DNA of 64,000 nt, taken from contig NZ_LN999825.1 in NCBI RefSeq assembly GCF_001517625.2, positions 1 to 64,000 of the forward strand. Reading direction: 5' to 3'. Positions 1-64,000 of the stretch are shown here, one piece after another. Both the position numbers and the translations under genes were made by a program. Source of the DNA: Clostridium sp. AT4 (GTDB lineage: Bacteria > Bacillota > Clostridia > Lachnospirales > Lachnospiraceae). Within the stretch, counting starts at the first letter, position 1, and every line of letters starts with the position of its first letter. Under the pieces are notes generated by a model. That model did no database searches, was not told the DNA's origin, and worked only from the letters and a program-made list of their open reading frames with translations.

Positions 1-6
1 TTTTAT

Positions 7-78
7 GCGCGAGTGGCTCAGTGGTGGAGCACCACCTTGCCAAGGTGGGGGCCGCGGGTTCGAATCCCGTCTCGCGCT
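7..78 (+). tRNA. tRNA-Gly (anticodon GCC)
   Basis: A 72-nt cloverleaf is seen. The acceptor stem 7-13 pairs with 71-77 and U78 is the discriminator. The anticodon stem-loop has the loop TTGCCAA, giving anticodon GCC. The T-arm at 54-70 has the loop TTCGAAT. CCA is not encoded. The gene is intact, but its 3' part from position 58 is duplicated at 6473-6495, so it is the integration target of the adjacent element. Confidence 0.97.
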
Positions 79-80
79 CT
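58..80. repeat. attL core direct repeat
   Basis: This 23-bp stretch of the tRNA-Gly T-arm and acceptor stem, plus two bases, recurs perfectly at 6473-6495. Tyrosine recombinases often use the tRNA 3' end as attB and restore the gene on insertion, as seen here. Confidence 0.9.
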
Positions 81-90
81 ATTTTTTTAT

Positions 91-128
91 AGCGGAAGCC
101 TTTAGTTTCAAAGGTTTCCGCTGTTTTT
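91..128 (+). terminator. tRNA-Gly terminator, element-side copy
   Basis: A 13-bp perfect stem (91-103 with 110-122) with a six-base loop is followed by GTTTTT. It lies 12 bases past the tRNA. A nearly identical hairpin sits at 6506-6544 next to the other att copy, so the element appears to carry a replacement terminator as well as a replacement tRNA 3' end. Confidence 0.88.
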
Positions 129-143
129 GTATGTCTTACAGGC

Positions 144-162
144 TGTAGACAGTTGTAGACAG
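144..162. promoter_or_regulatory. Integrase arm-type repeats, left end
   Basis: Two tandem copies of TGTAGACAG lie at 144-152 and 154-162, between the att core and the integrase stop codon. Matching copies occur near the right end (6397-6405, and 6408-6416 as TGTAGACAC). Paired short repeats inside both ends are the usual binding sites for the N-terminal arm-binding domain of Tn916/lambda-type integrases. Confidence 0.65.
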
Positions 163-163
163 C

Positions 164-1366
164 TTACAAAGCTTTAGATATGAGGTCATAAGTTTCCTGT
201 TCCGTCAGTGGATTGTAGATATATCCTAGAGTGGTGTTCAGGTTGCTGTGTCCGAGCAATTCACGAATACAATCCAGAGGAACGCCGTTTGCATTTAGGT
301 TGCTGGCAAAGGTTTTCCGCATTTTGTGGGTAGATTTTGTAGCCACTCCCTGACGTTCTGCGTATTTTTCAAGAACATAGGCAATCTGCCTTGATGTAAG
401 CCGTTCACCATCTCTCATAAAGATGTAATCGCCGATATGTTCCACCTTTTGCAGGATATGGATTGCTTTTGGAACCAGAACAACAAATCTGTCACGATTT
501 GTCTTTGTGTGTTCCACTACCTCATATTGGTTTGTAACCTGATTTCTGACTTCCTCACGAACAATATGCAGATGGTTGCTATTGCAGTAATCTTCCCATT
601 TAAGGGCTACCAGTTCACCGACACGCAGACCAAGCAGGAAATTTAATTTCACAGCCAGAAAAGCAGTATCGCTGGTTTCTATATACATACGGTCAAGATA
701 CTGGTTTAAGTCCTTTAGTTCATCTGAATTATAGGTTTCTGTTTTTCCCGTCTTTCTGACTACCTGTTTAAATTTGACAAGGATTTGAACTTTGTCCATG
801 GGGTTCTCTGTGAGATACTTCTTTCTGACAGCATATTCAAACATACCATTCAAGATTGTTTTGATGTTGCACCATTCTTTGCGTGGGAGATGAAACTCCC
901 TAACAATGCGATTACACTCCGTTTCCAGCAATAACTCATTCACCTGCCGGATTTTTTTATTATGCAGGGCGGATGGTTCAAAATATTTTTTATAATGCTG
1001 TTTATGTCGTTTAATGGTGTTAGGGCTGTTTGTTACCGTCTGTTTGTATTCCAGCCATTCCTCATACAGTTCGTAAAAAGTCAGTTTGTCAATGTGCGAA
1101 TTTTGGAAGTAAAGCGGAATCAGCTTGTCCAGCAGTTCCTCTTCCGTTTGTGCTTTGATATTTTTTCTTTTTCCGTCTGTTCCTTTATAGCAGGTTTGCC
1201 ACCGTCCACCCTCTTTTGCTGGCGGTGTGATAGCATAAGTATGTATTTTTCGGATTTGTTCTCTTTTTGTAGACATAAGCATATCAAGCACACTGTCTGC
1301 GTTGATTATACCGCAGTCAAATGCTTCTTTCAAGATAACAAAATCCTTATTTGTCATATGTTTCAT
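164..1366 (-). CDS. Tyrosine recombinase/integrase
   Basis: This 400-residue integrase catalyses site-specific insertion and excision of the element. The N-terminal part (about 35-85) looks like an arm-DNA-binding domain, residues 95-185 form the SAM-like core-binding domain, and 215-395 the catalytic domain. The catalytic set is visible: Arg248 in LGLRVGEL, His347 and Arg350 in THKMR, His373 in LLGHSN, and the nucleophile Tyr382 or Tyr384 in GYIYNP. The length and layout fit Tn916-like integrases. The gene ends just inside attL, the normal place for such integrases, and points toward the tRNA. No excisionase gene is recognisable nearby. Confidence 0.95.
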   Translation of the reverse strand: MKHMTNKDFVILKEAFDCGIINADSVLDMLMSTKREQIRKIHTYAITPPAKEGGRWQTCYKGTDGKRKNIKAQTEEELLDKLIPLYFQNSHIDKLTFYELYEEWLEYKQTVTNSPNTIKRHKQHYKKYFEPSALHNKKIRQVNELLLETECNRIVREFHLPRKEWCNIKTILNGMFEYAVRKKYLTENPMDKVQILVKFKQVVRKTGKTETYNSDELKDLNQYLDRMYIETSDTAFLAVKLNFLLGLRVGELVALKWEDYCNSNHLHIVREEVRNQVTNQYEVVEHTKTNRDRFVVLVPKAIHILQKVEHIGDYIFMRDGERLTSRQIAYVLEKYAERQGVATKSTHKMRKTFASNLNANGVPLDCIRELLGHSNLNTTLGYIYNPLTEQETYDLISKAL

Positions 1367-1534
1367 AGTCCACCTGTATCATAACGGTGGTGTATGATTC
1401 ATAAATTTTTTCTGAATTATTTTTCTGGGTAATTTTTGAAGTTTAGATATTTAGATAGATATATATTTTTATATTATATAGTTATTTTTTGTGTTTGTAT
1501 TTTTCGTTTATATATGTTTGATTTTATATATTGT

Positions 1535-2497
1535 TTATGTATTTTTTGTTGAACCATTACACCAAGTAGGGTTAATATGTTGCTTGTAAATTTGGCTTAT
1601 GTAGGTACTGGAAAAATCACGCTCTGGATCAACGATTTTAACAGCGGATTCATGTACTTTTTGATAATTGGCTTTTGATAACGTTTCTATCGCGTCTCCA
1701 TAACTTATCTTTTCTATGGTGGGTTTTTTGATTCCGCGGCTACATCGGTAGATATTTAATCCTGGCGGTAACAGTTTTAAGCGGCTGCCTTTGATAATGT
1801 GCTTGCTATCTCCTTGTCCTGTTTGTACTGTCCGGAGTTCACCTTGCAGTAAATCATGAGTTAGTGGTATACCACTTTCAATATCCAAGTCCGATAGATA
1901 TGCAGTCAGATAGGCACCTATATTATCAATATTACTATCCAATGCTTTAATACTAACAAAGCCATGCCCCCATATTTTTGCAAGTGTTTCGTTTTCAATG
2001 AATGGAGGGATTTTGGGAAAAATTGCTATCATATGGAGATGGAAAGCACCTCTTCCCTGAGCCTCTACACAAACAATGTATTCATAGGACATATCGTATC
2101 TATTTTTAATGTACCGCCGTAATCGTTTGTTAAAATCACGAAAATCTGTATATAACAGTTTCGTATCGTGCATATTTTCGCGATATGTTAAAGTGATAAA
2201 ACGTATCCGTTTAATATTCTGTGGGGTTACATTTGTGTTGATTAAATCCCGAAGATTTCGCATGGTCTTTTCGAGATTTCGCAAGTTTTCTGTTCGGTCA
2301 TGTGCATGATGGATAATTTTTTTTATTTCTCCAGTGGAGACAATCATATATTCTTTTTTTGAAATTGGTTTGATAGTGGCACCTGTATTTTGTCTGTCAG
2401 AAATAGTTATTTGCTTAATATTTCCCATTGACTTTAAACAGACAGGACGTTCACTATCAATATGCTTTGGCATTTCAATTTTATTTCTTTTTATCAT
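1535..2497 (-). CDS. HUH-type rolling-circle replication initiator (Rep)
   Basis: This 320-residue protein has the three rolling-circle Rep motifs. Motif I is FITLTY (about 100-105). The HUH-like metal motif is HLH (His153, His155) in GAFHLHMIAIF. A tyrosine motif follows with Tyr196 and Tyr200 in GAYLTAY. Such enzymes nick one strand at an origin, stay bound through the tyrosine, and start rolling-circle replication or strand transfer. The layout fits Rep proteins of small plasmids, filamentous phages and integrative elements (ORF2/G2P-like). It follows the FtsK-like gene by 70 bases. It may also act as the relaxase for transfer, which the sequence cannot settle. Confidence 0.85.
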   Translation of the reverse strand: MIKRNKIEMPKHIDSERPVCLKSMGNIKQITISDRQNTGATIKPISKKEYMIVSTGEIKKIIHHAHDRTENLRNLEKTMRNLRDLINTNVTPQNIKRIRFITLTYRENMHDTKLLYTDFRDFNKRLRRYIKNRYDMSYEYIVCVEAQGRGAFHLHMIAIFPKIPPFIENETLAKIWGHGFVSIKALDSNIDNIGAYLTAYLSDLDIESGIPLTHDLLQGELRTVQTGQGDSKHIIKGSRLKLLPPGLNIYRCSRGIKKPTIEKISYGDAIETLSKANYQKVHESAVKIVDPERDFSSTYISQIYKQHINPTWCNGSTKNT

Positions 2498-2530
2498 GGC
2501 ATAATGTCACCTGTTAATCGAGTTAAAGGA

Positions 2531-2550
2531 GCACCCTGCAAGCAGGGCAC
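2531..2550 (-). other. Intercistronic hairpin before rep
   Basis: A short hairpin, CCCTGC-AA-GCAGGG, lies between the FtsK-like and rep genes. No T-run follows it, so an mRNA-processing or attenuation role is more likely than full termination. A self-complementary AGAGGCCTCT is adjacent at 2555-2564. Confidence 0.4.
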
Positions 2551-2567
2551 TCCCAGAGGCCTCTAGG

Positions 2568-3320
2568 CTATTGCTCCGCACCGCCTGACGGCCTCCTGTT
2601 TACAGCTTCACATATAACTTTATGTAGTTTTGGGGTATTTCTGGGAAGTACAGAACGGATTTTCTTTATCTGAATATCCGATATATAATAACCGACACCC
2701 ACAGGGCAAGGTTCAATAATGTCCTTGTATTCATTGGCTATCATGGCAACACTCTCTTTGTTATTAGCCATAGAACCCATTAGAAAGCGATGGTTAAAAT
2801 TTTCCCGTCCTAATAGAACGTCTGCGGAGGGACGCTGTAGTGCAAAACAAAGGTGGATTCGAAAACTTCTTGATAGATTTAGCATACGGGCAAGTTTACC
2901 TTTGATTTCTTCCTGTTCTTTCTTGGAAAGAGACATTAAGAGCGAAGGAAATTCGTCCACCATAAGCAGTACGAAGTGATTGGATGGTACTCTCTTGTAC
3001 AAGCGGTTTTCAAACAATTCAAAGAATGTATTAAATCCAGTAAGAGCATGATCTACAGCATAATAATTTGCCATTCCCTCACAATAGGTATAATCCATTC
3101 CCTTATAATCCACAATGTATATACAAATATTAGGTATATATAGACTTAATTTCCCCAGAAGGGAAGCGGTAAGCACCGTCTTACCACTTCCGCTAGGCCC
3201 ACAAACAAGGCATCTTTGTCCCTGAACCCTAAAGTCAGAAAAGTTTAAGTATTTCATGATACCAAGTTGAAAATACTCTTCATCAAGACAAAAGGGAATT
3301 TCAGTTTTAAAAATCATCAT
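2568..3320 (-). CDS. FtsK/HerA-family DNA translocase ATPase
   Basis: This 250-residue P-loop ATPase has Walker A GPSGSGKT (41-48), Walker B with Asp122-Glu123 in LLMVDEF, and the FtsK-family LQRPSAD signature (161-167). Members pump DNA. In AICEs (TraB) and Tn916/ICEBs1 elements (TcpA/ConQ) they move element DNA between cells. This copy is about half the usual length and has no membrane segment. The gene just upstream supplies a two-TM protein and overlaps it by 14 bases, so the pair may be a split form of a membrane-anchored coupling ATPase. RBS AAAGG precedes ATG ATG. A phage Zot-like role is possible but fits less well, since Zot carries its own TM segment. Confidence 0.8.
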   Translation of the reverse strand: MMIFKTEIPFCLDEEYFQLGIMKYLNFSDFRVQGQRCLVCGPSGSGKTVLTASLLGKLSLYIPNICIYIVDYKGMDYTYCEGMANYYAVDHALTGFNTFFELFENRLYKRVPSNHFVLLMVDEFPSLLMSLSKKEQEEIKGKLARMLNLSRSFRIHLCFALQRPSADVLLGRENFNHRFLMGSMANNKESVAMIANEYKDIIEPCPVGVGYYISDIQIKKIRSVLPRNTPKLHKVICEAVNRRPSGGAEQ

Positions 3321-4029
3321 CGAATACCTTTAGCTGTTGTGCATTATGATACATATAGGCGGTATTTTCTTTTGTATCAATGTAGTTAGCAGCTTCTGGC
3401 GTATCTACAATAACAAGAGAAATATGCCATGCACCTGAAACCAATATTACTTCGTCCACAAATATCCTGGGGTACAATCGGTTGTGATATTCGACCGTAG
3501 CACGTCCAAGGTTCATACTTCCGTCAGCAAGCTTCGACTCCAGTTTGGAGGTTAATATTTCAGAAAACAGATTTTCTTCCAGAGCTGCACCATCTGACAT
3601 AATCTTGAAACGGTAAACGCTACAGCCTTTCGAAGGCTCGTATTGAGAGCCTAAATCATCCTTTAAATCTCCGAATGTGGTTGGCGGAATCACGTGGAAT
3701 GCTCGATGATTTTCTTTAAAAATAAGAAAAATATTTCTCAATAAAATCTTATTAAAAAAGAGAATGTTATTTCCTGCATTTTTAGTGGCAGGTGTTTCAG
3801 CTTTTTTTGCGACAGACTTGCTTTGTGTGGAAAATCCAACAACGGCAATGATAGCTGCTGTAGCAATCATGAACGCATCAAAATTTTTCATAATAAAATT
3901 GACGAGTAATACAGCCCCGATGATGACAACGATAATTGGCGGAACAAGAATAAAACAGTACTTTGCAAAAGTTTTCCAATCACTGGCAAGGTATGCATCT
4001 TGTATATTTTCTATCAAGCGTCTTATCAT
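3307..4029 (-). CDS. Two-TM membrane protein, likely partner of the FtsK-like ATPase
   Basis: This 240-residue protein has two adjacent hydrophobic segments (about 25-47 and 51-67) and a soluble C-terminal part of about 170 residues. The family is not recognised. The start overlaps the preceding stop as ATGA, and the end overlaps the FtsK-like start, so the three genes look translationally coupled. The RBS is a near-perfect GGAGGTGAT. By position it resembles the N-terminal membrane half of TcpA/ConQ/TraB-type coupling proteins encoded separately. It could anchor the motor at the membrane; this is inference from gene order. Confidence 0.6.
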   Translation of the reverse strand: MIRRLIENIQDAYLASDWKTFAKYCFILVPPIIVVIIGAVLLVNFIMKNFDAFMIATAAIIAVVGFSTQSKSVAKKAETPATKNAGNNILFFNKILLRNIFLIFKENHRAFHVIPPTTFGDLKDDLGSQYEPSKGCSVYRFKIMSDGAALEENLFSEILTSKLESKLADGSMNLGRATVEYHNRLYPRIFVDEVILVSGAWHISLVIVDTPEAANYIDTKENTAYMYHNAQQLKVFDDDF

Positions 4030-4343
4030 TGGAGAATCACCTCCTCAGCTGTAGCGGAAATACCGACTTTTCCGTTAACATTGTAAATTTTTCCAACAAA
4101 GCCTTTAAACGTGACGGAAATATCTTTTTCAGAAGCTTCCAGCTGTTCAGGCGTGATTTTTGGTACTTTGTCATTAGTTTTGACGGTGATCTTATCGAAG
4201 CCGGCTCTTGATGCGACGATGTAATTCCAGCCTTCAATCTCTGGAGTCCAAGTGCCGTCCTTAATCGTATGGCGTTCCTTGACTTCGGCTAAATAGCCGC
4301 CTTTTGGGAATACCTGATCTTTAGTTAAGCTTACTTTTACCAT
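4026..4343 (-). CDS. Small soluble protein, first gene of the element's transfer operon
   Basis: This 105-residue protein has no signal peptide or TM segment. It is predicted to be rich in beta strand, with alternating hydrophobic and charged residues. It starts after a strong GGAGG and leads a coupled operon with the membrane protein and the FtsK-like motor. The position matches the small DUF961-type proteins (Orf22/Orf23, YdcP) ahead of the coupling ATPase in Tn916-like elements. It also matches the single-strand DNA-binding protein of rolling-circle replicons. Clear homology to either cannot be claimed from the sequence alone. Confidence 0.6.
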   Translation of the reverse strand: MVKVSLTKDQVFPKGGYLAEVKERHTIKDGTWTPEIEGWNYIVASRAGFDKITVKTNDKVPKITPEQLEASEKDISVTFKGFVGKIYNVNGKVGISATAEEVILQ

Positions 4344-4717
4344 GGGTAAAACCTCCTCAAAAAATAGTGAATGCCCTTTTCCTAACCTTGATTTTGCGGA
4401 AAAAGGGCATACAAAAAGCGCAACTATCAGGGCTCGGAAAATCGTACCACTATAGACCTATAATAGGATATAGAAGTGGTAAACAATTTATAATTCCTGT
4501 ATATAGGAACTATTTCCTGTCTTACTTGAGACAGGAAAACCCTACATGGTCATAAAGTAACCATGCACCTGATAGTGCGCTTTACACTATATTTATTTTG
4601 TAACATACTTCTTGAAAAAAGTCAACAAAATTTGGAAGATATTTTTTCAAGAGAATTATGAGTTAATATTAACAGTTTATAAATTTTGAAAAAACATGAG
4701 AGAAAGTATCCTTTTAT
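4344..4717. other. Hairpin-rich non-coding region, candidate replication/transfer origin
   Basis: This 374-base gap separates the transfer operon from the repressor gene and holds at least four inverted repeats: 4371-4382 with 4398-4410 (12 bp, one bulge); 4494-4498 with 4505-4509; 4513-4522 with 4529-4538 (10 bp perfect, six-base loop); and 4572-4577 with 4585-4590. A weaker pairing joins 4445-4451 and 4475-4481. Closely spaced hairpins are typical of rolling-circle double- and single-strand origins and oriT. Some could instead be attenuators for the operon starting at 4343. No nick site can be assigned. Confidence 0.5.
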
Positions 4718-4960
4718 TTATTCTATTTCCTGCTCCAATTCATTAAAAAGAGAGGACGAAAAAAATTCAGATAATGTAATTTCAAAACCATCACATATTT
4801 TTTTGACAGTAGAAAGTGTAATATTTTTTCGTTTTGTATCAAATATGCTGTAAATAGTAGAAGGCGTTACACCACACAGATTAGCCAATTCATTATATGT
4901 AATTCCTCGTTCTTTACAAAGCATTTCAATTCTTTTGGCAGTTGCTTCTTTGACATACAT
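4718..4960 (-). CDS. Xre-family HTH repressor
   Basis: This 80-residue protein is essentially one Cro/C1-type helix-turn-helix domain (about 8-65), with the recognition part TYNELANLCGVTPSTIYSIF followed by LSTVKKICDGFEI. The acidic tail is short. Such proteins control mobile-element gene expression. It is divergent from the CAP-protein gene, and the shared upstream region has GCGT/ACGC repeats that could be its operator. It is the only recognisable regulator in the element and so the best candidate for control of excision and transfer. Confidence 0.85.
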   Translation of the reverse strand: MYVKEATAKRIEMLCKERGITYNELANLCGVTPSTIYSIFDTKRKNITLSTVKKICDGFEITLSEFFSSSLFNELEQEIE

Positions 4961-5013
4961 AAAAGTATAGTTCCTCTTTCCCTAATATAATATGTCAAAA
5001 GGATAACAATTTA

Positions 5014-5063
5014 AGCGTAATAGCGTGTACGCAGTTGCGTATATTGTAAAAATGTGCTATGAT
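5014..5063 (+). promoter_or_regulatory. Promoter for the CAP-protein gene with overlapping GCGT/ACGC repeats
   Basis: A -35 TTGCGT (5035-5040), a 17-base spacer and a -10 TATGAT (5058-5063) are seen. Just upstream, and overlapping the -35, GCGT occurs three times and ACGC once, including the inverted pair GCGTGTACGC. This is where a repressor made from the divergent Xre gene would be expected to bind. The binding is inference. Confidence 0.45.
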
Positions 5064-5200
5064 TAATGTGAATGAAATGGCTATTTTGATTTAGATAGTA
5101 TATTGGAAATAATGAAAAAATAGAAACTATAAAAATAGTAATCTATTGAGTTCCTTTTTGGGCGATGATATACTTTTAAAATAAAAGGATGGGATTTATC

Positions 5201-6040
5201 ATGATGAAAAATATGAAAACTTTTGCACTTATGGGTTTAGCAGCAGCTTTAGCATTTGGACATCCAGTAGCTTCTTATGCAGGACAGTGGAACGCTGGAA
5301 CAGGAGAAAACGCTGGACACTGGCAGTATCAGAATGATGACGGGTCTTATCCGGCAAATTGCTGGCAGTGGATCGATGGTAACAATGATGGTATTGCAGA
5401 AAGTTACTACTTTGATCAGAATGGTTGGACATTAAGTAATGTTGTAACTCCAGACGGCTTTATGGTAAATGCAGATGGTGCATGGACTGTATTTGGCCAG
5501 CCGGTTACTAAAGTTGTAAATTCCAACGGTAGTATTGGCGGTTATGCTGAAGGCAGCAATGGTAGCGGTGTAACTATTGCTGAAAGTAGCGACAATTATG
5601 AGGAGTCTGTATCTGACGTGGATGTAGACGACGATTCTCGCTGGAACAGAGAAATGGCAGAAGAGTTTGTAGAACTCCTTAATGAATATAGAGAGAAGAA
5701 AGGCAATGAGCCTGTGGAGTTGACTGACGATGCTCAATACTATGCAGAAATTCGTGCTATGCAGCTTGAGGATAATTATACGCATAGTGTTGATGAAAAT
5801 GACTATATTGAGAAGAATTGGTATGGTAACGAGTATATTACAAAAAATGTATACTCAGCTGAGGATGCTATTAAGTCTTATAAATCATCTAGCGCTCACT
5901 GGTCTGGATTAACTAATACAGAGGATGTTACAGAGTGCGGTGTTGGTTTCTATAGGATGAATAATGGTAAATATGCAGTATCTGTGAATTTCAACGACTT
6001 TAATGATGAAGAATGCGTATTTGCAAACTTTATCAAATAA
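5201..6040 (+). CDS. Exported CAP-domain protein with wall-binding-like repeats (element cargo)
   Basis: This 279-residue protein starts with a signal peptide (MMKNMKTFALMG, hydrophobic core, cleavage near SYAG). A Trp/Tyr-rich stretch (about 30-100) follows, resembling choline/cell-wall-binding repeats. Then come an acidic Ser/Asp linker and a C-terminal CAP (SCP/PR-1) domain (about 150-279) with FVELLNEYR, YAEIRAMQL and the His of THSVDEN. It should be displayed on the cell surface. The function of bacterial CAP proteins is mostly unknown. ATG at 5201 is preferred because AAAGGA lies 11 bases upstream; an in-frame ATG at 5189 abuts that RBS. The AT-rich sequence matches the element. It is cargo, transcribed away from the transfer genes. 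Confidence 0.82.
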   Translation: MMKNMKTFALMGLAAALAFGHPVASYAGQWNAGTGENAGHWQYQNDDGSYPANCWQWIDGNNDGIAESYYFDQNGWTLSNVVTPDGFMVNADGAWTVFGQPVTKVVNSNGSIGGYAEGSNGSGVTIAESSDNYEESVSDVDVDDDSRWNREMAEEFVELLNEYREKKGNEPVELTDDAQYYAEIRAMQLEDNYTHSVDENDYIEKNWYGNEYITKNVYSAEDAIKSYKSSSAHWSGLTNTEDVTECGVGFYRMNNGKYAVSVNFNDFNDEECVFANFIK

Positions 6041-6058
6041 ATTAAATAACTCAAATAA

Positions 6059-6095
6059 GATAACAGCTATCTGAGTGTAGGTAGCTGTTATTTTA
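6059..6095 (+). terminator. Terminator after the CAP-protein gene
   Basis: A stem ATAACAGCTAT / GTAGCTGTTAT with a nine-base loop is followed by TTTTATT, 19 bases after the stop codon. It separates the CAP gene from the next cargo gene, which has its own strong RBS. Confidence 0.75.
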
Positions 6096-6120
6096 TTACA
6101 AAGAAATAGAGGAGGTAAAT

Positions 6121-6327
6121 ATGTTTAGGTTTAAAAACAAGAAACTTTATGCACTATTTAGATCGTGCTTATCGTTATTACTTGTATTCTCTCTTTTAGC
6201 TCCGACTGTAGTGTATGCTAATTCTGGTGGTTCTCAGGGTGGTGGTTCTAAGCAAACAAGGCTGGATTGTAAGCGTATGCTTCAATCCAACCTAAGTCCA
6301 TTTTGGTTTTTAGGTATAAGCACATGA
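6121..6327 (+). pseudogene. Truncated exported-protein gene at the element's right end
   Basis: The open frame begins after a strong GAGGAGGT RBS and encodes a clear signal peptide (basic start, hydrophobic LSLLLVFSLLAP, cleavage after VYA). A Gly/Ser-rich piece, GGSQGGGS, follows. After about residue 45 the sequence loses this character and stops at residue 68, roughly 145 bases before the attR core. The intact translation start with no mature domain suggests a deletion at the element edge removed the rest. A genuine small secreted peptide is possible but less likely. Confidence 0.55.
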
Positions 6328-6396
6328 AAAGCAGTAAAGGGGCAAGATGTATCTGCTTCGCAGCCCCCTTGACAGCTTTTTTCCAAAATTTAAAGT

Positions 6397-6416
6397 TGTA
6401 GACAGCCTGTAGACAC
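6397..6416. promoter_or_regulatory. Integrase arm-type repeats, right end
   Basis: TGTAGACAG (6397-6405) and TGTAGACAC (6408-6416) repeat the pair near the left end in the same orientation. Their position inside attR supports their being arm sites for the integrase rather than chance repeats. Confidence 0.6.
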
Positions 6417-6472
6417 ACGACAGACAGTGTGCTTTTCTCCTCGTATTTATTAGCTTTTTTGACGGTGGTAGA

Positions 6473-6495
6473 GTTCGAATCCCGTCTCGCGCTCT
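6473..6495. repeat. attR core direct repeat
   Basis: A perfect 23-bp copy of the tRNA-Gly 3' region at 58-80, without the rest of the tRNA, followed 10 bases later by a second copy of the tRNA terminator. It marks the right boundary of the element. Confidence 0.9.
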
Positions 6496-6505
6496 TTTTA
6501 ATTTC

Positions 6506-6544
6506 AGCGGAAGCCTTTATTTTCAAAGGTTTCCGCTGTTTTTT
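6506..6544. terminator. Original tRNA-Gly terminator, shared with the convergent permease gene
   Basis: A 13-bp stem (6506-6518 with 6525-6537) with a TTTTTT tract duplicates 91-128 apart from loop and flank changes. The T-tract overlaps the stop codon of the minus-strand permease gene. Before insertion this hairpin would have followed the tRNA directly. Confidence 0.82.
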
Positions 6545-7445
6545 ATCTTCTCCCCTGCGCCGCCGTCAAAAGCAAAACTGCTCCTAAGATCATTCCAAAT
6601 CCCAGGAAATCCGGCATTACAAAAGGAGTTCCCAGCCAGAAAAATGAGATGATTACCGCAGATAAAGGTTCTACGCTTGCCAGGATGCTCCCCTTTAAGG
6701 GGCCGATCATGGACACGCCCTGAAGATACAGTCCAAAGGCAATGGCTGTTCCTATTACAATCACGCTGACTAATGCTCCCCAGGTACCTCCGTCCCATAT
6801 GAGCTCATATTCCCATGGGCGGAAAATCAGACACATGAGAACACCTCCGAAGAACATTCCGAATCCCAACACCTGATATATGTCATAACGCAGGATCAGG
6901 CTTCCGGGAAGCATATTGTAAAGTACCGCGCTGACAGCGGCTGCAAGCCCCCAGAAAAGAGCGCTTCCCGTAATATAGAAGGTATGTATATTGCCATGAG
7001 TCCCAAGGACAAAGGTTCCCAGAAGGGAAAGACCTATGGCTCCCAGTTCCAGTCCCACCGGACGGCGTTTTTCCTTTATGCAGACTGCAGACAGGATCAG
7101 AATGGGGGACAGATACTGCAGTACCGTAGCCGTTCCCGCATTCGATGCCTCAATGGCCATAAAATACGTAAACTGGCACAGGCTGATGCCGCAGAAGGCA
7201 AAGATCAGCAGGCGAAGCAGATCCGCTTTTTTCTTTAATACATCCAGATTTCGTTTTCCATGAAGGGCAAATCCCATCAAGATCATAATAATCCCTGCAA
7301 AAAGCAGGCGCAGCGCCACCAGCCATGGCGCTTTGGCTCCCCTTGTCTCAAATAAAAACTGTCCGCAGCAGCCGGAAAATCCCCAGCAGATTCCTCCGCA
7401 GACTGCCATTACAGTCCCCAGTGTTTCTTTTTTCTTCTGTTCCAT
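6543..7445 (-). CDS. DMT-superfamily (EamA) permease
   Basis: This 300-residue integral membrane protein has about ten hydrophobic segments in two homologous five-helix halves, the EamA/RhaT layout of the drug/metabolite transporter superfamily. The first half starts with GTVMAVCGGICWGFSG. Such carriers export metabolites or amino acids or take up nutrients, and the substrate cannot be told from the sequence. AAGGGAG lies upstream of the ATG. It is the last gene of the minus-strand run from cwlD, which starts 24 bases upstream, and ends against the tRNA terminator. Confidence 0.88.
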   Translation of the reverse strand: MEQKKKETLGTVMAVCGGICWGFSGCCGQFLFETRGAKAPWLVALRLLFAGIIMILMGFALHGKRNLDVLKKKADLLRLLIFAFCGISLCQFTYFMAIEASNAGTATVLQYLSPILILSAVCIKEKRRPVGLELGAIGLSLLGTFVLGTHGNIHTFYITGSALFWGLAAAVSAVLYNMLPGSLILRYDIYQVLGFGMFFGGVLMCLIFRPWEYELIWDGGTWGALVSVIVIGTAIAFGLYLQGVSMIGPLKGSILASVEPLSAVIISFFWLGTPFVMPDFLGFGMILGAVLLLTAAQGRR

Positions 7446-7468
7446 TTCAAATTTTCTCCCTTGTTATC

Positions 7469-8212
7469 TTATCCTTTTGTCTGTTTATCCTGCAAAACCT
7501 CTCTATTTAAAAACTCCATAATTCCCATATGCACCGTCCACGCCATTCGGTCCTGATACACTTCATCCTGCAGTTTGGCCGCCTCAGCCCGGTTGCTGAG
7601 GAAACCGCACTCTACAATGGCTATGGGCGGTTTTACATGGAGAAGGAGATAATAATTTCCATTTGCCTTGGCCTGCCGACTGTTCTTCTCTCCCAAAACA
7701 TAATTAAAACGCTTTTGGAGAATTTCCGCCAGCGTTTTTCCTTTTTGTGAATTTTTGTAATAAAATACCTGACCTCCGGAAACGGATTCCTCATGGTAGC
7801 TGTTCTGATGAATGCTGACTACCAGATCCGGCGCCGCCTTTTCTATGATCTGACAGCGTTTTTTCATATCGGACATTTTTTTGTTTCGTTCTCCTTCCGG
7901 GTACAGTCCGTTATCGTCCTCTCTTGTGAGGATCACATCCACATCTGAGGCTTCCAGGTATTCCTTAAGCCGCAGAGCAATGGATAAATTGATATCTTTT
8001 TCCAGCTGACCCTCTATCCCTACTTTTCCGGGATCCCGTCCTCCGTGGCCGGCGTCAATCACGACTGCCGGCCGTAGGCTTCCTGCCCCTCCTTTGCCGC
8101 TTGAAACGGCCAATGTTCCAGAAGCTGCGAAGGTTCCGGCCTTCCAGGAAAGGAGAGCCACTGCACCCAGCATCAAAAGCCCCATCACGGTCTGCCATGT
8201 CCAATGTTTCAT
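7469..8212 (-). CDS. cwlD: N-acetylmuramoyl-L-alanine amidase, CwlD-like
   Basis: This 247-residue Amidase_3 enzyme has an N-terminal membrane anchor (about 9-30). The zinc-binding and catalytic residues are visible: His56 in DAGHGG, Glu71, His135 in SIHQNSY and Glu201 in IVECGF. It cleaves the amide bond between MurNAc and L-Ala. A single-domain anchored Amidase_3 of this size in a spore former best fits CwlD, which works with PdaA to make muramic delta-lactam in spore cortex. The GH18 spore-enzyme relative two genes upstream supports a role in spore cortex or germination. A vegetative amidase is the alternative. Confidence 0.85.
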   Translation of the reverse strand: MKHWTWQTVMGLLMLGAVALLSWKAGTFAASGTLAVSSGKGGAGSLRPAVVIDAGHGGRDPGKVGIEGQLEKDINLSIALRLKEYLEASDVDVILTREDDNGLYPEGERNKKMSDMKKRCQIIEKAAPDLVVSIHQNSYHEESVSGGQVFYYKNSQKGKTLAEILQKRFNYVLGEKNSRQAKANGNYYLLLHVKPPIAIVECGFLSNRAEAAKLQDEVYQDRMAWTVHMGIMEFLNREVLQDKQTKG

Positions 8213-8308
8213 ACCATTTGCTCCAAACTGCCCGGGCAGTTATTTTTATGCCTTTGATCCAGTATATTCATCCAGAGAAAAACCTATTCGCAGATGCGGG
8301 ATACTGCT

Positions 8309-9802
8309 TTACTCTGACTGCAGCTTATTATAATCCCTGACAGAATCCGCTGTCATATATTCCAGATATTCGTACAGTACAGCAGGATAGCAAAATTCCT
8401 GCCACATTTTAAATCCAGGATCTTCTACTGCCCCCTTTACCGCCTCATAGCCTTTTCCGGCATACCAGGCTGTGCTCATCCTGGAATATACCTCTGCCAT
8501 GGCCTTCTTCTGCTCCTCTGTAAGCTTTACAAACAGATCTCCCTTTTCCTCCTGTCTGGAGTTTTTCATCGCATCATAGGCCTGATTATAAAAGATATTT
8601 TTAAGAGCCGTTTTACTGTATGTATTGAAATTGATCAGATTTTCATCTGTACTCTGATGTCTGCGGGCCCATTTTTCCATATCTACCTGTCTGGTATAAT
8701 AGGAAAATGATTCGTCATCCCTGTATTCCAGCACCCCATACTGGCAGGGCGGCGTTGTCAGGGAGCTGGTAACGATCTCATAAATTCCCCTTCCGTCCTC
8801 ATGACGCATAAAATGCTGCACATGAAGGTGACCGCTTAAAAAAAGAGGGATGTTTTCCGCCTCAAGCCGTTCAATCAGCTCTTCGCTGTGCTCAATGGTA
8901 CAATCTTCTGTATAAACGCGGCTTTGATCCAGAAGATTGTGATGCCCTACAGGAAGCAGGATCACACCGTCCTCTCTGGCTTTTTCCAGCTGCCTGTCAA
9001 TCCATTCATACGTTTCTGTCCCAATCATTCCGCCAATCTTGCTTACCGGCGAATACTGGCAGGTATCCAGCATCAGAAGGCGCATGGAGGGGCTGAGATC
9101 ATAGGTGTAGCTTAAGGAATAAGGATCGCGCTCTGAAGCCTCATTATAGCCAAACTGTGCATAGATACTGGCAAATCCACCTGCGTCTATGGTCTGGACC
9201 GGCTCTCTGTTTTTTCCAATATAGGAGGATGCCCATCGGCTGTTGATATCATGATTTCCCGGTATCACAAGTACGCTGATGCCTCTGCGCTCTACCTCAT
9301 CCAAAAGAGCAGCAAATTCCTCATGGCTCTTTACTTCTCCATTTAATGTCAGATCCCCGCTCACGATCAGCACATCCGGCGTAAGCAGCTCGATCTCATC
9401 AAAAGCCGCATCTACGATTTCCCATACATAATGAGTCAGCTTTCCATCCCCATGTTCAATTTCATTTTGAAAGGAGCTTCCCCGGTCTGTAAGAGATCTT
9501 GCCAGATAATGGACATCTGTCATCAGGACAATTCTCTCTCCATCCTCCATCGGTTCTGCTTTCGTTTCCCGTTCTGCATCCGGGAAAGGCGGAATGGATT
9601 CCGGCTCCGTTTTTGTGGGCTTTGTCTGACTGCTTTCCTCCGTTTCCTGTGAGGAAGCAGACGGGACCACTAATCCATCCTCTCCCATAGTTTCACTTTC
9701 CTCCCTGACATCTCCCTGCGCCCCTGTAAATATACTGCATCCCCCGATTCCCACACCAGCCAGACACACAAGAGCCACGGCGATCCATCTCTTTCCCTTC
9801 AT
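8309..9802 (-). CDS. Lipoprotein calcineurin-like metallophosphoesterase
   Basis: This 497-residue protein begins with a lipoprotein signal ending in GGC (Cys22), so it is probably anchored outside the membrane. A low-complexity Ser/Thr/Glu linker follows to about residue 85. The metallophosphoesterase domain carries the full metal set: D-x-H in MTDVHY, GD in VSGDLT, GNHD in VIPGNHDIN, a later His in GHH, and GHLH in LSGHLH. These bind two metals and hydrolyse phosphomono- or diesters. About 130 C-terminal residues have no recognised domain. The substrate is unknown. The RBS is GAGGGGG. Confidence 0.88.
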   Translation of the reverse strand: MKGKRWIAVALVCLAGVGIGGCSIFTGAQGDVREESETMGEDGLVVPSASSQETEESSQTKPTKTEPESIPPFPDAERETKAEPMEDGERIVLMTDVHYLARSLTDRGSSFQNEIEHGDGKLTHYVWEIVDAAFDEIELLTPDVLIVSGDLTLNGEVKSHEEFAALLDEVERRGISVLVIPGNHDINSRWASSYIGKNREPVQTIDAGGFASIYAQFGYNEASERDPYSLSYTYDLSPSMRLLMLDTCQYSPVSKIGGMIGTETYEWIDRQLEKAREDGVILLPVGHHNLLDQSRVYTEDCTIEHSEELIERLEAENIPLFLSGHLHVQHFMRHEDGRGIYEIVTSSLTTPPCQYGVLEYRDDESFSYYTRQVDMEKWARRHQSTDENLINFNTYSKTALKNIFYNQAYDAMKNSRQEEKGDLFVKLTEEQKKAMAEVYSRMSTAWYAGKGYEAVKGAVEDPGFKMWQEFCYPAVLYEYLEYMTADSVRDYNKLQSE

Positions 9803-9844
9803 AACATTTCCCCCTCGTCATACAGCCTTAACTATTGACTGTTT

Positions 9845-11530
9845 CTATTTTACCTGAGACACGATTTCCCAGATGGAGCGATCCTCAAAGCCAAGCTTCC
9901 AGCAGGCTGCTCCCGCCAGATCATATTCATTGATCAGATCGACCTTAAGCCCCAGCGACTTCTCCTCCTCCATCCAGACGGACTGTACTCCGTTTTCATT
10001 GGAGCTCTCCCCATAATATACTCCCAGGTCATCCAGCCATTCCAGTTCTATATTGTTTTCTTTAATCCAGTTCTTTGCATCCCGGATCCCATAGGCCTTG
10101 GATGTGGTTTTTCCATCCTTTTCCGTCCATATCCTTGTATAAAAAGGAACACTGTTGATCACCTTTTCCTTCGGAACTTCTTTCAGCGTATCTGCAATGC
10201 CCTTTTCTACATAGGGAAGGGATGCCACGGGACCTGCCTCGCCGCCGGCATAATGCTCATCATACCCCATAACGATCACATAATCTGCTACGATCCCCTG
10301 CTCTCTCCTGTTATAAAAGGCGGTATATGCTGATGGCACATAGTTATCCACCGAAAGCACCAGCCCTTTTTTTCTGCAGGCCACAGACATTTCCCGGATA
10401 AACTGAACATAATGGGGACCGGCTTCTGCCTTCAGGCTTTCAAAGTCCAGATTGAAACCGTCAAACCCATAGGTATCTGCCTCTTTCATCAGATTTTCAA
10501 TGAGTTTTCTGCGGTTAGAGGTCACAGACATAAGCTTCTTTGTATCCAGCTCTTTCACGCTCTCTTTAGTGCTCACATTTTCCACCATAGCCCATACCTT
10601 AAGCCCCATATCATGGGCCTGTTCCACATAATCCCTGCTGGCAAAAGAAGTGTAAGTGCCGTCATTTCCAATCACATTAAACCAGGTGGGAACAATCACA
10701 TTCATCCCCTCTGCCGTCTGTGCATATTCCTTAAGAGTGCTGTTTGCTTCCTTTCTGGTAACCTGATGGAATCCCAGACGCACCTTTTCATCCATGGAAA
10801 TGCTTGTATAAACTGGCGCTTCAAACCGACCTTGAGGCGTGATCTCCTGTTCCTTTTCCAGACGCCGGTTCTGCACATATCCGATATAACCGTCTTCCGT
10901 TCTCACTTTAGACCATTTATCCATAGATTCCAGCACTTGAACCGTACTTTTTTCAGAAAGCTCTGTAATGATGTCGCTCTTGATTCCGCCCTTTACCCTG
11001 AGGATACTTTTTTTGCGGACCTGAGCGGTTTTTACAGTCCCCCATACCGTGTCTATAAATACACGTTTGATCTGGCTGGTATCAAAGGATTGTTGACGGA
11101 TATCTGAATAATTCATGATCAGTCCCAACGACAGGTATGCTTCCCCTTCTTTTACCTTCAAAAGAGGCCCCTGTTCTCCCATATCGGACTCATCCGCGTA
11201 TACAATTTCCTCCGGCAGCGCATATACCAGCAGCTTTTCCGTTTCATCCCAGTAAAACCGCTCATTCACATATTCGTTTACCCAGCTTATGGGCAGATAT
11301 ACCTGTCCATCTTCATAAATTCCTTTTTCTTCCTGAAGCTCATTATTTAAAAGGATCGCCACCTGACTGCCCTTTATATGAAATAACTCTGCCTTATCCG
11401 CCATCTCTTTTCCCGGCATATACCGTCTTCCGATCACAAAGCCTGCCGCTGCTCCCGCAATCAGAAGAAGGAGAAAAACCACCGCAAGAAGCGGGCCGAA
11501 ACTGCGTCTTTTTCTTCTTCTGCTCCTCAT
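9845..11530 (-). CDS. Membrane-anchored SH3/GH18 protein (YaaH/SleL-like)
   Basis: This protein has 561 residues from the chosen start. An N-terminal anchor (basic RSRRRKRR, then a hydrophobic helix to about 35) is followed by a copper-amine-oxidase-N-like segment, a bacterial SH3 domain (about 180-240, VQVLESMDKWSKVRTEDGYIGYV) and a GH18 barrel to the C-terminus. The acidic catalytic motif reads DGFNLDFESL, matching DxxDxE with a substitution typical of the YaaH/SleL branch. These are spore-cortex or cell-wall N-acetylglucosaminidases. Start: GGAGG lies 6 bases before the ATG at 11530, whereas 36 residues of open frame upstream have no RBS. Hydrolytic activity is likely but unproven. Confidence 0.85.
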   Translation of the reverse strand: MRSRRRKRRSFGPLLAVVFLLLLIAGAAAGFVIGRRYMPGKEMADKAELFHIKGSQVAILLNNELQEEKGIYEDGQVYLPISWVNEYVNERFYWDETEKLLVYALPEEIVYADESDMGEQGPLLKVKEGEAYLSLGLIMNYSDIRQQSFDTSQIKRVFIDTVWGTVKTAQVRKKSILRVKGGIKSDIITELSEKSTVQVLESMDKWSKVRTEDGYIGYVQNRRLEKEQEITPQGRFEAPVYTSISMDEKVRLGFHQVTRKEANSTLKEYAQTAEGMNVIVPTWFNVIGNDGTYTSFASRDYVEQAHDMGLKVWAMVENVSTKESVKELDTKKLMSVTSNRRKLIENLMKEADTYGFDGFNLDFESLKAEAGPHYVQFIREMSVACRKKGLVLSVDNYVPSAYTAFYNRREQGIVADYVIVMGYDEHYAGGEAGPVASLPYVEKGIADTLKEVPKEKVINSVPFYTRIWTEKDGKTTSKAYGIRDAKNWIKENNIELEWLDDLGVYYGESSNENGVQSVWMEEEKSLGLKVDLINEYDLAGAACWKLGFEDRSIWEIVSQVK

Positions 11531-11640
11531 TTTTTCCTCCGATCCTGTCTGTGCGCCCCAAAAGGCCCCGTCCGTATATCTGGTTTCTATTTTATCATAG
11601 AATCCCCGGAAAGAGGAGCAAAAAATATGTGCACGCAAAA

Positions 11641-11720
11641 ATACCGCCGGTAAGCTGCTGCCTGCTTGCAGGCCGGGACGGTATCTTCTTGTCCCATACA
11701 GCAGCAGCTTCCGTCGGTAT
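11641..11720 (-). other. Structured three-stem RNA-like element before the GH18 gene
   Basis: On the minus strand, 11720-11702 pairs with 11660-11641 (19 of 20 positions, one bulge). This closes a junction with two inner hairpins: GGGAC/GTCCC (91-95 with 75-79 of this block) and GCCTGC-AA-GCAGGC (11660-11673, partly sharing the outer stem). The closing stem runs into ATTTTT, so it could act as a terminator or riboregulator in the leader of the GH18 gene, or as the 3' end of the upstream gene's transcript. No known riboswitch class is recognised. Confidence 0.5.
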
Positions 11721-11753
11721 CTAAATATGTACAGGCTATTGCAGCCTCTTTTG

Positions 11754-12011
11754 TTATCTTCTGGTTTGTCCGGAATCTGTCAAGTATACTCGGTCAAAAC
11801 GGATTTCCTTTAAGCTGCCCTGTTCTGAGCAGATAAAATCCCCCATGTAGAAACCTCCGTCCTCTCCCGTTTCAAAAATGCGGCTCCATTCTTCTTCCAG
11901 ACATTCCATCCCATCTACCAGAACAGAAACTCCCTTATCTCTGAATCGCCTGAGACCATCCAGATAGTTCATTTGCTGTGTCCTGACTTCTCCAGATTCT
12001 TTACCATACAT
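11754..12011 (-). CDS. Small acidic protein of unknown function
   Basis: This 85-residue protein reads MYGKESGEVRTQQMNYLD... The start at 12011 is set by GGGAGG seven bases upstream; a longer open frame to 12164 would overlap the previous gene and has no RBS. No signal peptide, TM segment or known domain is visible. It is the third gene of the kinase/MinD-like cluster and may be a partner or substrate of the kinase, which is inference from position only. A large hairpin follows it. Confidence 0.6.
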   Translation of the reverse strand: MYGKESGEVRTQQMNYLDGLRRFRDKGVSVLVDGMECLEEEWSRIFETGEDGGFYMGDFICSEQGSLKEIRFDRVYLTDSGQTRR

Positions 12012-12144
12012 TATATAACCTCCCTGCAGATATTCCTTTCTTACAGTCTGGAGGCAAAACGTGACATATACTCCCTTTAAGAAAAAAACAACTGCTGATA
12101 TTCTCTTTTGCAGCGGAAACCGGTTTTCTTCTGTACAGGCCGAA

Positions 12145-12741
12145 TCATGGAAACCGTTTTCCAAACCACGCCATGGCTGTTTTATCTACCTGAAATACAT
12201 CCTCTGAAAACGGAATTTTCTCTATCGGAATCCGAAACTGCTTTTCTATCTCATGTCTTATGGCCTTACTGCCAAAGGCAGCCATACAACTCCATCCTTT
12301 TCCCAGTTCTTCTTCCTCTGCAAGAAATTCCAAAAATGCTTCAAGCTTCCATTCTGACAGGGACGCTGTCAGAATCCGTATCTGGCACCGGAACCATTCT
12401 GCGCGTATTTCCTGTCTCACGGGGCCAAAATCGATCAGTATCTCTTCATATCCGGATCGGATACAGGATGCCAGAGCTTCCTTTTCTCCCTGTGGGTAAT
12501 AATCTACCTCCAACAGCCGAAAAGCCCTGGCAGTCTGTCCATTTTTATCATCCAGACACAGGTGGACAAAATCACTATGGGAACTCCACTCCACCACCGC
12601 TGTCTTTTTCTGACAGCAGCTTGCCAGATAATTAGCGCTCCAAACTGCCAGATGAGTGGTTCCCACAGACCTTCCCGCCCCGCAGATACCGGTTATCCTT
12701 GGACTGCGCGTATTTACTGCCGGCGACTTTTTCCCCAGCAT
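12145..12741 (-). CDS. MinD/ParA-like protein with a degenerate P-loop
   Basis: This 198-residue protein has a MinD/ParA-type fold signature: an N-terminal GICGAGRSVGTTHLA loop, hydrophobic strands, and the LIDFGPV strand at about 115-121 where family members have D-x-D/G switch residues. The deviant Walker A normally reads KGGxGKT, but here the signature lysines are missing (GRSVGTTH), so ATP hydrolysis is doubtful. It overlaps the upstream kinase gene by 28 bases, with AAGGAG just before its ATG. A related loop, GNRPGAGVTHLA, is in the C-terminal part of the kinase, so the two may have arisen by duplication and may pair. The function is unknown. Confidence 0.68.
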   Translation of the reverse strand: MLGKKSPAVNTRSPRITGICGAGRSVGTTHLAVWSANYLASCCQKKTAVVEWSSHSDFVHLCLDDKNGQTARAFRLLEVDYYPQGEKEALASCIRSGYEEILIDFGPVRQEIRAEWFRCQIRILTASLSEWKLEAFLEFLAEEEELGKGWSCMAAFGSKAIRHEIEKQFRIPIEKIPFSEDVFQVDKTAMAWFGKRFP

Positions 12742-14147
12742 TTTCTCCTTCCCCCTTCCATTTTCCCGGCAGGCAGGAAAAGAGAAATTTCCTTCCAGAC
12801 AGCCTCAAAAAAACCTGCCGCCACCAAATCAGGATGAAACGGATCTTCATAATATGGACTGGCAAATACAGCTGCCCTTCTATACAGGCTCCCAGGCTTT
12901 TCTCCCCTCCTTTTTGTCCCGCGTTTTATCAGGATCAAGGGATATGGCTTCTGCAGCACCGGTTCCAGTCCGATCAGCTCCTCTGCCATCCTGTCTGTCA
13001 ATCCCCTCTCCCACAGGCTCTGACAGACAATTCCAAGACAGACCCCGCCTTCTCTTTTTAAATCCTCTCCAGCGCTTCTCCAGTCTGTTCCAAAGTCCTT
13101 TAGTATAATATCAAAGTCCCGTTTCGGCTCCTCAAAACAGGCCGCCGGACCATACCAGGGCATGATATCAAGCCCCTTCATATTCAGGATCCCGTCCCTT
13201 CCGCTTCGAACTCCCCCCAGAGCCTTTGCAAGATTCCTTACAGCCCCTGTACGATTCCTTTCCTCATACAGCACGCGGACTCCATGGCTTTTTAGATAAA
13301 TGCAAAGCCCCAAGGCCAGATGGGTCACACCTGCTCCGGGCCGGTTCCCCGTCAAGATGATCCTGTGAGATGATATCGACTTTTCTTCTGCTTTCCTCTG
13401 ATCCCTTTTCAGACACCCCTTTGCCTGCTCTGCAGCCAAAAGCTGTCCCAGAGCTTTTCCTGTCTCCGCCGCAGTCTGATAACGCAGCTCCATATCCGGT
13501 TCCATGCATTTTCTGATCACCGCCTCCAAAGGTTCCCGCAGCATGAGTCCGTTTTCAGCGTCCGGCTTCAGGGTTCCCTTTACCATAAATCGAAGGACCG
13601 CACCAATGGCATAGATATCTGTCCGTTCATCTAACGGATGGTCTGAGGTATATTGCTCAGGCGCTGCACAGCCTTCTGTGCCGTATCGTACTCTGGCGGC
13701 ATTGGCACTGATCCGATCCGCCGCATGATCAAAGTCAATGAGGCGCACCGTATCATTCCAGATGATCAGATTATTCGGTTGTAGATCTAAATGTAAAATG
13801 GGTTGATTGCAAGAATGATGTAAATATTCAACAAGAGAACAGATCTGCAGTCCATACCGAACTGCCAAATCTTCCTGAAGTGTACCCTGATCTTTTATCA
13901 GGGCATATAGAGAACAGCCTTCCAGATATTCTTCAATGAGATAAAAGTAATCTGCATCCTCCTCCAAGTCATAAACCAGCGGAATCCCCGGATGATCGAG
14001 ATTCTTCAGCACCATGGCCTCCGCGCAGAAAGCAGCGTGATCCACCTTGTACTTGGGCACACATTTAACCGCCCGGTACTCATTCAGCCCCAGATGGCGG
14101 GCCTTCCAGACTGTACCTGTACGTCCTGAGCCTGCTTTTTGGATCAA
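12714..14147 (-). CDS. Ser/Thr protein kinase fused to a MinD-like domain
   Basis: This protein has about 477 residues. The kinase domain shows a glycine loop GSGRTGTVW, the lysine of AVKCVP, an alpha-C glutamate in FCAEAMVL, the catalytic loop HLDLQPNN (His-Leu-Asp, as in HRD), DFD in place of DFG, and an APE motif in CAAPEQ. After about residue 265 comes a MinD-like domain with GNRPGAGVTHLA, again lacking the P-loop lysine. There are no PASTA repeats or TM helix, so it is cytosolic. Start: TTG at 14147 gives this frame but leaves no nearby RBS. The kinase fold would gain GKYELI from an upstream non-ATG start, for example CTG at 14165 just after AAGGAG, so the N-terminus is uncertain. Confidence 0.8.
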   Translation of the reverse strand: MIQKAGSGRTGTVWKARHLGLNEYRAVKCVPKYKVDHAAFCAEAMVLKNLDHPGIPLVYDLEEDADYFYLIEEYLEGCSLYALIKDQGTLQEDLAVRYGLQICSLVEYLHHSCNQPILHLDLQPNNLIIWNDTVRLIDFDHAADRISANAARVRYGTEGCAAPEQYTSDHPLDERTDIYAIGAVLRFMVKGTLKPDAENGLMLREPLEAVIRKCMEPDMELRYQTAAETGKALGQLLAAEQAKGCLKRDQRKAEEKSISSHRIILTGNRPGAGVTHLALGLCIYLKSHGVRVLYEERNRTGAVRNLAKALGGVRSGRDGILNMKGLDIMPWYGPAACFEEPKRDFDIILKDFGTDWRSAGEDLKREGGVCLGIVCQSLWERGLTDRMAEELIGLEPVLQKPYPLILIKRGTKRRGEKPGSLYRRAAVFASPYYEDPFHPDLVAAGFFEAVWKEISLFLPAGKMEGGRRKCWGKSRRQ

Positions 14148-14276
14148 TTCATACTTACCAAACAGTATCTCCTTCTCTGTCTCCCCCTCCTTTCGTTACA
14201 ATATCATCTCATGTGGAAATGTTACTCTATTTTTTGTAACTTGTCTATGGTCGAGAGGATAACCACCGAAAAACAG

Positions 14277-14306
14277 TTGATATTTCCCCCTGTTATGTAG
14301 TATATT
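14277..14306 (+). promoter_or_regulatory. Promoter for mecA
   Basis: TTGATA (14277-14282), an 18-base spacer and TATATT (14301-14306) precede the mecA start by 55 bases. This region is shared with the divergent kinase operon. Confidence 0.5.
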
Positions 14307-14360
14307 TATGTTGTAGAAGTTTACCCATTTTTAAATATATACAGAACAGGAAGTGATCCG

Positions 14361-15104
14361 ATGAAGATAGAACGAATCAACGAAAATCAAATACGGTGTA
14401 CGCTCACCAGCTTTGACTTGAGCGCCCGTAATATCAATATTGTCGAACTGGCTTACGGTACGGAAAAAGCAAAAAAGCTGTTCCGCGAGATGATTCAGCG
14501 CGCTTCCAATGAAGTAGGTTTTGAAGCAGAGGATATTCCCCTGATGGTAGAGGCCATTCCTCTTTCTTCTGAAAGCATTATGCTGGTGATCACTAAGATA
14601 GAGGATCCCGAAGAGCTTGACACACGGTTTGCCCGGTTCTCTCCTGCTGCAGAAGAAACACAGGAAGAGATCCTGCCTGACCCAGCCGGAGAATTTTTAG
14701 AGGGAGCCGGTGATCTGGGACGCCTTCTTTCCCAGCATATGGCTGATATGACGGACAGCCCTCAGGTTCCTGCTGATAGTGAAACCGCTTCCACAAAACA
14801 GATCGGAAAACCGCTGAGGATCTTTCTATTTGAGGATCTGGATCGTGCAGCAGAAGCCGCAGCCGCTGTCGCTGATATCTGCACAGTCGCCAATGCACTT
14901 TATAAAAAGCCCGGAACACGCCAGTATTATCTGGTATTGGATCGCAGGGATTCAGATGAACACGGTTTCTCAAGAATATGCAACATACTGGCAGAATATG
15001 GCAAAAAACTGGCCGGAGATTCTGCAGGTGAAGCCTACTTTAAGGAACATTATGAAACCGTCATCCGGGAGGATGCGCTTAAAAAGCTGCAGCTGATCGG
15101 ATAG
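14361..15104 (+). CDS. mecA: MecA-type ClpC adaptor protein
   Basis: This 247-residue protein starts with the MecA N-terminal pattern MKIERINENQIRCTLTSFDL. The C-terminal domain (about 150-245) starts with LRIFLFEDLDRAAEAAA and has the ClpC-binding alpha/beta pattern. MecA adaptors deliver substrates such as competence regulators to the ClpCP protease. An acidic, low-complexity linker (about 95-145) joins the domains, as in Bacillus MecA. It is alone in its transcript, with its own promoter and terminator. The in vivo substrate in this organism is unknown. The N-terminal NEN/TSFDL region makes the family call firm. Confidence 0.9.
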   Translation: MKIERINENQIRCTLTSFDLSARNINIVELAYGTEKAKKLFREMIQRASNEVGFEAEDIPLMVEAIPLSSESIMLVITKIEDPEELDTRFARFSPAAEETQEEILPDPAGEFLEGAGDLGRLLSQHMADMTDSPQVPADSETASTKQIGKPLRIFLFEDLDRAAEAAAAVADICTVANALYKKPGTRQYYLVLDRRDSDEHGFSRICNILAEYGKKLAGDSAGEAYFKEHYETVIREDALKKLQLIG

Positions 15105-15134
15105 CATATAGCCTGTACTCCACATATTCTTCAA

Positions 15135-15165
15135 AGGCAGCTTCCTGTTGGGAGCTGTCTTTTTC
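15135..15165 (+). terminator. mecA terminator
   Basis: An 11-bp stem (15135-15145 with 15150-15160, two G-U pairs) and a four-base loop run directly into TTTTTC, 30 bases after the mecA stop. Confidence 0.85.
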
Positions 15166-15223
15166 TTACCAATTTTTGTGAGATATCACCAATTTTTTAA
15201 GTTTTATTCTGTACTTATTGACA

Positions 15224-15252
15224 TTGTATCTCCTGATTTTGATTGTTATAAT
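15224..15252 (+). promoter_or_regulatory. Promoter for the amidohydrolase gene
   Basis: TTGTAT (15224-15229), a 17-base spacer and a perfect TATAAT (15247-15252). An upstream TTGACA at 15219 is too far from this -10 to be used with it. Transcription would start near 15260 and give a leader of about 155 bases. Confidence 0.6.
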
Positions 15253-15280
15253 TGTAACACATGCGGCGTCCGCTGCATAA

Positions 15281-15387
15281 GCATCGTTCTTTGACAAGAT
15301 CATATCTATATAGCTGTCTAAAACATAGCTGGGTTTATGGTTTCCCTTTTACCGCCAGCAGTATACCAGTCATATAGTCAATGATGC
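15281..15387 (+). other. Structured 5' leader before the amidohydrolase gene (riboswitch-like)
   Basis: The leader closes on itself: GCATC (15281-15285) pairs with GATGC (15383-15387) and TTGAC (15291-15295) with GTCAA (15377-15381). Inside, CTATAT/ATATAG and a hairpin with GCTGG/CCAGC (15328-15332 with 15355-15359) can form. The AAGGAGG RBS lies just beyond. The layout suits a ligand-sensing or regulatory RNA. The conserved purine-riboswitch core (J2/3 TTTCTACC and the loop-loop contact) is not seen, so no class is assigned. Confidence 0.45.
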
Positions 15388-15414
15388 ACAGATGATTTTA
15401 AGGAGGTCAGTGAT

Positions 15415-16773
15415 ATGAAAACACTGCTTATCAAAAATGTAAAACATCTTGTAACATGTGATACAGATGACCGCGTACTGAATGGCGTAAATGTGTTGGT
15501 ACAGGATGGAATCATTGTCCGGATCGGGCAGGAGGACATGACAGCGGATGATGTGATCGACGCATCCCATATGGTGATGTATCCCGGTTTAATCAATACA
15601 CACCATCATTTATATCAGACATTCAGTCGAAATTTACCTCAGGTACAGAACATGGAGCTGTTTCCATGGCTGAAAACTTTATACGAAATATGGAAAAATG
15701 TAAACGAGAACGTAGCATACTACAGCTCTCTTACAGGTATGGGCGAACTGCTTAAAAATGGCTGTACTACCTGTCTGGATCACCACTATGTATTCCCAAA
15801 GGGCCATAATAAGGGAATTCTGGACGCCCAGTTTGCAGCCGCCGACGCCCTGGGCATCCGTTTCCACGCCACCAGAGGAAGCATGGATTTAAGCGTAAAG
15901 GATGGAGGGCTTCCTCCTGACAGCGTGGTTCAGACCGTGGATGAAATCCTCTCCGACTGCGAAGAGGCCGTAAAGAAGTTCCACGACCCGAACCCTTATG
16001 CCATGCATCAGGTAGCTCTGGCTCCCTGTTCTCCCTTCAGCGTATCCGGAGAGCTGCTGCGCGAATCTGCAAAGCTGGCCCGCAGGCTGAAGGTACGCCT
16101 CCACACCCATCTGGCAGAGACGAAGGATGAGGAAAATTTCACCTTAAGCCATTTTCATATGCGCCCTCTGGAATATATGGAAAGCCTGGGCTGGACAGGG
16201 GATGACGTATGGTATGCTCACGGAATTCATTTTACTGATGAAGAGCTTAAATATCTGGCCCGAACCAAAACCGGAGTTGCCCACTGTCCGATTTCAAACA
16301 TGAAGCTGTCCTCAGGCATTGCGAAGATTCCTCAGATGCTTGAACTGGGTGTTCCCGTAGGCCTTGCGGTAGACGGCTCCGCCAGCAATGACGGCTCCAA
16401 CCTGCTGGAGGAAATGCGCGTGGCCTACCTTCTCCACCGCTTAAACAGCAGCAATCAGGCCCCCGGCGGATATGATATCTTAAAAATGGCAACTGCAGGC
16501 AGCGCCAGCCTTTTAGGCCGTGAAAAGTTGGGACGGATTGCTCCCGGTATGGCTGCCGACTTCTTCCTTGTTGACTTAAACCGGCTGGAGCTGGTGGGCG
16601 CTCAGTTTGACGTAACCTCCATGCTCTGCACCGTTGGTTTAAAGAGCAACGTGGATTATACGGTTGTAAATGGAAATGTTGTGGTGAAAGAAGGAAAGCT
16701 CACCGGAATGGATGAGGAGAAAATTACACGGGAAGCAAATGACCTTGTAACAGACTATCTCAATCAGCCATAA
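15415..16773 (+). CDS. 8-oxoguanine deaminase-like amidohydrolase
   Basis: This 452-residue amidohydrolase-superfamily enzyme of the TrzN/AtzB/SsnA/8-oxoguanine deaminase group carries the metal motif NTHHHLYQ (about 61-68), CLDHHY, a THLAET motif, the histidine of YAHGIH, and the catalytic Asp of AVDGSASNDG. The closest recognised pattern is 8-oxoguanine deaminase, which converts 8-oxoguanine to urate and ammonia. Hydroxydechloroatrazine-type names are often given to the same proteins. The start follows AAGGAGG. It is monocistronic. The substrate assignment rests on overall resemblance. A 14-codon frame with an RBS follows directly (16800-16844) but is not called a gene. Confidence 0.8.
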   Translation: MKTLLIKNVKHLVTCDTDDRVLNGVNVLVQDGIIVRIGQEDMTADDVIDASHMVMYPGLINTHHHLYQTFSRNLPQVQNMELFPWLKTLYEIWKNVNENVAYYSSLTGMGELLKNGCTTCLDHHYVFPKGHNKGILDAQFAAADALGIRFHATRGSMDLSVKDGGLPPDSVVQTVDEILSDCEEAVKKFHDPNPYAMHQVALAPCSPFSVSGELLRESAKLARRLKVRLHTHLAETKDEENFTLSHFHMRPLEYMESLGWTGDDVWYAHGIHFTDEELKYLARTKTGVAHCPISNMKLSSGIAKIPQMLELGVPVGLAVDGSASNDGSNLLEEMRVAYLLHRLNSSNQAPGGYDILKMATAGSASLLGREKLGRIAPGMAADFFLVDLNRLELVGAQFDVTSMLCTVGLKSNVDYTVVNGNVVVKEGKLTGMDEEKITREANDLVTDYLNQP

Positions 16774-16840
16774 GCCGCGGTCCATAGAAAGAAGAGGAAA
16801 TGTCCGGCGGAATGGAGATCATCATGCCAAAGGATCTGGA

Positions 16841-18148
16841 TTAAACCGCATCTGCAGTGTATCCATGCACCCGGTCTGACCAGAGCTTAAGCCCCCAGCC
16901 CATAAGGGCCGTAAGGATCTGGGCTCCGGTCTGGCTCCACCAGACGCCCTTTAATCCCATCCAGGCCGGGAGCACAGGAAGCAGAAGGGCTAAAAATATG
17001 GGTTCTCCATAAACGATCATATAGGAAAATCGGGTCTGTTCTGTGGCGTAAAAGCCAGCAGTTGTAACTCGCAGAAAGGCCAGAAACGGCACCGCCGCCA
17101 GAAATATATACAGATCCGTTCCAACTGCCAGAGATACGGTTTCGGATGCTCCAAACAGAACTCCGATCCCGTTTCTGCACCAATACAAAAGCACTGCCAG
17201 CGCCACTCCCATGACGGCGGCGGCTGCATACGCCATGGTCCGCGTAATGCGGACCTCTTTTTTATTATCCTCGCCGTAAAAGCGGCTCATCAGAGGCTGA
17301 CTCCCATCCCCCACCCCCTGAAGGATCAGATACATAATTGTGATCACATAGGCAATACAGGCATAGCAGGCCACACCTTCAGAACCTCCGTACTGAAGGG
17401 ACGCCCGGTTCATAAGGAGCAGCGAAATCATCGGGCACATGGTAATTCCAAAGGGAGCCAGCCCGATCCGCCAAATGCTGAAAAAAACGGAAAGCGCCTG
17501 GCGCGGGATCCCCACCGGGATTTTCTGCCCTCTCATACACAAAAGGCCGCCTGCCATGGTGACGGCCTGTCCTGCCACAGAGGCCCAGGCCGCTCCCGCC
17601 ATTCCAAGCCGTAAAACCCAGACAAAGAGATAATCTAAAAAAATATTAGTCACAAAACCGCCGATCATACAGTACATGGCCTGTACCGATTTTCCCTGAT
17701 TGCGGATCAGCGGTACAACGCCGGTTCCAAAGACCTGAAAAACAGAACCCAGAACAATAACGGACAGATATTCCCGTCCGGGCTTCATCAGCTCTCCATC
17801 TGCTCCCATAAGGGACAGCAGAGGGTCTGTTAAGGGAAATAAAATGACTGTAAGCAGAATGCCTGTAAGGGCAAGATAAAAAAAGACGCCCTTCATAAAA
17901 TTCTCCGCCTCACTGTCCCTCTTTTCTGCCAGACGAACGGAATACATAACCGCTCCTCCCATACCGGTCCCTGTACCCGCCGCCTGGATCAGGGCAGTGA
18001 CCGGATATGCAATATTGATGGCCGAAAGTCCCGTATCTCCAATGCTGCGTCCTACGAAAAATCCGTCTACGATCGCATAGATCCCGGAGAGCGCAAAGGC
18101 AAATACGGCCGGAAACACACAGGCTGCAAAGGGTTTAAAACGCCCCAT
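16841..18148 (-). CDS. MATE-family efflux transporter
   Basis: This 435-residue membrane protein has twelve hydrophobic segments in two halves and the MATE start region PAVFAFALSGIYAIVDGFFVGRSIGDTGLSA (split here as GIYAIVDGFFVGR). It exports drugs or metabolites using Na+ or H+; the substrate is unknown. GGAG lies near its ATG. It faces the amidohydrolase gene tail-to-tail with 67 bases between them. A second, distinct MATE gene lies at 59782-61143. Confidence 0.92.
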   Translation of the reverse strand: MGRFKPFAACVFPAVFAFALSGIYAIVDGFFVGRSIGDTGLSAINIAYPVTALIQAAGTGTGMGGAVMYSVRLAEKRDSEAENFMKGVFFYLALTGILLTVILFPLTDPLLSLMGADGELMKPGREYLSVIVLGSVFQVFGTGVVPLIRNQGKSVQAMYCMIGGFVTNIFLDYLFVWVLRLGMAGAAWASVAGQAVTMAGGLLCMRGQKIPVGIPRQALSVFFSIWRIGLAPFGITMCPMISLLLMNRASLQYGGSEGVACYACIAYVITIMYLILQGVGDGSQPLMSRFYGEDNKKEVRITRTMAYAAAAVMGVALAVLLYWCRNGIGVLFGASETVSLAVGTDLYIFLAAVPFLAFLRVTTAGFYATEQTRFSYMIVYGEPIFLALLLPVLPAWMGLKGVWWSQTGAQILTALMGWGLKLWSDRVHGYTADAV

Positions 18149-18180
18149 TTCTCCAAATACCTCCTATCGTAAAAATAAGA

Positions 18181-18214
18181 CTGCCTTAAATGCCCCAAAA
18201 GCATCTTAAAGCAG
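18181..18214 (-). terminator. Terminator of the DUF1858 gene
   Basis: On the minus strand, CTGCTTTAAGATGC pairs with GGCATTTAAGGCAG (with wobbles) and is followed by TCTTATTTTTA, between the DUF1858 gene and the MATE gene. Confidence 0.65.
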
Positions 18215-18246
18215 CCCTATCCTGTCTCTGCATATGCAGACCTGTC

Positions 18247-18447
18247 TTACTTATCAGCAAGAATCTCATTCATCTGAGATACCAGGGTATCGCAGTCAAT
18301 CCCATGTACCATGCAGGCCTCTTCCAGAGACTCAGCCTGAGAAGCCGGGCAGCCTAAGCAGTGCATGCCAGCGCCCATCAGCATCTGAGGGATCAGCTCA
18401 TGCATCTGGATCAGCTCGCCGATGAGCATTGTCTTTTCAATCTTCAT
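18247..18447 (-). CDS. DUF1858 small protein
   Basis: This 66-residue protein is a complete DUF1858 domain with IGELIQMHELIPQMLMGAGMHCLGCPAS. The conserved Cys pair in CLGC is typical. Such proteins stand alone or at the N-terminus of ScdA/Ric-type and hybrid-cluster proteins, and are thought to act in redox or Fe-S chemistry. ATG at 18447 is chosen because AAGGAGG lies nine bases upstream; a longer frame has no RBS. It is divergent from pflB and shares its upstream region, which suggests anaerobic expression. Confidence 0.85.
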   Translation of the reverse strand: MKIEKTMLIGELIQMHELIPQMLMGAGMHCLGCPASQAESLEEACMVHGIDCDTLVSQMNEILADK

Positions 18448-18648
18448 CTGTATTTTCCTCCTTATTATCTGTAATACTTTCATATTAAAAGTATTCTGCG
18501 CATTTTTATTCGCTTTTATCAGCATAATACATTTTGTTTTTTTTGGCAAGCCCTGTATTTTCCTGTATCATTTTTCAATTTTTCTGGTATAGTATTGTTT
18601 GTCTAAAGTTATGTATTTTTTGGGATACAGTATACAATTTTATTGATT

Positions 18649-18686
18649 TGTTGCATTTGCAACAGATTTTTTCATGAAATTATAGT
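18649..18686 (+). promoter_or_regulatory. pflB promoter with a palindromic operator
   Basis: TTGCAA (18657-18662), an 18-base spacer and TATAGT (18681-18686) form the promoter. Its -35 is covered by a perfect inverted repeat, TGTTGCA-TT-TGCAACA (18649-18664). A dimeric regulator binding there would block RNA polymerase. The motif is not a clear Rex, Fnr or CcpA site, so the regulator is not named. Confidence 0.55.
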
Positions 18687-18755
18687 AGACTAACTTTATT
18701 CAAAGAGATACCCCAAAAAGTATCCCCAAATCACATTTTACAGGAGGAAACGTCC

Positions 18756-20864
18756 ATGAGAACAGAATGGAACACATTTACACCAGGTGTATGGCAGCAT
18801 GAAATCAATGTCCGCGACTTCATCCAGAAAAACTACACCCCCTACGACGGCGATGACGCCTTCCTTGAAGGGCCTACAAAAAATACAGAGGCTCTCTGGA
18901 ATCAGGTAATGGAGCTCTCTGCCAAAGAGCGTGAGGCCGGCGGCGTACTGGATATGGATACCAAGATCATTTCCACCATTACGTCTCATGGCCCCGGATA
19001 CCTGGATAAAGATAAAGAAACCATTGTGGGCTTCCAGACAGACAAACCCTTTAAGCGGGCGCTGCAGCCTTACGGCGGTATCCGCATGGCAGTAAAGGCC
19101 TGCCAGGACAACGGCTATGAGGTAGACCCTGAAATCGTAGAGTTTTTCACAAAGCACAGAAAAACCCACAATGCGGGCGTATTTGACGCCTACACCCCGG
19201 AGATGAGAGCCTGCCGTTCCAGCCACATCATCACCGGTCTTCCGGATGCCTACGGACGTGGACGCATTATCGGCGATTACCGCCGTGTAGCGCTTTACGG
19301 TGTAGATGCTCTGATCGAAGAGAAGAAAGAGGAAAAGGATTCTACCAGAACCATTATGTACTCTGATGTAATCCGTGAGCGGGAGGAGCTTTCCGAGCAG
19401 ATCCGTGCACTTGAGGAATTAAAGGAGCTGGGACGCATCTATGGCTTCGATATTTCAAAGCCTGCAAAGGATGTAAAGGAAGCCATCCAGTGGCTGTACT
19501 TCGGCTATCTGGCAGCCGTAAAGGAGCAGAACGGCGCAGCTATGTCCCTGGGACGCACCTCAACCTTCTTAGATATCTATGCCGAGCGCGACTTAAAGGC
19601 AGGAACGTACACCGAGCAGGAAATCCAGGAGTTTGTAGACCACTTTATCATGAAGCTGCGTCTGGTGAAATTCGCTCGTACTCCTGAGTACAATGAACTG
19701 TTCTCCGGCGATCCTACCTGGGTAACTGAGTCCATCGGCGGCATCGGCCTGGACGGACGTCCTCTGGTAACAAAGATGTCCTTCCGCTACCTGCACACCT
19801 TAAAGAACCTGGGTACTGCGCCTGAGCCAAATCTGACCGTACTGTGGTCCACAAGGCTGCCTGAGGCATTTAAGCGCTTCTGCGCAAAAACCTCCATTGA
19901 GTCTTCTTCTATTCAGTACGAAAATGATGACCTCATGCGCGTAACACATGGCGATGACTACGCAATCGCCTGCTGTGTTTCCAGTATGCGCGTGGGCAAG
20001 GAAATGCAGTTCTTCGGCGCAAGAGCCAACCTGGCAAAGTGTCTGCTCTATGCCATCAACGGCGGCGTAGACGAGATCTCCGGCAAGCAGATCGGACCTA
20101 AGTACCGCCCCGTTACCAGCGAATACCTGGATTATGACGAGGTAATGGACAAATATAAGGATATGATGAAATGGCTGGCAGGCGTTTATGTAAATGCCTT
20201 AAACATCATCCACTACAACCATGACCGCTACTGCTATGAGCGCCTGCAGATGGCTCTTCATGACAAGAAGGTAACACGCTGGTTTGCAACCGGTATTGCC
20301 GGCCTGTCCGTTGTGGCTGACTCCTTATCTGCCATCAAGTATGCAAAGGTAAAGACCGTCCGCAACGAAAAGGGCATTGTAACCGATTACATTGTAGAGG
20401 GAGATTTCCCGAAATATGGAAATAATGATGACCGGGTGGATCAGATTGCTTCTGACCTTGTACACACCTTTATGAGCTATATCAAGGGAAATCACACCTA
20501 CAGAGGCGGTATCCCTACCACTTCCATTTTAACCATTACCTCCAATGTAGTTTATGGAAAGAATACCGGCTCTACTCCTGACGGAAGAAAGGCCGGACAG
20601 CCCTTTGCACCAGGCGCCAACCCTATGCACCACAGAGACAGCCACGGCGCAGTTGCTTCCCTGGCATCTGTAGCGAAGCTTCCATTCCGTGATGCGCAGG
20701 ACGGTATTTCCAACACATTCTCCATTATTCCGGGAGCACTTGGAAAGGACGATCAGGTCTTCATGGGCGACCTGGAAGTAGAATTAAACGGCTGCGCCGG
20801 CTGTGAAGTGGGCGGAAACCTTTTTGAGGGTCTGGACACGGAAGCAGACAGCGAGGAAGCTTAA
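18756..20864 (+). CDS. pflB: Pyruvate formate-lyase catalytic subunit lacking its glycyl-radical domain
   Basis: This 702-residue protein carries the PFL ten-stranded barrel: the adjacent catalytic cysteines Cys406-Cys407 in AIACCVSS, and [14 protein letters not shown] near the N-terminus. Pyruvate and CoA become acetyl-CoA and formate. Ordinary PflB has about 740-760 residues and ends in the RVSGYAV glycyl-radical segment. This protein stops before it, with a Cys-containing acidic tail ([10 protein letters not shown] ... EADSEEA). The radical segment is the next gene, 46 bases downstream. The split falls exactly at the linker between barrel and radical domain and both parts have start and stop signals, so it looks functional. 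The start follows AGGAGG. Confidence 0.93.
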
Positions 20865-20910
20865 GCAGCATTTAACCAACTTTATTTTTAAGAAAGCGAG
20901 GACAATCACT

Positions 20911-21156
20911 ATGGTAAAAGCAAGCGAGGCACAGATCGACAACCTGGTATCCCTGTTAGACGGATATGCCGCTGAGGGAGGACATCACTTAAATGTAAAT
21001 GTATTTTCCAAAGAGACTCTTCTGGACGCTCAGGCTCATCCTGAAAAATATCCTCAGCTCACTGTGCGCGTTTCCGGCTATGCCGTAAACTTCAACAAGC
21101 TCACAAAGGCACAGCAGGACGAGGTTATTTCCAGAACCTTCCACGACGCTATTTAA
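20911..21156 (+). CDS. grcA: Stand-alone glycyl-radical subunit of pyruvate formate-lyase (GrcA-like)
   Basis: This 81-residue protein matches the C-terminal glycyl-radical domain of [21 protein letters not shown], then [12 protein letters not shown] with the radical Gly56, and a terminal RTFHDAI. It resembles E. coli GrcA (YfiD), which replaces the oxygen-damaged radical domain of PflB. Here the partner PflB has no such domain of its own, so this small protein must supply the radical for any activity. ATG at 20911 is preceded by GCGAGG. A longer open frame from 20803 overlaps pflB and is not used. It lies between pflB and the activase gene. Confidence 0.92.
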
Positions 21157-21228
21157 TCATATGATGACCGAACAGGCAGATGCATTCCGGCATCTGCCTG
21201 CGGCTTTTAAGAAACGGAGGTTTTCATT

Positions 21229-21975
21229 ATGTCAGGACGGGTACATTCCATTGAAAGCTGCGGTACGGTAGACGGGCCGGGAATCCGCATGGTAGTATTT
21301 TTAAGCGGATGTCCCATGCGCTGCCTTTACTGCCATAATCCCGATACCTGGGATCCAAAGGGCGGCACTCTCACCTCAGTGGAGGAGCTTTTAGCCCAGT
21401 ATGATAAAATGAAGCATTTCTATACCAAAGGCGGAATCACAGTCAGCGGCGGGGAACCCCTGATGCAGATCCGCTTTGTAACAGAGCTTTTTACAGAGGC
21501 AAAAAAAAGGGGCATCCACACCTGTCTGGACACCTCCGGCATCACCTTCCATCCGGAAAATCCGGCTGTCCTGGAGCAGTTTGACCGCCTGATGGCTGTA
21601 ACCGATCTGGTGCTTTTAGATATCAAGCACATTGACCCGACGGAACATGAAAAGCTCTGCAGCCAGCCCCAGCAGCCGGTGATGGCCTTTGAATCTTATC
21701 TTGAGGAAAAGAAAATCCCTGTATGGATCCGCCATGTAGTGGTTCCGGGAATCACTGACCAGGAGGAATATCTTCTAAGGCTTGGCCAATATCTGGGAAT
21801 GCGTTCCAATATTAAGGCTCTGGACGTACTGCCCTATCACGATATGGGAAAGGTGAAATACAAAAATCTGGGAATCCCCTATCCCCTTGAACATACTGCT
21901 CCTCTTTCAAAAGAGGCAGCTGCAAAAGCCCGCCAGATCATCCTGAAAGGAATGAGGGAAAGCCGGGGACTATAG
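21229..21975 (+). CDS. pflA: Pyruvate formate-lyase activating enzyme
   Basis: This 248-residue radical-SAM enzyme has the cluster motif CPMRCLYC (Cys28, Cys32, Cys35), GPGIR near the start, and the TVSGGEPL segment of the family. It uses SAM and a [4Fe-4S] cluster to abstract hydrogen from the radical glycine of PFL. Here that glycine is on the separate GrcA-like protein, so this enzyme must recognise the small subunit. The start follows CGGAGG. Operon order is pflB-grcA-pflA. A weak hairpin follows at 21974-22005. Confidence 0.94.
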   Translation: MSGRVHSIESCGTVDGPGIRMVVFLSGCPMRCLYCHNPDTWDPKGGTLTSVEELLAQYDKMKHFYTKGGITVSGGEPLMQIRFVTELFTEAKKRGIHTCLDTSGITFHPENPAVLEQFDRLMAVTDLVLLDIKHIDPTEHEKLCSQPQQPVMAFESYLEEKKIPVWIRHVVVPGITDQEEYLLRLGQYLGMRSNIKALDVLPYHDMGKVKYKNLGIPYPLEHTAPLSKEAAAKARQIILKGMRESRGL

Positions 21976-22099
21976 GGGATTGCTTTCAAATTTGTACAAT
22001 CCCCTGCCTTTCCGGCAGCATTTTCCTCTTGAATAATTAAGAGTTTTAGTATAGAATATAAGAACAATGTATACATTAAATAAAGGAGGTACTTTCATT

Positions 22100-22267
22100 A
22101 TGGCACACGTAATTACTGACGCTTGCGTAAGCTGCGGAACCTGTGCTGGCGAATGTCCAGTAAATGCAATCTCTGAAGGAGACGGCAAGTACGTTATCGA
22201 CGCTGACGCTTGCATCGACTGCGGAACTTGTGCAGCTGCTTGCCCAACAGGCGCTATCGAGGCTTAA
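22100..22267 (+). CDS. 2[4Fe-4S] ferredoxin
   Basis: This 55-residue clostridial-type ferredoxin has two CxxCxxCxxxCP motifs: CVSCGTCAGECP and CIDCGTCAAACP. It is a small soluble electron carrier for fermentation and radical enzymes. The start at 22100 follows AAAGGAGGT by nine bases. It lies after pflA, separated by a weak hairpin, and has its own strong terminator, so it may be a separate abundant transcript. Confidence 0.95.
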   Translation: MAHVITDACVSCGTCAGECPVNAISEGDGKYVIDADACIDCGTCAAACPTGAIEA

Positions 22268-22281
22268 TTCAGCTACATAAA

Positions 22282-22327
22282 AGACCACTGCATATGCCAA
22301 AAGGCAGACGCGCAGTGGTCTTTTTTT
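22282..22327 (+). terminator. Ferredoxin terminator
   Basis: A perfect 10-bp stem, AGACCACTGC (22282-22291) with GCAGTGGTCT (22312-22321), followed by a run of seven T. Confidence 0.92.
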
Positions 22328-22343
22328 GTTAAGGAGGATTCTT

Positions 22344-23069
22344 ATGACACCTGTAAAACCCATCATCGGTATCACACCTTCACACAATACAGAAAATGAC
22401 GACACCAGCCTCCGACCCACCTACCCCAGAGCAATCCGGGCAGCCGGCGGTCTGACGATCCTTCTTCCTCTGGAGGGCACCGACGAGGACTGGCGCCAGC
22501 TGGCCGCCATGTGTGACGGCTTTCTCTTTTCTGGCGGCCCGGATCTTCATCCCTTTTTATTTGGGGATGAAACACATTCTGCCTGCGGGAATGTATCTCC
22601 TGTCAGAGATTCCATGGAAATCCGCCTCCTTAAAGCTGCCATGGAGCTGAAAAAGCCCATTTTAGGTATCTGCCGGGGCATACAGCTTTTAAATGTGGCT
22701 CTTGGCGGAACCATTTACCAGGATATCCCAAGCCAGATGGAGCGGACCTTTCCCCTGGCCCACAAGCAGCCCTTTTACTATACCGTGCCGTCTCATCATG
22801 TGGATATAAAAAAGGGAAGCCTTTTGTCAAAGGCTTCCGGCGGCCTGGAGCGTATTTCTGTCAACAGCCAGCATCATCAGGCCATTAAGGATGCTGCTCC
22901 GGGCCTTATACCTGTAGGCTGGGCTCCGGATGGAGTCATCGAGGCTGTAGAAAAGCCGGATTACCCCTTTTTTCTTGGGGTACAGTGGCATCCGGAATAT
23001 CTCTGGCAGAATGACCCGGCGGCCATGGGGCTGTTCCGGCTTTTTGTAGAGACCTGCAAAGCTTCATAG
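22344..23069 (+). CDS. Class I glutamine amidotransferase-like hydrolase (peptidase C26)
   Basis: This 241-residue protein has the gamma-glutamyl-gamma-aminobutyrate hydrolase (PuuD-type) pattern. The nucleophile Cys lies in KPILGICRGIQLLN, and the His-Glu pair is in VQWHPE near the C-terminus. PuuD-type enzymes hydrolyse gamma-glutamyl amides; related ones act on other gamma-glutamyl compounds. No putrescine-pathway genes are nearby, so the substrate is open. The start at 22344 follows AAGGAGG; a TTG eighteen bases earlier is not needed. Confidence 0.85.
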   Translation: MTPVKPIIGITPSHNTENDDTSLRPTYPRAIRAAGGLTILLPLEGTDEDWRQLAAMCDGFLFSGGPDLHPFLFGDETHSACGNVSPVRDSMEIRLLKAAMELKKPILGICRGIQLLNVALGGTIYQDIPSQMERTFPLAHKQPFYYTVPSHHVDIKKGSLLSKASGGLERISVNSQHHQAIKDAAPGLIPVGWAPDGVIEAVEKPDYPFFLGVQWHPEYLWQNDPAAMGLFRLFVETCKAS

Positions 23070-23070
23070 A

Positions 23071-23871
23071 TCATTCTGCGTCTATGATCTCTCCTGCCAT
23101 CTGGTAAAATTCCTCCGGCGTCATTTCCACATCAAAGCCCAGAAGAGTATAAAACTGTCCGTTGTCCTCCCAGGTAAGCGTCTGGGCTGTCTGGTCGATC
23201 ACCCGGTCTGTACCGTATGAAATAACCAGCTCTCCGGCTGCCTCCTGGGCCTTCTCTTCTGCGCTTGGCTCATAATCCGGGGGAACCATACGGTAATGAT
23301 CCTGGCTGTACTTTAATGTAATCCCCTCATGCACGGCGGTCTGATCGGGAGCATCGGATTCATCAAATAAATTGCCGTGTTCGATATTCAGGCTCAGATC
23401 CGCCATATTTTCCTTTGAATACATCAGAGACAGATCCTGCTGCTCCTTTACCACATTTCCCTGCTCATCCTCTCCCCTGCTGTAAACAGGAGTACCATAT
23501 GCAAAGCGGTATCCGTTTGAAAATGCCTCCGGCGCCTTTGTGTTAAGTCCCAGCTGCTCTTCCTTCTCTGCCAGCTGGCTGTATTCCGTGAAATCCTCTG
23601 CATGGCTGGAGGAGGATATAGCTGTCTTTACCTGCCCTGCCGCCACTGCGGTCATTGCTCCAACCAAACATACTGCTGCTGCCAAAATAGCTGTTTTCCT
23701 CATATTCCATGTTTTTCTCATTGAACCTTCCTCCTCTATTCTCTGATAAACGCCTCTGCACATCCGTTCTGTCTGCTCTGGCCCGATCGCCAGCGTCTCT
23801 GCCTGTTCCTTCAATGCATTCCGGAGAAACGAATCCATTTTTTCATCTTCTCTGCCTGTCAGCTGCTTCAT
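23071..23871 (-). CDS. Anti-sigma factor-like membrane protein
   Basis: This 266-residue protein has an N-terminal cytosolic part (about 1-58), one TM helix (about 60-82, AILAAAVCLVGAMTAVAAG), and an extracellular part of about 180 residues. Its start overlaps the ECF sigma stop codon by four bases (ATGA), which is typical of a sigma/anti-sigma pair. The N-terminal part would bind the sigma factor and the outside part would sense a signal. It resembles DUF4179-type proteins but the family cannot be fixed. The signal is unknown. Confidence 0.75.
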   Translation of the reverse strand: MKQLTGREDEKMDSFLRNALKEQAETLAIGPEQTERMCRGVYQRIEEEGSMRKTWNMRKTAILAAAVCLVGAMTAVAAGQVKTAISSSSHAEDFTEYSQLAEKEEQLGLNTKAPEAFSNGYRFAYGTPVYSRGEDEQGNVVKEQQDLSLMYSKENMADLSLNIEHGNLFDESDAPDQTAVHEGITLKYSQDHYRMVPPDYEPSAEEKAQEAAGELVISYGTDRVIDQTAQTLTWEDNGQFYTLLGFDVEMTPEEFYQMAGEIIDAE

Positions 23872-24434
23872 AAAAGTGCCTCCCTTCCCATGGCGCGCTC
23901 CTTTGTAAGCTCTGTCTTCAGATTCTTTCTGGCTGTAAACAGCCGGGATTTTACAGTTCCTTCCAAACAGCCCGCCACTGCTGCAATCTCCCGTGTGGAC
24001 ATTCCATTATAATAATACAACACTAAAACAGTACGCTGTTTGACCGGAAGAGCTGCTATAGCTGCAAACAGTTCCTGCCTTCCGGAAGCATTTACTACAT
24101 CATCCAGCACAGATCCATTTCCGGAGGTATCCTCAGAAGGCACCTCCTCTACAGGCTGTTCTCTCCTATTCCTTCTTCCCACCCGCCATGCTTCTCTGGT
24201 CATGGTTCGATAAAGCCATTTCCCTATATGCTCCGGATCCCGGATCCGCATCCGGTTGATCCAGCAGGCAGTAAATGTCTCCTGAACAATGTCCTCACTG
24301 TCCGCCCTGTTTCCTGCGATCAGATACGCTGCCCGCAGAAGGCCCGGATAAAAATGTCTCATCAACTCGTCAAATGCCTCCCGGTCTCCCGCCGCAACCC
24401 TGCATGCCAGGCTTTTGGCCCACTGCTCATCCAT
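23868..24434 (-). CDS. ECF-family RNA polymerase sigma factor
   Basis: This 188-residue sigma-70 family protein has region 2 (DELMRHFYPGLLRAAYLIAG and DSEDIVQETF) and region 4 (LPVKQRTVLVLYYYNGMSTREIA) joined by a polar linker. ECF factors direct polymerase to stress promoters and are held by an anti-sigma factor, here the coupled downstream gene. A possible self-recognised promoter lies upstream (24495-24523). The RBS is AAGGAGG. Confidence 0.92.
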   Translation of the reverse strand: MDEQWAKSLACRVAAGDREAFDELMRHFYPGLLRAAYLIAGNRADSEDIVQETFTACWINRMRIRDPEHIGKWLYRTMTREAWRVGRRNRREQPVEEVPSEDTSGNGSVLDDVVNASGRQELFAAIAALPVKQRTVLVLYYYNGMSTREIAAVAGCLEGTVKSRLFTARKNLKTELTKERAMGREALL

Positions 24435-24494
24435 GGCCGTTCCTCCTTGTTTCTTGTTGAATCATTTTGTTGTCTTTTTGGGTGCACCTGTTAT

Positions 24495-24523
24495 ATAGAG
24501 GGGAATGAGGTGGTATAGGTTCA
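24495..24523 (-). promoter_or_regulatory. Possible autoregulated ECF promoter
   Basis: On the minus strand, TGAACC (24518-24523), a 17-base spacer and CTCTAT (24495-24500). The -35 resembles the AAC-containing ECF consensus. The -10 is not a standard match, so confidence is low. Confidence 0.3.
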
Positions 24524-24584
24524 TTTTTATTTTCAGGTAAAAAATACTTAAAAGCCATATCCAGTCACTTTATGATCAAGATAT

Positions 24585-24614
24585 AAAGAAAGCACCCACT
24601 CCAAAGTGGATGCT
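24585..24614 (-). terminator. thiCE terminator
   Basis: On the minus strand, AGCATCCACT-TTGG-AGTGGGTGCT is followed by TTCTTT, 22 bases after the thiE stop. Confidence 0.75.
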
Positions 24615-24635
24615 CCAAAGGTTATATATTCGTCC

Positions 24636-25292
24636 TTATGGGCAATGCCTCCCCCACTCCCCAACCATCTCTCTCATCTGTCTGACCGTTCCTTCAATAT
24701 CCTCTGCCCCAAAGATCCCGGACACTACAGCCGCTCCGGCTGCCCCGCTGCCTTTAAGCTTTCCAATATTTTCCAGGCAGATCCCCCCGATTGCCACAAC
24801 CGGGATGGAAACGGACCGGCAGATCTCTCCCAACCGCTCCATAGTCATAGGAAGGGCGTCGGCTTTGGTGGAGGTGCCGAATACGGCTCCACTTCCCAGA
24901 TAATCTGCTCCCTGCTCCTGAGCTTTCAGGGCCTGCTCCACTGTTTTCGCTGTAACGCCCAGAATCTTATCCGGCCCAAGGAGCGCTCTGGCCTGTGCGG
25001 CATCCATGTCATTCTGTCCCACATGGACGCCGTCAGCACCGCACAGAAGAGCCAGCTTTATATTATCATCAATGATCAGAGGGACCTTGTACCGCTCCGT
25101 GAGAGCCCGCAGGCTTCGAGCCTCCTCCAGATAATCCTGCACCGTATCATTCGTCAGGCCCTTTTCCCTCATCTGCACCATGGTAGCTCCGCCCTTTAAC
25201 GCAGCCTCTACCTGCTCGCACAAGCTCATTTTCCCGGTCCAGGCCCGGTCTGTCACTGCGTAAACCATAAGCTGCCTTCTGTCAAATTTCAT
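24636..25292 (-). CDS. thiE: Thiamine-phosphate synthase
   Basis: This 218-residue TIM-barrel enzyme joins HMP-PP with the thiazole phosphate to make thiamine phosphate. Family landmarks are GGATMVQMREK, the LIIDDNIKLAL strand, GADGVHVGQNDM, and the phosphate-binding VVAIGGI and VVSGIF motifs. It follows thiC by 27 bases in one operon under the TPP riboswitch. ThiD, ThiG and other thiazole genes are not in the window. Confidence 0.95.
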   Translation of the reverse strand: MKFDRRQLMVYAVTDRAWTGKMSLCEQVEAALKGGATMVQMREKGLTNDTVQDYLEEARSLRALTERYKVPLIIDDNIKLALLCGADGVHVGQNDMDAAQARALLGPDKILGVTAKTVEQALKAQEQGADYLGSGAVFGTSTKADALPMTMERLGEICRSVSIPVVAIGGICLENIGKLKGSGAAGAAVVSGIFGAEDIEGTVRQMREMVGEWGRHCP

Positions 25293-25319
25293 ATCTGATT
25301 TCCCTCATTCTCTCTTAAA

Positions 25320-26627
25320 TCACTCATCAAAAATGCTTACAATTTCTCCGTCTAAAATCCGGTTCATATTTTTCACTGCACAGAAATTGCCACACATGGA
25401 ACAGGTATCCTCTTTTTCCGGCTTTGCAGACGCCCGGTAATTTCTGGCCTTTTCCGGATCAATGGAAAGCTCAAAGGTCTTTTCCCAGTCCAGCTTCTTT
25501 CTGGCAAGACTCATCTGGCGGTCCCAGTCCGCAGCGCCTTTGATTCCCTTTGCAATATCCGCCGCATGGGCTGCGATTCTGGAAGCGATGATTCCCTCCT
25601 TTACATCATTCAAATCCGGAAGCCGCAGGTGCTCCGCCGGCGTCACATAGCACAAAAAGGAAGCTCCGCTTGAGGCTGCAATCGCCCCGCCGATGGCCGC
25701 AGTAATATGGTCATATCCGGGAGCCACATCCGTTACCAGAGGACCCAGCACATAGAAGGGAGCGCCCTTGCAGATGGTCTGCTGGATCTTCATATTGGCC
25801 TCAATCTGGTTTAAGGGCATATGGCCCGGCCCCTCAACGATTACCTGTACATCCTTTTCCCAGGCCCGGCGGGTCAGTTCTCCAAGTGTTACCAGTTCTT
25901 CAATCTGTGAAATGTCTGTGGCATCGTCAATGCATCCCGGGCGGCAGGCATCTCCCAGGCTGATGGTTACATCATGCTCCCGGCAGATTTCCAGAATCCG
26001 GTCATAATGCTCATAAAACGGATTTTCCTTTCCCGTCATCTCCATCCAGGCAAAAATAATGGAACCGCCCCTGGATACAATATTCATCAGGCGCTTATTT
26101 TCCTTAAAGCGCTGTGCGGTCCTGCGGTTGATTCCTACATGGATGGTCATAAAATCCACTCCGTCCTCAGCGTGCATTTCCACAATCTTCAGCCATTCCT
26201 CTGTGGTAATATCCTTTAATGGCTTATGATAATAAACCACTGCGTCATAAATCGGCACTGTTCCTATGATCGCCGGGCACTCTGCTGTAAGCTTTCTCCT
26301 GAACTTCTGCGTATCGCCCCAGGAGCTTAAATCCATAATAGATTCAGCGCCCATTCCAACTGCATAGTTTACCTTTTCAAGCTCCATATCCAGATCCTTG
26401 CAGTCTCTGGAGGTTCCCAAGTTCACATTGATCTTAGTCCTTAGCATAGAACCGATTCCATTAGGATCCAGACAGCGATGATTCTTATTGGCAGGAATTG
26501 CCGCCTTTCCCTCTGCTACCAGAGCCATGAGCTCATTTACCTCAAAATGCTCCTTCTCTGCCACCTTTCTCAGTTCCTCTGTCACAATGCCCTTTCTGGC
26601 GGCATCCATCTGTGTGGTGTATTCCAT
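25320..26627 (-). CDS. thiC: Phosphomethylpyrimidine synthase
   Basis: This 435-residue radical-SAM-like enzyme turns aminoimidazole ribotide into HMP phosphate. It has the ThiC C-terminal cluster motif CSMCGNFC near the end, plus [20 protein letters not shown] and VEGPGHMPL. The start at 26627 is set by AGGAGGA eight bases upstream; the longer open frame to 26705 enters the leader and is not used. It lies downstream of a TPP riboswitch and a terminator, and is cotranscribed with thiE. Confidence 0.96.
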
Positions 26628-26752
26628 CTTTCTTCCTCCTTGTATTCTGTGCCTGAAGCACGTTTTCGCTTCCCAAAGAGGCTGCCGGACGGGTCTGTAT
26701 GCCAAAATCTAAAAAACCTGCTTCCCGCAGTTTCTCCGGATCCCTGCAATAC

Positions 26753-26780
26753 AAAAGGCCCGCCCCATAAGGAACGGACC
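26753..26780 (-). terminator. Riboswitch-controlled terminator of thiC leader
   Basis: On the minus strand, GGTCCGTTCC-TTA-TGGGGCGGGCC with G-U pairs is followed by TTTTGT. It lies between the TPP aptamer and thiC and fits the expression platform: termination when TPP is bound. Confidence 0.8.
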
Positions 26781-26819
26781 GTGTATACACTCCCATGAAC
26801 CAAGGTTCATATCCAGCCG

Positions 26820-26915
26820 AAATATTTCCCTACGTTGGCATTACCCAAATCAGGTACGATAGGTCGAAGTTCGATTACTTCCTCTCAGCCTGCTCCACAA
26901 GCTCCCTGTTGTATC
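26820..26915 (-). ncRNA. TPP riboswitch (THI element)
   Basis: On the minus strand the aptamer core reads GGCTGAGAGG (26880-26889 region), then ACCTGATTTGGGTAATGCC and AACGTAGGGAAAT, matching the conserved TPP aptamer landmarks (CTGAGA, ACCTGATnTGGnTAATnCCAnCGTAGGGA). It sits 190 bases before thiC and is followed by a terminator, so TPP should lower thiCE expression. Confidence 0.95.
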
Positions 26916-26979
26916 TCAGCATATCACTGGAAGACGGGATATGTCAAGCGATTTCCATTTCTTTTAAAACTCCCCCTGC

Positions 26980-27678
26980 TTATTCCAATATTCTCCCATC
27001 TGTGGAAATGGTTACTACCCGCCAGGGAATAAATCTGCCGCTTATCTGCAAAGCCTTTTTTACAGCCTGCTCAATTCCTCCGCAGCAAGGCACCTCCATA
27101 CGGACAACCGTCACGCTTTTAATGTTATTATTTGCCAGAATCTCCGTCAGCTTTTCGCTGTAATCCCCCGCATCCAGCTTGGGACAGCCGATCAGCGTAA
27201 CATGGTTTCGGATAAACTCATTATGAAAATTTCCATAAGCATAAGCCGTACAGTCCGCTGCCACCAGAAGGTTCGCATTCTCAAAATAAGGAGCATTCAC
27301 CGGAGCCAGCTTAATCTGTACCGGCCACTGTGACAGCTGGCTGTGAACCGAAACAACTGGCTCACTGCATGCATTACGTTCCCTCTGAATACTCTTTGAC
27401 TGCATTCCCGGACAGCCACAGGGAAGCGGCTCAAAGGATGTCTTTTTCTTAGCCGCCAAAACAGCCGCCTCATCATATGCCGGAGCCTCTCTCTCCTCAA
27501 ACCCAATGGCATCTGCCGGACACGCAGGCAGGCAGTCTCCCAGTCCGTCACAGTAATCCTCACGGGTCAGCTTCGCCTTGCCGTCTATCATCTCTATCGC
27601 ACCTTCATGGCAAGCAGCCGCACAGGCTCCGCAGCCATTACACTTCTCTTCGTCAATCTTAATAATCTTTCTAATCAT
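26980..27678 (-). CDS. Ferredoxin-domain iron-sulfur protein
   Basis: This 232-residue protein has two N-terminal 4Fe-4S motifs, CNGCGACAAACHEG and CDGLGDCLPACP, then a Cys-rich region with CGCPG. The C-terminal alpha/beta part carries TLIGCPKLD and VPCCGGIE. The second half resembles DUF-type Fe-S proteins that follow ferredoxin domains in clostridia. It is probably a cytosolic electron carrier or redox sensor. ATG at 27678 follows GGAGAG; the longer frame adds 13 residues without a better RBS. The partner is unknown. Confidence 0.8.
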   Translation of the reverse strand: MIRKIIKIDEEKCNGCGACAAACHEGAIEMIDGKAKLTREDYCDGLGDCLPACPADAIGFEEREAPAYDEAAVLAAKKKTSFEPLPCGCPGMQSKSIQRERNACSEPVVSVHSQLSQWPVQIKLAPVNAPYFENANLLVAADCTAYAYGNFHNEFIRNHVTLIGCPKLDAGDYSEKLTEILANNNIKSVTVVRMEVPCCGGIEQAVKKALQISGRFIPWRVVTISTDGRILE

Positions 27679-27821
27679 AATCCGCTCTCCTTTTTTTAAT
27701 CTTCCATATGCCCTCACAGCAAACCTCCCTGTCTGCTAATGATACCACCATTGTAATACATCTCTAAGAATAATTCCGTTGTTTCTGCAACAAAACACAA
27801 GTTTTCTTCCCACAGCACCAA

Positions 27822-27861
27822 AAAATGCAGAACCCCTGTCACATCCACAGGCATTCTGCAT
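27822..27861 (-). terminator. Terminator of the zinc-ribbon gene
   Basis: On the minus strand, ATGCAGAATGCCTGT pairs with ACAGGGGTTCTGCAT around a seven-base loop and is followed by TTTTTTGG. Confidence 0.88.
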
Positions 27862-27871
27862 CCTACATTTC

Positions 27872-28270
27872 TCAGATCCGTCCTCCGCAGACCGGACAGT
27901 AATTATAATCCTCATCTGTTTCAAACCCGCATCTCATACACTTTTTATGAGGCTTTTTAGAGCCCTCCTGCCAGGTTTTGGCGTACCGTCCCGCCTGCAC
28001 CAGACGCAGGTCTGCCTCTGCAATATCAGGGTTTTCCCCTCTCAAAACAGCCTTTCCCACAACCGGATCCAGTTCATAAACCGCCTCACAGCAGTCCATC
28101 TTCACATAATAACGCCGGTTCCATTTAAACAGCGGAATAAAGAAAAAGCTAAAATACATATACGTCATGATCACCTGATACCGCCCATGGCTCCCACAGC
28201 TCCCGCAAAGCCGCACAAGCCCCTCACTCAATATCTTCTGTCCCTGGCTCACGCCTCCAATAAATATCAC
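27872..28270 (-). CDS. Zinc-ribbon domain protein
   Basis: This 132-residue protein starts MIFIGGVSQGQ from a GTG at 28270, eight bases after GGGAGG. A longer frame to 28342 has no RBS. There is a Cys pair near the start (LCGSCG), a hydrophobic YMYFSFFFIPLFKW, and a C-terminal zinc ribbon CMRCGF ... YCPVCGG. Similar clostridial proteins have no known role. The hydrophobic run could be a membrane dip rather than a full TM segment. Confidence 0.75.
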   Translation of the reverse strand: MIFIGGVSQGQKILSEGLVRLCGSCGSHGRYQVIMTYMYFSFFFIPLFKWNRRYYVKMDCCEAVYELDPVVGKAVLRGENPDIAEADLRLVQAGRYAKTWQEGSKKPHKKCMRCGFETDEDYNYCPVCGGRI

Positions 28271-28395
28271 CAATTCCACCTCCCACATCTCTGTGTCAAC
28301 TCTACCATCATACCCCCATCCCTCACTCCCGTCAATCCCCATACATTTCTATCCCCCAAACCTCACTCCCGCCATCCCTTCCGCCGCCTCCCATT

Positions 28396-28571
28396 CAGGC
28401 TATCAGGGCGACTTTGGAGGCCATTAGAAAATATTAGAGGATACAATTTTTCGTTAAAAGCCATATCAAACCTGTCTGAGCGCAGCGAGTTTTTGATATG
28501 GCTTTTGCATTTAGAAAAATTGCATCCTCTTAGATTTTCTTATGGCCGGAAACTGGAGCCCTGAGAGCCTG
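28396..28571. repeat. Long palindromic dispersed repeat, copy 1
   Basis: The whole 176 bases can fold as one hairpin. The outer arms 28396-28409 and 28558-28571 match with one mismatch, GAGGATAC pairs with GCATCCTC, and inner AAAAGCCATATCAAA pairs with TTTTGATATGGCTTTT around a loop with TGAGCGCAGCGAGT. A second copy lies at 57808-58043 with a conserved centre and different but still paired outer arms. It sits between two minus-strand genes and encodes no protein. Confidence 0.8.
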
Positions 28572-28592
28572 AACCGGAGGCCCACACGACTC

Positions 28593-30317
28593 TTAAACCA
28601 TATACCCCCCCTTCATAGGAGACACCGCGTGTTCGGAATAAATCTTTAACACGCCCTTTGTATACTTCGGAGTCTTGGGCTTCCATGCCGCACGGCGTTC
28701 TGCCAGAACCTTATCTACCTCTTCCTTCGTCATCTCCTGACCGTGGATTCCCACGATTTCCAGAACACGCTCCGGAATATCAATGCGGATCAGATCCCCT
28801 TCCTCTACCAGGGCAATGGGGCCTCCATCTGCGGCCTCAGGAGACACATGGCCGATAGCCGGTCCCTTGGAAGCGCCGGAGAAGCGTCCGTCTGTAATCA
28901 GAGCAATGGTCTTTCCAAGCTCCGGATCAGAAGAAATGGCCTCTGTGGTATAGAACATCTCAGGCATACCGGAGCCCTTTGGTCCCTCATAGCGGATAAA
29001 TACCGCATCACCCGGCCGGATCTTGTGGGACAGCACTGCTGCAATGGCATCTTCCTCACAGTCGAATGGTCTTGCCTTTAATACAGCCTTAAACATTTCC
29101 TTCGGCACTGCAGAATGCTTTACAACGGAACCTTCCGGAGCCAGATTTCCTCTTAAAATCGCCACCGTTCCGTCGGTGCCGATGGGTTCGTCAAAGGTAC
29201 GGATCACATCGGTGCGCTTTAAGCCCCATTTTTTTAAATAGCTCTCGCACTTGTCATAGAAACCGTTTTTCTTTAAGTCCTCCAAATTTTCGCCCAGAGT
29301 CTTTCCTGTAACGGTCATCACATCCAGGTGGAGCATGGACTTGATCTCCTCCATCACTGCAGGAACACCGCCTGCATAGTAGAAGAACTGTGCCGGCCAC
29401 TTGCCTGCGGGGCGGATATCCAGAAGGTAATGAGCCCCCCGATGCATCCGGTCAAAGGTATCTGCATCAATCTCGATACCCAGCTCATGGGCCATGGCCG
29501 GAATATGGAGCAGGGAATTGGTGGAGCCGGAGATGGCAGCATGTACCATAATGGCATTTTCAAAGGCCTTTTCTGTTACAATGTCGCTGACCTTGATTCC
29601 CTTTTTTACAAGCTCCATTACCTGTTTTCCTGCCTTGTAGGCCATTTCCTTTAAGTCCTCGCAGGTAGCGGGCATCAGGGCAGAACCTGGGAGCATCAGA
29701 CCCAGAGCCTCAGCCATGATCTGCATGGTGGAAGCGGTTCCCATAAAGGAGCAGGCTCCGCAGGAAGGGCAGGCGTGGTGCTTATAATAGGTAAGCTTTT
29801 CATCTGTAATCTCTCCTCTCTGGCACATGGCAGAATACATACCGATCTGCTCCAGTGTTAAGAGATCAGGGCCTGCATCCATCACGCCTCCGGTGATCAC
29901 GATAGAAGGCATATCCAGTCTTGCCAGTCCCATCAGGCATGCAGGTACGGACTTGTCGCAGCTGGCAATAAATACGCCGCCGTCAAAGCCGGTGGAATTT
30001 CCGTGGATTTCGATCATATTTGCGATCATATCGCGGTGAGCCAGAGAATAGTTGATGCCGTCATGTCCCTGGGCAATGCCGTCACAGATATCCGTTGTAT
30101 AATATCTGGCGCCTCTTGCTCCTGCGTCGGTGATTCCTCTCATGGCTTCCTCTACAAACTGATCCAGATGGGCGCTTCCCGGATGGCTGTCCCCGAAGGT
30201 GCTCTCTACCAGGATCTGGGGCTTATCCAGATCCTCCACCGTCCATCCCATACCAATCTTTAAGGGATCATTTTCCGGCGCAAGTGCTCTTACTCTCTGA
30301 CTGTTCAATTCCTTCAT
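28593..30317 (-). CDS. ilvD: IlvD/Edd-family dehydratase (dihydroxy-acid dehydratase-like)
   Basis: This 574-residue enzyme carries the family cysteines in ASCDKSVP and CPSCGACSFMGTAS (Fe-S cluster ligands), and the GHVSPEA motif near the C-terminus. Family members dehydrate dihydroxy-acids (branched-chain amino acid pathway) or sugar acids. The N-terminal GDSHPGSAHLDQF and the linked GntR-family regulator, with no other ilv gene nearby, leave room for a sugar-acid substrate. The symbol is given because the sequence lies in the IlvD/Edd group. Repeated ATCATCnGAT sites lie in its upstream region. Confidence 0.85.
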   Translation of the reverse strand: MKELNSQRVRALAPENDPLKIGMGWTVEDLDKPQILVESTFGDSHPGSAHLDQFVEEAMRGITDAGARGARYYTTDICDGIAQGHDGINYSLAHRDMIANMIEIHGNSTGFDGGVFIASCDKSVPACLMGLARLDMPSIVITGGVMDAGPDLLTLEQIGMYSAMCQRGEITDEKLTYYKHHACPSCGACSFMGTASTMQIMAEALGLMLPGSALMPATCEDLKEMAYKAGKQVMELVKKGIKVSDIVTEKAFENAIMVHAAISGSTNSLLHIPAMAHELGIEIDADTFDRMHRGAHYLLDIRPAGKWPAQFFYYAGGVPAVMEEIKSMLHLDVMTVTGKTLGENLEDLKKNGFYDKCESYLKKWGLKRTDVIRTFDEPIGTDGTVAILRGNLAPEGSVVKHSAVPKEMFKAVLKARPFDCEEDAIAAVLSHKIRPGDAVFIRYEGPKGSGMPEMFYTTEAISSDPELGKTIALITDGRFSGASKGPAIGHVSPEAADGGPIALVEEGDLIRIDIPERVLEIVGIHGQEMTKEEVDKVLAERRAAWKPKTPKYTKGVLKIYSEHAVSPMKGGYMV

Positions 30318-30356
30318 GTTGGTTCCTCCTTCTTTCTATAACAATTTCGTTTCATA

Positions 30357-30418
30357 ATCATCAGATGTTTTCTCTTTTAATCATATCATTTCATAAATAT
30401 AATTACAAGTCATCAGAC
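30357..30418. promoter_or_regulatory. Candidate GntR operators upstream of the dehydratase gene
   Basis: ATCATCAGAT (30357-30366) and a related TCATCAGA core (30409-30418) lie upstream of the dehydratase gene. A third copy, ATCATCTGAT, is at 30537-30546 just after the regulator gene. Short repeated palindrome-like sites between a FadR-type regulator and its neighbour suggest its operators; the binding is inferred. Confidence 0.4.
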
Positions 30419-30469
30419 TACTATTCTACTTTTTGCCAAAAACTCGGATGTTTTTTTAGGTATGATACA

Positions 30470-30502
30470 CAAAAAGCCCAGATATTTCGCTTTATCCAGG
30501 CT
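30470..30502 (-). terminator. Terminator of the GntR gene
   Basis: On the minus strand, AGCCTGGATA pairs with TATCTGGGCT (with wobbles) around AAGCGAAA, followed by TTTTTGTG. Confidence 0.78.
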
Positions 30503-30557
30503 CCTGTCAAACATATAATGTAATTTTTACGGTAAAATCATCTGATATCTTACCCTG

Positions 30558-31277
30558 TTACTCCCTGTGATTTTTTTCTTTTTCCTCCCGGATCAGCTTC
30601 AGGATCATATTCCGGTTGTAGGTCATATGCATCATCATGGCGGTTTTTGCTCCAATGGGATCCCGATCGGAAATGGCGTCCACAATGGCTCTGTGCGTCA
30701 TAACGGTTTCCTTTGTAAGCCGTTGGTGGGTCACATTTACAAACATCATTACTGCTGTATCAATAATGGGAATCAGCTGCTCCACTACCTTATTACCGGA
30801 GCACCGGGCCACGCTGGTATGAAAAGCAATATCATCCTGAATGTACATATCTCCTGAAGCGATCCGTTCCTCTACCCGTTCGCAGCAGCAGCGCAGCTCC
30901 AAAATTGCTTCCTCTGTAGCATTTAATGCCGCCATTTCTGCAATACCAGGCTCCAGGATCAGCCGCACATTGACCAGATCCAGCGCCAGCGCCATCTTAT
31001 CCTCTGCTCCGCTTAAACCCAGAGGATCCAGATCGGAAGGCGTTGTATTTACCACATAAGTGCCGGATCCCCGGCGCACCTCTAAAATCCCCTGGGAAAC
31101 CAAAAGCTTTACCGCTTCCCGGATGGTGCTGCGCCCCACGCCAAATTTTTCTCCCAGCTCAAACTCATTTGGAAGTTTGGAGCCCGGTTCAAGAGGCGTC
31201 TCCAAAATATAGTGATAAATCTGCTCCTGAACCTGCTCTGCCAGAAGCTTACTTTTAATATTGGAAAATCCTCCCAT
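30558..31277 (-). CDS. FadR-type GntR-family transcription regulator
   Basis: This 239-residue protein has an N-terminal winged helix (about 10-75, with EKFGVGRSTIREAVKLL and VRRGSGTYV) and a C-terminal all-helical FCD ligand domain with the metal-binding pattern D-x-x-x-H (DIAFHTSVAR) and later histidines. Such regulators usually sense organic or sugar acids. The second ATG (31277) is chosen because GAGGAG touches the first ATG but is six bases from the second. It lies upstream of the dehydratase gene, whose promoter region has repeated candidate operators. Confidence 0.9.
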   Translation of the reverse strand: MGGFSNIKSKLLAEQVQEQIYHYILETPLEPGSKLPNEFELGEKFGVGRSTIREAVKLLVSQGILEVRRGSGTYVVNTTPSDLDPLGLSGAEDKMALALDLVNVRLILEPGIAEMAALNATEEAILELRCCCERVEERIASGDMYIQDDIAFHTSVARCSGNKVVEQLIPIIDTAVMMFVNVTHQRLTKETVMTHRAIVDAISDRDPIGAKTAMMMHMTYNRNMILKLIREEKEKNHRE

Positions 31278-31308
31278 TTTCATCTCCTCTGTTCCCTGAT
31301 ATCCGCAG

Positions 31309-33075
31309 TTACCGAAACGCCTTAAGCACTGTCTTAAGCAGCACTCTGGGATGCTTCCAGTACGGTGTCACAGGAATCACCTTCCGGCGCACATCCATCA
31401 GGCTGTATACAGCCATTCTGGCGGCCCGTACCGAATATTCCTCTGTAAACGCCGTATCCTCCGGTATTTCCACAAACTGTCCGATCATGGCAAAATTTCC
31501 GGAACCTGCCGGAATGACTTTCGGGCGGTCTGTATATTTCCTTGGAGCAAGAGCCGCGTCTGCATAAGGCATCCGGCAGGGGATCACATTGATCACCGTA
31601 TCCATCAGCTCCTCCATACGCTTTTCATTTACATGAAGATGGCTTAAATATTCCTTCAGGATCTCCCGTCCCGTGCAGTCCTTCATGGGCTTTTTCACGT
31701 AATCCCCCTCTGCCTCCGGATACAATCCATAGCCCCAGAATACAGTCACATCTTCAGGCTGACCTGCAAAATAAGGCTGAGCCGCCACGGTACTGCTTAT
31801 AAGCCATCCGGAATCCTTAAAGGTCATAAGCGCCCCGCTTCCGGGAGCATTTCCTGAAAATTCCTCAACCGCCTTTAAAAGCGCATCTCCCCTGGCTGTC
31901 ACAGTAAAGCTCATCCAGCCGTTTTTCTCCGGACAGGCAAAAAACGGCTCCGGTGCTCCCATTCCCGGCTTCACACAGGCAATCCTTGACCATAGCTCGC
32001 TGCTCATGGACTTTTTTGACGGAGCAGGAGCCGGAGTGTCCATATCTCCCAAAGAAAAGCTGTCCGTCATACAGCCCGTTGTCATAATGCAGAAATCTCC
32101 CTGTTTCAGTTCTGCTTTCTCAAAAGCAAAGGACTCCCTTGACTCATCCTCATCCTGAAGCCTGCGTTTTAAGTACAGCGTTTTAACCGTAATACCTGAA
32201 CCGGAAGCAAACTCCATATCTGTCACCTGACAGTCCTCTATAAACTCCACACCTCTGGAGCGCAGATAAACTTCCAGAGGACGGATCAGGCTGTCATAGG
32301 GATTGAGAGGCAGGCCGATCATGCCCTCCCTGGTGTCAATACGGCCAAACTCCAGCAGCATCCTCTTCACACGGCGTCTGAATTCAGACAGGCTGCTCCC
32401 CTTTTTAAAAGCAAAAGCAGTCTGCCACATATACCAGAAGCTTGTCTCAAATATATGAGGCGTTTCCTTAAACCAGTCCTCTATGGTCAGGCTGTCCAGC
32501 TTCTTTTCATCTGTCAGCAGAAGCCGGAAAAGAGCCATCCTGTCCCCCTGATCAAAGCCCATGGATTTTACATTTAAAAACGTTCCCTCCCGGTCTGCCA
32601 GACGTCCATGGGTACGTCCGGAATGAGAATGGGCAAACTCCTGAATTTCCTCTGCAACGCTGCGCCCTGTTTTTTTTAAGGATGGAATGGTATCAAACAG
32701 CTCCCAGAAATTCTCATATGTCTTTTCATTGAGCATATGGCCGCCGCGGCATACATAACCCTTTTCCGGTGTTCCCGCTCCGTCATTTCCTCCCCCCAGG
32801 ATATGGGTTCCCTCATAGATGGTAATGTGGGAGCCGGGGAAATTACAGTCCCGGATCAGATAAGCGGCTGCAGCCATGGACGCCAGGCCGCCGCCGATCA
32901 GGTACGCCCTGCGGCTGCCGTAGTCGCGATTTCGCACCAGTGCGGCATCAATTGCTGCCTGCCGCTCCTCTTCCTTTCTGTGCCTTACCTTTTTCAGTTC
33001 TCTTAACGTAACGAGCGCCGCTGTACCTGCAGCTGCCGCCCCAAGGATGCGGGCCGTCCGTCTGTTCATAGCCAT
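31309..33075 (-). CDS. ohyA: Oleate hydratase (MCRA family)
   Basis: This 588-residue FAD enzyme hydrates the cis double bond of oleate to 10-hydroxystearate. The dinucleotide-binding start AYLIGGGLASMAAAAYLIRD (about 57-76), the EGTHILGG region and the GGGNDGAGTPEKGYVCRGG active-site loop (described here in parts: GGGNDGAG, CRGGHML) are typical. Many gut Firmicutes use it to detoxify unsaturated fatty acids. The first 35 residues form a hydrophobic, Ala-rich extension that may attach it to the membrane. The start follows AAGGAAGGG. Confidence 0.92.
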   Translation of the reverse strand: MAMNRRTARILGAAAAGTAALVTLRELKKVRHRKEEERQAAIDAALVRNRDYGSRRAYLIGGGLASMAAAAYLIRDCNFPGSHITIYEGTHILGGGNDGAGTPEKGYVCRGGHMLNEKTYENFWELFDTIPSLKKTGRSVAEEIQEFAHSHSGRTHGRLADREGTFLNVKSMGFDQGDRMALFRLLLTDEKKLDSLTIEDWFKETPHIFETSFWYMWQTAFAFKKGSSLSEFRRRVKRMLLEFGRIDTREGMIGLPLNPYDSLIRPLEVYLRSRGVEFIEDCQVTDMEFASGSGITVKTLYLKRRLQDEDESRESFAFEKAELKQGDFCIMTTGCMTDSFSLGDMDTPAPAPSKKSMSSELWSRIACVKPGMGAPEPFFACPEKNGWMSFTVTARGDALLKAVEEFSGNAPGSGALMTFKDSGWLISSTVAAQPYFAGQPEDVTVFWGYGLYPEAEGDYVKKPMKDCTGREILKEYLSHLHVNEKRMEELMDTVINVIPCRMPYADAALAPRKYTDRPKVIPAGSGNFAMIGQFVEIPEDTAFTEEYSVRAARMAVYSLMDVRRKVIPVTPYWKHPRVLLKTVLKAFR

Positions 33076-33137
33076 ATCGATCCCTTCCTTTCTTTTACCT
33101 GCTCATCCGATCACAGAACTCCCCATTTTACCCTGTT

Positions 33138-34013
33138 TTATTTTCCTTTCAGGTCTGAAAATGCATTTGCCAGGGCTGCAAACTGTTCCAGCGTCAGAGC
33201 CTCTCCCCGCACTGCTGCAGGAAGCCCCAGTCCTTCGATCACTGCCGCGATCTCCTCCTTGGAAAATGACAGCTCCGGAGAGTTGTTTAATCCGTTCTGC
33301 AGTGTCTTTCTTCTTTGATTAAAAGACGCACGGATCAGGCGGAACATAAGCGCCGTATCCTTTACATGAACCGGCGGTTCCTGATAGCGGGTCAGACGAA
33401 TTACTGCAGAACCCACATTTGGCCGGGGGATAAAGCAATTTGGAGGCACATTTGCCACGATATAGGGGCTGGCGTAGTACTGCACCGCCAGGGACAGAGC
33501 GCCGTAATCCTTGGAGCCCGGCCCTACCTGCATCCGGTCTGCTACTTCCTTCTGGACCATTACCGTGATATTTTCGATCGGAACATTACTTTCAAAAAGT
33601 CCCATGATAATTGGCGTAGTAATATAGTAGGGAAGATTTGCCACTACCTTTATTGGCCTTCCCTGATTATACTCCTTTACCAGCTGATTCATGTCTACCT
33701 TAAGGATATCCTCATTGATCACAGTCACATTGGAATAGTCCTTTAAAGTCTCTGCCAGGATTGGAAGCAGGTTGGTATCAATTTCCACCGCTACCACCCG
33801 GCCCGCATGCTCTGCCAGATACTGGGTCATGGTTCCGATTCCGGGTCCGATTTCCAGAACGCAGTCGTCCTGTGTAATACCAGCGGCATTTACGATCTTA
33901 TCCAGTACATGGCTGTCGATCAGGAAGTTCTGTCCGAACCGCTTCTGAAATGCAAACTGGTATTTCTGAATGGTTTCTATGGTCTTTTGCGGGTTTACTA
34001 ATTTATTATCCAT
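33138..34013 (-). CDS. rsmA: 16S rRNA dimethyltransferase RsmA (KsgA)
   Basis: This 291-residue Rossmann methyltransferase adds methyl groups to two adenines at the 3' end of 16S rRNA (A1518, A1519 in E. coli numbering). Landmarks are KRFGQNFLID, VLEIGPGIGTMT (SAM motif I), VVAVEID, and the catalytic NLPYYITTPI. It starts four bases after the tatD stop, with GGAGA as RBS, so metG-tatD-rsmA form the usual clostridial order. Nothing is unusual. Confidence 0.97.
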   Translation of the reverse strand: MDNKLVNPQKTIETIQKYQFAFQKRFGQNFLIDSHVLDKIVNAAGITQDDCVLEIGPGIGTMTQYLAEHAGRVVAVEIDTNLLPILAETLKDYSNVTVINEDILKVDMNQLVKEYNQGRPIKVVANLPYYITTPIIMGLFESNVPIENITVMVQKEVADRMQVGPGSKDYGALSLAVQYYASPYIVANVPPNCFIPRPNVGSAVIRLTRYQEPPVHVKDTALMFRLIRASFNQRRKTLQNGLNNSPELSFSKEEIAAVIEGLGLPAAVRGEALTLEQFAALANAFSDLKGK

Positions 34014-34017
34014 TAAT

Positions 34018-34791
34018 TCAATTCTCCTTCAGCCGGTATAACCGTTCTGCATTTTCCCAGGTGATCCGTTCCACGGTTTCCCGGTCGGTTCCCTTGATCT
34101 GTGCCAGACGCTCCGCTACAATTCCCAGATTCAGGGAAGAATTGCGCGTTCCACGAAATGGCACCGGAGCCAGATAGGGGCAGTCCGTTTCCAGTACAAT
34201 GGAGCTTAAAGGCGCATATTCTGCCACCTCCACCAGCTTTTTAGCATTTTTAAAGGTGAGGACGCCGCCGATTCCCAGATAAAAGCCCATATTCAGGTAT
34301 TCTCTGGCCATTTCCTTTGTGTAGGAAAAGCAGTGGATCACGCCTCCAAGCTCCTCTGCATGTTCGGCCTTCATAATATCCAGAGTGTCTTTTGCCGCAT
34401 CCCGGCTGTGGATGATCACAGGAAGCTTCAGCTCCTTTGCCAGATCAAGCTGGGCTGCAAACCATTTCTTCTGAATCTCATGCTCCGGTTCCTCCCAGTA
34501 GTAATCCAGACCGATTTCTCCTACTGCCCGGATCTTCTCTGAAGCGCACCAGGCCTTCATCCGGTCCATTCCGCAGGCATCCAGCTCTGCTGTTTCGCTG
34601 GGATGGACTCCTATGGCCCCATAGATAAAGGGATACTGCTCTGTGAGAGCCAGAGTCGTTTCACAGCTTTTTAAGCTGGCAGCCACATTGGTCACTGCCT
34701 GTATGCCCTGAGATGCCAGACTGCCTAAAAGTGCCTCTCTGTCATCATCAAATGCCTCATCATCATAATGGGCGTGTGTATCAAAAATCAT
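34018..34791 (-). CDS. tatD: TatD-family metal-dependent DNase
   Basis: This 257-residue TIM-barrel hydrolase has FDTHAHYDD at the start (first metal site), the GEIGLDYYW motif, IHSRDA, IHCFS, and LETDCPYLAP near the end. TatD proteins are metal-dependent 3'-5' exonucleases or deoxyribonucleases for DNA turnover and repair. The RBS is AGGAG. It lies between metG and rsmA, a widespread arrangement. Confidence 0.95.
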   Translation of the reverse strand: MIFDTHAHYDDEAFDDDREALLGSLASQGIQAVTNVAASLKSCETTLALTEQYPFIYGAIGVHPSETAELDACGMDRMKAWCASEKIRAVGEIGLDYYWEEPEHEIQKKWFAAQLDLAKELKLPVIIHSRDAAKDTLDIMKAEHAEELGGVIHCFSYTKEMAREYLNMGFYLGIGGVLTFKNAKKLVEVAEYAPLSSIVLETDCPYLAPVPFRGTRNSSLNLGIVAERLAQIKGTDRETVERITWENAERLYRLKEN

Positions 34792-34812
34792 CTTGCCGTC
34801 TCCTCTGTTCAG

Positions 34813-34867
34813 TTAAAAACTGCCGCAGAACACAAACCTCCTGACGGCGGCCTGCATCCTGCGGCAG
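34813..34867 (-). terminator. Hairpin between metG and tatD
   Basis: On the minus strand, CTGCCGCAG pairs with CTGCGGCAG across a roughly 30-base loop and runs into TTTTTAAC. It could terminate or attenuate metG readthrough into tatD. The long loop makes it weaker than the other terminators. Confidence 0.55.
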
Positions 34868-34932
34868 CAGGGACTTAATCCGGTTCTGATCTCACAGACC
34901 TCATGTTATCCCAAATTTTATATAAGTCATTA

Positions 34933-36924
34933 TCAGCAGATCTCAGCTCCTGCCGGCATCTTCTTCTCCGGCGTCATCAGCGCCAGATTTCCCTCTGCAT
35001 CCTCTGCACAGAGAATCATACCCTCAGAAAGCATTCCCGCAAGCTTGGCAGGCTTTAAGTTTGTCACTACCATGACCTTCTTTCCTACCATTTCCTCTGG
35101 TGTGTAATGAGCCTTGATTCCGCTGATGATCTGGCGGGTCTTCGTTCCGATCTTAACCTGAGAGCATAACAGCTTCTTGGACTTGGGAACAGCCTCGCAC
35201 TTAATGATCTCGCCTACCTGGAACTGAAGCTTTGCAAAGTCATCATAGGTGATCTCTGCCTTTGGCTCCAGGTCGATCCCGTCCTCTTCCTCTGCGTTCT
35301 CTGCATCAGCGCCGCTTTCCTTTGCAGCCTCTGCCGCCTGAGCTGCCTGAAGAGCCTCTGCCTTCTCAAGTACCTCTTTTACATCCATACGGGCAAACAG
35401 GATCTCCGGCTTGTCTGTTACCTGGTTTCCGGACGGATACAGGCCAAAGGTCTGCAGCTCATCCAAACTGCGCTTTGCAGTATTTAACTGAGCCAGGATC
35501 TTTGCAGAGGTCTCAGGCATAAAGGACTCCAGTAAGGATGCTCCGATGGTAATAGCCTCTGTGAGGTTGTAAAGAACAGTGGAAAGTCTGTCCTTCTTCT
35601 CCTCATCCTTTGCCAGTACCCAGGGAGCAGTCTCATCAATATATTTATTGCTTCTTCTGAAAATATTGAAGATTTCTGTAATCGCATCCGCCACTCTCAG
35701 CTGATCCATCTTGGCGTCAGCCTTCTTAACAGCCTCAAGCACAACGGCCTTTAAGTCCTCATCCTCAGGAGCAGTCACGCTCTTATCAGCCACAACGCCG
35801 CCAAAGTACTTATTGGTCATGGAAATGGTACGGTTTACCAGATTTCCAAGGATATTTGCAAGGTCAGAGTTCATGCGCTCCACCATCAGCTCCCAGGAGA
35901 TCACGCCGTCATTTTCAAATGGCATCTCATGAAGCACAAAGTAGCGCACAGCGTCTACGCCGAAGAAATCCACCAGAGTATCTGCATAAAGCACATTTCC
36001 CTTGGACTTGCTCATCTTGCCGTCGCCCTGAAGAAGCCACGGATGGCCGAACACCTGCTTTGGCAGGGGCAGATCCAGAGCCATCAGGAAAATAGGCCAG
36101 TAAATGGTATGGAAACGGATAATGTCCTTACCGATCAGATGAAGGTCTGCAGGCCAGAATTTCTTAAACTGATCTGTATGATTTCCGTCACAATCATAAC
36201 CGATTCCCGTAATATAGTTGGTAAGAGCGTCCAGCCATACATAGGTAACGTGCTTTGGGTCAAAGTCTACCGGGATACCCCATGAAAATGTGGTTCTGGA
36301 TACGCACAGATCCTGTAAACCCGGAAGCAGGAAGTTGTTCATCATCTCATTTTTGCGGGATACCGGCTGGATAAACTCCGGATGCTCGTTGATATATTCA
36401 ATGAGCCTTGGAGCATATTTGCTCATACGGAAGAAATAAGCCTCCTCCTTGGCAGGCTGCACCTCACGGCCGCAGTCGGGACATTTTCCATCCACCAGCT
36501 GGGACGGGGTCCAGAAGGACTCGCAGGGAGTACAGTAAAGGCCCTCATAAGCGCCCTTGTAGATATCGCCCTGATCATAAAGCTTTTTAAAAATCTTCTG
36601 AACCTGAGCCTCATGATCCTTATCTGTGGTGCGGATAAACTTGTCATAGGAGGTATTCATCAGATCCCAGATCCGGCGGATCTCTCCTGCGGAGCGGTCT
36701 ACAAACTCCTGAGGCGTAACGCCTGCAGCCTCTGCCTTCTCCTCGATCTTCTGTCCATGCTCGTCCGTACCGGTCTGGAAGAATACATCATAGCCCTTTG
36801 CTCTTTTATATCTTGCGATACTGTCAGCCAGCACGATCTCATAGGTATTGCCGATATGGGGCTTACCGGAAGCATATGCAATGGCTGTTGTAATATAATA
36901 TGGTTTTTTACAGTCCTGACACAT
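34933..36924 (-). CDS. metG: Methionyl-tRNA synthetase
   Basis: This 663-residue class I aminoacyl-tRNA synthetase charges tRNA-Met. The HIGH-type motif is in YASGKPHIGN, the zinc-knuckle cysteines are in YCTPCESF and CPDCG, and KMSKS is in GKMSKSKGN. A C-terminal tRNA-binding OB domain (about 560-663) follows a Glu/Ala-rich linker. The length suits the type with a C-terminal dimerisation domain. The start at 36924 follows GAGG; the longer frame to 36957 is not supported. Confidence 0.97.
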   Translation of the reverse strand: MCQDCKKPYYITTAIAYASGKPHIGNTYEIVLADSIARYKRAKGYDVFFQTGTDEHGQKIEEKAEAAGVTPQEFVDRSAGEIRRIWDLMNTSYDKFIRTTDKDHEAQVQKIFKKLYDQGDIYKGAYEGLYCTPCESFWTPSQLVDGKCPDCGREVQPAKEEAYFFRMSKYAPRLIEYINEHPEFIQPVSRKNEMMNNFLLPGLQDLCVSRTTFSWGIPVDFDPKHVTYVWLDALTNYITGIGYDCDGNHTDQFKKFWPADLHLIGKDIIRFHTIYWPIFLMALDLPLPKQVFGHPWLLQGDGKMSKSKGNVLYADTLVDFFGVDAVRYFVLHEMPFENDGVISWELMVERMNSDLANILGNLVNRTISMTNKYFGGVVADKSVTAPEDEDLKAVVLEAVKKADAKMDQLRVADAITEIFNIFRRSNKYIDETAPWVLAKDEEKKDRLSTVLYNLTEAITIGASLLESFMPETSAKILAQLNTAKRSLDELQTFGLYPSGNQVTDKPEILFARMDVKEVLEKAEALQAAQAAEAAKESGADAENAEEEDGIDLEPKAEITYDDFAKLQFQVGEIIKCEAVPKSKKLLCSQVKIGTKTRQIISGIKAHYTPEEMVGKKVMVVTNLKPAKLAGMLSEGMILCAEDAEGNLALMTPEKKMPAGAEIC

Positions 36925-37088
36925 TTTATTTTCCTCTTTTTTCTGGATTCGGGTCATTCAAAGCGCAGGGCGCTCCTGCCCGTTTTAATGGTTTAAGTAT
37001 AAGCGTTTCCCACATTTTCGTCAAGACAGCGCCCCTCATAAGTTGTTTTTTCCGCTCGTATAATATATACTACAATTCAGGACGGCGA

Positions 37089-37149
37089 GAAAGCAGGTAT
37101 AAAGACGGGCGTCAAGCTCGCTTGTAAGCCCGCCTTTACACCTGCTTTC
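37089..37149. repeat. 22-bp inverted repeat between metG and the DUF885 gene
   Basis: Arms 37089-37110 and 37128-37149 match at 20 of 22 positions, and the loop can form a further CAAGC/GCTTG stem. No T-run follows on either strand, so it is not an ordinary terminator. It sits in the shared leader region of two divergent genes. Confidence 0.65.
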
Positions 37150-37207
37150 ACATCGGATGAATATCCCGCAAAAACATACCTTATCAAATTTCGGAGGAAT
37201 ATAACAC

Positions 37208-39046
37208 ATGACCCTATCAACCCATACAAAAAAACATTTATGGCTGCAGACTCTTTTAGCCCTGCTCCTGTCCATTTCCCTGCTGACCGGCTGCGCCGCT
37301 CCCGCTGCGCCCGCCCCGTCTGAAGCTTCCTCTCAGGCGGAAGCCGCTGCCTCAGCCTATGAACAGTATGACGAGGACACCTTAAAAGTCCAAAGTGACT
37401 TCGACGCCTTTACGGACCAGCTCTTCTGCTCTGAAGTCGCCCAGTCCCCGATTACGCTTCACTACACTCTGGCAGATCCATCCTCATACGGCATCACCGA
37501 CTATCCCAGAGATCTGGGGACTGTTTCTGTTGAGGACATAAAAAAAGACCTGACCGACGTCAGGGAGCTGTACAGCCGCCTGACTGCGCTGGACAGCCGG
37601 AAGCTGCGCGAGGACCAGCTTCTTACCTATACCATTCTTTCATCATACTTAAATACCTGCCTGTCTCTGGAGGGACTGGAACTCTATGACCAGCCGCTCT
37701 CTGCTACTCTGGGCATACAATCCCAGCTTCCCATTCTCTTATCTGAATACCAGTTTTATACCCGTCAGGATGTAGAAGACTACCTGTCTCTTTTATCGTC
37801 CATAAAAACCTACTACGACAGCATCATTGCCTTTGAACAGCAGAAATCCGAGGCCGGACTGGGACTGTGCGACGCAGTCATCGACCGGATCATTCCATCC
37901 TGCAGCGCCTATCTGATCGACGCAGATCACAGCTTTATGGCAGAAACCTTTGCTTCCCGTTTAAATAGGATCGACGGCCTTACAGAGCAGGAAAAAAATG
38001 ACTATATCTCCCGAAATAAAGCTGCTCTGAACGAGCATTTCGTGCCTGCCTACGAAAGCCTGATCGAGGGCTTAAAAACCCTGAAGGGAAAGGGAACCAA
38101 TGACGGCGGCCTGTGCCATTTTCCCGAAGGAAAACGGTACTATGAATACCTGGTAAACGCCCAGACCGGCACGTCCTATAAGGATATCCCTTCCCTGAAA
38201 AAGGCAGTGATGGATCAAATGGCGGATGATCTCACCGCAGTCGATGAGCTGCTCACAGCAGATCCCTCTCTGAGTGAAAAAATCCTTTCCTACCGCTTTT
38301 CTCCCGAAAAGCCCGAAGAGATCCTGGAAGCCTTAAAAACTCAGTGCCAACAGGATTTTCCCGAATTAACCGGCTATTCCTACACCATTAAGTCTGTTCC
38401 CAAGCCTCTGGAAAGTATTTTAAGTCCGGCCTTTTATCTCACTGTGCCCTTAGACCGTCCTCAGGACAATTCCATTTACATCAACAACGGTTCCACCGGA
38501 AGCTCCAGCCTCTACACCACTATTGCCCATGAGGGCCATCCGGGTCATATGTACCAGAATCAGTATTTTAACCAGAATCAGCACTGTAATTTAAGAAGTA
38601 TCCTTGATTTTAAGGGCTATTCCGAGGGCTGGGCTACCTATGTGGAGCACTATGCCTATACTCTGGAAAATAACGGTCTGGAGGAAGGCGTAGGAGAACT
38701 GCTGCATCACAATGCGGCCTTTACTCTGGCTCTTTACGCCATTCTGGATATCAGCATCCACTATGACGGCTGGGACATGGAGCAGGTGAAAAATTATCTG
38801 GATCTTTACTTTAAGATCACAGACCCTGATGTGGTATCCTCTATCTATTATGAAATAATGGAGAATCCCGCCAATTACCTTACCTACTATACAGGTTATC
38901 TGGAAATCCTCACCATGGAACGGGAGGCCAGACAGACACTTGGCGCAAATTACTCCCAGCTGGAATTTAACCGCTTTCTTCTGGATATGGGGCCGGCGCC
39001 TTTTGGGGTAATCCGGACGTATTTTGTGAAGTGGCTGGTGAAGTAA
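37208..39046 (+). CDS. DUF885-family lipoprotein, putative metallopeptidase
   Basis: This 612-residue protein has a lipoprotein signal (LLTGC, Cys29) and a Pro/Ala-rich linker before a long helical domain. Near residue 440 it has the zinc-type motif HEGHPGH, followed about 35 residues later by a Glu in YSEGWATYVE, as in DUF885 proteins, which are related to M32/M3-like peptidases. It should be anchored outside the membrane. The substrate is unknown. The RBS is GGAGG. A large inverted repeat lies in the upstream region. Confidence 0.85.
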   Translation: MTLSTHTKKHLWLQTLLALLLSISLLTGCAAPAAPAPSEASSQAEAAASAYEQYDEDTLKVQSDFDAFTDQLFCSEVAQSPITLHYTLADPSSYGITDYPRDLGTVSVEDIKKDLTDVRELYSRLTALDSRKLREDQLLTYTILSSYLNTCLSLEGLELYDQPLSATLGIQSQLPILLSEYQFYTRQDVEDYLSLLSSIKTYYDSIIAFEQQKSEAGLGLCDAVIDRIIPSCSAYLIDADHSFMAETFASRLNRIDGLTEQEKNDYISRNKAALNEHFVPAYESLIEGLKTLKGKGTNDGGLCHFPEGKRYYEYLVNAQTGTSYKDIPSLKKAVMDQMADDLTAVDELLTADPSLSEKILSYRFSPEKPEEILEALKTQCQQDFPELTGYSYTIKSVPKPLESILSPAFYLTVPLDRPQDNSIYINNGSTGSSSLYTTIAHEGHPGHMYQNQYFNQNQHCNLRSILDFKGYSEGWATYVEHYAYTLENNGLEEGVGELLHHNAAFTLALYAILDISIHYDGWDMEQVKNYLDLYFKITDPDVVSSIYYEIMENPANYLTYYTGYLEILTMEREARQTLGANYSQLEFNRFLLDMGPAPFGVIRTYFVKWLVK

Positions 39047-39080
39047 ATTATATGTATGCAAAACAATGTAAAACATTTTA

Positions 39081-39109
39081 TTGACAATGTTTGCATCATT
39101 GCATATACT
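39081..39109 (+). promoter_or_regulatory. Promoter of the RelB antitoxin gene
   Basis: A perfect TTGACA (39081-39086), a 17-base spacer and TATACT (39104-39109). The spacer has TTGCAT-CA-TTGCAT, a tandem repeat that could be the antitoxin's operator. The strong, repressible design fits autoregulated toxin-antitoxin operons. Confidence 0.7.
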
Positions 39110-39136
39110 AAAGTTAAATGAAAGGAGGTAATTTTC

Positions 39137-39418
39137 ATGGCTACAACTAATATCAATGTTCGTATTGATACAGAACTAAAACAGTCTGCTGAAGCACTGT
39201 TTGCGGATCTCGGACTTAATATGTCATCTGCAATTACTATGTTTCTTAAAAGCGCTGTCAGCCACGATGGTATACCTTTTGAAGTAAAGCGGATAACACC
39301 AAATGCTGAAACCAGAGCGGCACTTGCAGAGTATGGTGAGATGAAGAAACATCCGGACAAATATAAGAGATACTCATCTTTTGAGGATTTAATGGATGAG
39401 GTACTTGCAGATGCTTAA
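39137..39418 (+). CDS. relB: RelB/DinJ-family antitoxin
   Basis: This 93-residue protein has an N-terminal ribbon-helix-helix, NINVRIDTELKQSAEALFADLGLNMSSAI (described from residues 4-32), and an acidic C-terminal tail with FEDLMDEVLADA. The DNA-binding half represses its own operon; the tail wraps and inhibits a RelE/YafQ toxin. It overlaps the start of the toxin remnant by eight bases, as in intact operons. The RBS is AAAGGAGG. The toxin is broken, so the antitoxin is now an orphan or acts on a toxin elsewhere. Confidence 0.93.
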   Translation: MATTNINVRIDTELKQSAEALFADLGLNMSSAITMFLKSAVSHDGIPFEVKRITPNAETRAALAEYGEMKKHPDKYKRYSSFEDLMDEVLADA

Positions 39419-39529
39419 CATTGTTCCCTCCAACCAATTCCGAAAAGATCTGAAACTCGCCCAAAAACGAGGACTTAAACTGGAACGCCTCACCGCAGTT
39501 ATTAATACTCTGGCAGCACAGAAGCAGTC
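39411..39529 (+). pseudogene. Truncated RelE/YafQ-family toxin
   Basis: The first 39 codons match the start of YafQ/RelE toxins (MLNIVPSNQFRKDLKLAQKRG, stated here only as its first half-domain). Full toxins have about 90 residues with catalytic residues in the missing half. After LAAQK the frame runs into a terminator hairpin and continues as meaningless sequence to 39638. The toxin half needed for mRNA cleavage is absent, so this is a deletion remnant. Confidence 0.78.
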
Positions 39530-39563
39530 AAAAGGGAGCGATTCCTTAAACCGCTCCCTTTTG
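39530..39563. terminator. Terminator after the toxin remnant, shared with the convergent MBL gene
   Basis: A perfect stem AAAAGGGAGCG (39530-39540) with CGCTCCCTTTT (39552-39562) around an 11-base loop. It can work on both strands because of the flanking A and T runs. Confidence 0.85.
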
Positions 39564-39576
39564 CGTTTACCCCCTC

Positions 39577-40416
39577 TTATTCATCACACTGATACCACAG
39601 TTCTGCCTGTCCCAAACGTGCAACATCTCCCTTTCTGAATCCTATCTCTTCATATTTTCCCACAATGCTTCCATCCAGAAGTCCTCCCGTCAGTTCCAGA
39701 TAATCTTTTACTATTGCCTTATCTAAAAGGATTCCGTCATGTCCGATTGCAAGTCTGTCAAATTTTTCCTGCTGTTCCCAGATTTTCTTCAGGCTTTCAT
39801 GATAAATCCGAATCAGACGTTTGTCATTATCAGGCTGACGCATTAAAATAATGCTATGGTTCACCGTATCTCCGCTGAATAACACGCGGCTTTGACTGTC
39901 CAGATAGCATACGCTTCCTTCTGAATGTCCCGGCGTATGTAATGCTGTTAATGTTCTCTCCCCCAGCTCAAAAATATCCCCATCCTTAACAGCCGTATAT
40001 TCCCCTGTATATTCCGGTTCCTGCTCAGGTATCAGAGCGGTTATCGCTTCCACGTTGCCTTCACCCGGATAACGGACCGGCACCCGGGTCTTTACATAAA
40101 ACCGGCGCATCTCATTCGTAGCAGGCATTTCCTGAAACAGTTTTTCATCCTCTTTCATCATATATACCGGGCTTTGGGGAAGGGTATAGATCCCTCCGCT
40201 GTGATCTGCATGACCATGGGTCAGAAAAATTTCAACCGGCTTCTGCGTCAGCTCTTTTACTGTCTCTCCCAGATTTCCAATCCCGCAGCCGGTATCAATT
40301 AAAGCGGCCTTTTCTTTTCCTTCTGCCAAGAAGGCATTCACCAGCCTGAACTCACTCAGACACCAGGTATTGGGCGCAATCTCAGTTATTTCATGCTTCA
40401 TTTTCTGCATTTTCAT
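39577..40416 (-). CDS. Metallo-beta-lactamase-fold hydrolase
   Basis: This 279-residue MBL-fold enzyme has the metal motif THGHADHSGG (H-x-H-x-D-H), the LHTPGHSEGSV histidine and the LFSGDTVNH aspartate. Glyoxalase II and lactonase groups share this pattern; the substrate is not known. It overlaps the sugar-symporter gene by 26 bases and the two are likely cotranscribed under the LacI-type regulator. That suggests hydrolysis of an ester, lactone or thioester made from the imported compound (inference). Confidence 0.88.
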   Translation of the reverse strand: MKMQKMKHEITEIAPNTWCLSEFRLVNAFLAEGKEKAALIDTGCGIGNLGETVKELTQKPVEIFLTHGHADHSGGIYTLPQSPVYMMKEDEKLFQEMPATNEMRRFYVKTRVPVRYPGEGNVEAITALIPEQEPEYTGEYTAVKDGDIFELGERTLTALHTPGHSEGSVCYLDSQSRVLFSGDTVNHSIILMRQPDNDKRLIRIYHESLKKIWEQQEKFDRLAIGHDGILLDKAIVKDYLELTGGLLDGSIVGKYEEIGFRKGDVARLGQAELWYQCDE

Positions 40417-41854
40417 TTAAAATTCTCTCCTCTGTCTCCTCGCTTTTTCTGCGAAGTTCCTCGCTGATTTCTCTCATTCGTGCATCGCTTACATTGTAAA
40501 TAAATTTAAAGCAGACAAATGAAAGAAGAGCGCCAATCATAGGCCACGCGCCTCCCAGCATTTTGATTTTTTCTGGTACGCCTGCCAGCTGTCCCATGGA
40601 ACCCAGAGTCGGATCATATCCAACTGCCTCCAAAAGAAGAGCAATGATCGATGTACTGGCACTTGCAGCAAAAAATACAATAAATGTAATCGTTGCGTAG
40701 ACCGTTCCATCATTTCTCTGTCCGGTCAGATACGCCTGATAATCTACTGCGTCTGCGATCAGAGACCATAATAAAAGATTCAGGCAGGTAATAAATGCAG
40801 ATGCCATAAGCTGACAGAAAATCCATTCTTTAGGTCCAAGAGGAAGAAGCATATTGGCTCCATGCATAAGTGCCGATCCCAGAAGCGGCCATGTAACAAG
40901 CGCCTTTTTTCCAAAGCGTTTTACAAGAGGCTTCAAAAATACCATTCCCAAAAGCATTGGCCCCATTGTAGTAAGAGATGCCATAGCAAGACTGGATGTG
41001 TCCTGAAAATATGTCATAAATACATACTGGTTTAAAGTAGATACCGGCTGTATAAATAATTTAACGATCACATATGATGCAACTACCGCAATCATAACCC
41101 GATTATGCAGAAAGGATTTTGCTACCTGAAGATAGTTAATCTTCTCACCATTTTCATTAACCTTAACTTCTTCCACCAGAACGCGTTCATGAATCAGGGT
41201 ATGTGCCAAAAACAGACATACTGTGCAGAACACTCCTAAAATAACAGACAGCAGAATAAATCTTCCGGCAATTGGATCATTATTCTGGTCAAACAGCAGG
41301 AGAGGCGCAATGGTTGTCGTTCCCATGCTGGCTGCAAAACTTCCTATGCTTCGGAAATTGGAAAGCTCCGTTCTCTCAATCTGATTCGTAGTAATAATAT
41401 TGGACATTGCTCCATAAGGAACATTGATAAAGGTACCTATAATACCCCAGAAAAAATAGATGATCAATACCCATGCTATTTTTGCTGCATACGGCATAGC
41501 GTGAACATTCATAAATAGTATCAGCGTAAATATGGCATACGGAACTGCAAACCACAGCAGATACGGCTTCATTTTTCCATTTTTAGCAGGTGCACGGCGA
41601 TCCACCGTTCTCCCGATAAATGTGTCATTTAACGCATCCAACGCCTTACATATAAACACAATACCTGCAAAATGAACTGCATTCATACCTAAAATATTAA
41701 CGCAGAACAACATCAGATAACTGTTTACAATAACCTGCAGGCTGTTAAAGCCAAGGTCGCCGCACAGGTATCCTATCTTATCTCTCAGTCCAAATGCCGG
41801 AGCATTTTTCACATTTTCAATATATGCTATATTCCGTTTCTTCGCTGCTTCCAT
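40391..41854 (-). CDS. GPH-family sugar:cation symporter (MFS)
   Basis: This 487-residue permease has about twelve membrane segments and GPH/MelB features: GLRDKIGYLCGDLGFN near the start and a conserved early segment ALDALNDTFIGRTVDR. Members import glycosides, galactosides or glucuronides with Na+ or H+. The start at 41854 has AAGGA nine bases upstream; the longer frame to 41920 overlaps lacI more deeply and has no RBS. It overlaps the LacI-type gene's end by 38 bases, so the three genes form one operon. Confidence 0.88.
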   Translation of the reverse strand: MEAAKKRNIAYIENVKNAPAFGLRDKIGYLCGDLGFNSLQVIVNSYLMLFCVNILGMNAVHFAGIVFICKALDALNDTFIGRTVDRRAPAKNGKMKPYLLWFAVPYAIFTLILFMNVHAMPYAAKIAWVLIIYFFWGIIGTFINVPYGAMSNIITTNQIERTELSNFRSIGSFAASMGTTTIAPLLLFDQNNDPIAGRFILLSVILGVFCTVCLFLAHTLIHERVLVEEVKVNENGEKINYLQVAKSFLHNRVMIAVVASYVIVKLFIQPVSTLNQYVFMTYFQDTSSLAMASLTTMGPMLLGMVFLKPLVKRFGKKALVTWPLLGSALMHGANMLLPLGPKEWIFCQLMASAFITCLNLLLWSLIADAVDYQAYLTGQRNDGTVYATITFIVFFAASASTSIIALLLEAVGYDPTLGSMGQLAGVPEKIKMLGGAWPMIGALLSFVCFKFIYNVSDARMREISEELRRKSEETEERILNENAENEA

Positions 41855-42929
41855 ACTTTTCTTTCCTTCTTCTGTAGTAGACATAACTGTTGGACTGAAT
41901 AATAATACGCGGAAGAACACTGTACCTTACAGGAAGCTTTTCATTCTTAACGATATTATTAAACAGCAGTTTCAGAGCCTGATATCCTACACTGAAGGGT
42001 TTTTTATCAATCACAGCGTCCAGCGCGCCTGTCTGCAATGCCTGACAGCTTTCCTCAAACAGTTCGCTTCCAATCACCGCTCCTGCATTTCTTCGTATCT
42101 TCGGATCAATTCTGAGAAATGCCGCTGTATGACGGGCACATGTAAAGTATATGCCTGACGGGTACTCTCCTTCTGACAGCTCCCGGGCGATTCGTTCTGA
42201 CTGCTCTTCATTCAGTTTCAGTGCAGTTATACTGCACCTCAGTTCCGGACGTCTGCGTTTTAATTCTTCTGCAAATACAGCTGCATTCTTATCTGCAAAC
42301 GGAAGATCCTGACTGAATATCTTTATGTTTCCCTCCCCAACTGTCATCTTGTCCATAAGCTCTGCGGCCATTTTACCTGCAAGCTCTTCATCCGGACCTA
42401 CCAGACAGGAGTATTGCGTATCATCCCGGCATTTCTGCAGAATGACAACAGGAATCCGTTTTCCCATAATACGGTTCAAAATAGCGGTATACCGCCTGTC
42501 ATCTCCCAGATCCTCTTTATAAACGATTACTCCATCATAGCGAAATGGCCGTTCCTGATAAATATTATTCAGACAGGATAAAAATACCATACTCTCCAAA
42601 TCATAAGCCGGATAATAATATTCCTGAAAAATAATATTATAGGGTTCAACCTCTTCTCTTTCCTGAAAATATCCATTCAGAATCTCCTGAACATACAGAT
42701 GGCTGTCTGCATCGCTTTTTGGAAAAATCACCGCAATATGGATTGGTTTTTTTCGAAGGGAAGACGCTACATAATTAATCTCGTATCCCTGCTGTTTTGC
42801 AATTTCCATAATGCGTGTCCGCAGCTGTTCACCGCAGCCTTCCTTGCCATTCAGCACCCGGTGTACAGTTGTGATAGAAACGCCTGCTGTTTCTGCAATT
42901 TGCTTCAGTGTGGTTGTTGATCTGCTCAT
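41817..42929 (-). CDS. LacI-family transcription regulator
   Basis: This 370-residue protein has an N-terminal LacI helix-turn-helix (TLKQIAETAGVSITTVHRVLNG split as LKQIAETAG and TTVHRVLNG) with hinge, and a periplasmic-binding-fold ligand domain (about 65-340). It should control the downstream symporter and MBL gene in response to a sugar. Two palindromic sites lie 40-70 bases upstream of its start (42971-42997), consistent with autoregulation. Confidence 0.92.
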   Translation of the reverse strand: MSRSTTTLKQIAETAGVSITTVHRVLNGKEGCGEQLRTRIMEIAKQQGYEINYVASSLRKKPIHIAVIFPKSDADSHLYVQEILNGYFQEREEVEPYNIIFQEYYYPAYDLESMVFLSCLNNIYQERPFRYDGVIVYKEDLGDDRRYTAILNRIMGKRIPVVILQKCRDDTQYSCLVGPDEELAGKMAAELMDKMTVGEGNIKIFSQDLPFADKNAAVFAEELKRRRPELRCSITALKLNEEQSERIARELSEGEYPSGIYFTCARHTAAFLRIDPKIRRNAGAVIGSELFEESCQALQTGALDAVIDKKPFSVGYQALKLLFNNIVKNEKLPVRYSVLPRIIIQSNSYVYYRRRKEKYGSSEETEYSIY

Positions 42930-42970
42930 TTTTTCAGTTCCTTTGCTGGCCAGCGAAAACTGTTAAGTAA

Positions 42971-42997
42971 ACGTTAACGTAAATGTTTTCGTTATCG
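42971..42997. promoter_or_regulatory. LacI-type operators
   Basis: A perfect palindrome ACGTTAACGT (42971-42980) and a near-palindrome CGTTATCG (42990-42997), with centres about 18 bases apart, in the leader of the LacI-type gene. Central CG-containing palindromes are usual for LacI family operators. Confidence 0.65.
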
Positions 42998-43245
42998 TTT
43001 ACTTTTGGGTTACAATTTCTATGTTACCTGTTATATATGGGAATGTAAACGTATTTTTCCACAATAATTTTACATCGTTTTTGTGCATTATATACAATTT
43101 TTGCCGTATTCCCCCCTTCTTTATCCTGTTTTTTCAATCTTTCGGAAACATTCTTTCCCTCATCGCACATCCTTCTCCTATTTCTGTCCGGACGATCCGC
43201 TTCGTTCCCATTTTTCCCTTTCTTTTTTTTCCGAAAAATTTACTC

Positions 43246-43300
43246 AAAAAACGGCCCCCATCCAACACATCACACCACATCGGACAGGGAGCCGTTTTTA
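43246..43300 (-). terminator. Terminator of the TRAP operon
   Basis: A hairpin with arms AAAAACGGC / GCCGTTTTT and a further GGCCCCC/GGGAGCC-type pairing. The A-run at 43246-43251 gives a T-run on the minus strand, 18 bases past the dctM stop. Confidence 0.7.
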
Positions 43301-43317
43301 TTTACCATATTCTTATT

Positions 43318-44616
43318 TTATCCCCCATAAAAAAGAGTGGGAAGCAGCATGGTAAATCCCGGAACAAACGTAAGAAGCATCAGTACCAGAATCATGCACA
43401 GATAGAACGGAAGTGTTGCCTTTGCAATCTTTTCTATCGGCAGATGGGAAATTGCCGATGAAATAAACAGGCAGGTTCCAACCGGGGGAGTCAAAAGACC
43501 GATTCCGCAGTTTAATACCATAATAATACCGAACTGAATAGGGGTAATTCCTATGCTGGTTGCTACCGGCAGCAGGATGGGCGTAGCGATCAGGATAATC
43601 GGGGCCATATCCATTACGCATCCCAGTACCAGCAGAATCGCATTGATCAGAAGGGCAATCACAATCGGGCTTTCTGAAAAACCGATAATCGCATTGGCTG
43701 CCAGATCCGGAACATGCAGATAGGTCAGGCAGTAATCGAAAATACTGGATGTGCCGCAGAGAATCAGTACGATTGATAAGGTATCAATACATTCGCCCAG
43801 AGCGTTCCATACATCCTTCCAGGTCATCTCTCTGTAGATGCACAGGCCTACGATCAGACTGTAGATAACTGCGATTGCTGCGGATTCTGTAGCGGTAAGT
43901 ACTCCAAATACAACGCCTACCACTACAATCAATACAGACAACAGAGCCCAGATGGCTGATTTAAAGCATTTGATAAAGGTTTTCAGATGGAAGGGCTGGC
44001 CCTTGGGGTAATTTCTCTTAACTGAGATAATATAAGAACCGATCATCAGGGAAAGAGCCAGCATTACGCCCGGAATATATCCGGCCATAAACAGAGCGCC
44101 TACAGAAAGTCCGCCTGCAGCAGTTGCGTAAATTACCATGTTGTGGGAGGGCGGAATCAAAAGTCCCTCAACAGAGGATGTGATGGTAACAGCCGTAGAA
44201 AAATCAGCGTCATATCCCATATTTACCATCATGGGAATCTCAATATTTCCCAAAGAAGCCGTATCTGCAGAGGCTGATCCTGAAAGACCTCCAAAAAACA
44301 GGGATGCCAGAATATTTACCATGGCTGCGCCTCCGCGCATCCAGCCTACCATAGAATCGGCAAGCATAATCAGCCTCTCTGATATACCGCCGCTTCCCAT
44401 CAGTCCTCCCATGGTGATAAAGAAGGGCACTGCCATCAATGAAAAGGAATTCAGGCCCTTTACCATCTGCTGGCACACATTGGAAAGAGGAATCCCCAGA
44501 TACAGCAGACAGAGACAGGACGCGATCCCCACTGCAAATGCAATATTAACCCGAAGAAGGATTAAAATAAAAAACGTAGCTAAAAGAATAATTACTGCGA
44601 TTGTATTACTGTCCAC
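43318..44616 (-). CDS. dctM: TRAP transporter large permease (DctM type)
   Basis: This 432-residue membrane protein has twelve or more hydrophobic segments and the TRAP large-subunit pattern (IIPPSHNMVIYA, GLLTPPVGTCLF). Together with DctQ it forms the Na+-driven channel that takes solute from the DctP binding protein. TRAP systems import carboxylates, sugar acids, sialic acid or sulfonates. Its start overlaps dctQ by 11 bases. It is the last gene of the isomerase/desulfurase operon. Confidence 0.93.
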   Translation of the reverse strand: MDSNTIAVIILLATFFILILLRVNIAFAVGIASCLCLLYLGIPLSNVCQQMVKGLNSFSLMAVPFFITMGGLMGSGGISERLIMLADSMVGWMRGGAAMVNILASLFFGGLSGSASADTASLGNIEIPMMVNMGYDADFSTAVTITSSVEGLLIPPSHNMVIYATAAGGLSVGALFMAGYIPGVMLALSLMIGSYIISVKRNYPKGQPFHLKTFIKCFKSAIWALLSVLIVVVGVVFGVLTATESAAIAVIYSLIVGLCIYREMTWKDVWNALGECIDTLSIVLILCGTSSIFDYCLTYLHVPDLAANAIIGFSESPIVIALLINAILLVLGCVMDMAPIILIATPILLPVATSIGITPIQFGIIMVLNCGIGLLTPPVGTCLFISSAISHLPIEKIAKATLPFYLCMILVLMLLTFVPGFTMLLPTLFYGG

Positions 44617-45127
44617 TTACGGCTTCCCCCTTTCCCAGAAATTTCCTTATATCCTTAACCAGCGTTTCCAACTGGAAAATACACATTGCCACGCCAGCAA
44701 AGGGCACCGGCGCATACAGCCAGAATCTGGAAAGCGACGGAAGGCTGACATAAACTGCTTTTCCCGCATTTACCGCATAAGGAAATCCCACAAATACCAG
44801 CATCAGAGAAAATGCCAGCACCAGAAGATCATCGAAAATTTCTATCCCATCTACCAGCTTTTCCGGCATATAACGATCAAGAGATGTCATTCGAATGTGA
44901 GTTTTCTTTCGAACGGCCAGAGCTGCTCCTATAAATGCCATATAAATCATACAGGTCAGCGTCATCTCCTCGCTCCAGGCAGGGTCCGGAATAAAGGGAA
45001 TATACCTTCCCGCAACTGCCATTGAGGTAATTGCAATTTCCGCCACAAGAAACAGCTTACAGATTACTTTAATAATACTGTATAAATAATCCAGTATTCC
45101 TTTTTTTACCTTTTTCTCCTCAGTCAT
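44606..45127 (-). CDS. dctQ: TRAP transporter small permease (DctQ type)
   Basis: This 173-residue protein has four membrane segments, the usual size for the small TRAP subunit. Trp39-type features are seen in DPAWSEEMTL, a conserved region of DctQ. It works with DctM and DctP. It starts 26 bases after dctP's stop and overlaps dctM. The RBS is GGAGGGGAA. Confidence 0.9.
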   Translation of the reverse strand: MTEEKKVKKGILDYLYSIIKVICKLFLVAEIAITSMAVAGRYIPFIPDPAWSEEMTLTCMIYMAFIGAALAVRKKTHIRMTSLDRYMPEKLVDGIEIFDDLLVLAFSLMLVFVGFPYAVNAGKAVYVSLPSLSRFWLYAPVPFAGVAMCIFQLETLVKDIRKFLGKGEAVSGQ

Positions 45128-45153
45128 AATTCCCCTCCTTCAGCTTACAGACT

Positions 45154-46224
45154 TTATTCAGCTAAAGAAGTAATCTGCTTATACTCCTCTTCCATTCCCT
45201 TTGTATACTGAGAAATGATGTCAGCGCAGGCTTCCTTCCAGGGCGTATAATCTGTTACTTCTGTAAATTTAACACCTTTTTCCTTCAGGCGGGCAATACT
45301 CTCAGACTCTTCTTTTTCTGAAAGCTCTTTTGCGTACTGGCTGGTTTCCTTTCCGGCCTCCATAATGGCATCCTGCTGTCCCTTTGAAAGCTCTGCCCAG
45401 GATGCATCTGATACGACAACCTCTGAAGCTGACATGGTATGATGGGACAGGATTACATTGGGCGCAACCTCATTAAATGCATTTGATTCATAAAGAGGCA
45501 CCGGCTGGTCTGCGCCGTCTACCACTCCGGACTGCAGGCTGGTATACAGTTCATTAAAGGATATTACTGTCGGATATGCCCCCAGAGCTTCTACTACGCC
45601 TGTAAGAATCGGATCACTGGATACACGGATTTTTCTTCCTTTTAAACCTTCAATTCCATTTACTTCCTCAGACATGAAGAAATCTCTGAAGCCCTCTTCC
45701 TGATAATACAGTCCGTGAATGCCAAGTCCCAGTTCTTCCGGTTCTGCAAGAATCTTCTGTGCCAGATCTGTTTCCGTAAATTTCCAGAACTGGTCTCTGT
45801 TTTCAAAGGTAAACGGTACGCTCAATAAGGAAGACAGCTTTGCTCCATAGCTGTTTAAGGCAAAACAGGAAATACGGCATAAATCCACCGTTCCGCTGTT
45901 GTTTGTCATTCCGTCAAGAACATCTGCCTCAGCTCCCAGCACACCGCTGGCCTGAATATCAATCACAACGCTTCCGTTAGTTTTTTCCTCTACTTTGTCC
46001 TTAAAAAAAGTGGCAATTTCCCCATCCAGTGAATCAATGGAGTTTACCTCTGCATAAACAAGGGTAACGGCTCCGTCTGCCTTTGCAGACGTCTCCTTTG
46101 GTGCCTGCTCCGTTTCCCCGGAAGGAGCCTGGCTTGGTTTTTCCGGCGCTTTTAAGCCGCAGCCTCCCAGTGTACCAATCATTCCGGCAGCAGCTATAAG
46201 TGCAATCATTTTTTTGTACTTCAT
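45154..46224 (-). CDS. dctP: TRAP transporter solute-binding lipoprotein (DctP type)
   Basis: This 356-residue protein has a lipoprotein signal with LGGC (Cys22) and the DctP fold. Family features are the GLYYQEEGFRDFF region, the GLKGRKIRVSSDP motif with the conserved Arg for carboxylate binding, and GADQPVPLYESNAF. The conserved Arg suggests a carboxylate or other anionic ligand, not a neutral sugar (inference from the family). A hairpin lies just before it in the operon. The RBS is GGAGG. Confidence 0.92.
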   Translation of the reverse strand: MKYKKMIALIAAAGMIGTLGGCGLKAPEKPSQAPSGETEQAPKETSAKADGAVTLVYAEVNSIDSLDGEIATFFKDKVEEKTNGSVVIDIQASGVLGAEADVLDGMTNNSGTVDLCRISCFALNSYGAKLSSLLSVPFTFENRDQFWKFTETDLAQKILAEPEELGLGIHGLYYQEEGFRDFFMSEEVNGIEGLKGRKIRVSSDPILTGVVEALGAYPTVISFNELYTSLQSGVVDGADQPVPLYESNAFNEVAPNVILSHHTMSASEVVVSDASWAELSKGQQDAIMEAGKETSQYAKELSEKEESESIARLKEKGVKFTEVTDYTPWKEACADIISQYTKGMEEEYKQITSLAE

Positions 46225-46267
46225 AAAATTTCCTCCCTCATATACAGTCCTTTTTACAGCAAATCCT

Positions 46268-46304
46268 GCCGGTATCCCAAAATCTTTCCCCAGAGGATAC
46301 CGGC
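46268..46304 (-). other. Intercistronic hairpin between isomerase and dctP
   Basis: A perfect 10-bp stem, GCCGGTATCC/GGATACCGGC, with a 17-base loop. No T-run follows on the minus strand. Such hairpins can protect a binding-protein mRNA and raise its level over other operon genes. Confidence 0.6.
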
Positions 46305-46321
46305 AAAATATATCTTTTAAT

Positions 46322-47773
46322 TTAGTGGAAATACTCTACCTCAAAGCCAACTACCTTTCCCAGCTCCTGAAGCTCTTTTACATGGTTTCCGTAAATAATG
46401 GCCTGATGATGCCCGTAGCCGCCGTTGGCAAGTGCCTGACGGAATTCTCTTGCTCCGCCTTCTACGTCATAGTAAACAGCAGGGCTGCAGTAAACAGGAC
46501 GGAATTCACATCCAATGGTATGTCCTACCGCAACCATCATCTTTGTGCCCCGTCTGTTGAAACGGCCAAAGGTCACAACCTGTCCTTCATGCTCATTCAT
46601 ATCTACATGGTAATGCGTTCCCCATCCATGGGTGGTAAACGGTGCCAGCTCGTATTTCTGCTCAGGCTCTCCGAAACCGTTCATCTTTCTGGTTGGAACT
46701 GCATGATGGATTTCCAGAACATCATGGTCAAAGGTCTGTCCGGGCTGTGTTAACAGGTTCGGCATTCCCAGCTGCTCCAGAGTTTTGCTTCCCTTAAGCA
46801 CCAGTACAGGATTTCCCATAAACACGCTCTGTCTGGTAAGATACATCATCATCATCATTGCCATCCAGACTGCCAGATCCTCTTCACATGCAGAAGGAAT
46901 ACGGTCGTCTTTATTTAAAGAATGGCACAGACAGGGAACGAATTTCTTTTCCCACGGAATCCGACTGGCACAGAGCTCCTTACAGGGTGTTGTAAATGCA
47001 TTGCAGTCATACTGTTCCATCATCTTTCTTACTGCATGGAAATAGCGAAGGTCATTGCAAACATATTCCGTTTTAACATCTGTCTTCTGAGCGCCCTCTA
47101 CCAGTGCCTCTGCCTCTTTCTGAATACCCTCATCTACAGGTGTATCATCATAGTATTTCATAATCTGACGGAAGTCGATACGATTGTTACGGATGCCATA
47201 CTGCGTAAACAGATGGGTCAGATCGCAAGTACTCGTGTTTACAGAAGCCGGCGTCTGCTCCGTATTGGAAAGAATCAGAATCTTGGTATTGGCTACTGCC
47301 TTTCTTACCTGAAGATTAGTAAGAATCTTGTTGTACTCTTCATAATCATGAGCCATATATGCCTCTAAGCCGATATCACGGTAAAAGCCGATCAGGTCAA
47401 TGGGAGTAGGTCCCAGGTTAATCATTGAAATCGGTTTTCTCAGCCGTTCAATTCCGGGAACACGGTATGTAATCAGATATAAATCAACCTCATGGTTCTC
47501 AGGAAGAAGCTTGTCAAATTCGGAATCCTTTACTACAAAGCTCTCATCAAACTCAATGTAAACAGGCTCCATCAGGTTGCATCGGGTCAGATCCAGATTT
47601 GCCTTCAGTTCATCATACCACTGCTTAAACTCTTCTTTGCCCAGACGCTTTTCATATTCGGGAGTACCAGTCTCTTCCGGTCCTACACGGCAGGGTCCCT
47701 CCCAGTAATCAGAATGTACCAGATTGGAAAACACCGGTCTTAAGTTTACCTTCACATCCATTGCATACTTCAT
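46322..47773 (-). CDS. Fucose/arabinose-isomerase-family protein
   Basis: This 483-residue protein is best placed in the L-fucose/L-arabinose isomerase superfamily, which interconverts aldoses and ketoses with a bound Mn2+. Supporting stretches are the early alpha/beta part (VDLYLITYRVPGIERLRKP), the middle FTTPCKELCASRIP, and the C-terminal TTHGWGTHYHVDMNE with paired His residues. Exact metal ligands cannot be fixed by eye. It starts with an ATGA overlap with the SufE-like stop, so translation is coupled. Coupling of a sugar isomerase to a sulfur-mobilising pair is unusual; the substrate is not known. Confidence 0.72.
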   Translation of the reverse strand: MKYAMDVKVNLRPVFSNLVHSDYWEGPCRVGPEETGTPEYEKRLGKEEFKQWYDELKANLDLTRCNLMEPVYIEFDESFVVKDSEFDKLLPENHEVDLYLITYRVPGIERLRKPISMINLGPTPIDLIGFYRDIGLEAYMAHDYEEYNKILTNLQVRKAVANTKILILSNTEQTPASVNTSTCDLTHLFTQYGIRNNRIDFRQIMKYYDDTPVDEGIQKEAEALVEGAQKTDVKTEYVCNDLRYFHAVRKMMEQYDCNAFTTPCKELCASRIPWEKKFVPCLCHSLNKDDRIPSACEEDLAVWMAMMMMMYLTRQSVFMGNPVLVLKGSKTLEQLGMPNLLTQPGQTFDHDVLEIHHAVPTRKMNGFGEPEQKYELAPFTTHGWGTHYHVDMNEHEGQVVTFGRFNRRGTKMMVAVGHTIGCEFRPVYCSPAVYYDVEGGAREFRQALANGGYGHHQAIIYGNHVKELQELGKVVGFEVEYFH

Positions 47774-48204
47774 AGCTTTATTTCCTCCTCTAACATGTTC
47801 TTTGTTCTATTTTCAAAATGCGCCATTTTCCAGTAGCATTTGAAAAGTCCATTTTCCTTTATTTCCGGATAAATCACATCATCTGAAATGCATTTCAGAA
47901 ACTCCGGCGGATTTTCCCATATCTCTGTTTCTTTTTTTCCGTCATACAGATCCTTATATATATGTAAAATGCCTTTTACCAGAACAGAATCACTGTCGGC
48001 CCTGAAATAAATCAGGCCGTTCTCTTTCAGAACCTCTGTCCATATTCCCGTTTTGCAGCCTTCAATCCGGTATTGATCCCTGCGTATCTCCTGTTCATCC
48101 AGCCTTCCTATTCCCAGCCCGATCAGGTATTCCCCCTGAGAGAACGGATCGCACAGCTCGCTGAAATCCTGCGTATACTTTTTAATTTTTTCCTCTATGC
48201 TCAT
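47770..48204 (-). CDS. sufE: SufE-like sulfur acceptor protein
   Basis: This 144-residue protein follows the SufE pattern, with the reactive Cys50 in YRIEGCKTGIW. The early YLIGLGIGRLDEQE and the late FENRTKNMLEEEI are also family-like. SufE takes the persulfide from SufS and passes it on. Its gene overlaps both sufS and the isomerase by four bases (ATGA). No SufB, SufC, SufD or SufU is nearby, so the sulfur need not go to Fe-S clusters. Confidence 0.85.
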   Translation of the reverse strand: MSIEEKIKKYTQDFSELCDPFSQGEYLIGLGIGRLDEQEIRRDQYRIEGCKTGIWTEVLKENGLIYFRADSDSVLVKGILHIYKDLYDGKKETEIWENPPEFLKCISDDVIYPEIKENGLFKCYWKMAHFENRTKNMLEEEIKL

Positions 48205-49403
48205 ACCTTTCTCAGACTGTTCAGCCCTTCCAGGGCAGCTGCCAGACGGTCTGAATCCTCCTTTGTGTTATAAACTGCAAGCGACACCCTGCACAGGCTC
48301 TGACGCTCCAGACGCTTCATCAGGGGGTATGCGCAATGGGAACCGCATCGGACTGCAATATCCTTAAGTCCTAAAAGCACTCCCACATCATAAGCCCCTA
48401 TCCCATCCATTTCAAACAGGATAATCGGACTGTCCGGACCGGAATTTAAAATATGCAGGCCCTTTATTTTTTCGAGCCTTTGCCTTGTATAAGCTGCAAG
48501 AGCCTTTTCATGCTCTAAAAGCGCTTCAAACTCATTTTCCTGTAAAAATTCAATTGCCGCCTCCAGTCCCAGCGCTCCTCCGATATTCTGGGTTCCGCCT
48601 TCGAACTTTTCTGTATTGCTTTTATATATGATCTGATCTCCGTCTCCCCGTAAAACCATATCCCCTCCATACAGAAGAGGGGGAATCAGCTCCAGACAGC
48701 TTTGCTTTCCATACAGCACCCCAAGTCCCATGGGACCGTATATTTTATGAGAGGAAAAACTCAGAAAATCACAGTCCAATTCCCGGACGGAAATCATCCG
48801 GTGAACAATCAGCTGGGTGGCATCCACCAGTACCAGAGCGCCTTTGTTATGTGCCTCAGAAATAATTTTCTTTAAATCGGGACAGAAACCGCCTGCATTT
48901 GACATGCCTGTAACAGCAACAAGCTTTGTATGGCAGTCTATTAATTTCAGCAGCTTCTCTGTCTTTAAAGATCCATCCTCTTCTGCTTCTGCCACCCGGA
49001 ATTGTGCACCGGTTCTCCGGCAAAGCTCCTTCCATGGAAAATAATTGGAGGAATGCTCCAGCTCCGTAGTTACTATATTGTTCTCCGGCCCTGTCAGGCC
49101 ATCCATTCCGGCAGCCACGAGATTAATTGCCTCTGTACTGCTTTTTGCATATACAATTTCCTCCGGCGTACGTGCGTCAATCCAATGGCTGACCGTCTGT
49201 TTTGAGTGCGCATAGTATTCTGACGCCCTGCTGCTGAGTGGATAATTCCCCCGATGAATGTTGGAGTTTTCTGATAAATAAAACTGCCTTACCCTGTCAA
49301 TTACCCCTTCGGGCTTCTGGGAGGTGGCTGCATTATCCAGATAAACCAGCCTTTTATTCTGACTGAAAACAGGGAACTTACTGCGTATCTCCTGTTGTTC
49401 CAT
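48201..49403 (-). CDS. sufS: SufS-type cysteine desulfurase
   Basis: This 400-residue class V aminotransferase-fold enzyme has PLP Lys220 in FSSHKIYGP, His117 in ELEHSSN, Asp194 in LVDATQLIVH, and the sulfur-carrying Cys357 in RCGSHCAYP. SufS removes sulfur from cysteine to make a persulfide. The motif normally reads RTGHHCAQP, so Cys353 and Ser355 are substitutions near the active Cys. ATG at 49403 follows GTGAGG; it lies inside the end of the preceding gene. Adjacent sufE fits a SufSE pair, but the isomerase partner is not part of a known suf operon. Confidence 0.9.
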   Translation of the reverse strand: MEQQEIRSKFPVFSQNKRLVYLDNAATSQKPEGVIDRVRQFYLSENSNIHRGNYPLSSRASEYYAHSKQTVSHWIDARTPEEIVYAKSSTEAINLVAAGMDGLTGPENNIVTTELEHSSNYFPWKELCRRTGAQFRVAEAEEDGSLKTEKLLKLIDCHTKLVAVTGMSNAGGFCPDLKKIISEAHNKGALVLVDATQLIVHRMISVRELDCDFLSFSSHKIYGPMGLGVLYGKQSCLELIPPLLYGGDMVLRGDGDQIIYKSNTEKFEGGTQNIGGALGLEAAIEFLQENEFEALLEHEKALAAYTRQRLEKIKGLHILNSGPDSPIILFEMDGIGAYDVGVLLGLKDIAVRCGSHCAYPLMKRLERQSLCRVSLAVYNTKEDSDRLAAALEGLNSLRKV

Positions 49404-49818
49404 ATTCCTCACCTGTCTTTCCATACTTTATAACCATACGGCATAAATCATCTATGGAAGCAATTTCAACTGCATCCTCATCCGTAAAATGAATTCCCAG
49501 TTCCTTTTCAATAAAAAGTATCAAAAGCGTTTTTTTCTGTGTCACCAGATTACTCTGATGACAGTCATATTTTTCTATTTTCGACTGAATCACCTGATCC
49601 GGCAGAGAAGCGTCCTCCTTATTCCGGCTTTTAATGCTTAATATGATAAGCTTTCTGATATCGTCTGTTTCATCCTCCGGTATCATCAGCTTGCAGCACA
49701 CCGCCTTTTTCAAAAGAGGCTTTATGGTATTTTCATTCCGTTCATTTCCGGAAATATATGCAATTTCCTCTAAAAGCTTTTTTGACTCATTTGCCTTTTC
49801 AATTATCGTTTCAATCAT
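49378..49818 (-). CDS. Unknown protein with an ACP-like C-terminal helix pattern
   Basis: This 146-residue protein is helical and charged, with Cys-Cys near residue 42. The C-terminal stretch (about 97-132, FIEKELGIHFTDEDAVEIASIDDLCRMVI) resembles helices II-IV of acyl carrier proteins. The DSL phosphopantetheine site is not clear: a Ser lies some way ahead, in CHQSNLVT. It could be a carrier without a prosthetic group or an unrelated helical protein. It is the first gene of the operon and overlaps the desulfurase by 26 bases. Confidence 0.5.
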   Translation of the reverse strand: MIETIIEKANESKKLLEEIAYISGNERNENTIKPLLKKAVCCKLMIPEDETDDIRKLIILSIKSRNKEDASLPDQVIQSKIEKYDCHQSNLVTQKKTLLILFIEKELGIHFTDEDAVEIASIDDLCRMVIKYGKTGEEYGTTGDTQ

Positions 49819-49971
49819 ACAATTCCACCGTCTGTTTTAAACAATTTCTCAATATGTTCATGAAATTATTTGTTTATTCTTGTGTTTTCTTGATTTTTAT
49901 TATATAATATGCACAAATTATTTTTTGATATAAAAATCATGTTTTTTTGCATTTTATTCAAAGGAGAACCC

Positions 49972-50886
49972 ATGTCAACTCTTTACAAAAGCTTTTTGGA
50001 AAATTTCCCCGATGAATTTTCCATTGCCCATAAGATTGCCCCGCAGACAGAAAAAAAGACCTTCCATATGCATAAGCAGCTGGAGGTCATTTACACAATC
50101 TCTTCTAATGTGAAATGCCGGACGGAAAAAGGCATCCGGTCGATCCCCAAAAACAGTCTGGTTCTTCTTAATTCCATGGATCTTCATTATTTCTTTACAG
50201 ATCCCGGAAGCGGCCTGTGTGACCGGTATGTTCTTTACTTTTCACCCTCTTTTATCTCACCTCTTTCCACTCAGGAGGTTAACCTTCTGGAAAGCTTTAA
50301 TGTAAGCCGGATGGAGCATCCCATCATCCTTTCAGCGCCCGAATGTCAGCAAATCCACTGGCTGTACCTGATGGATCAGATGATTTCTCAGCTGAAGCTT
50401 GTCAATTCTGCTTCCCCCTGTCAGGACAGCTTCGGAACTGTACTTCATATCAAATTCCTTTTAGGGCAGTTTCTTTTAATGGTAAATCAGCTTTACTGGC
50501 AATCTTACGGGAATGTCCAAAGCGCTCTATACAAAAACCATTCTCATCTTGTAATGGAAATATGCGAGTTTATACACAGCCATATCCAATGCCCTATTTC
50601 TGCAGATTCACTTGCCGACCACTTTCATATCAGTAAAACCCAGCTGTACTACCTCTTTAAAGAGGTTCTTGGAACTACTGCCGGAGATTTTCTGATTGAA
50701 TGCAAAATGACCTGCGCTAAAAATTATCTGATCAACAGCGAGTATTCTGTTGAAATGATCAGTGAACTGGTTGGTTACCACAATTTAAGTTCTTTTTCCA
50801 GAACCTTTAAAGCCCTTTCCGACTGCAGTCCCCTGCAATACAGGAAAAAACACAAGCTTCATTCTCCGAATGATAAAGGGGAATAA
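49972..50886 (+). CDS. AraC-family transcription regulator
   Basis: This 304-residue protein has an N-terminal cupin-like sensor (about 10-130, HMHKQLEVIYT) and a C-terminal AraC double helix-turn-helix (about 195-295, SADSLADHFHISKTQLYYLFKE and EMISELVGYHNLSSFSRTFK in their key residues). It is divergent from the desulfurase/isomerase/TRAP operon, with 153 bases between, and is its likely regulator. The start at 49972 follows AAGGAG by six bases. Confidence 0.92.
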   Translation: MSTLYKSFLENFPDEFSIAHKIAPQTEKKTFHMHKQLEVIYTISSNVKCRTEKGIRSIPKNSLVLLNSMDLHYFFTDPGSGLCDRYVLYFSPSFISPLSTQEVNLLESFNVSRMEHPIILSAPECQQIHWLYLMDQMISQLKLVNSASPCQDSFGTVLHIKFLLGQFLLMVNQLYWQSYGNVQSALYKNHSHLVMEICEFIHSHIQCPISADSLADHFHISKTQLYYLFKEVLGTTAGDFLIECKMTCAKNYLINSEYSVEMISELVGYHNLSSFSRTFKALSDCSPLQYRKKHKLHSPNDKGE

Positions 50887-50922
50887 AAAAAGGAAAGGCG
50901 AACATTCATCGTCTTTCCTTTC
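50886..50922. terminator. Convergent terminator between araC-type gene and spoVT
   Basis: A stem AAAGGAAAGnCGA / TCGnCTTTCCTTT with flanking A and T runs, between two convergent genes. Confidence 0.78.
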
Positions 50923-50930
50923 TTAATTTC

Positions 50931-51479
50931 TTAACTTTCCATCTGCCGTCCCAGAAATCCGGCGGCAGTGACTGCCAGCTTCATTTCCATCTCGCCAAAC
51001 CGTGCCTTTGGTTCCCGGCTCATAAGGGAGACAGAACCAATGGCGTCCCCTTCACAGATAATAGGAGCAATCACCTGGGCGGTAATGCCCTCCAGTTCTT
51101 CATCTACCAGCTGAATCACATTTTTTTCATCCTTTCCGGCCTGATAGGTGATACGGTCGTTGATGGCCTGCTCCAGAGAACGGCTTATAGTCTTTTGCAG
51201 CAGCTCCTTTCTGGAGCCGCCCGCCACAGCCACTACCTGATCCCGGTCTGTAATACAGACGATCAGTCCGGTAGACTGGGCCATGGCATCTGCATACTGG
51301 CCAGCAAAAGCAGTGAGCTCCATCATGGGAGAATACTTCTTTAAAATAATCTCTCCCTCACGGTCTGTAAAAATCTCGAGAGGTGTTCCTTCACGCAGCC
51401 GAAGGGTGCGCCGGATTTCCTTGGGTATTACCACCCGCCCCAGATCGTCGATTCTTCTTACAATTCCTGTAGCTTTCAT
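50931..51479 (-). CDS. spoVT: Stage V sporulation protein T
   Basis: This 182-residue protein has an N-terminal AbrB/SpoVT DNA-binding domain starting MKATGIVRRIDDLGRVVIPKEIRR (residues 1-24 region) and a C-terminal GAF-like domain. SpoVT tunes forespore genes late in sporulation. The start follows GGAGG. Its place after mfd fits the conserved pth-mfd-spoVT order, although two extra genes lie between. Confidence 0.95.
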   Translation of the reverse strand: MKATGIVRRIDDLGRVVIPKEIRRTLRLREGTPLEIFTDREGEIILKKYSPMMELTAFAGQYADAMAQSTGLIVCITDRDQVVAVAGGSRKELLQKTISRSLEQAINDRITYQAGKDEKNVIQLVDEELEGITAQVIAPIICEGDAIGSVSLMSREPKARFGEMEMKLAVTAAGFLGRQMES

Positions 51480-51604
51480 TTCGCAGTTTCCTCCATTTTA
51501 CATCTTTGTACTCTTTCTGAAATCATTGAAAAAGTACCTCCATTTATCCTTAAGACTGGTTGTAAATGTAGTATTTGTAAATGGTGGGATTTTATGCGCG
51601 AAAT

Positions 51605-52216
51605 TTACTTCTCCTCCCCCTCCGGATACTCCACCACATAAAATTCATATCCGTTCACCACGGTCGTACTTCCATATGTATCCTTCCGTTTAAATTTTCC
51701 TCCGTAATTGGCATGGACATGGCCGTGGAAAAAAAATTTCGGGTGGTATTTATCCATCAGGGTAAGAAATGCTTTAAAGCCCCGGTGAGGCAGATCCTCC
51801 ATATCATTCAGGCCGAAAGCCGGCGCATGGGTTACAAGGATATCAAAGCCTCTGTGCCAGAGAAGCTTCCATCTCAGCTTTCGGACGCGGGCCCGCATCT
51901 GGCGCTCTGTGTACTGGTTGGCCGAGCCCGGAATATATTCCATAGAACCTCCCAGCCCCAGGATCCGGACTCCCTTATACACATAAATATCGTCCTCAAC
52001 GCAGATACAGCCCTCCGGCGGCTTATAGGCGTATTTATTGTCATGGTTGCCCCTTACATAAACTAAAGGCGCATGACACACGCTGGCAAAAAAAGTCAGA
52101 TATTCCGGCGGAAGATCTCCGCAGGAAATCAAAAGGTCAATGTCCTTAATCCTCTCAGGATCATAATATTCATACAGGAGCTTTGACTCCTGATCTGATA
52201 AAATCATTATATTCAT
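51605..52216 (-). CDS. Calcineurin-like metallophosphoesterase
   Basis: This 203-residue cytosolic phosphoesterase has a first motif SDQES, CGDLP, VRGNHD, THAPAFG and HGHVHANYG, a nearly full metal-binding set. The first motif lacks the usual D-x-H (it reads LSDQES), a point to test. The start at 52216 lies five bases after the preceding stop (52221). The substrate is unknown. It is coupled to the ParB/BMP fusion gene. Confidence 0.85.
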   Translation of the reverse strand: MNIMILSDQESKLLYEYYDPERIKDIDLLISCGDLPPEYLTFFASVCHAPLVYVRGNHDNKYAYKPPEGCICVEDDIYVYKGVRILGLGGSMEYIPGSANQYTERQMRARVRKLRWKLLWHRGFDILVTHAPAFGLNDMEDLPHRGFKAFLTLMDKYHPKFFFHGHVHANYGGKFKRKDTYGSTTVVNGYEFYVVEYPEGEEK

Positions 52217-52220
52217 ACCG

Positions 52221-54170
52221 CTATTTCTCCGTCTGTACACTCTCGTCTACACGGATGCCCTGAAGCTGCATCCGTTCTCTTGCCTCGTCATTCAATTCTT
52301 CCAGATCCGGCACGCGTCCCACTACATTTTCAGCCAGCCAGTTCATGGTTACAATATCTTCTGAGCGCAGACGTTCTCCCTCCCTGCATCGGATGATTCC
52401 CTCCTGGTCATACATGAAACCGTCAAAGGGATGAAAGCTTCCGGAACGAACGGAATTTTTCAGAAATTCAATCAGGCGCAGCGTACCGTGAGGCAGGTTT
52501 CCGGAACAGATTACGTCGATCACATCTGCCGACATTCCCCACCAGTAATTAACCGCTTTTTTGCCCTTTCTGGCTTCCAGCTCCTCATTGCTTTCAAAGG
52601 CCAGCTGGATCATCTGCTCGTAGAATTTCCCCCAGTTCCAGATAGGCGAAGCCAGATTGAAAACCTCTCCATTATCTTCCTGTACATAAAGGCCGTATTC
52701 CCTGGACGGATGTCTGGGGATAATCATATCCTTTCCGGAAATGTACCGGATCCCCTGTTCTCTCAGCCGTTCTGCCGCTGTCTTTTCATGGTTGATCCTG
52801 CGCCATTCCAGATATACCTTTACATAAGGGTTGATCATCCGCGCGCCCATGGCAAAAGCGTTGATATCTGCAAGAATCCCATAGGTGGGCTGATCTGCAA
52901 TATACCCCAGCTTATCCTCTCTGGAAACGGCTGCCGCTATAGCTCCCATAAGGAATTTTGCCTCATACATCCTTGCATAATACGTACAGATAGAGGAATA
53001 GGACATATTTACAGAACAGTTGTAAATCTTTACCTCAGGATGCAGAATGGCGGATCTCACGCTCTGATTTACCATCTTGGAATTTGTTGTAAATATCATG
53101 GTGCAGCCGGCCTGAACCAGTTTTTCTATGGCCCGGGCGATATCCCCTTCTGTATCTGCCCCTTCGATAACTACCGTGGAAATACGCCCCTCAAAGGCCT
53201 CCTCCAGATACTGCCGCCCCAGCTCATGGCCGTAATTCCAGCTGGAATTTTCAATGGTATCCGCATAAACAAATCCGATTTTCAAATGCTCCGGCATATC
53301 ATCTGCCGGAAGAAGCCATTTCCATATGGACGGTTTATGCTCCGTTTCCATTTCCTCCGGTTCTTCGATCAGCTCTACCTTCCGTCCCCGGTTAGCAAGC
53401 TGGATCTCTTCCCAGATTTTCATCAGCGCCCGGTACATTTCCCGTTCTGTCTGTCCTTTTACGCTGTCGTAACCGTAGATTTCGATATAGACTAAAAATG
53501 CATCTCCCTCTGTGAGCTGAAGCTGATCCCCATGGGCCATGCTGTAGGCCTTTGCAAAACGCCCGTAGGAGGAGCGGAAAAATAAACGTTCCTCCTGAGT
53601 CCAGACCTGATCCGGCTCCATTCCCATCAGTTCCAAAAGCTTCTTATAGCTGCCTTCCTTGCTGAACCATACATCACAGTTTGAAGAAATGCGGTAAAAA
53701 TCCAGAAATTCATAATACAGCCTGTTTTCCTTGTCATCTGTACGTTTGGGGATCAGGCGCGTTACGCTTCCCGGTATGCTGTAGGCACCCAGATATTTCA
53801 TTACACTGACCCGCTTATTTCCCTCCTGAACGTAAAACTGATTCATAAATTCGTAGGCAACAACCGGTTCCTGGATTCCCTCCTCTACCTGATACTTGTA
53901 AAGGGATGTCCATTTAGCCCCAAATTCGGACCGTTCCGGCAAAAGGGGCATAAAATTACTGGCAAAGGAGCTGGAACGCTCTGCAGTCTTTGTCCCTACC
54001 ATTTTTGCCAGAGGAATATCCATTACCCCCAGATTGACAGTTGCTACAATATCTGTATTCGCCAGAATGTTATCCAGCACGGGAAGGTATGGATACTCGC
54101 CTCTTGCTAAAGCATCCTGATACCGCTTTCTTCCCATTTTCAATGCATATCCATAATCTGTATCCGGCAT
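52221..54170 (-). CDS. ParB-like/BMP (nucleoside-binding) fusion protein without signal peptide
   Basis: This 649-residue protein has an N-terminal half with a ParB/Srx-like segment (about 40-127, ending FYVQEGNKRVSVMKYL) and a C-terminal half (about 290-640) that follows the BMP/PnrA substrate-binding fold: LKIGFVYADTIENSSWNYGH and YIADQPTYGILADINAFAMGAR in their key residues. BMP proteins normally bind nucleosides outside the cell, but no signal peptide, lipobox or TM segment is present, so this one is probably cytosolic. A cytosolic nucleoside sensor is possible. It lies between mfd and the phosphoesterase. Confidence 0.75.
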   Translation of the reverse strand: MPDTDYGYALKMGRKRYQDALARGEYPYLPVLDNILANTDIVATVNLGVMDIPLAKMVGTKTAERSSSFASNFMPLLPERSEFGAKWTSLYKYQVEEGIQEPVVAYEFMNQFYVQEGNKRVSVMKYLGAYSIPGSVTRLIPKRTDDKENRLYYEFLDFYRISSNCDVWFSKEGSYKKLLELMGMEPDQVWTQEERLFFRSSYGRFAKAYSMAHGDQLQLTEGDAFLVYIEIYGYDSVKGQTEREMYRALMKIWEEIQLANRGRKVELIEEPEEMETEHKPSIWKWLLPADDMPEHLKIGFVYADTIENSSWNYGHELGRQYLEEAFEGRISTVVIEGADTEGDIARAIEKLVQAGCTMIFTTNSKMVNQSVRSAILHPEVKIYNCSVNMSYSSICTYYARMYEAKFLMGAIAAAVSREDKLGYIADQPTYGILADINAFAMGARMINPYVKVYLEWRRINHEKTAAERLREQGIRYISGKDMIIPRHPSREYGLYVQEDNGEVFNLASPIWNWGKFYEQMIQLAFESNEELEARKGKKAVNYWWGMSADVIDVICSGNLPHGTLRLIEFLKNSVRSGSFHPFDGFMYDQEGIIRCREGERLRSEDIVTMNWLAENVVGRVPDLEELNDEARERMQLQGIRVDESVQTEK

Positions 54171-54196
54171 AACCGCTACCTCCTGTCTCCTGCTTT

Positions 54197-57100
54197 TTAA
54201 TCTGCCCCGTTTCCGCCCGGTTCCTTCTGCCCCAGCTTCCCCAGCTGCTCCAGCATAGTTCTGGCCTTTTCCAGCATGATTAAGCTGTCGCTGTTTTTAT
54301 TCTTTCGGTCCACATAGTGAAATACCGGCGTTTCTCCCGGCACCAGCTTTAATTCTCCCTTATAAGACTGCACAAAATCCGGAATCCTGGTCACATCCAG
54401 TTTCGCCTTCTGATACATGGTAAGCCGGATTTCCTGGCGGTTTACAAATACCTCTGTCACATAGGCTCTGTGTGCCAGAGCCCGCACCATGGCAATCTTT
54501 AAAAGATTCTCTACGCTCTTTGGGATATCTCCAAACCGGTCTAAGAGTTCATCCTGCATATCCATATATTCCTCATCCGTTTCAATGGTGGAAATCCTCT
54601 TGTAAATATCCAGCTTCTGATATTCATTTTTAATATAAGACGGAGGAATGTAGGCGTCAATATCACATTCTACCGAAGTTTCGTAAAGATCCACCTCTGT
54701 TTCTTCCCCTTTCAATGCAAGCACTGCCTGATTAAGCATTTTGCAGTACAGATCATAGCCTACTACCTCCATGTGGCCATGCTGCTCTGCGCCCAGCACA
54801 TTTCCGGCCCCACGGATTTCCAGATCCCGCATGGCAATCTTGATGCCTGAGCCCAGCTCCGTAAACTCGCGGATCGCCTGAAGGCGCTTTTCTGCTTCTT
54901 CCTTTAAAAGCTTATCTCTCTTATACATGAGAAACGCATAAGAAACCCGGTTAGAACGTCCCACACGGCCCCTGAGCTGGTACAGCTGAGAAAGTCCCAT
55001 ATGGTCTGCATCGTGGATAATCATGGTATTGGCATTGGGGATATCCAGTCCAGTTTCAATAATTGTTGTGGATACCAGCACATCAATTTCCCCGTTGATA
55101 AAGTCCGTCATGATCCGTTCCAGCTCATGCTCCTTCATCTGCCCATGAGCAAAAGTCACAACCGCATCCGGCACCATAGCCTGGATCTTTCCTGCTACCT
55201 CATCAATATCTGTTACACGATTGTATACATAATACACCTGTCCATTCCGGGCCAGTTCCCGGTTAATGGCCTCCCGTACCATTTCTTCATTGTACTCCAT
55301 TACATAGGTCTGAATGGGCGTTCGATCCACCGGCGGCTCCTCTAACACACTCATATCCCGGATTCCGGCCAGACTCATATGAAGGGTTCTGGGAATCGGC
55401 GTAGCGGTCAGGGTCATTACGTCCACATTTTCCTTCATCTGCTTGATCTTTTCCTTGTGGGTCACGCCAAAGCGCTGCTCCTCATCAATAATGAGAAGTC
55501 CCAGATCCTTAAACTGCAGGTCTTTTGAAAGAACCCGGTGCGTACCGATTACGATATCCACCAGCCCTTTCCGCAGCCCCTCCAGAGTTTTCTTCTGCTG
55601 GGCCGGGGTACAGAACCGGCTCATCATCTCGATTCTAACTGGAAAATCTTTCATCCTCTGAACAAAGGTATTGTAATGCTGCTGGGCCAAAATCGTAGTA
55701 GGGACCAGATAGACCACCTGCTTGCTGTCCTGTACTGCCTTAAACGCGGCCCGCAGGGCGATTTCTGTTTTTCCGTATCCCACGTCGCCGCAGATCAGAC
55801 GGTCCATGATCTTTGGACTTTCCATATCCGTTTTTACAGCGTCAATGGCGTCTAACTGATCCTCTGTTTCATCATAGGGGAACAGCTCCTCAAACTCCTT
55901 CTGCCACACCGTATCGCTGCCGTACTGGAAGCCCTTCTGCTCCTGACGGGCCGCATAAAGCTTTACCAGATCCTTTGCGATTTCCTGAACGGCACCCTTT
56001 ACCTTTGCCCTGGTTTTTGTCCATTCAGAGCCTCCCAGACGGTTGAGCTTTGGCTTTTTCGCCTCTGAGCCCGCATATTTCTGGATACTCTCCAGCCGGG
56101 TGGCAGGCAGATACAGATTGCCTCCATCTCCGTATTCAATCTTGATATAATCCTTTACCACCTTGTCCCGCTCTACCTTTTCAATTCCCCGGTAGATACC
56201 AAGGCCGTGCTCCTCATGGACTACATAATCTCCCACGGACAGCTCGGAAAAGCTCTGGATCGCCCGGCCCTGATAGCTCTGCTTCTTCCGTTTCTTTTTC
56301 TTCTTTTCCACCCCGAACATATCGCCCTCGGTAATGAAAACAAATTTAAGCAGAGGATATTCAAAGCCCCGGTGGAGATTTCCGTAGGTAACCATGATCT
56401 CTCCCGGAAGAACCTTCCGTTCTGCGCGGCTTTCCTCTCCTTCCGTCTCTCCGTCCGGACAGTAGGCCCGCAGATCATATTCCCGTAAATCCCCTGCCAG
56501 ACGGCTGGCTCTTGTACGGGAGGCAGATAAAAGCACCACCCGGTAGCCTTCCTTTTTCCAGCGGGTCAGATCCTTAATTAAAATTTCAAAACTGTTCTGG
56601 TAAGAATTTACATTTCTCACATCAAAGCTGAACTTATGGTTCACCTTCATTCCCGGCAGCTTCTGATCCAGCCCTGTGAGCATAATGCTGTACGGCCCCT
56701 GAAGCCTTCCGAGAACCTGTCCTGCGGGATAGAGAAGCTCTGTCTGTCCCGGCAGCAGGTATCCCTTTTCCAACCGGTGAACCATGCTTTCACGAAATTC
56801 CAGCTCGATTGTTTCTCCCCGCTCCTTCAGCCGTCCCGGCTCGTCTAAATAAACAACACAGTCCCCTTGAGGAAAATAATCGGAAAATGATACAGTTTCT
56901 GGACAGAAATACCGGATATAGCCATCCAGTCCGCCTCTCTTCCAGCCCTCACGGATCCCTTCTGTCAGTTCCCGTATGATTCCCTTAATCCGGATGGCTT
57001 CCTCACGGCGTTTCTGTCCCTCCAAAGCCTTCACATAAGAGGCCGTTTCCTCCTCCAAACGCTTTATCCCTTTCTCCAGCTGTCCTTTCGTTAAGACAGT

Positions 57101-57772
57101 TTCCGATGCAGGATAGATTACAACCCGGTCTAACTGTTCTACCGACCTCTGGCTTTCCGGATCAAAGGTACGGATGGAGTCCACCTCATCATCCCACAGT
57201 TCAATGCGCACCGGAACTTCCTCGGTGAGCGGAAAAATATCTATGATGCCTCCCCGGATGGAAAACTGGCCCATACCGTCTACCTGGCCCGTACGCTCAT
57301 ATCCCAGCTCTGTAAGCCGCTCCTTCCACTGATCCAGCTCAATAACCTGTCCGCATTCCACGGTCACTGCATGCTGCTTTAAAAATGCCAGAGGCATGAG
57401 ATGGTCCATCAGACCGTCGATTGTCGTTACAACTACACCGCCCTCATCCTCCATCAGATGGCGCAGTACAGAGATCCTCTGCCGGGTCATCAGATTTCCA
57501 TGAATATCCGCAGCATAAAAAAGCAGATCCTTGGCCGGATAAAGCCAGACCTGCCGGGTAAAGCTGCGGAAATCATCATAGATTTCCTTGGCCCTCTGCT
57601 CATCATAGGTAACAACCAGCTTCCAGGGAAATCCCCCGTCCTCCCCCAGCTCATGCATGAGGTGAACCTTCTGGGATTCCAGCGTCCCGGCCGCCTGCAG
57701 AGGCCCCTTTGCCTTTTTTAAAGCCTCCAGAAGATTTTCATACTCCTGTAATTCCAGTAACGGATTTTCCAT
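54197..57772 (-). CDS. mfd: Transcription-repair coupling factor Mfd
   Basis: This 1191-residue superfamily 2 DNA translocase removes stalled RNA polymerase and recruits UvrA. The order is a UvrB-like N-terminal module, the CarD-like polymerase-interaction domain ([19 protein letters not shown], about 495-515), the translocase with Walker [12 protein letters not shown] and DEEQ box [12 protein letters not shown], the RecG-like TRG motif, and the C-terminal D7 domain. The length is slightly above the usual 1,150. It lies downstream of pth, separated by repeat copy 2. Confidence 0.97.
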
Positions 57773-57807
57773 GATTTCCCTTTCTGCCTTTCCTTGATAA
57801 TATTGAA

Positions 57808-58043
57808 GTTTCCGTACATTACAGTGTGACCTGCTGTCTGATACCCAGAGCGACTTTGGAGACCATTAGTAAACCTTAGAGAATGAGTTTTTTCGTTAAG
57901 AGCCATATCAAACCTGTCTGAGCGCAGCGAGTTTTTGATATGGCTCTTGTTTTTAGAAAAATCTCAGTCTCCTAGGTTTTCTTATGGTCGGAAACCGGAG
58001 CTCTGGGTATCAGACTGCGGGGTGCGCTGTAATGTGCAGAAAC
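57808..58043. repeat. Long palindromic dispersed repeat, copy 2
   Basis: Both arms match over about 235 bases. The outer arm GTTTCCGTACATTACAG pairs with CTGTAATGTGCAGAAAC, GTCTGATACCCAGAGC pairs perfectly with GCTCTGGGTATCAGAC, and the inner AGAGCCATATCAAA pairs with TTTTGATATGGCTCTT around TGAGCGCAGCGAGT. The right end touches the pth stop codon. The centre is shared with copy 1 (28396-28571); the arms differ between copies but pair within each. Confidence 0.85.
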
Positions 58044-58613
58044 TCACTCCTTATGCCCATTAAACTGATTCATCGCCGCCTCAGCCCCGTCTGTGATCAT
58101 CACCTGAGCTGCTTTCGCCGCTGTCTTAAAGGCTTCTTCCATCACCCTTCTGTCCTCAGCAGAAAAACGGCCAAGCACATAGTCCGCCAGATCCATTCTG
58201 GGCGGCTTAGCCCCTACGCCTACCTTAATCCGGGGAAATTCCTGGGTTCCCAGATGGGCAATGATGTTCTTTATTCCATTATGTCCTCCGGCGCTGCCCT
58301 TTCTGCGGATCCGGAGCTGTCCGGGCTCCAGACTAATATCGTCATATATTACAATGATATGCTCCGGATCGATTTTATAGAAATCCGCCGCCTCCCTGAC
58401 ACTTTCACCGCTTAAATTCATAAAGGTCTGGGGCTTTAAAAGGATTACCTTTTCTCCGCCGATGAGGCCTCTGCCATAAAGCCCCTTAAACTTCTTCTCC
58501 TCCACCGATGTATTGAGCATATCTGCCAGCACATCCATGGTATCAAAACCTGCATTGTGTCTTGTCTTATCATACTCCCTTCCAGGATTTCCCAAACCAA
58601 CGATCAAATACAT
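58044..58613 (-). CDS. pth: Peptidyl-tRNA hydrolase
   Basis: This 189-residue Pth1 enzyme recycles peptidyl-tRNA. The start MYLIVGLGNPGREYDKTRHNAGF carries Asn, the catalytic His in TRHNAG, KPQTFMNLSG, and the GSAGGHNGIKNII motif. The start at 58613 follows GAGG; a longer frame runs into the hairpin-rich leader and is not used. The order with mfd is conserved. Repeat copy 2 starts right after its stop codon. Confidence 0.97.
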   Translation of the reverse strand: MYLIVGLGNPGREYDKTRHNAGFDTMDVLADMLNTSVEEKKFKGLYGRGLIGGEKVILLKPQTFMNLSGESVREAADFYKIDPEHIIVIYDDISLEPGQLRIRRKGSAGGHNGIKNIIAHLGTQEFPRIKVGVGAKPPRMDLADYVLGRFSAEDRRVMEEAFKTAAKAAQVMITDGAEAAMNQFNGHKE

Positions 58614-58682
58614 ATATCTGTTTTCCTCTTTCTTTATCTCAAAATTTATCCTCTTCCGCAGAAAAATGCCTACGGTGCTGCA

Positions 58683-58760
58683 GTGTCTGTCCATATGTCC
58701 GCCGTATACAGACACGCCCATAAGCGCTAGACTCCCGCACATGGGGTGTCTAACGCTTAT
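58683..58760. other. Two hairpins in the pth leader
   Basis: GTGTCTGTC/ACAGACAC (58683-58691 with 58706-58714) and ATAAGCG...CGCTTAT (58720-58726 with 58754-58760, with an inner TAGAC/GTCTA). The second is followed by CTTTTCTTTA on the plus strand, though no plus-strand gene lies before it. On the minus strand they sit between the GT51 gene and pth. Confidence 0.45.
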
Positions 58761-58828
58761 CTTTTCTTTATTCTATCAAATTATAAGTGGATTGTAAATG
58801 CAGTGCGGCAGATCCGACCATCCAGCCT

Positions 58829-59581
58829 TTACGCCGCATCCGGTTCCTGATATTCCCTGGTCTCTGCCATAGTTTCTCTGGCCCGTTTTTCTGTAAAGAG
58901 TCCGCACTCCACCAGACGCTCCAGCACCTGCTCCTGGCGCTTGGCAGCCAGTGCCGGATTTACTGTGGGGGCATATTTGGAAGGAGCATTGGGAACACCA
59001 GCTAACAGAGTACTCTCATAATCGTCCATATCCTCAGGAGCCTTTCCAAAGTAACCCTCACTGGCATCCTTAATGCAGTAGTATCCGTTTCCAAAGTAAA
59101 TAGTATTCACATAAAGCTCAAGAATCTCATTTTTACTGTATTCCTTTTCCAGAGCAAAAGCCATAAATACCTCTGCCGCCTTGCGCTCCATCTTCTTTTC
59201 CTGTGTAAAATACAGGTTCTTTGCCAACTGCTGGGTAATGGTGCTTCCGCCTTCCACAAAAGCGCCTGCCCTTATATCATTGATAACCGCACGGGTAATG
59301 GCGATGGGGTCAATACCGATATGACCGTAAAAGCGGTGGTCTTCCACAGAGAGAACCGCATCTACATACGTTTCCGGAAGCTCTGCAAATTCCGTATAGT
59401 TTTCCTTGGAACGGATCTGCTCTACCTTGTCCTTAAGGCTGATCTGGCTGATGGCATCTCTGTACATATCATAGCCCTTCATGCCTACATTTACGCAGAT
59501 ACAAATAACCGCTGCCGCCATGATGCCAATGGTCCACTTAAGACCCCTTTTTAATATGTTCCAGTTTTTACCGGTTCTCAT
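58829..59581 (-). CDS. Monofunctional GT51 peptidoglycan transglycosylase
   Basis: This 250-residue protein has an N-terminal membrane anchor (about 13-35) and a GT51 glycosyltransferase domain with EDHRFYGHIGID (catalytic Glu), EGGSTITQQLAKNLYF and the second Glu in LELYVNTIYFGNG. It makes glycan strands from lipid II. There is no transpeptidase domain, so it is a monofunctional enzyme like MtgA, not a full class A PBP. It is divergent from a MATE gene. Confidence 0.92.
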   Translation of the reverse strand: MRTGKNWNILKRGLKWTIGIMAAAVICICVNVGMKGYDMYRDAISQISLKDKVEQIRSKENYTEFAELPETYVDAVLSVEDHRFYGHIGIDPIAITRAVINDIRAGAFVEGGSTITQQLAKNLYFTQEKKMERKAAEVFMAFALEKEYSKNEILELYVNTIYFGNGYYCIKDASEGYFGKAPEDMDDYESTLLAGVPNAPSKYAPTVNPALAAKRQEQVLERLVECGLFTEKRARETMAETREYQEPDAA

Positions 59582-59781
59582 CTGTCCACCTTCTTTCTCT
59601 TTCGTACGTTTATTTCTTATAATATCATTCTAGCACATTCTCCCCCTTGTGTCCTTGAGAAAGCCTTAAAGAACTCTAACGTAAATCTGACGCTTTCTGA
59701 AATATTTTCTAAAGATATTCCCCATTCATCTGGAATCCATGCTAAAATAGAGCCGTAAAACACACAAGGAGAATCTTTATC

Positions 59782-61143
59782 ATGGAAACAGTCAAAAAAA
59801 ACCGTTCCGGTACAACAGATCTGACCGTGGGACGCCCCCTGGCTCAGATCCTTCGTTTTGCCCTTCCTCTGGTGCTGGGTACACTTTTTCAGCAGCTCTA
59901 CAGCTTTGCAGATACCATTATTGTAGGCCGCTGTCTGGGAACCGACGCCCTGGGAGCTGTAGGAACCACCTACTCCCTGAACTTTCTGATCCTTGGCTTT
60001 ATCCAGGGCGCCTGCGTGGGATTCGGCATCCCGGCAGCCGAATCCTTTGGAGCAAAGGATCATAAAAATCTGGAGCGCTTCCTCATCAACGGAACCGCCC
60101 TCTGCATTGGGCTCAGCGCTGTCTTTACTGTTGTCACCACCCTGACGGCCCCTCCGCTCCTAAAGCTCATCCACACGCCGCCTGAGCTCTTTGATGATTC
60201 CTCTCTTTATATCCGCATCATTTTCCTGGGAATTCCTGCTACGGTTCTGTACAACTACTCCTCCAGCGTCCTGCGAGCCATGGGAGATTCCAGACATCCC
60301 TTTTATTTCCTTTTGGCCTCCAGTCTCCTGAATATTGCCCTTGACTGGATTTTAATCGTTCCTTTCGGAATGGGAGTAGACGGAGCAGCCATCGCTACTG
60401 TAATCAGCCAGGCCTTCAGCGGCCTGCTCTGTACCTGGTGGTTCTTCTCCAAAACTGCAAAAGGACACGGCCTGAGCTTTACTAAAAATAAGCTGCGCCT
60501 TTCCTCCCACCACTGCAAAAAGCTGGCCTACATCGGCCTTCCCATGGGCTTTGAATACTCCGTTTCCGCCATTGGAGCCGTTATTATGCAGGACGCCATC
60601 AACCTCTTGGGAAGTACTGCCGTAGCCGCACAGACCGCGGGAGAAAAAATCCGCCAGATGTTCACCCTTCCCATGGAAAGCGTGGGTATGGCTATGGCAA
60701 CCTATGCCGGCCAGAACCACGGTGCAGGGCGCACCGACCGCATCCGCCAGGGTATAAAGGACGGCTGCAAAATCCAGCTGTGCTACTGCGCTGCCGCCTG
60801 GACCGCCATTTTCCTGTGCAAAGATTTTGCCGTCGGGCTGGTGCTGGGAGACGCAGACCCGGCAGTCACTGCCGGAGCGCTGGAATACTTAAGCGTTATG
60901 AGCCTTCTGTTCTGCTTCCACGGCCTCTTAATGATCTTCAGAAATACCCTTCAGGGCCTTGGATACAGTATGCAGGCTGTTATATCCGGCATCGGCGAGC
61001 TGGTCGGACGAAGCCTTGGAGGCCTTCTGGCAGTAACAAAGCTGGGATATCTTGGCATCTGTCTGGCCAATCCCATTGCATGGGCCTTAGCCATGTTTTA
61101 CTGTATTTTTATGGTAACACGGGTAATGAAAAAAGAGCGGTAG
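59782..61143 (+). CDS. MATE-family efflux transporter
   Basis: This 453-residue twelve-TM permease has the MATE start LPLVLGTLFQQLYSFADTIIVGRCLG (key parts FQQLYSFAD, IIVGR) and the mirrored second half. It exports cationic drugs or metabolites with Na+ or H+. The start follows AAGGAG. Compared with the MATE gene at 16841-18148 it is a different subtype, closer to the NorM/YeeO-like Firmicute type. The substrate is unknown. Confidence 0.93.
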   Translation: METVKKNRSGTTDLTVGRPLAQILRFALPLVLGTLFQQLYSFADTIIVGRCLGTDALGAVGTTYSLNFLILGFIQGACVGFGIPAAESFGAKDHKNLERFLINGTALCIGLSAVFTVVTTLTAPPLLKLIHTPPELFDDSSLYIRIIFLGIPATVLYNYSSSVLRAMGDSRHPFYFLLASSLLNIALDWILIVPFGMGVDGAAIATVISQAFSGLLCTWWFFSKTAKGHGLSFTKNKLRLSSHHCKKLAYIGLPMGFEYSVSAIGAVIMQDAINLLGSTAVAAQTAGEKIRQMFTLPMESVGMAMATYAGQNHGAGRTDRIRQGIKDGCKIQLCYCAAAWTAIFLCKDFAVGLVLGDADPAVTAGALEYLSVMSLLFCFHGLLMIFRNTLQGLGYSMQAVISGIGELVGRSLGGLLAVTKLGYLGICLANPIAWALAMFYCIFMVTRVMKKER

Positions 61144-61236
61144 ACCCCTTTTCATAACTATGATAGACTATAGTTATATTCGTTCTGGGCCTTATTTACC
61201 ATCAGGCTTTGAATCTCAAAGAGAGGAGAATTTCTT

Positions 61237-62640
61237 ATGAGCAAAAATAATCTGTATGATGTAATCATCATCGGCGCCGGCCCTTCCGGCATCTTCTGCG
61301 CCTATGAGCTGATCCGTCAGAAACCGGAACTTAAGATCCTTATGGTCGAAAAGGGCCGTCCCATTGAAAAACGTGTCTGCCCCAAGCGCACTACCAAGGT
61401 CTGTGTAGGCTGCAAGCCCTGTTCCATCACAACTGGATTTGCAGGCGCCGGAGCATTTTCCGACGGAAAGCTTTCACTGTCTCCAGATGTAGGCGGAAAC
61501 CTGCCCGAAATCCTGGGGTATGACGAGACGGCTGCGCTTTTAAAGGAATCTGATGACATTTATCTGAAATTCGGGGCAGACAAAAATGTATACGGCATTG
61601 ACAAGCAGAAGGAAATCGAAGAAATCCGCCGCAAGGCCATCAACGCCAACTTAAAGCTCATCGAATGCCCCATCCGTCACCTGGGTACAGAGGAAGGCTA
61701 CAAAATCTATACCCGCCTTCAGGAGCACCTGCTGGCTCAGGGCATTGAGATGAAATTTAACACCATGGTAAAGGACATCCTGATCGAGGGCGATACTGTA
61801 AAGGGTATTGTAACGGACAAAGATGAAACCTTCTGCGCACCGGAGATCGTAGCTGCCATTGGCCGCGAGGGTTCTGACTGGTTCTCCCATGTCTGCGATA
61901 ACCACCACATTGAGACAAAGGTTGGAACCGTGGATATCGGCGTCCGCGTTGAAGTCCGCGACGAGGTTATGAAATTCCTCAACGAAAACCTTTATGAGGC
62001 CAAGCTGGTCTACTACACCCCTACCTTTGACGATAAGGTACGCACCTTCTGCAGCAACCCTTCCGGTGAAGTAGCAACCGAATACTATGAAAACGGCCTT
62101 GCAGTAGTAAACGGCCATGCATATAAATCACAGGAATATAAGACAAACAATACCAATTTTGCCCTTCTGGTAAGCAAAAACTTCACCCGCCCCTTTAACG
62201 AGCCCATCGAGTACGGTAAACACATTGCCCAGCTCTCCAATATGCTCTGCGGAGGCAGGATCATGGTCCAGACCTTCGGCGACTTCCAGAGAGGCCGCCG
62301 CACCACAGAGGAGCGCCTCTGCCGCAACAACCTGACCCCAACCTTAAAGGATGCGGTTCCCGGCGATCTGTCCCTTGTATTCCCCTACCGCATTATGACG
62401 GATATCAAGGAAATGATCCTGGCCCTGGACAAGGTCACTCCCGGTATTGCCAGCGATGAAACCCTGCTCTATGGCGTAGAAGTTAAATTCTACTCCAACA
62501 AGGTAGTGGTTGATAAAGACTTTGAAACCAGCGTACATGGACTGAGAGCCATCGGTGATGGCGCTTCTGTTACCAGAGGCCTGCAGCAGGCTTCTGCAAA
62601 CGGTATCAGCGTGGCGAGAAGTATTTTGAAGAGGATGTAA
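61237..62640 (+). CDS. FAD-dependent oxidoreductase (COG2509 type)
   Basis: This 467-residue flavoprotein starts with a dinucleotide-binding motif VIIIGAGPSGIFCAYEL (about 9-26) and a Cys-rich region CPKRTTKVCVGCKPC. The C-terminal FAD motif IGDGASVTRGLQQASANG fits the uncharacterised dehydrogenase group COG2509. The real substrate is unknown; the cysteines could bind metal or form disulfides. The start follows GAGAGGAG. A strong terminator separates it from the convergent GH1 gene. Confidence 0.88.
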   Translation: MSKNNLYDVIIIGAGPSGIFCAYELIRQKPELKILMVEKGRPIEKRVCPKRTTKVCVGCKPCSITTGFAGAGAFSDGKLSLSPDVGGNLPEILGYDETAALLKESDDIYLKFGADKNVYGIDKQKEIEEIRRKAINANLKLIECPIRHLGTEEGYKIYTRLQEHLLAQGIEMKFNTMVKDILIEGDTVKGIVTDKDETFCAPEIVAAIGREGSDWFSHVCDNHHIETKVGTVDIGVRVEVRDEVMKFLNENLYEAKLVYYTPTFDDKVRTFCSNPSGEVATEYYENGLAVVNGHAYKSQEYKTNNTNFALLVSKNFTRPFNEPIEYGKHIAQLSNMLCGGRIMVQTFGDFQRGRRTTEERLCRNNLTPTLKDAVPGDLSLVFPYRIMTDIKEMILALDKVTPGIASDETLLYGVEVKFYSNKVVVDKDFETSVHGLRAIGDGASVTRGLQQASANGISVARSILKRM

Positions 62641-62643
62641 AAA

Positions 62644-62690
62644 CCGCCCAGCCGGAATCGACTTTTCCGATTCCGGCTGGACGGCCTTTT
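62644..62690. terminator. Convergent terminator between the flavoprotein and GH1 genes
   Basis: A perfect 13-bp stem, CCAGCCGGAATCG (62648-62660) with CGATTCCGGCTGG (62668-62680), extended by CCG/CGG, and flanked by A and T runs so that it works on both strands. Confidence 0.9.
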
Positions 62691-62697
62691 TATATCT

Positions 62698-64000
<1,303 letters not shown>

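Follow-up and report, generated by a model that had tools for sequence, protein, structure and literature searches.

An isomerase-fold enzyme encoded with a candidate private sulfur relay in a TRAP importer operon of Clostridium sp. AT4

Gene content and organization of the locus

The window analyzed here is a stretch of 64,000 nucleotides from Clostridium sp. AT4, in which the genes for a small protein (UNK), SufS, SufE, and a fucose/arabinose-isomerase-fold enzyme (ISO) overlap successively by 26, 4, and 4 bases (Table 1). The three genes that come next encode the DctP, DctQ, and DctM components of a TRAP importer, all of which score above the cut-offs of the TRAP component profiles (209.7, 97, and 371.3 bits, respectively). 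These coordinates confirm the layout given in an initial annotation of the same DNA, which had described overlaps of 4 to 26 bases, a TRAP importer, and a divergent AraC regulator. Terminator-like matches occurred above chance (14 observed, 6.5 expected) and promoter-like matches at chance level (11 observed, 12.8 expected). SufBCD scaffold genes are absent from the window operon, and the single SUFBD-core match lies on a separate contig. The solved binding proteins nearest to DctP are TRAP DctP proteins (96 to 117 bits). Many such TRAP DctP proteins bind uronates or aldonates, which gives a hint of the substrate and no more.

Table 1. Features of the operon and its flanks, in window coordinates
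Feature	Position	Strand	Remarks
UNK, 146 aa	49378..49818	-	likely acyl-carrier-protein fold; invariant Cys86 (Asp85-Cys86)
SufS-type cysteine desulfurase	48201..49403	-	first ATG 49424; His124, Lys227, Cys364 catalytic (numbered from 49424)
SufE-type sulfur acceptor	47770..48204	-	Cys50
ISO, fucose/arabinose-isomerase-fold enzyme	46322..47773	-	metal-ligand candidates and invariant Cys
DctP, TRAP substrate-binding protein	45154..46224	-	profile score over cut-off
DctQ, TRAP small permease subunit	44606..45127	-	profile score over cut-off
DctM, TRAP large permease subunit	43318..44616	-	profile score over cut-off
Terminator-like hairpin and T run	43255..43290	-	directly 3' of DctM; consensus match only
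Divergent UNK/araC intergenic region, 153 bases	49819..49971	.	presumed promoters and operator
AraC-family regulator, divergent	49972..50886	+	first ATG 49909; better ribosome site at 49972

Pairing with desulfurases and small partner proteins

ISO belongs to a small group of fucose/arabinose-isomerase-fold proteins, hereafter the clan; of 398 genomes in a phylum sample, only that of the window had it (at E 1e-20). The genome-neighborhood survey that the initial annotation had proposed for the isomerase found a cysteine desulfurase gene next to ISO, or separated from it by one small gene, at 25 of 27 clan loci, compared with 0 of 20 control loci of ordinary fucose-isomerase-like genes from the same order, which were picked by hand for contig room and score spread, not at random, and three of which (L128, L129, and L135, with frames of about 600 aa) had no match to the ISO profile. 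Both exceptions are cut off by contig ends, which lie 468 bases from the start of L016 and 284 bases from that of L017. As the clan set includes near-identical loci from sister species (e.g., L063/L064 and L057/L059), the 27 loci are not 27 independent cases, and since the desulfurases of the positive check were already in the profiles, its score of 10/10 shows only that the neighbor scan works. Dropped before counting were the window itself or loci whose contigs, judged by length, are those of L018, L023, and L017 (L001-L004, L028, L029, L033), loci at the same places as L025-L027 (L005, L009-L012) or as L055-L066 (L040-L054), a 30-residue remnant with a stop (L006/L034), and ordinary relatives (L007/L031, L008/L032, L013/L030), of which L030, L031, and L032 served as the outgroup.

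The desulfurases of the clan are of three kinds, SufS, EF2568-type, and IscS/NifS-type, and the catalytic His, Lys, and Cys (His124, Lys227, and Cys364 in window numbering) are kept in all 25 aligned sequences. The SufS kind does not form one branch of the ISO tree, in which the IscS-type loci are most closely related to L062, a SufS locus. With three kinds in one clan, any tree needs no fewer than two switches of kind, or else independent gains; this count cannot tell whether the desulfurase was exchanged or the pairing was gained separately, and the tree has some long branches.

Small proteins accompany most of these desulfurases. SufE and, by BLAST, UNK each occur in 11 of 13 SufS-type loci (L024 and L062 lack SufE, and L062 also lacks UNK), and a C-x-E-x-GW protein of about 97 aa occurs in 9 of 9 EF2568-type loci with its Cys kept in all nine; three IscS-type loci have no recognized small carrier. 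The SufE acceptor Cys is present in 11 of 12 rows, the twelfth being a fragment (L017). UNK matches no credible Pfam or NCBIfam family, nor did five UNK rows and three C-x-E-x-GW rows give a credible Pfam match. UNK is likely to be an acyl-carrier-protein (ACP)-fold protein. In contrast to ACP itself and to the ACP of the NFS1-ISD11-ACP complex, UNK has no Asp-Ser-Leu attachment motif: the window protein has Thr93 at the corresponding position, where the 12 rows have Ser in one (L014), Ala in eight, Val in one, and Met in one, with no preceding Asp. UNK further differs in its invariant Cys86 and in being able to fuse to SufS, as it does at the SufS N terminus in L024 and L066, the UNK of L066 being matched by a profile built without it (E 5.2e-13). 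Among 392 genomes of the order, the UNK and C-x-E-x-GW profiles gave three and eight strong matches, respectively, all of them profile rows at ISO loci, and no further clear match. The independent Pfam model for SufE exceeded its cut-off in 2 of 146 genomes of the order, both times inside these operons, with one further match below cut-off.

The claim that the genes work together is well supported by the conserved pairing at clan loci, by the UNK-SufS fusions, and by the finding that, among the genomes searched, SufE, UNK, and the ISO2 small protein have clear matches in these operons only. Taken together, the pairing, control, SufE-rarity, UNK, and ISO-residue results support the coupling well and make a role in general Fe-S assembly unlikely.

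The ISO protein and its cysteines

A fold search assigned ISO to the fucose/arabinose isomerase fold, though a sequence search found no link to isomerases in the PDB. Comparison by hhalign was weak with AraA (probability 26.8), compared with 96.6 to 99.2 for four other sets of isomerase-like relatives. The Fucose_iso_C score of ISO lies below cut-off (20.8 versus 29.3 bits), and its sole NCBIfam match is SftI, at 28.9 bits against an equivalog cut-off of 700; ISO shares the broad isomerase family with SftI through this weak profile match, but no transaldolase/transketolase gene was recognized in the window operon.

We compared the 27 clan rows with 17 ordinary relatives, which we take to be COG2407-like: the 12 control isomerases that score best with the ISO profile, plus five from loci read earlier, two of which (L055 and L026) lie inside clan loci. 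All 27 clan rows have D299, H357, and H456, as do 17, 16, and 17 of the relatives, respectively, whereas E266 is present in 26/27 clan rows and only 1/17 relatives, leaving its role unsure; from the alignment, we assume the first three, and less surely E266, to be the metal ligands. Seven cysteines (C28, C257, C264, C268, C281, C296, and C429) are invariant across the clan, five of them within residues 257 to 296, around the isomerase metal-ligand positions. C264, C281, and C296 are also found in 16/17 relatives, C257, C268, and C429 in 3, 0, and 3 of 17, and C28 in one, the other 16 being gapped there. As judged from its sequence, ISO is probably a metal-dependent enzyme, with a predicted isomerase-type metal site and extra clan cysteines. 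Compared to L-fucose and L-arabinose isomerases, it has the additional residues C28, C257, C268, C429, and H20, falls below Pfam and NCBIfam cut-offs, and is accompanied by a desulfurase wherever the locus is uncut.

A putative sulfur relay and the fate of its sulfur

We propose that the locus is an inducible uptake-and-conversion operon, in which AraC would sense the imported compound and the TRAP importer, judging by its family, would take up an anionic, sugar-acid-like substrate. With its catalytic residues in place, SufS would draw sulfur from cysteine as a persulfide and pass it to SufE, and the fusions and gene neighborhood suggest that UNK docks on SufS as a partner or carrier. The client of the relay would be ISO, and a private sulfur relay to this enzyme is in our judgment highly probable. 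Dedicated desulfurase-client pairs such as YrvO-MnmA and NifZ-ThiI likewise place a private desulfurase gene beside one sulfur-using enzyme with no general scaffold, but here the client has a sugar-isomerase fold, its operon also encodes an importer and has a dedicated regulator, and one clan has three desulfurase kinds. The use to which ISO puts the sulfur is less certain. Our best bet, a cautious one, is that sulfur is consumed in the ISO reaction on an imported sugar-like compound: ISO would turn the sugar into an enediol or ketose, with sulfane sulfur transferred to, or reacting with, the product, much as in the sulfur-carrier and ketose chemistry of ThiG and BexX. The putative co-induction of desulfurase and importer suggests that the need for sulfur follows the flow of substrate. 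More tentatively, ISO might take persulfide from a private relay whose kind can be exchanged (the window type having an ACP-fold carrier) and sulfurate or otherwise transform an imported sugar or sugar acid in the catabolism of gut anaerobes, as a new class of chemistry.

The importers of the clan loci vary between TRAP, PTS with a class II aldolase, ascorbate-type PTS, and TTT, and two loci have ABC genes in the vicinity (PTS_EIIA_2 is the family of the L018 EIIA; the PTS EIIC of L024 has no Pfam match and its kind was assigned by eye). This variety fits a sugar or sugar-acid substrate, and it is possible that sulfur is added to or removed from an imported sugar-like or anionic compound. As importers and neighboring enzymes differ between subclades, one common reaction is not assured. 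One locus, L060, has genes for a TudS-related desulfidase and for a polar amino-acid ABC importer immediately upstream on the same strand. The long gene run of L056 includes an SMP-30-type lactonase, an HpaI-type aldolase, and MDH2-like and SDR genes.

The main alternative, a plausible one though short of probable, is that the desulfurase set matures ISO by building a private Fe-S, metal-sulfide, or persulfide center on its cysteines, after which ISO works as an isomerase or dehydratase of the imported sugar and sulfur is needed once per enzyme, not once per turnover. The clustering of invariant cysteines around the metal-ligand positions fits such a center, in which the clan cysteines may serve to bind a metal or cluster; no sugar-acid dehydratase was recognized by eye in the L056 gene run, so ISO could be that enzyme. 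Three of the cysteines, however, are shared with nearly all ordinary relatives, 12 of 17 of which come from controls with no desulfurase nearby, and the locus has no scaffold gene. Given the other NifS-like genes in genome G000 (three matches, one with an internal stop), a private desulfurase at each complete locus, in three kinds, would exceed the normal need for maturation.

Catabolism of a sulfo-sugar, in which ISO would isomerize sulfoquinovose or a similar sugar and the persulfide would trap released sulfite as thiosulfate, appears improbable. It draws on the SftI match of the window ISO, though that is far below cut-off, and on L025, where a YihQ-type sulfoquinovosidase (986.5 bits, cut-off 553; 1012.3 bits with 6pnr and 821.7 with E. 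coli YihQ 5aed) lies in the same gene run, between the small Cys protein and ISO. A tblastn search with this enzyme, which covered some loci in part only as flank lengths differ, found a close match in L025 alone of the 27 loci, and a sulfoquinovose pathway is therefore not favored as a general answer. The GH31 relatives in L058, L060, L063, and L064 are only 21 to 25% identical to it (those of L058, L060, and L063 well below the YihQ cut-off), and neither a C-S lyase nor a sulfite exporter was recognized in the window operon.

Rather less probable still is the import and splitting of a cysteine-sugar conjugate, the sugar then going to ISO and the cysteine to SufSE in separate catabolic arms: though the amino-acid importer adjoins ISO in L060 and a desulfurase is present at every one of the 25 loci uncut by a contig end, cysteine breakdown would not need a SufE/UNK persulfide relay, no shared conjugate hydrolase was recognized by eye across loci, and the clan cysteines would go unexplained. 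Least probable, and very much so, is an ordinary extra Fe-S assembly pair sitting by chance in a sugar operon, since SufS and SufE, though homologous to the SUF pair with catalytic Cys kept, lack SufBCD at the locus, SufE matches above cut-off are restricted to these operons among the 146 genomes, and the pairing recurs with three desulfurase kinds and in no control. The view that the persulfide is not for Fe-S assembly is supported for general assembly, and no relatives were seen in which SufSE stands separate and is shared with ordinary Fe-S genes; a private metal-sulfur center inside ISO itself may still be what the relay serves.

Within the terms searched, no description of this gene set was found in the literature or in passages of PMC13219744, PMC11659671, and PMC9978102, in agreement with the earlier statement that no characterized pathway with it is known. 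The clan defines a testable gene set beyond one odd operon, with small partner proteins that the genomes searched did not clearly match at any other place. Should the sulfur end up on the sugar, sugar and sulfur metabolism in the gut would be linked by a new route; should it serve to mature the enzyme, ISO would be an isomerase or dehydratase of a new, sulfur-dependent type. In both cases, UNK would represent a new type of partner for desulfurases, one that probably has an ACP fold and that would parallel, in bacteria, the ACP-containing NFS1 complex of mitochondria.

Desulfurase pairing in the isomerase clan

Relatives of ISO, the protein of the window's operon with a predicted fucose/arabinose-isomerase fold, were gathered by database searches and their gene surroundings inspected, giving a clan of 27 loci in which sister species are partly included. 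A cysteine desulfurase adjoins ISO, or lies one small gene off, at 25 of these, and the catalytic His, Lys and Cys are kept in all 25 aligned desulfurases. At the other two (L016 and L017), ISO starts 468 and 284 bases from the contig end, respectively, and a SufE fragment is still visible at L017. Among 20 hand-picked control loci with ordinary fucose-isomerase-like genes from the same order, Lachnospirales, none had a desulfurase across about 12.4 kb. The clan is rare: of 392 Lachnospirales genomes, 12 carry it, and in a sample of the phylum it occurs in the window's own genome alone (1/398). The operon may have been lost at L034, where the P-type ATPase gene downstream of an ISO remnant resembles the gene after ISO in L018.

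Three kinds of desulfurase occur in the clan. ISO1, the window type, is partnered by SufS, by the small protein UNK and mostly by SufE; ISO2 is accompanied at 9/9 loci by an EF2568-type desulfurase and a C-x-E-x-G-W protein of ~97 aa; and ISO3 has an IscS/NifS-type desulfurase at three loci (L026, L027, L056) and a SufS-type one at L062. The remote locus L066 encodes SufE and a UNK-SufS fusion, confirmed by an independent test. Among the loci examined, SufE was not recognisable at L024 and L062, and small carrier proteins occur at most clan loci, not all. Three desulfurase kinds require at least two changes whatever the tree; a label count on the ISO tree gives two, which both exchange and separate gain fit, and the SufS kind does not form one branch, the position of long branches such as L066 being unsure.

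Outside ISO loci the accessory proteins had no clear match in the genomes searched. Of 146 genomes of the order, two had SufE above the Pfam cut-off, each within an ISO operon; a third match fell below it. The UNK profile matched strongly in three of 392 genomes, each time its own row at an ISO locus, and weakly in two frames of ~90 aa (over 34 and 38 residues) that are probably ordinary acyl carrier proteins, the fold that prediction makes likely for UNK itself. The C-x-E-x-G-W profile recovered its own rows in 8/392 genomes, exactly the sample's eight ISO2 genomes. Because these matches are the profiles' own rows, the searches demonstrate absence elsewhere rather than new finds: neither protein had a case outside the clan in the 392 genomes.

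Importers and neighbouring genes

TRAP importers accompany ISO in the window, at L014, L015, L019 and L023 and at three ISO3 loci. At L018, L020 and L024, PTS genes are found alongside a class II aldolase, the EIIA of L018 belonging to PTS_EIIA_2. An ascorbate-type PTS EIIC occurs at L062, TTT genes (TctC, TctA) at L021, and ABC permease genes, on the strand opposite ISO, near L022 and L055. The YihQ-type sulfoquinovosidase at L025 is the sole close match among the 27 loci; other GH31 enzymes lie at L058, L060, L063 and L064. Further along L025, beyond AraC-type and DeoR-type regulator genes, are a glycyl-radical enzyme and its activase. The two glutaredoxin-like proteins found a few kilobases from ISO are 38% identical.

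In the window, a terminator-like hairpin separates the operon from three downstream genes, none of which (0/3) was matched in L001-L024. A 649-aa protein (Pfam Bmp at residues 297-475) and its adjoining phosphoesterase recur as a pair ~1 kb past the ISO3-type PTS operon in L062.

Coordinates of features at ISO loci and related loci
Locus	Coordinates	Feature
Window	39577-42929	LacI regulator, MFS_2-type sugar transporter, metallo-beta-lactamase-fold protein; downstream of operon, same strand
Window	51605-54170	649-aa protein (PnrA-like substrate-binding domain in second half only), phosphoesterase
L024	6367-7977	N-terminal UNK fusion to SufS
L066	6413-7990	N-terminal UNK fusion to SufS
L025	4297-14891	Gene run: YihQ-type sulfoquinovosidase, ISO2, EF2568-type desulfurase, small Cys protein
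L060	6355-9160	Polar amino-acid ABC importer genes and putative TudS-related desulfidase of the CD3072 family (167.6 bits against a cut-off of 130), immediately upstream of ISO2, same strand
L057	9917-10255	Glutaredoxin-like protein, just under Pfam Glutaredoxin cut-off
L066	9671-10051	Glutaredoxin-like protein, over Pfam Glutaredoxin cut-off
L031	3858-10289	Ordinary fucose-isomerase-like gene with nucleoside phosphorylase, IF-2B/MtnA-like, class II aldolase, amidohydrolase genes; together resembling a 5-deoxyribose or methylthioribose salvage set
L034 (G002:C69)	10765-10854	30-residue remnant of ISO C-terminus, with stop codon

Conserved residues and the use of the sulfur

Seven cysteines of ISO are invariant in all 27 clan rows. 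Each of C264, C281 and C296 is shared by 16 of 17 ordinary relatives, whereas C257, C268 and C429 are clan markers (3/17, 0/17 and 3/17). C28 is found in 1/17, the other 16 having a gap there, which may mean no more than that this region fails to align. Ordinary relatives keep D299, H357 and H456 in 17, 16 and 17 of 17 cases, and E266 in just one.

We propose that persulfide would pass from SufS to SufE, with UNK as a partner of SufS or a carrier, that ISO would be the client of this relay, and that the imported substrate may be sugar-like. Our preferred but tentative reading is that the sulfur is consumed on the substrate: a private desulfurase at each complete locus, in three kinds and in an operon with its own importer and regulator, would fit a flux-matched sulfur demand better than one-time maturation, though by argument only. 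Only slightly less plausible is that the sulfur matures ISO. That the sulfur traps sulfite is improbable, and that it belongs to a cysteine-sugar conjugate more improbable still. Searches of open-access literature found no description of the gene set. We provisionally place it with the known type of a private desulfurase and its client, and see a reasonable chance of something more.
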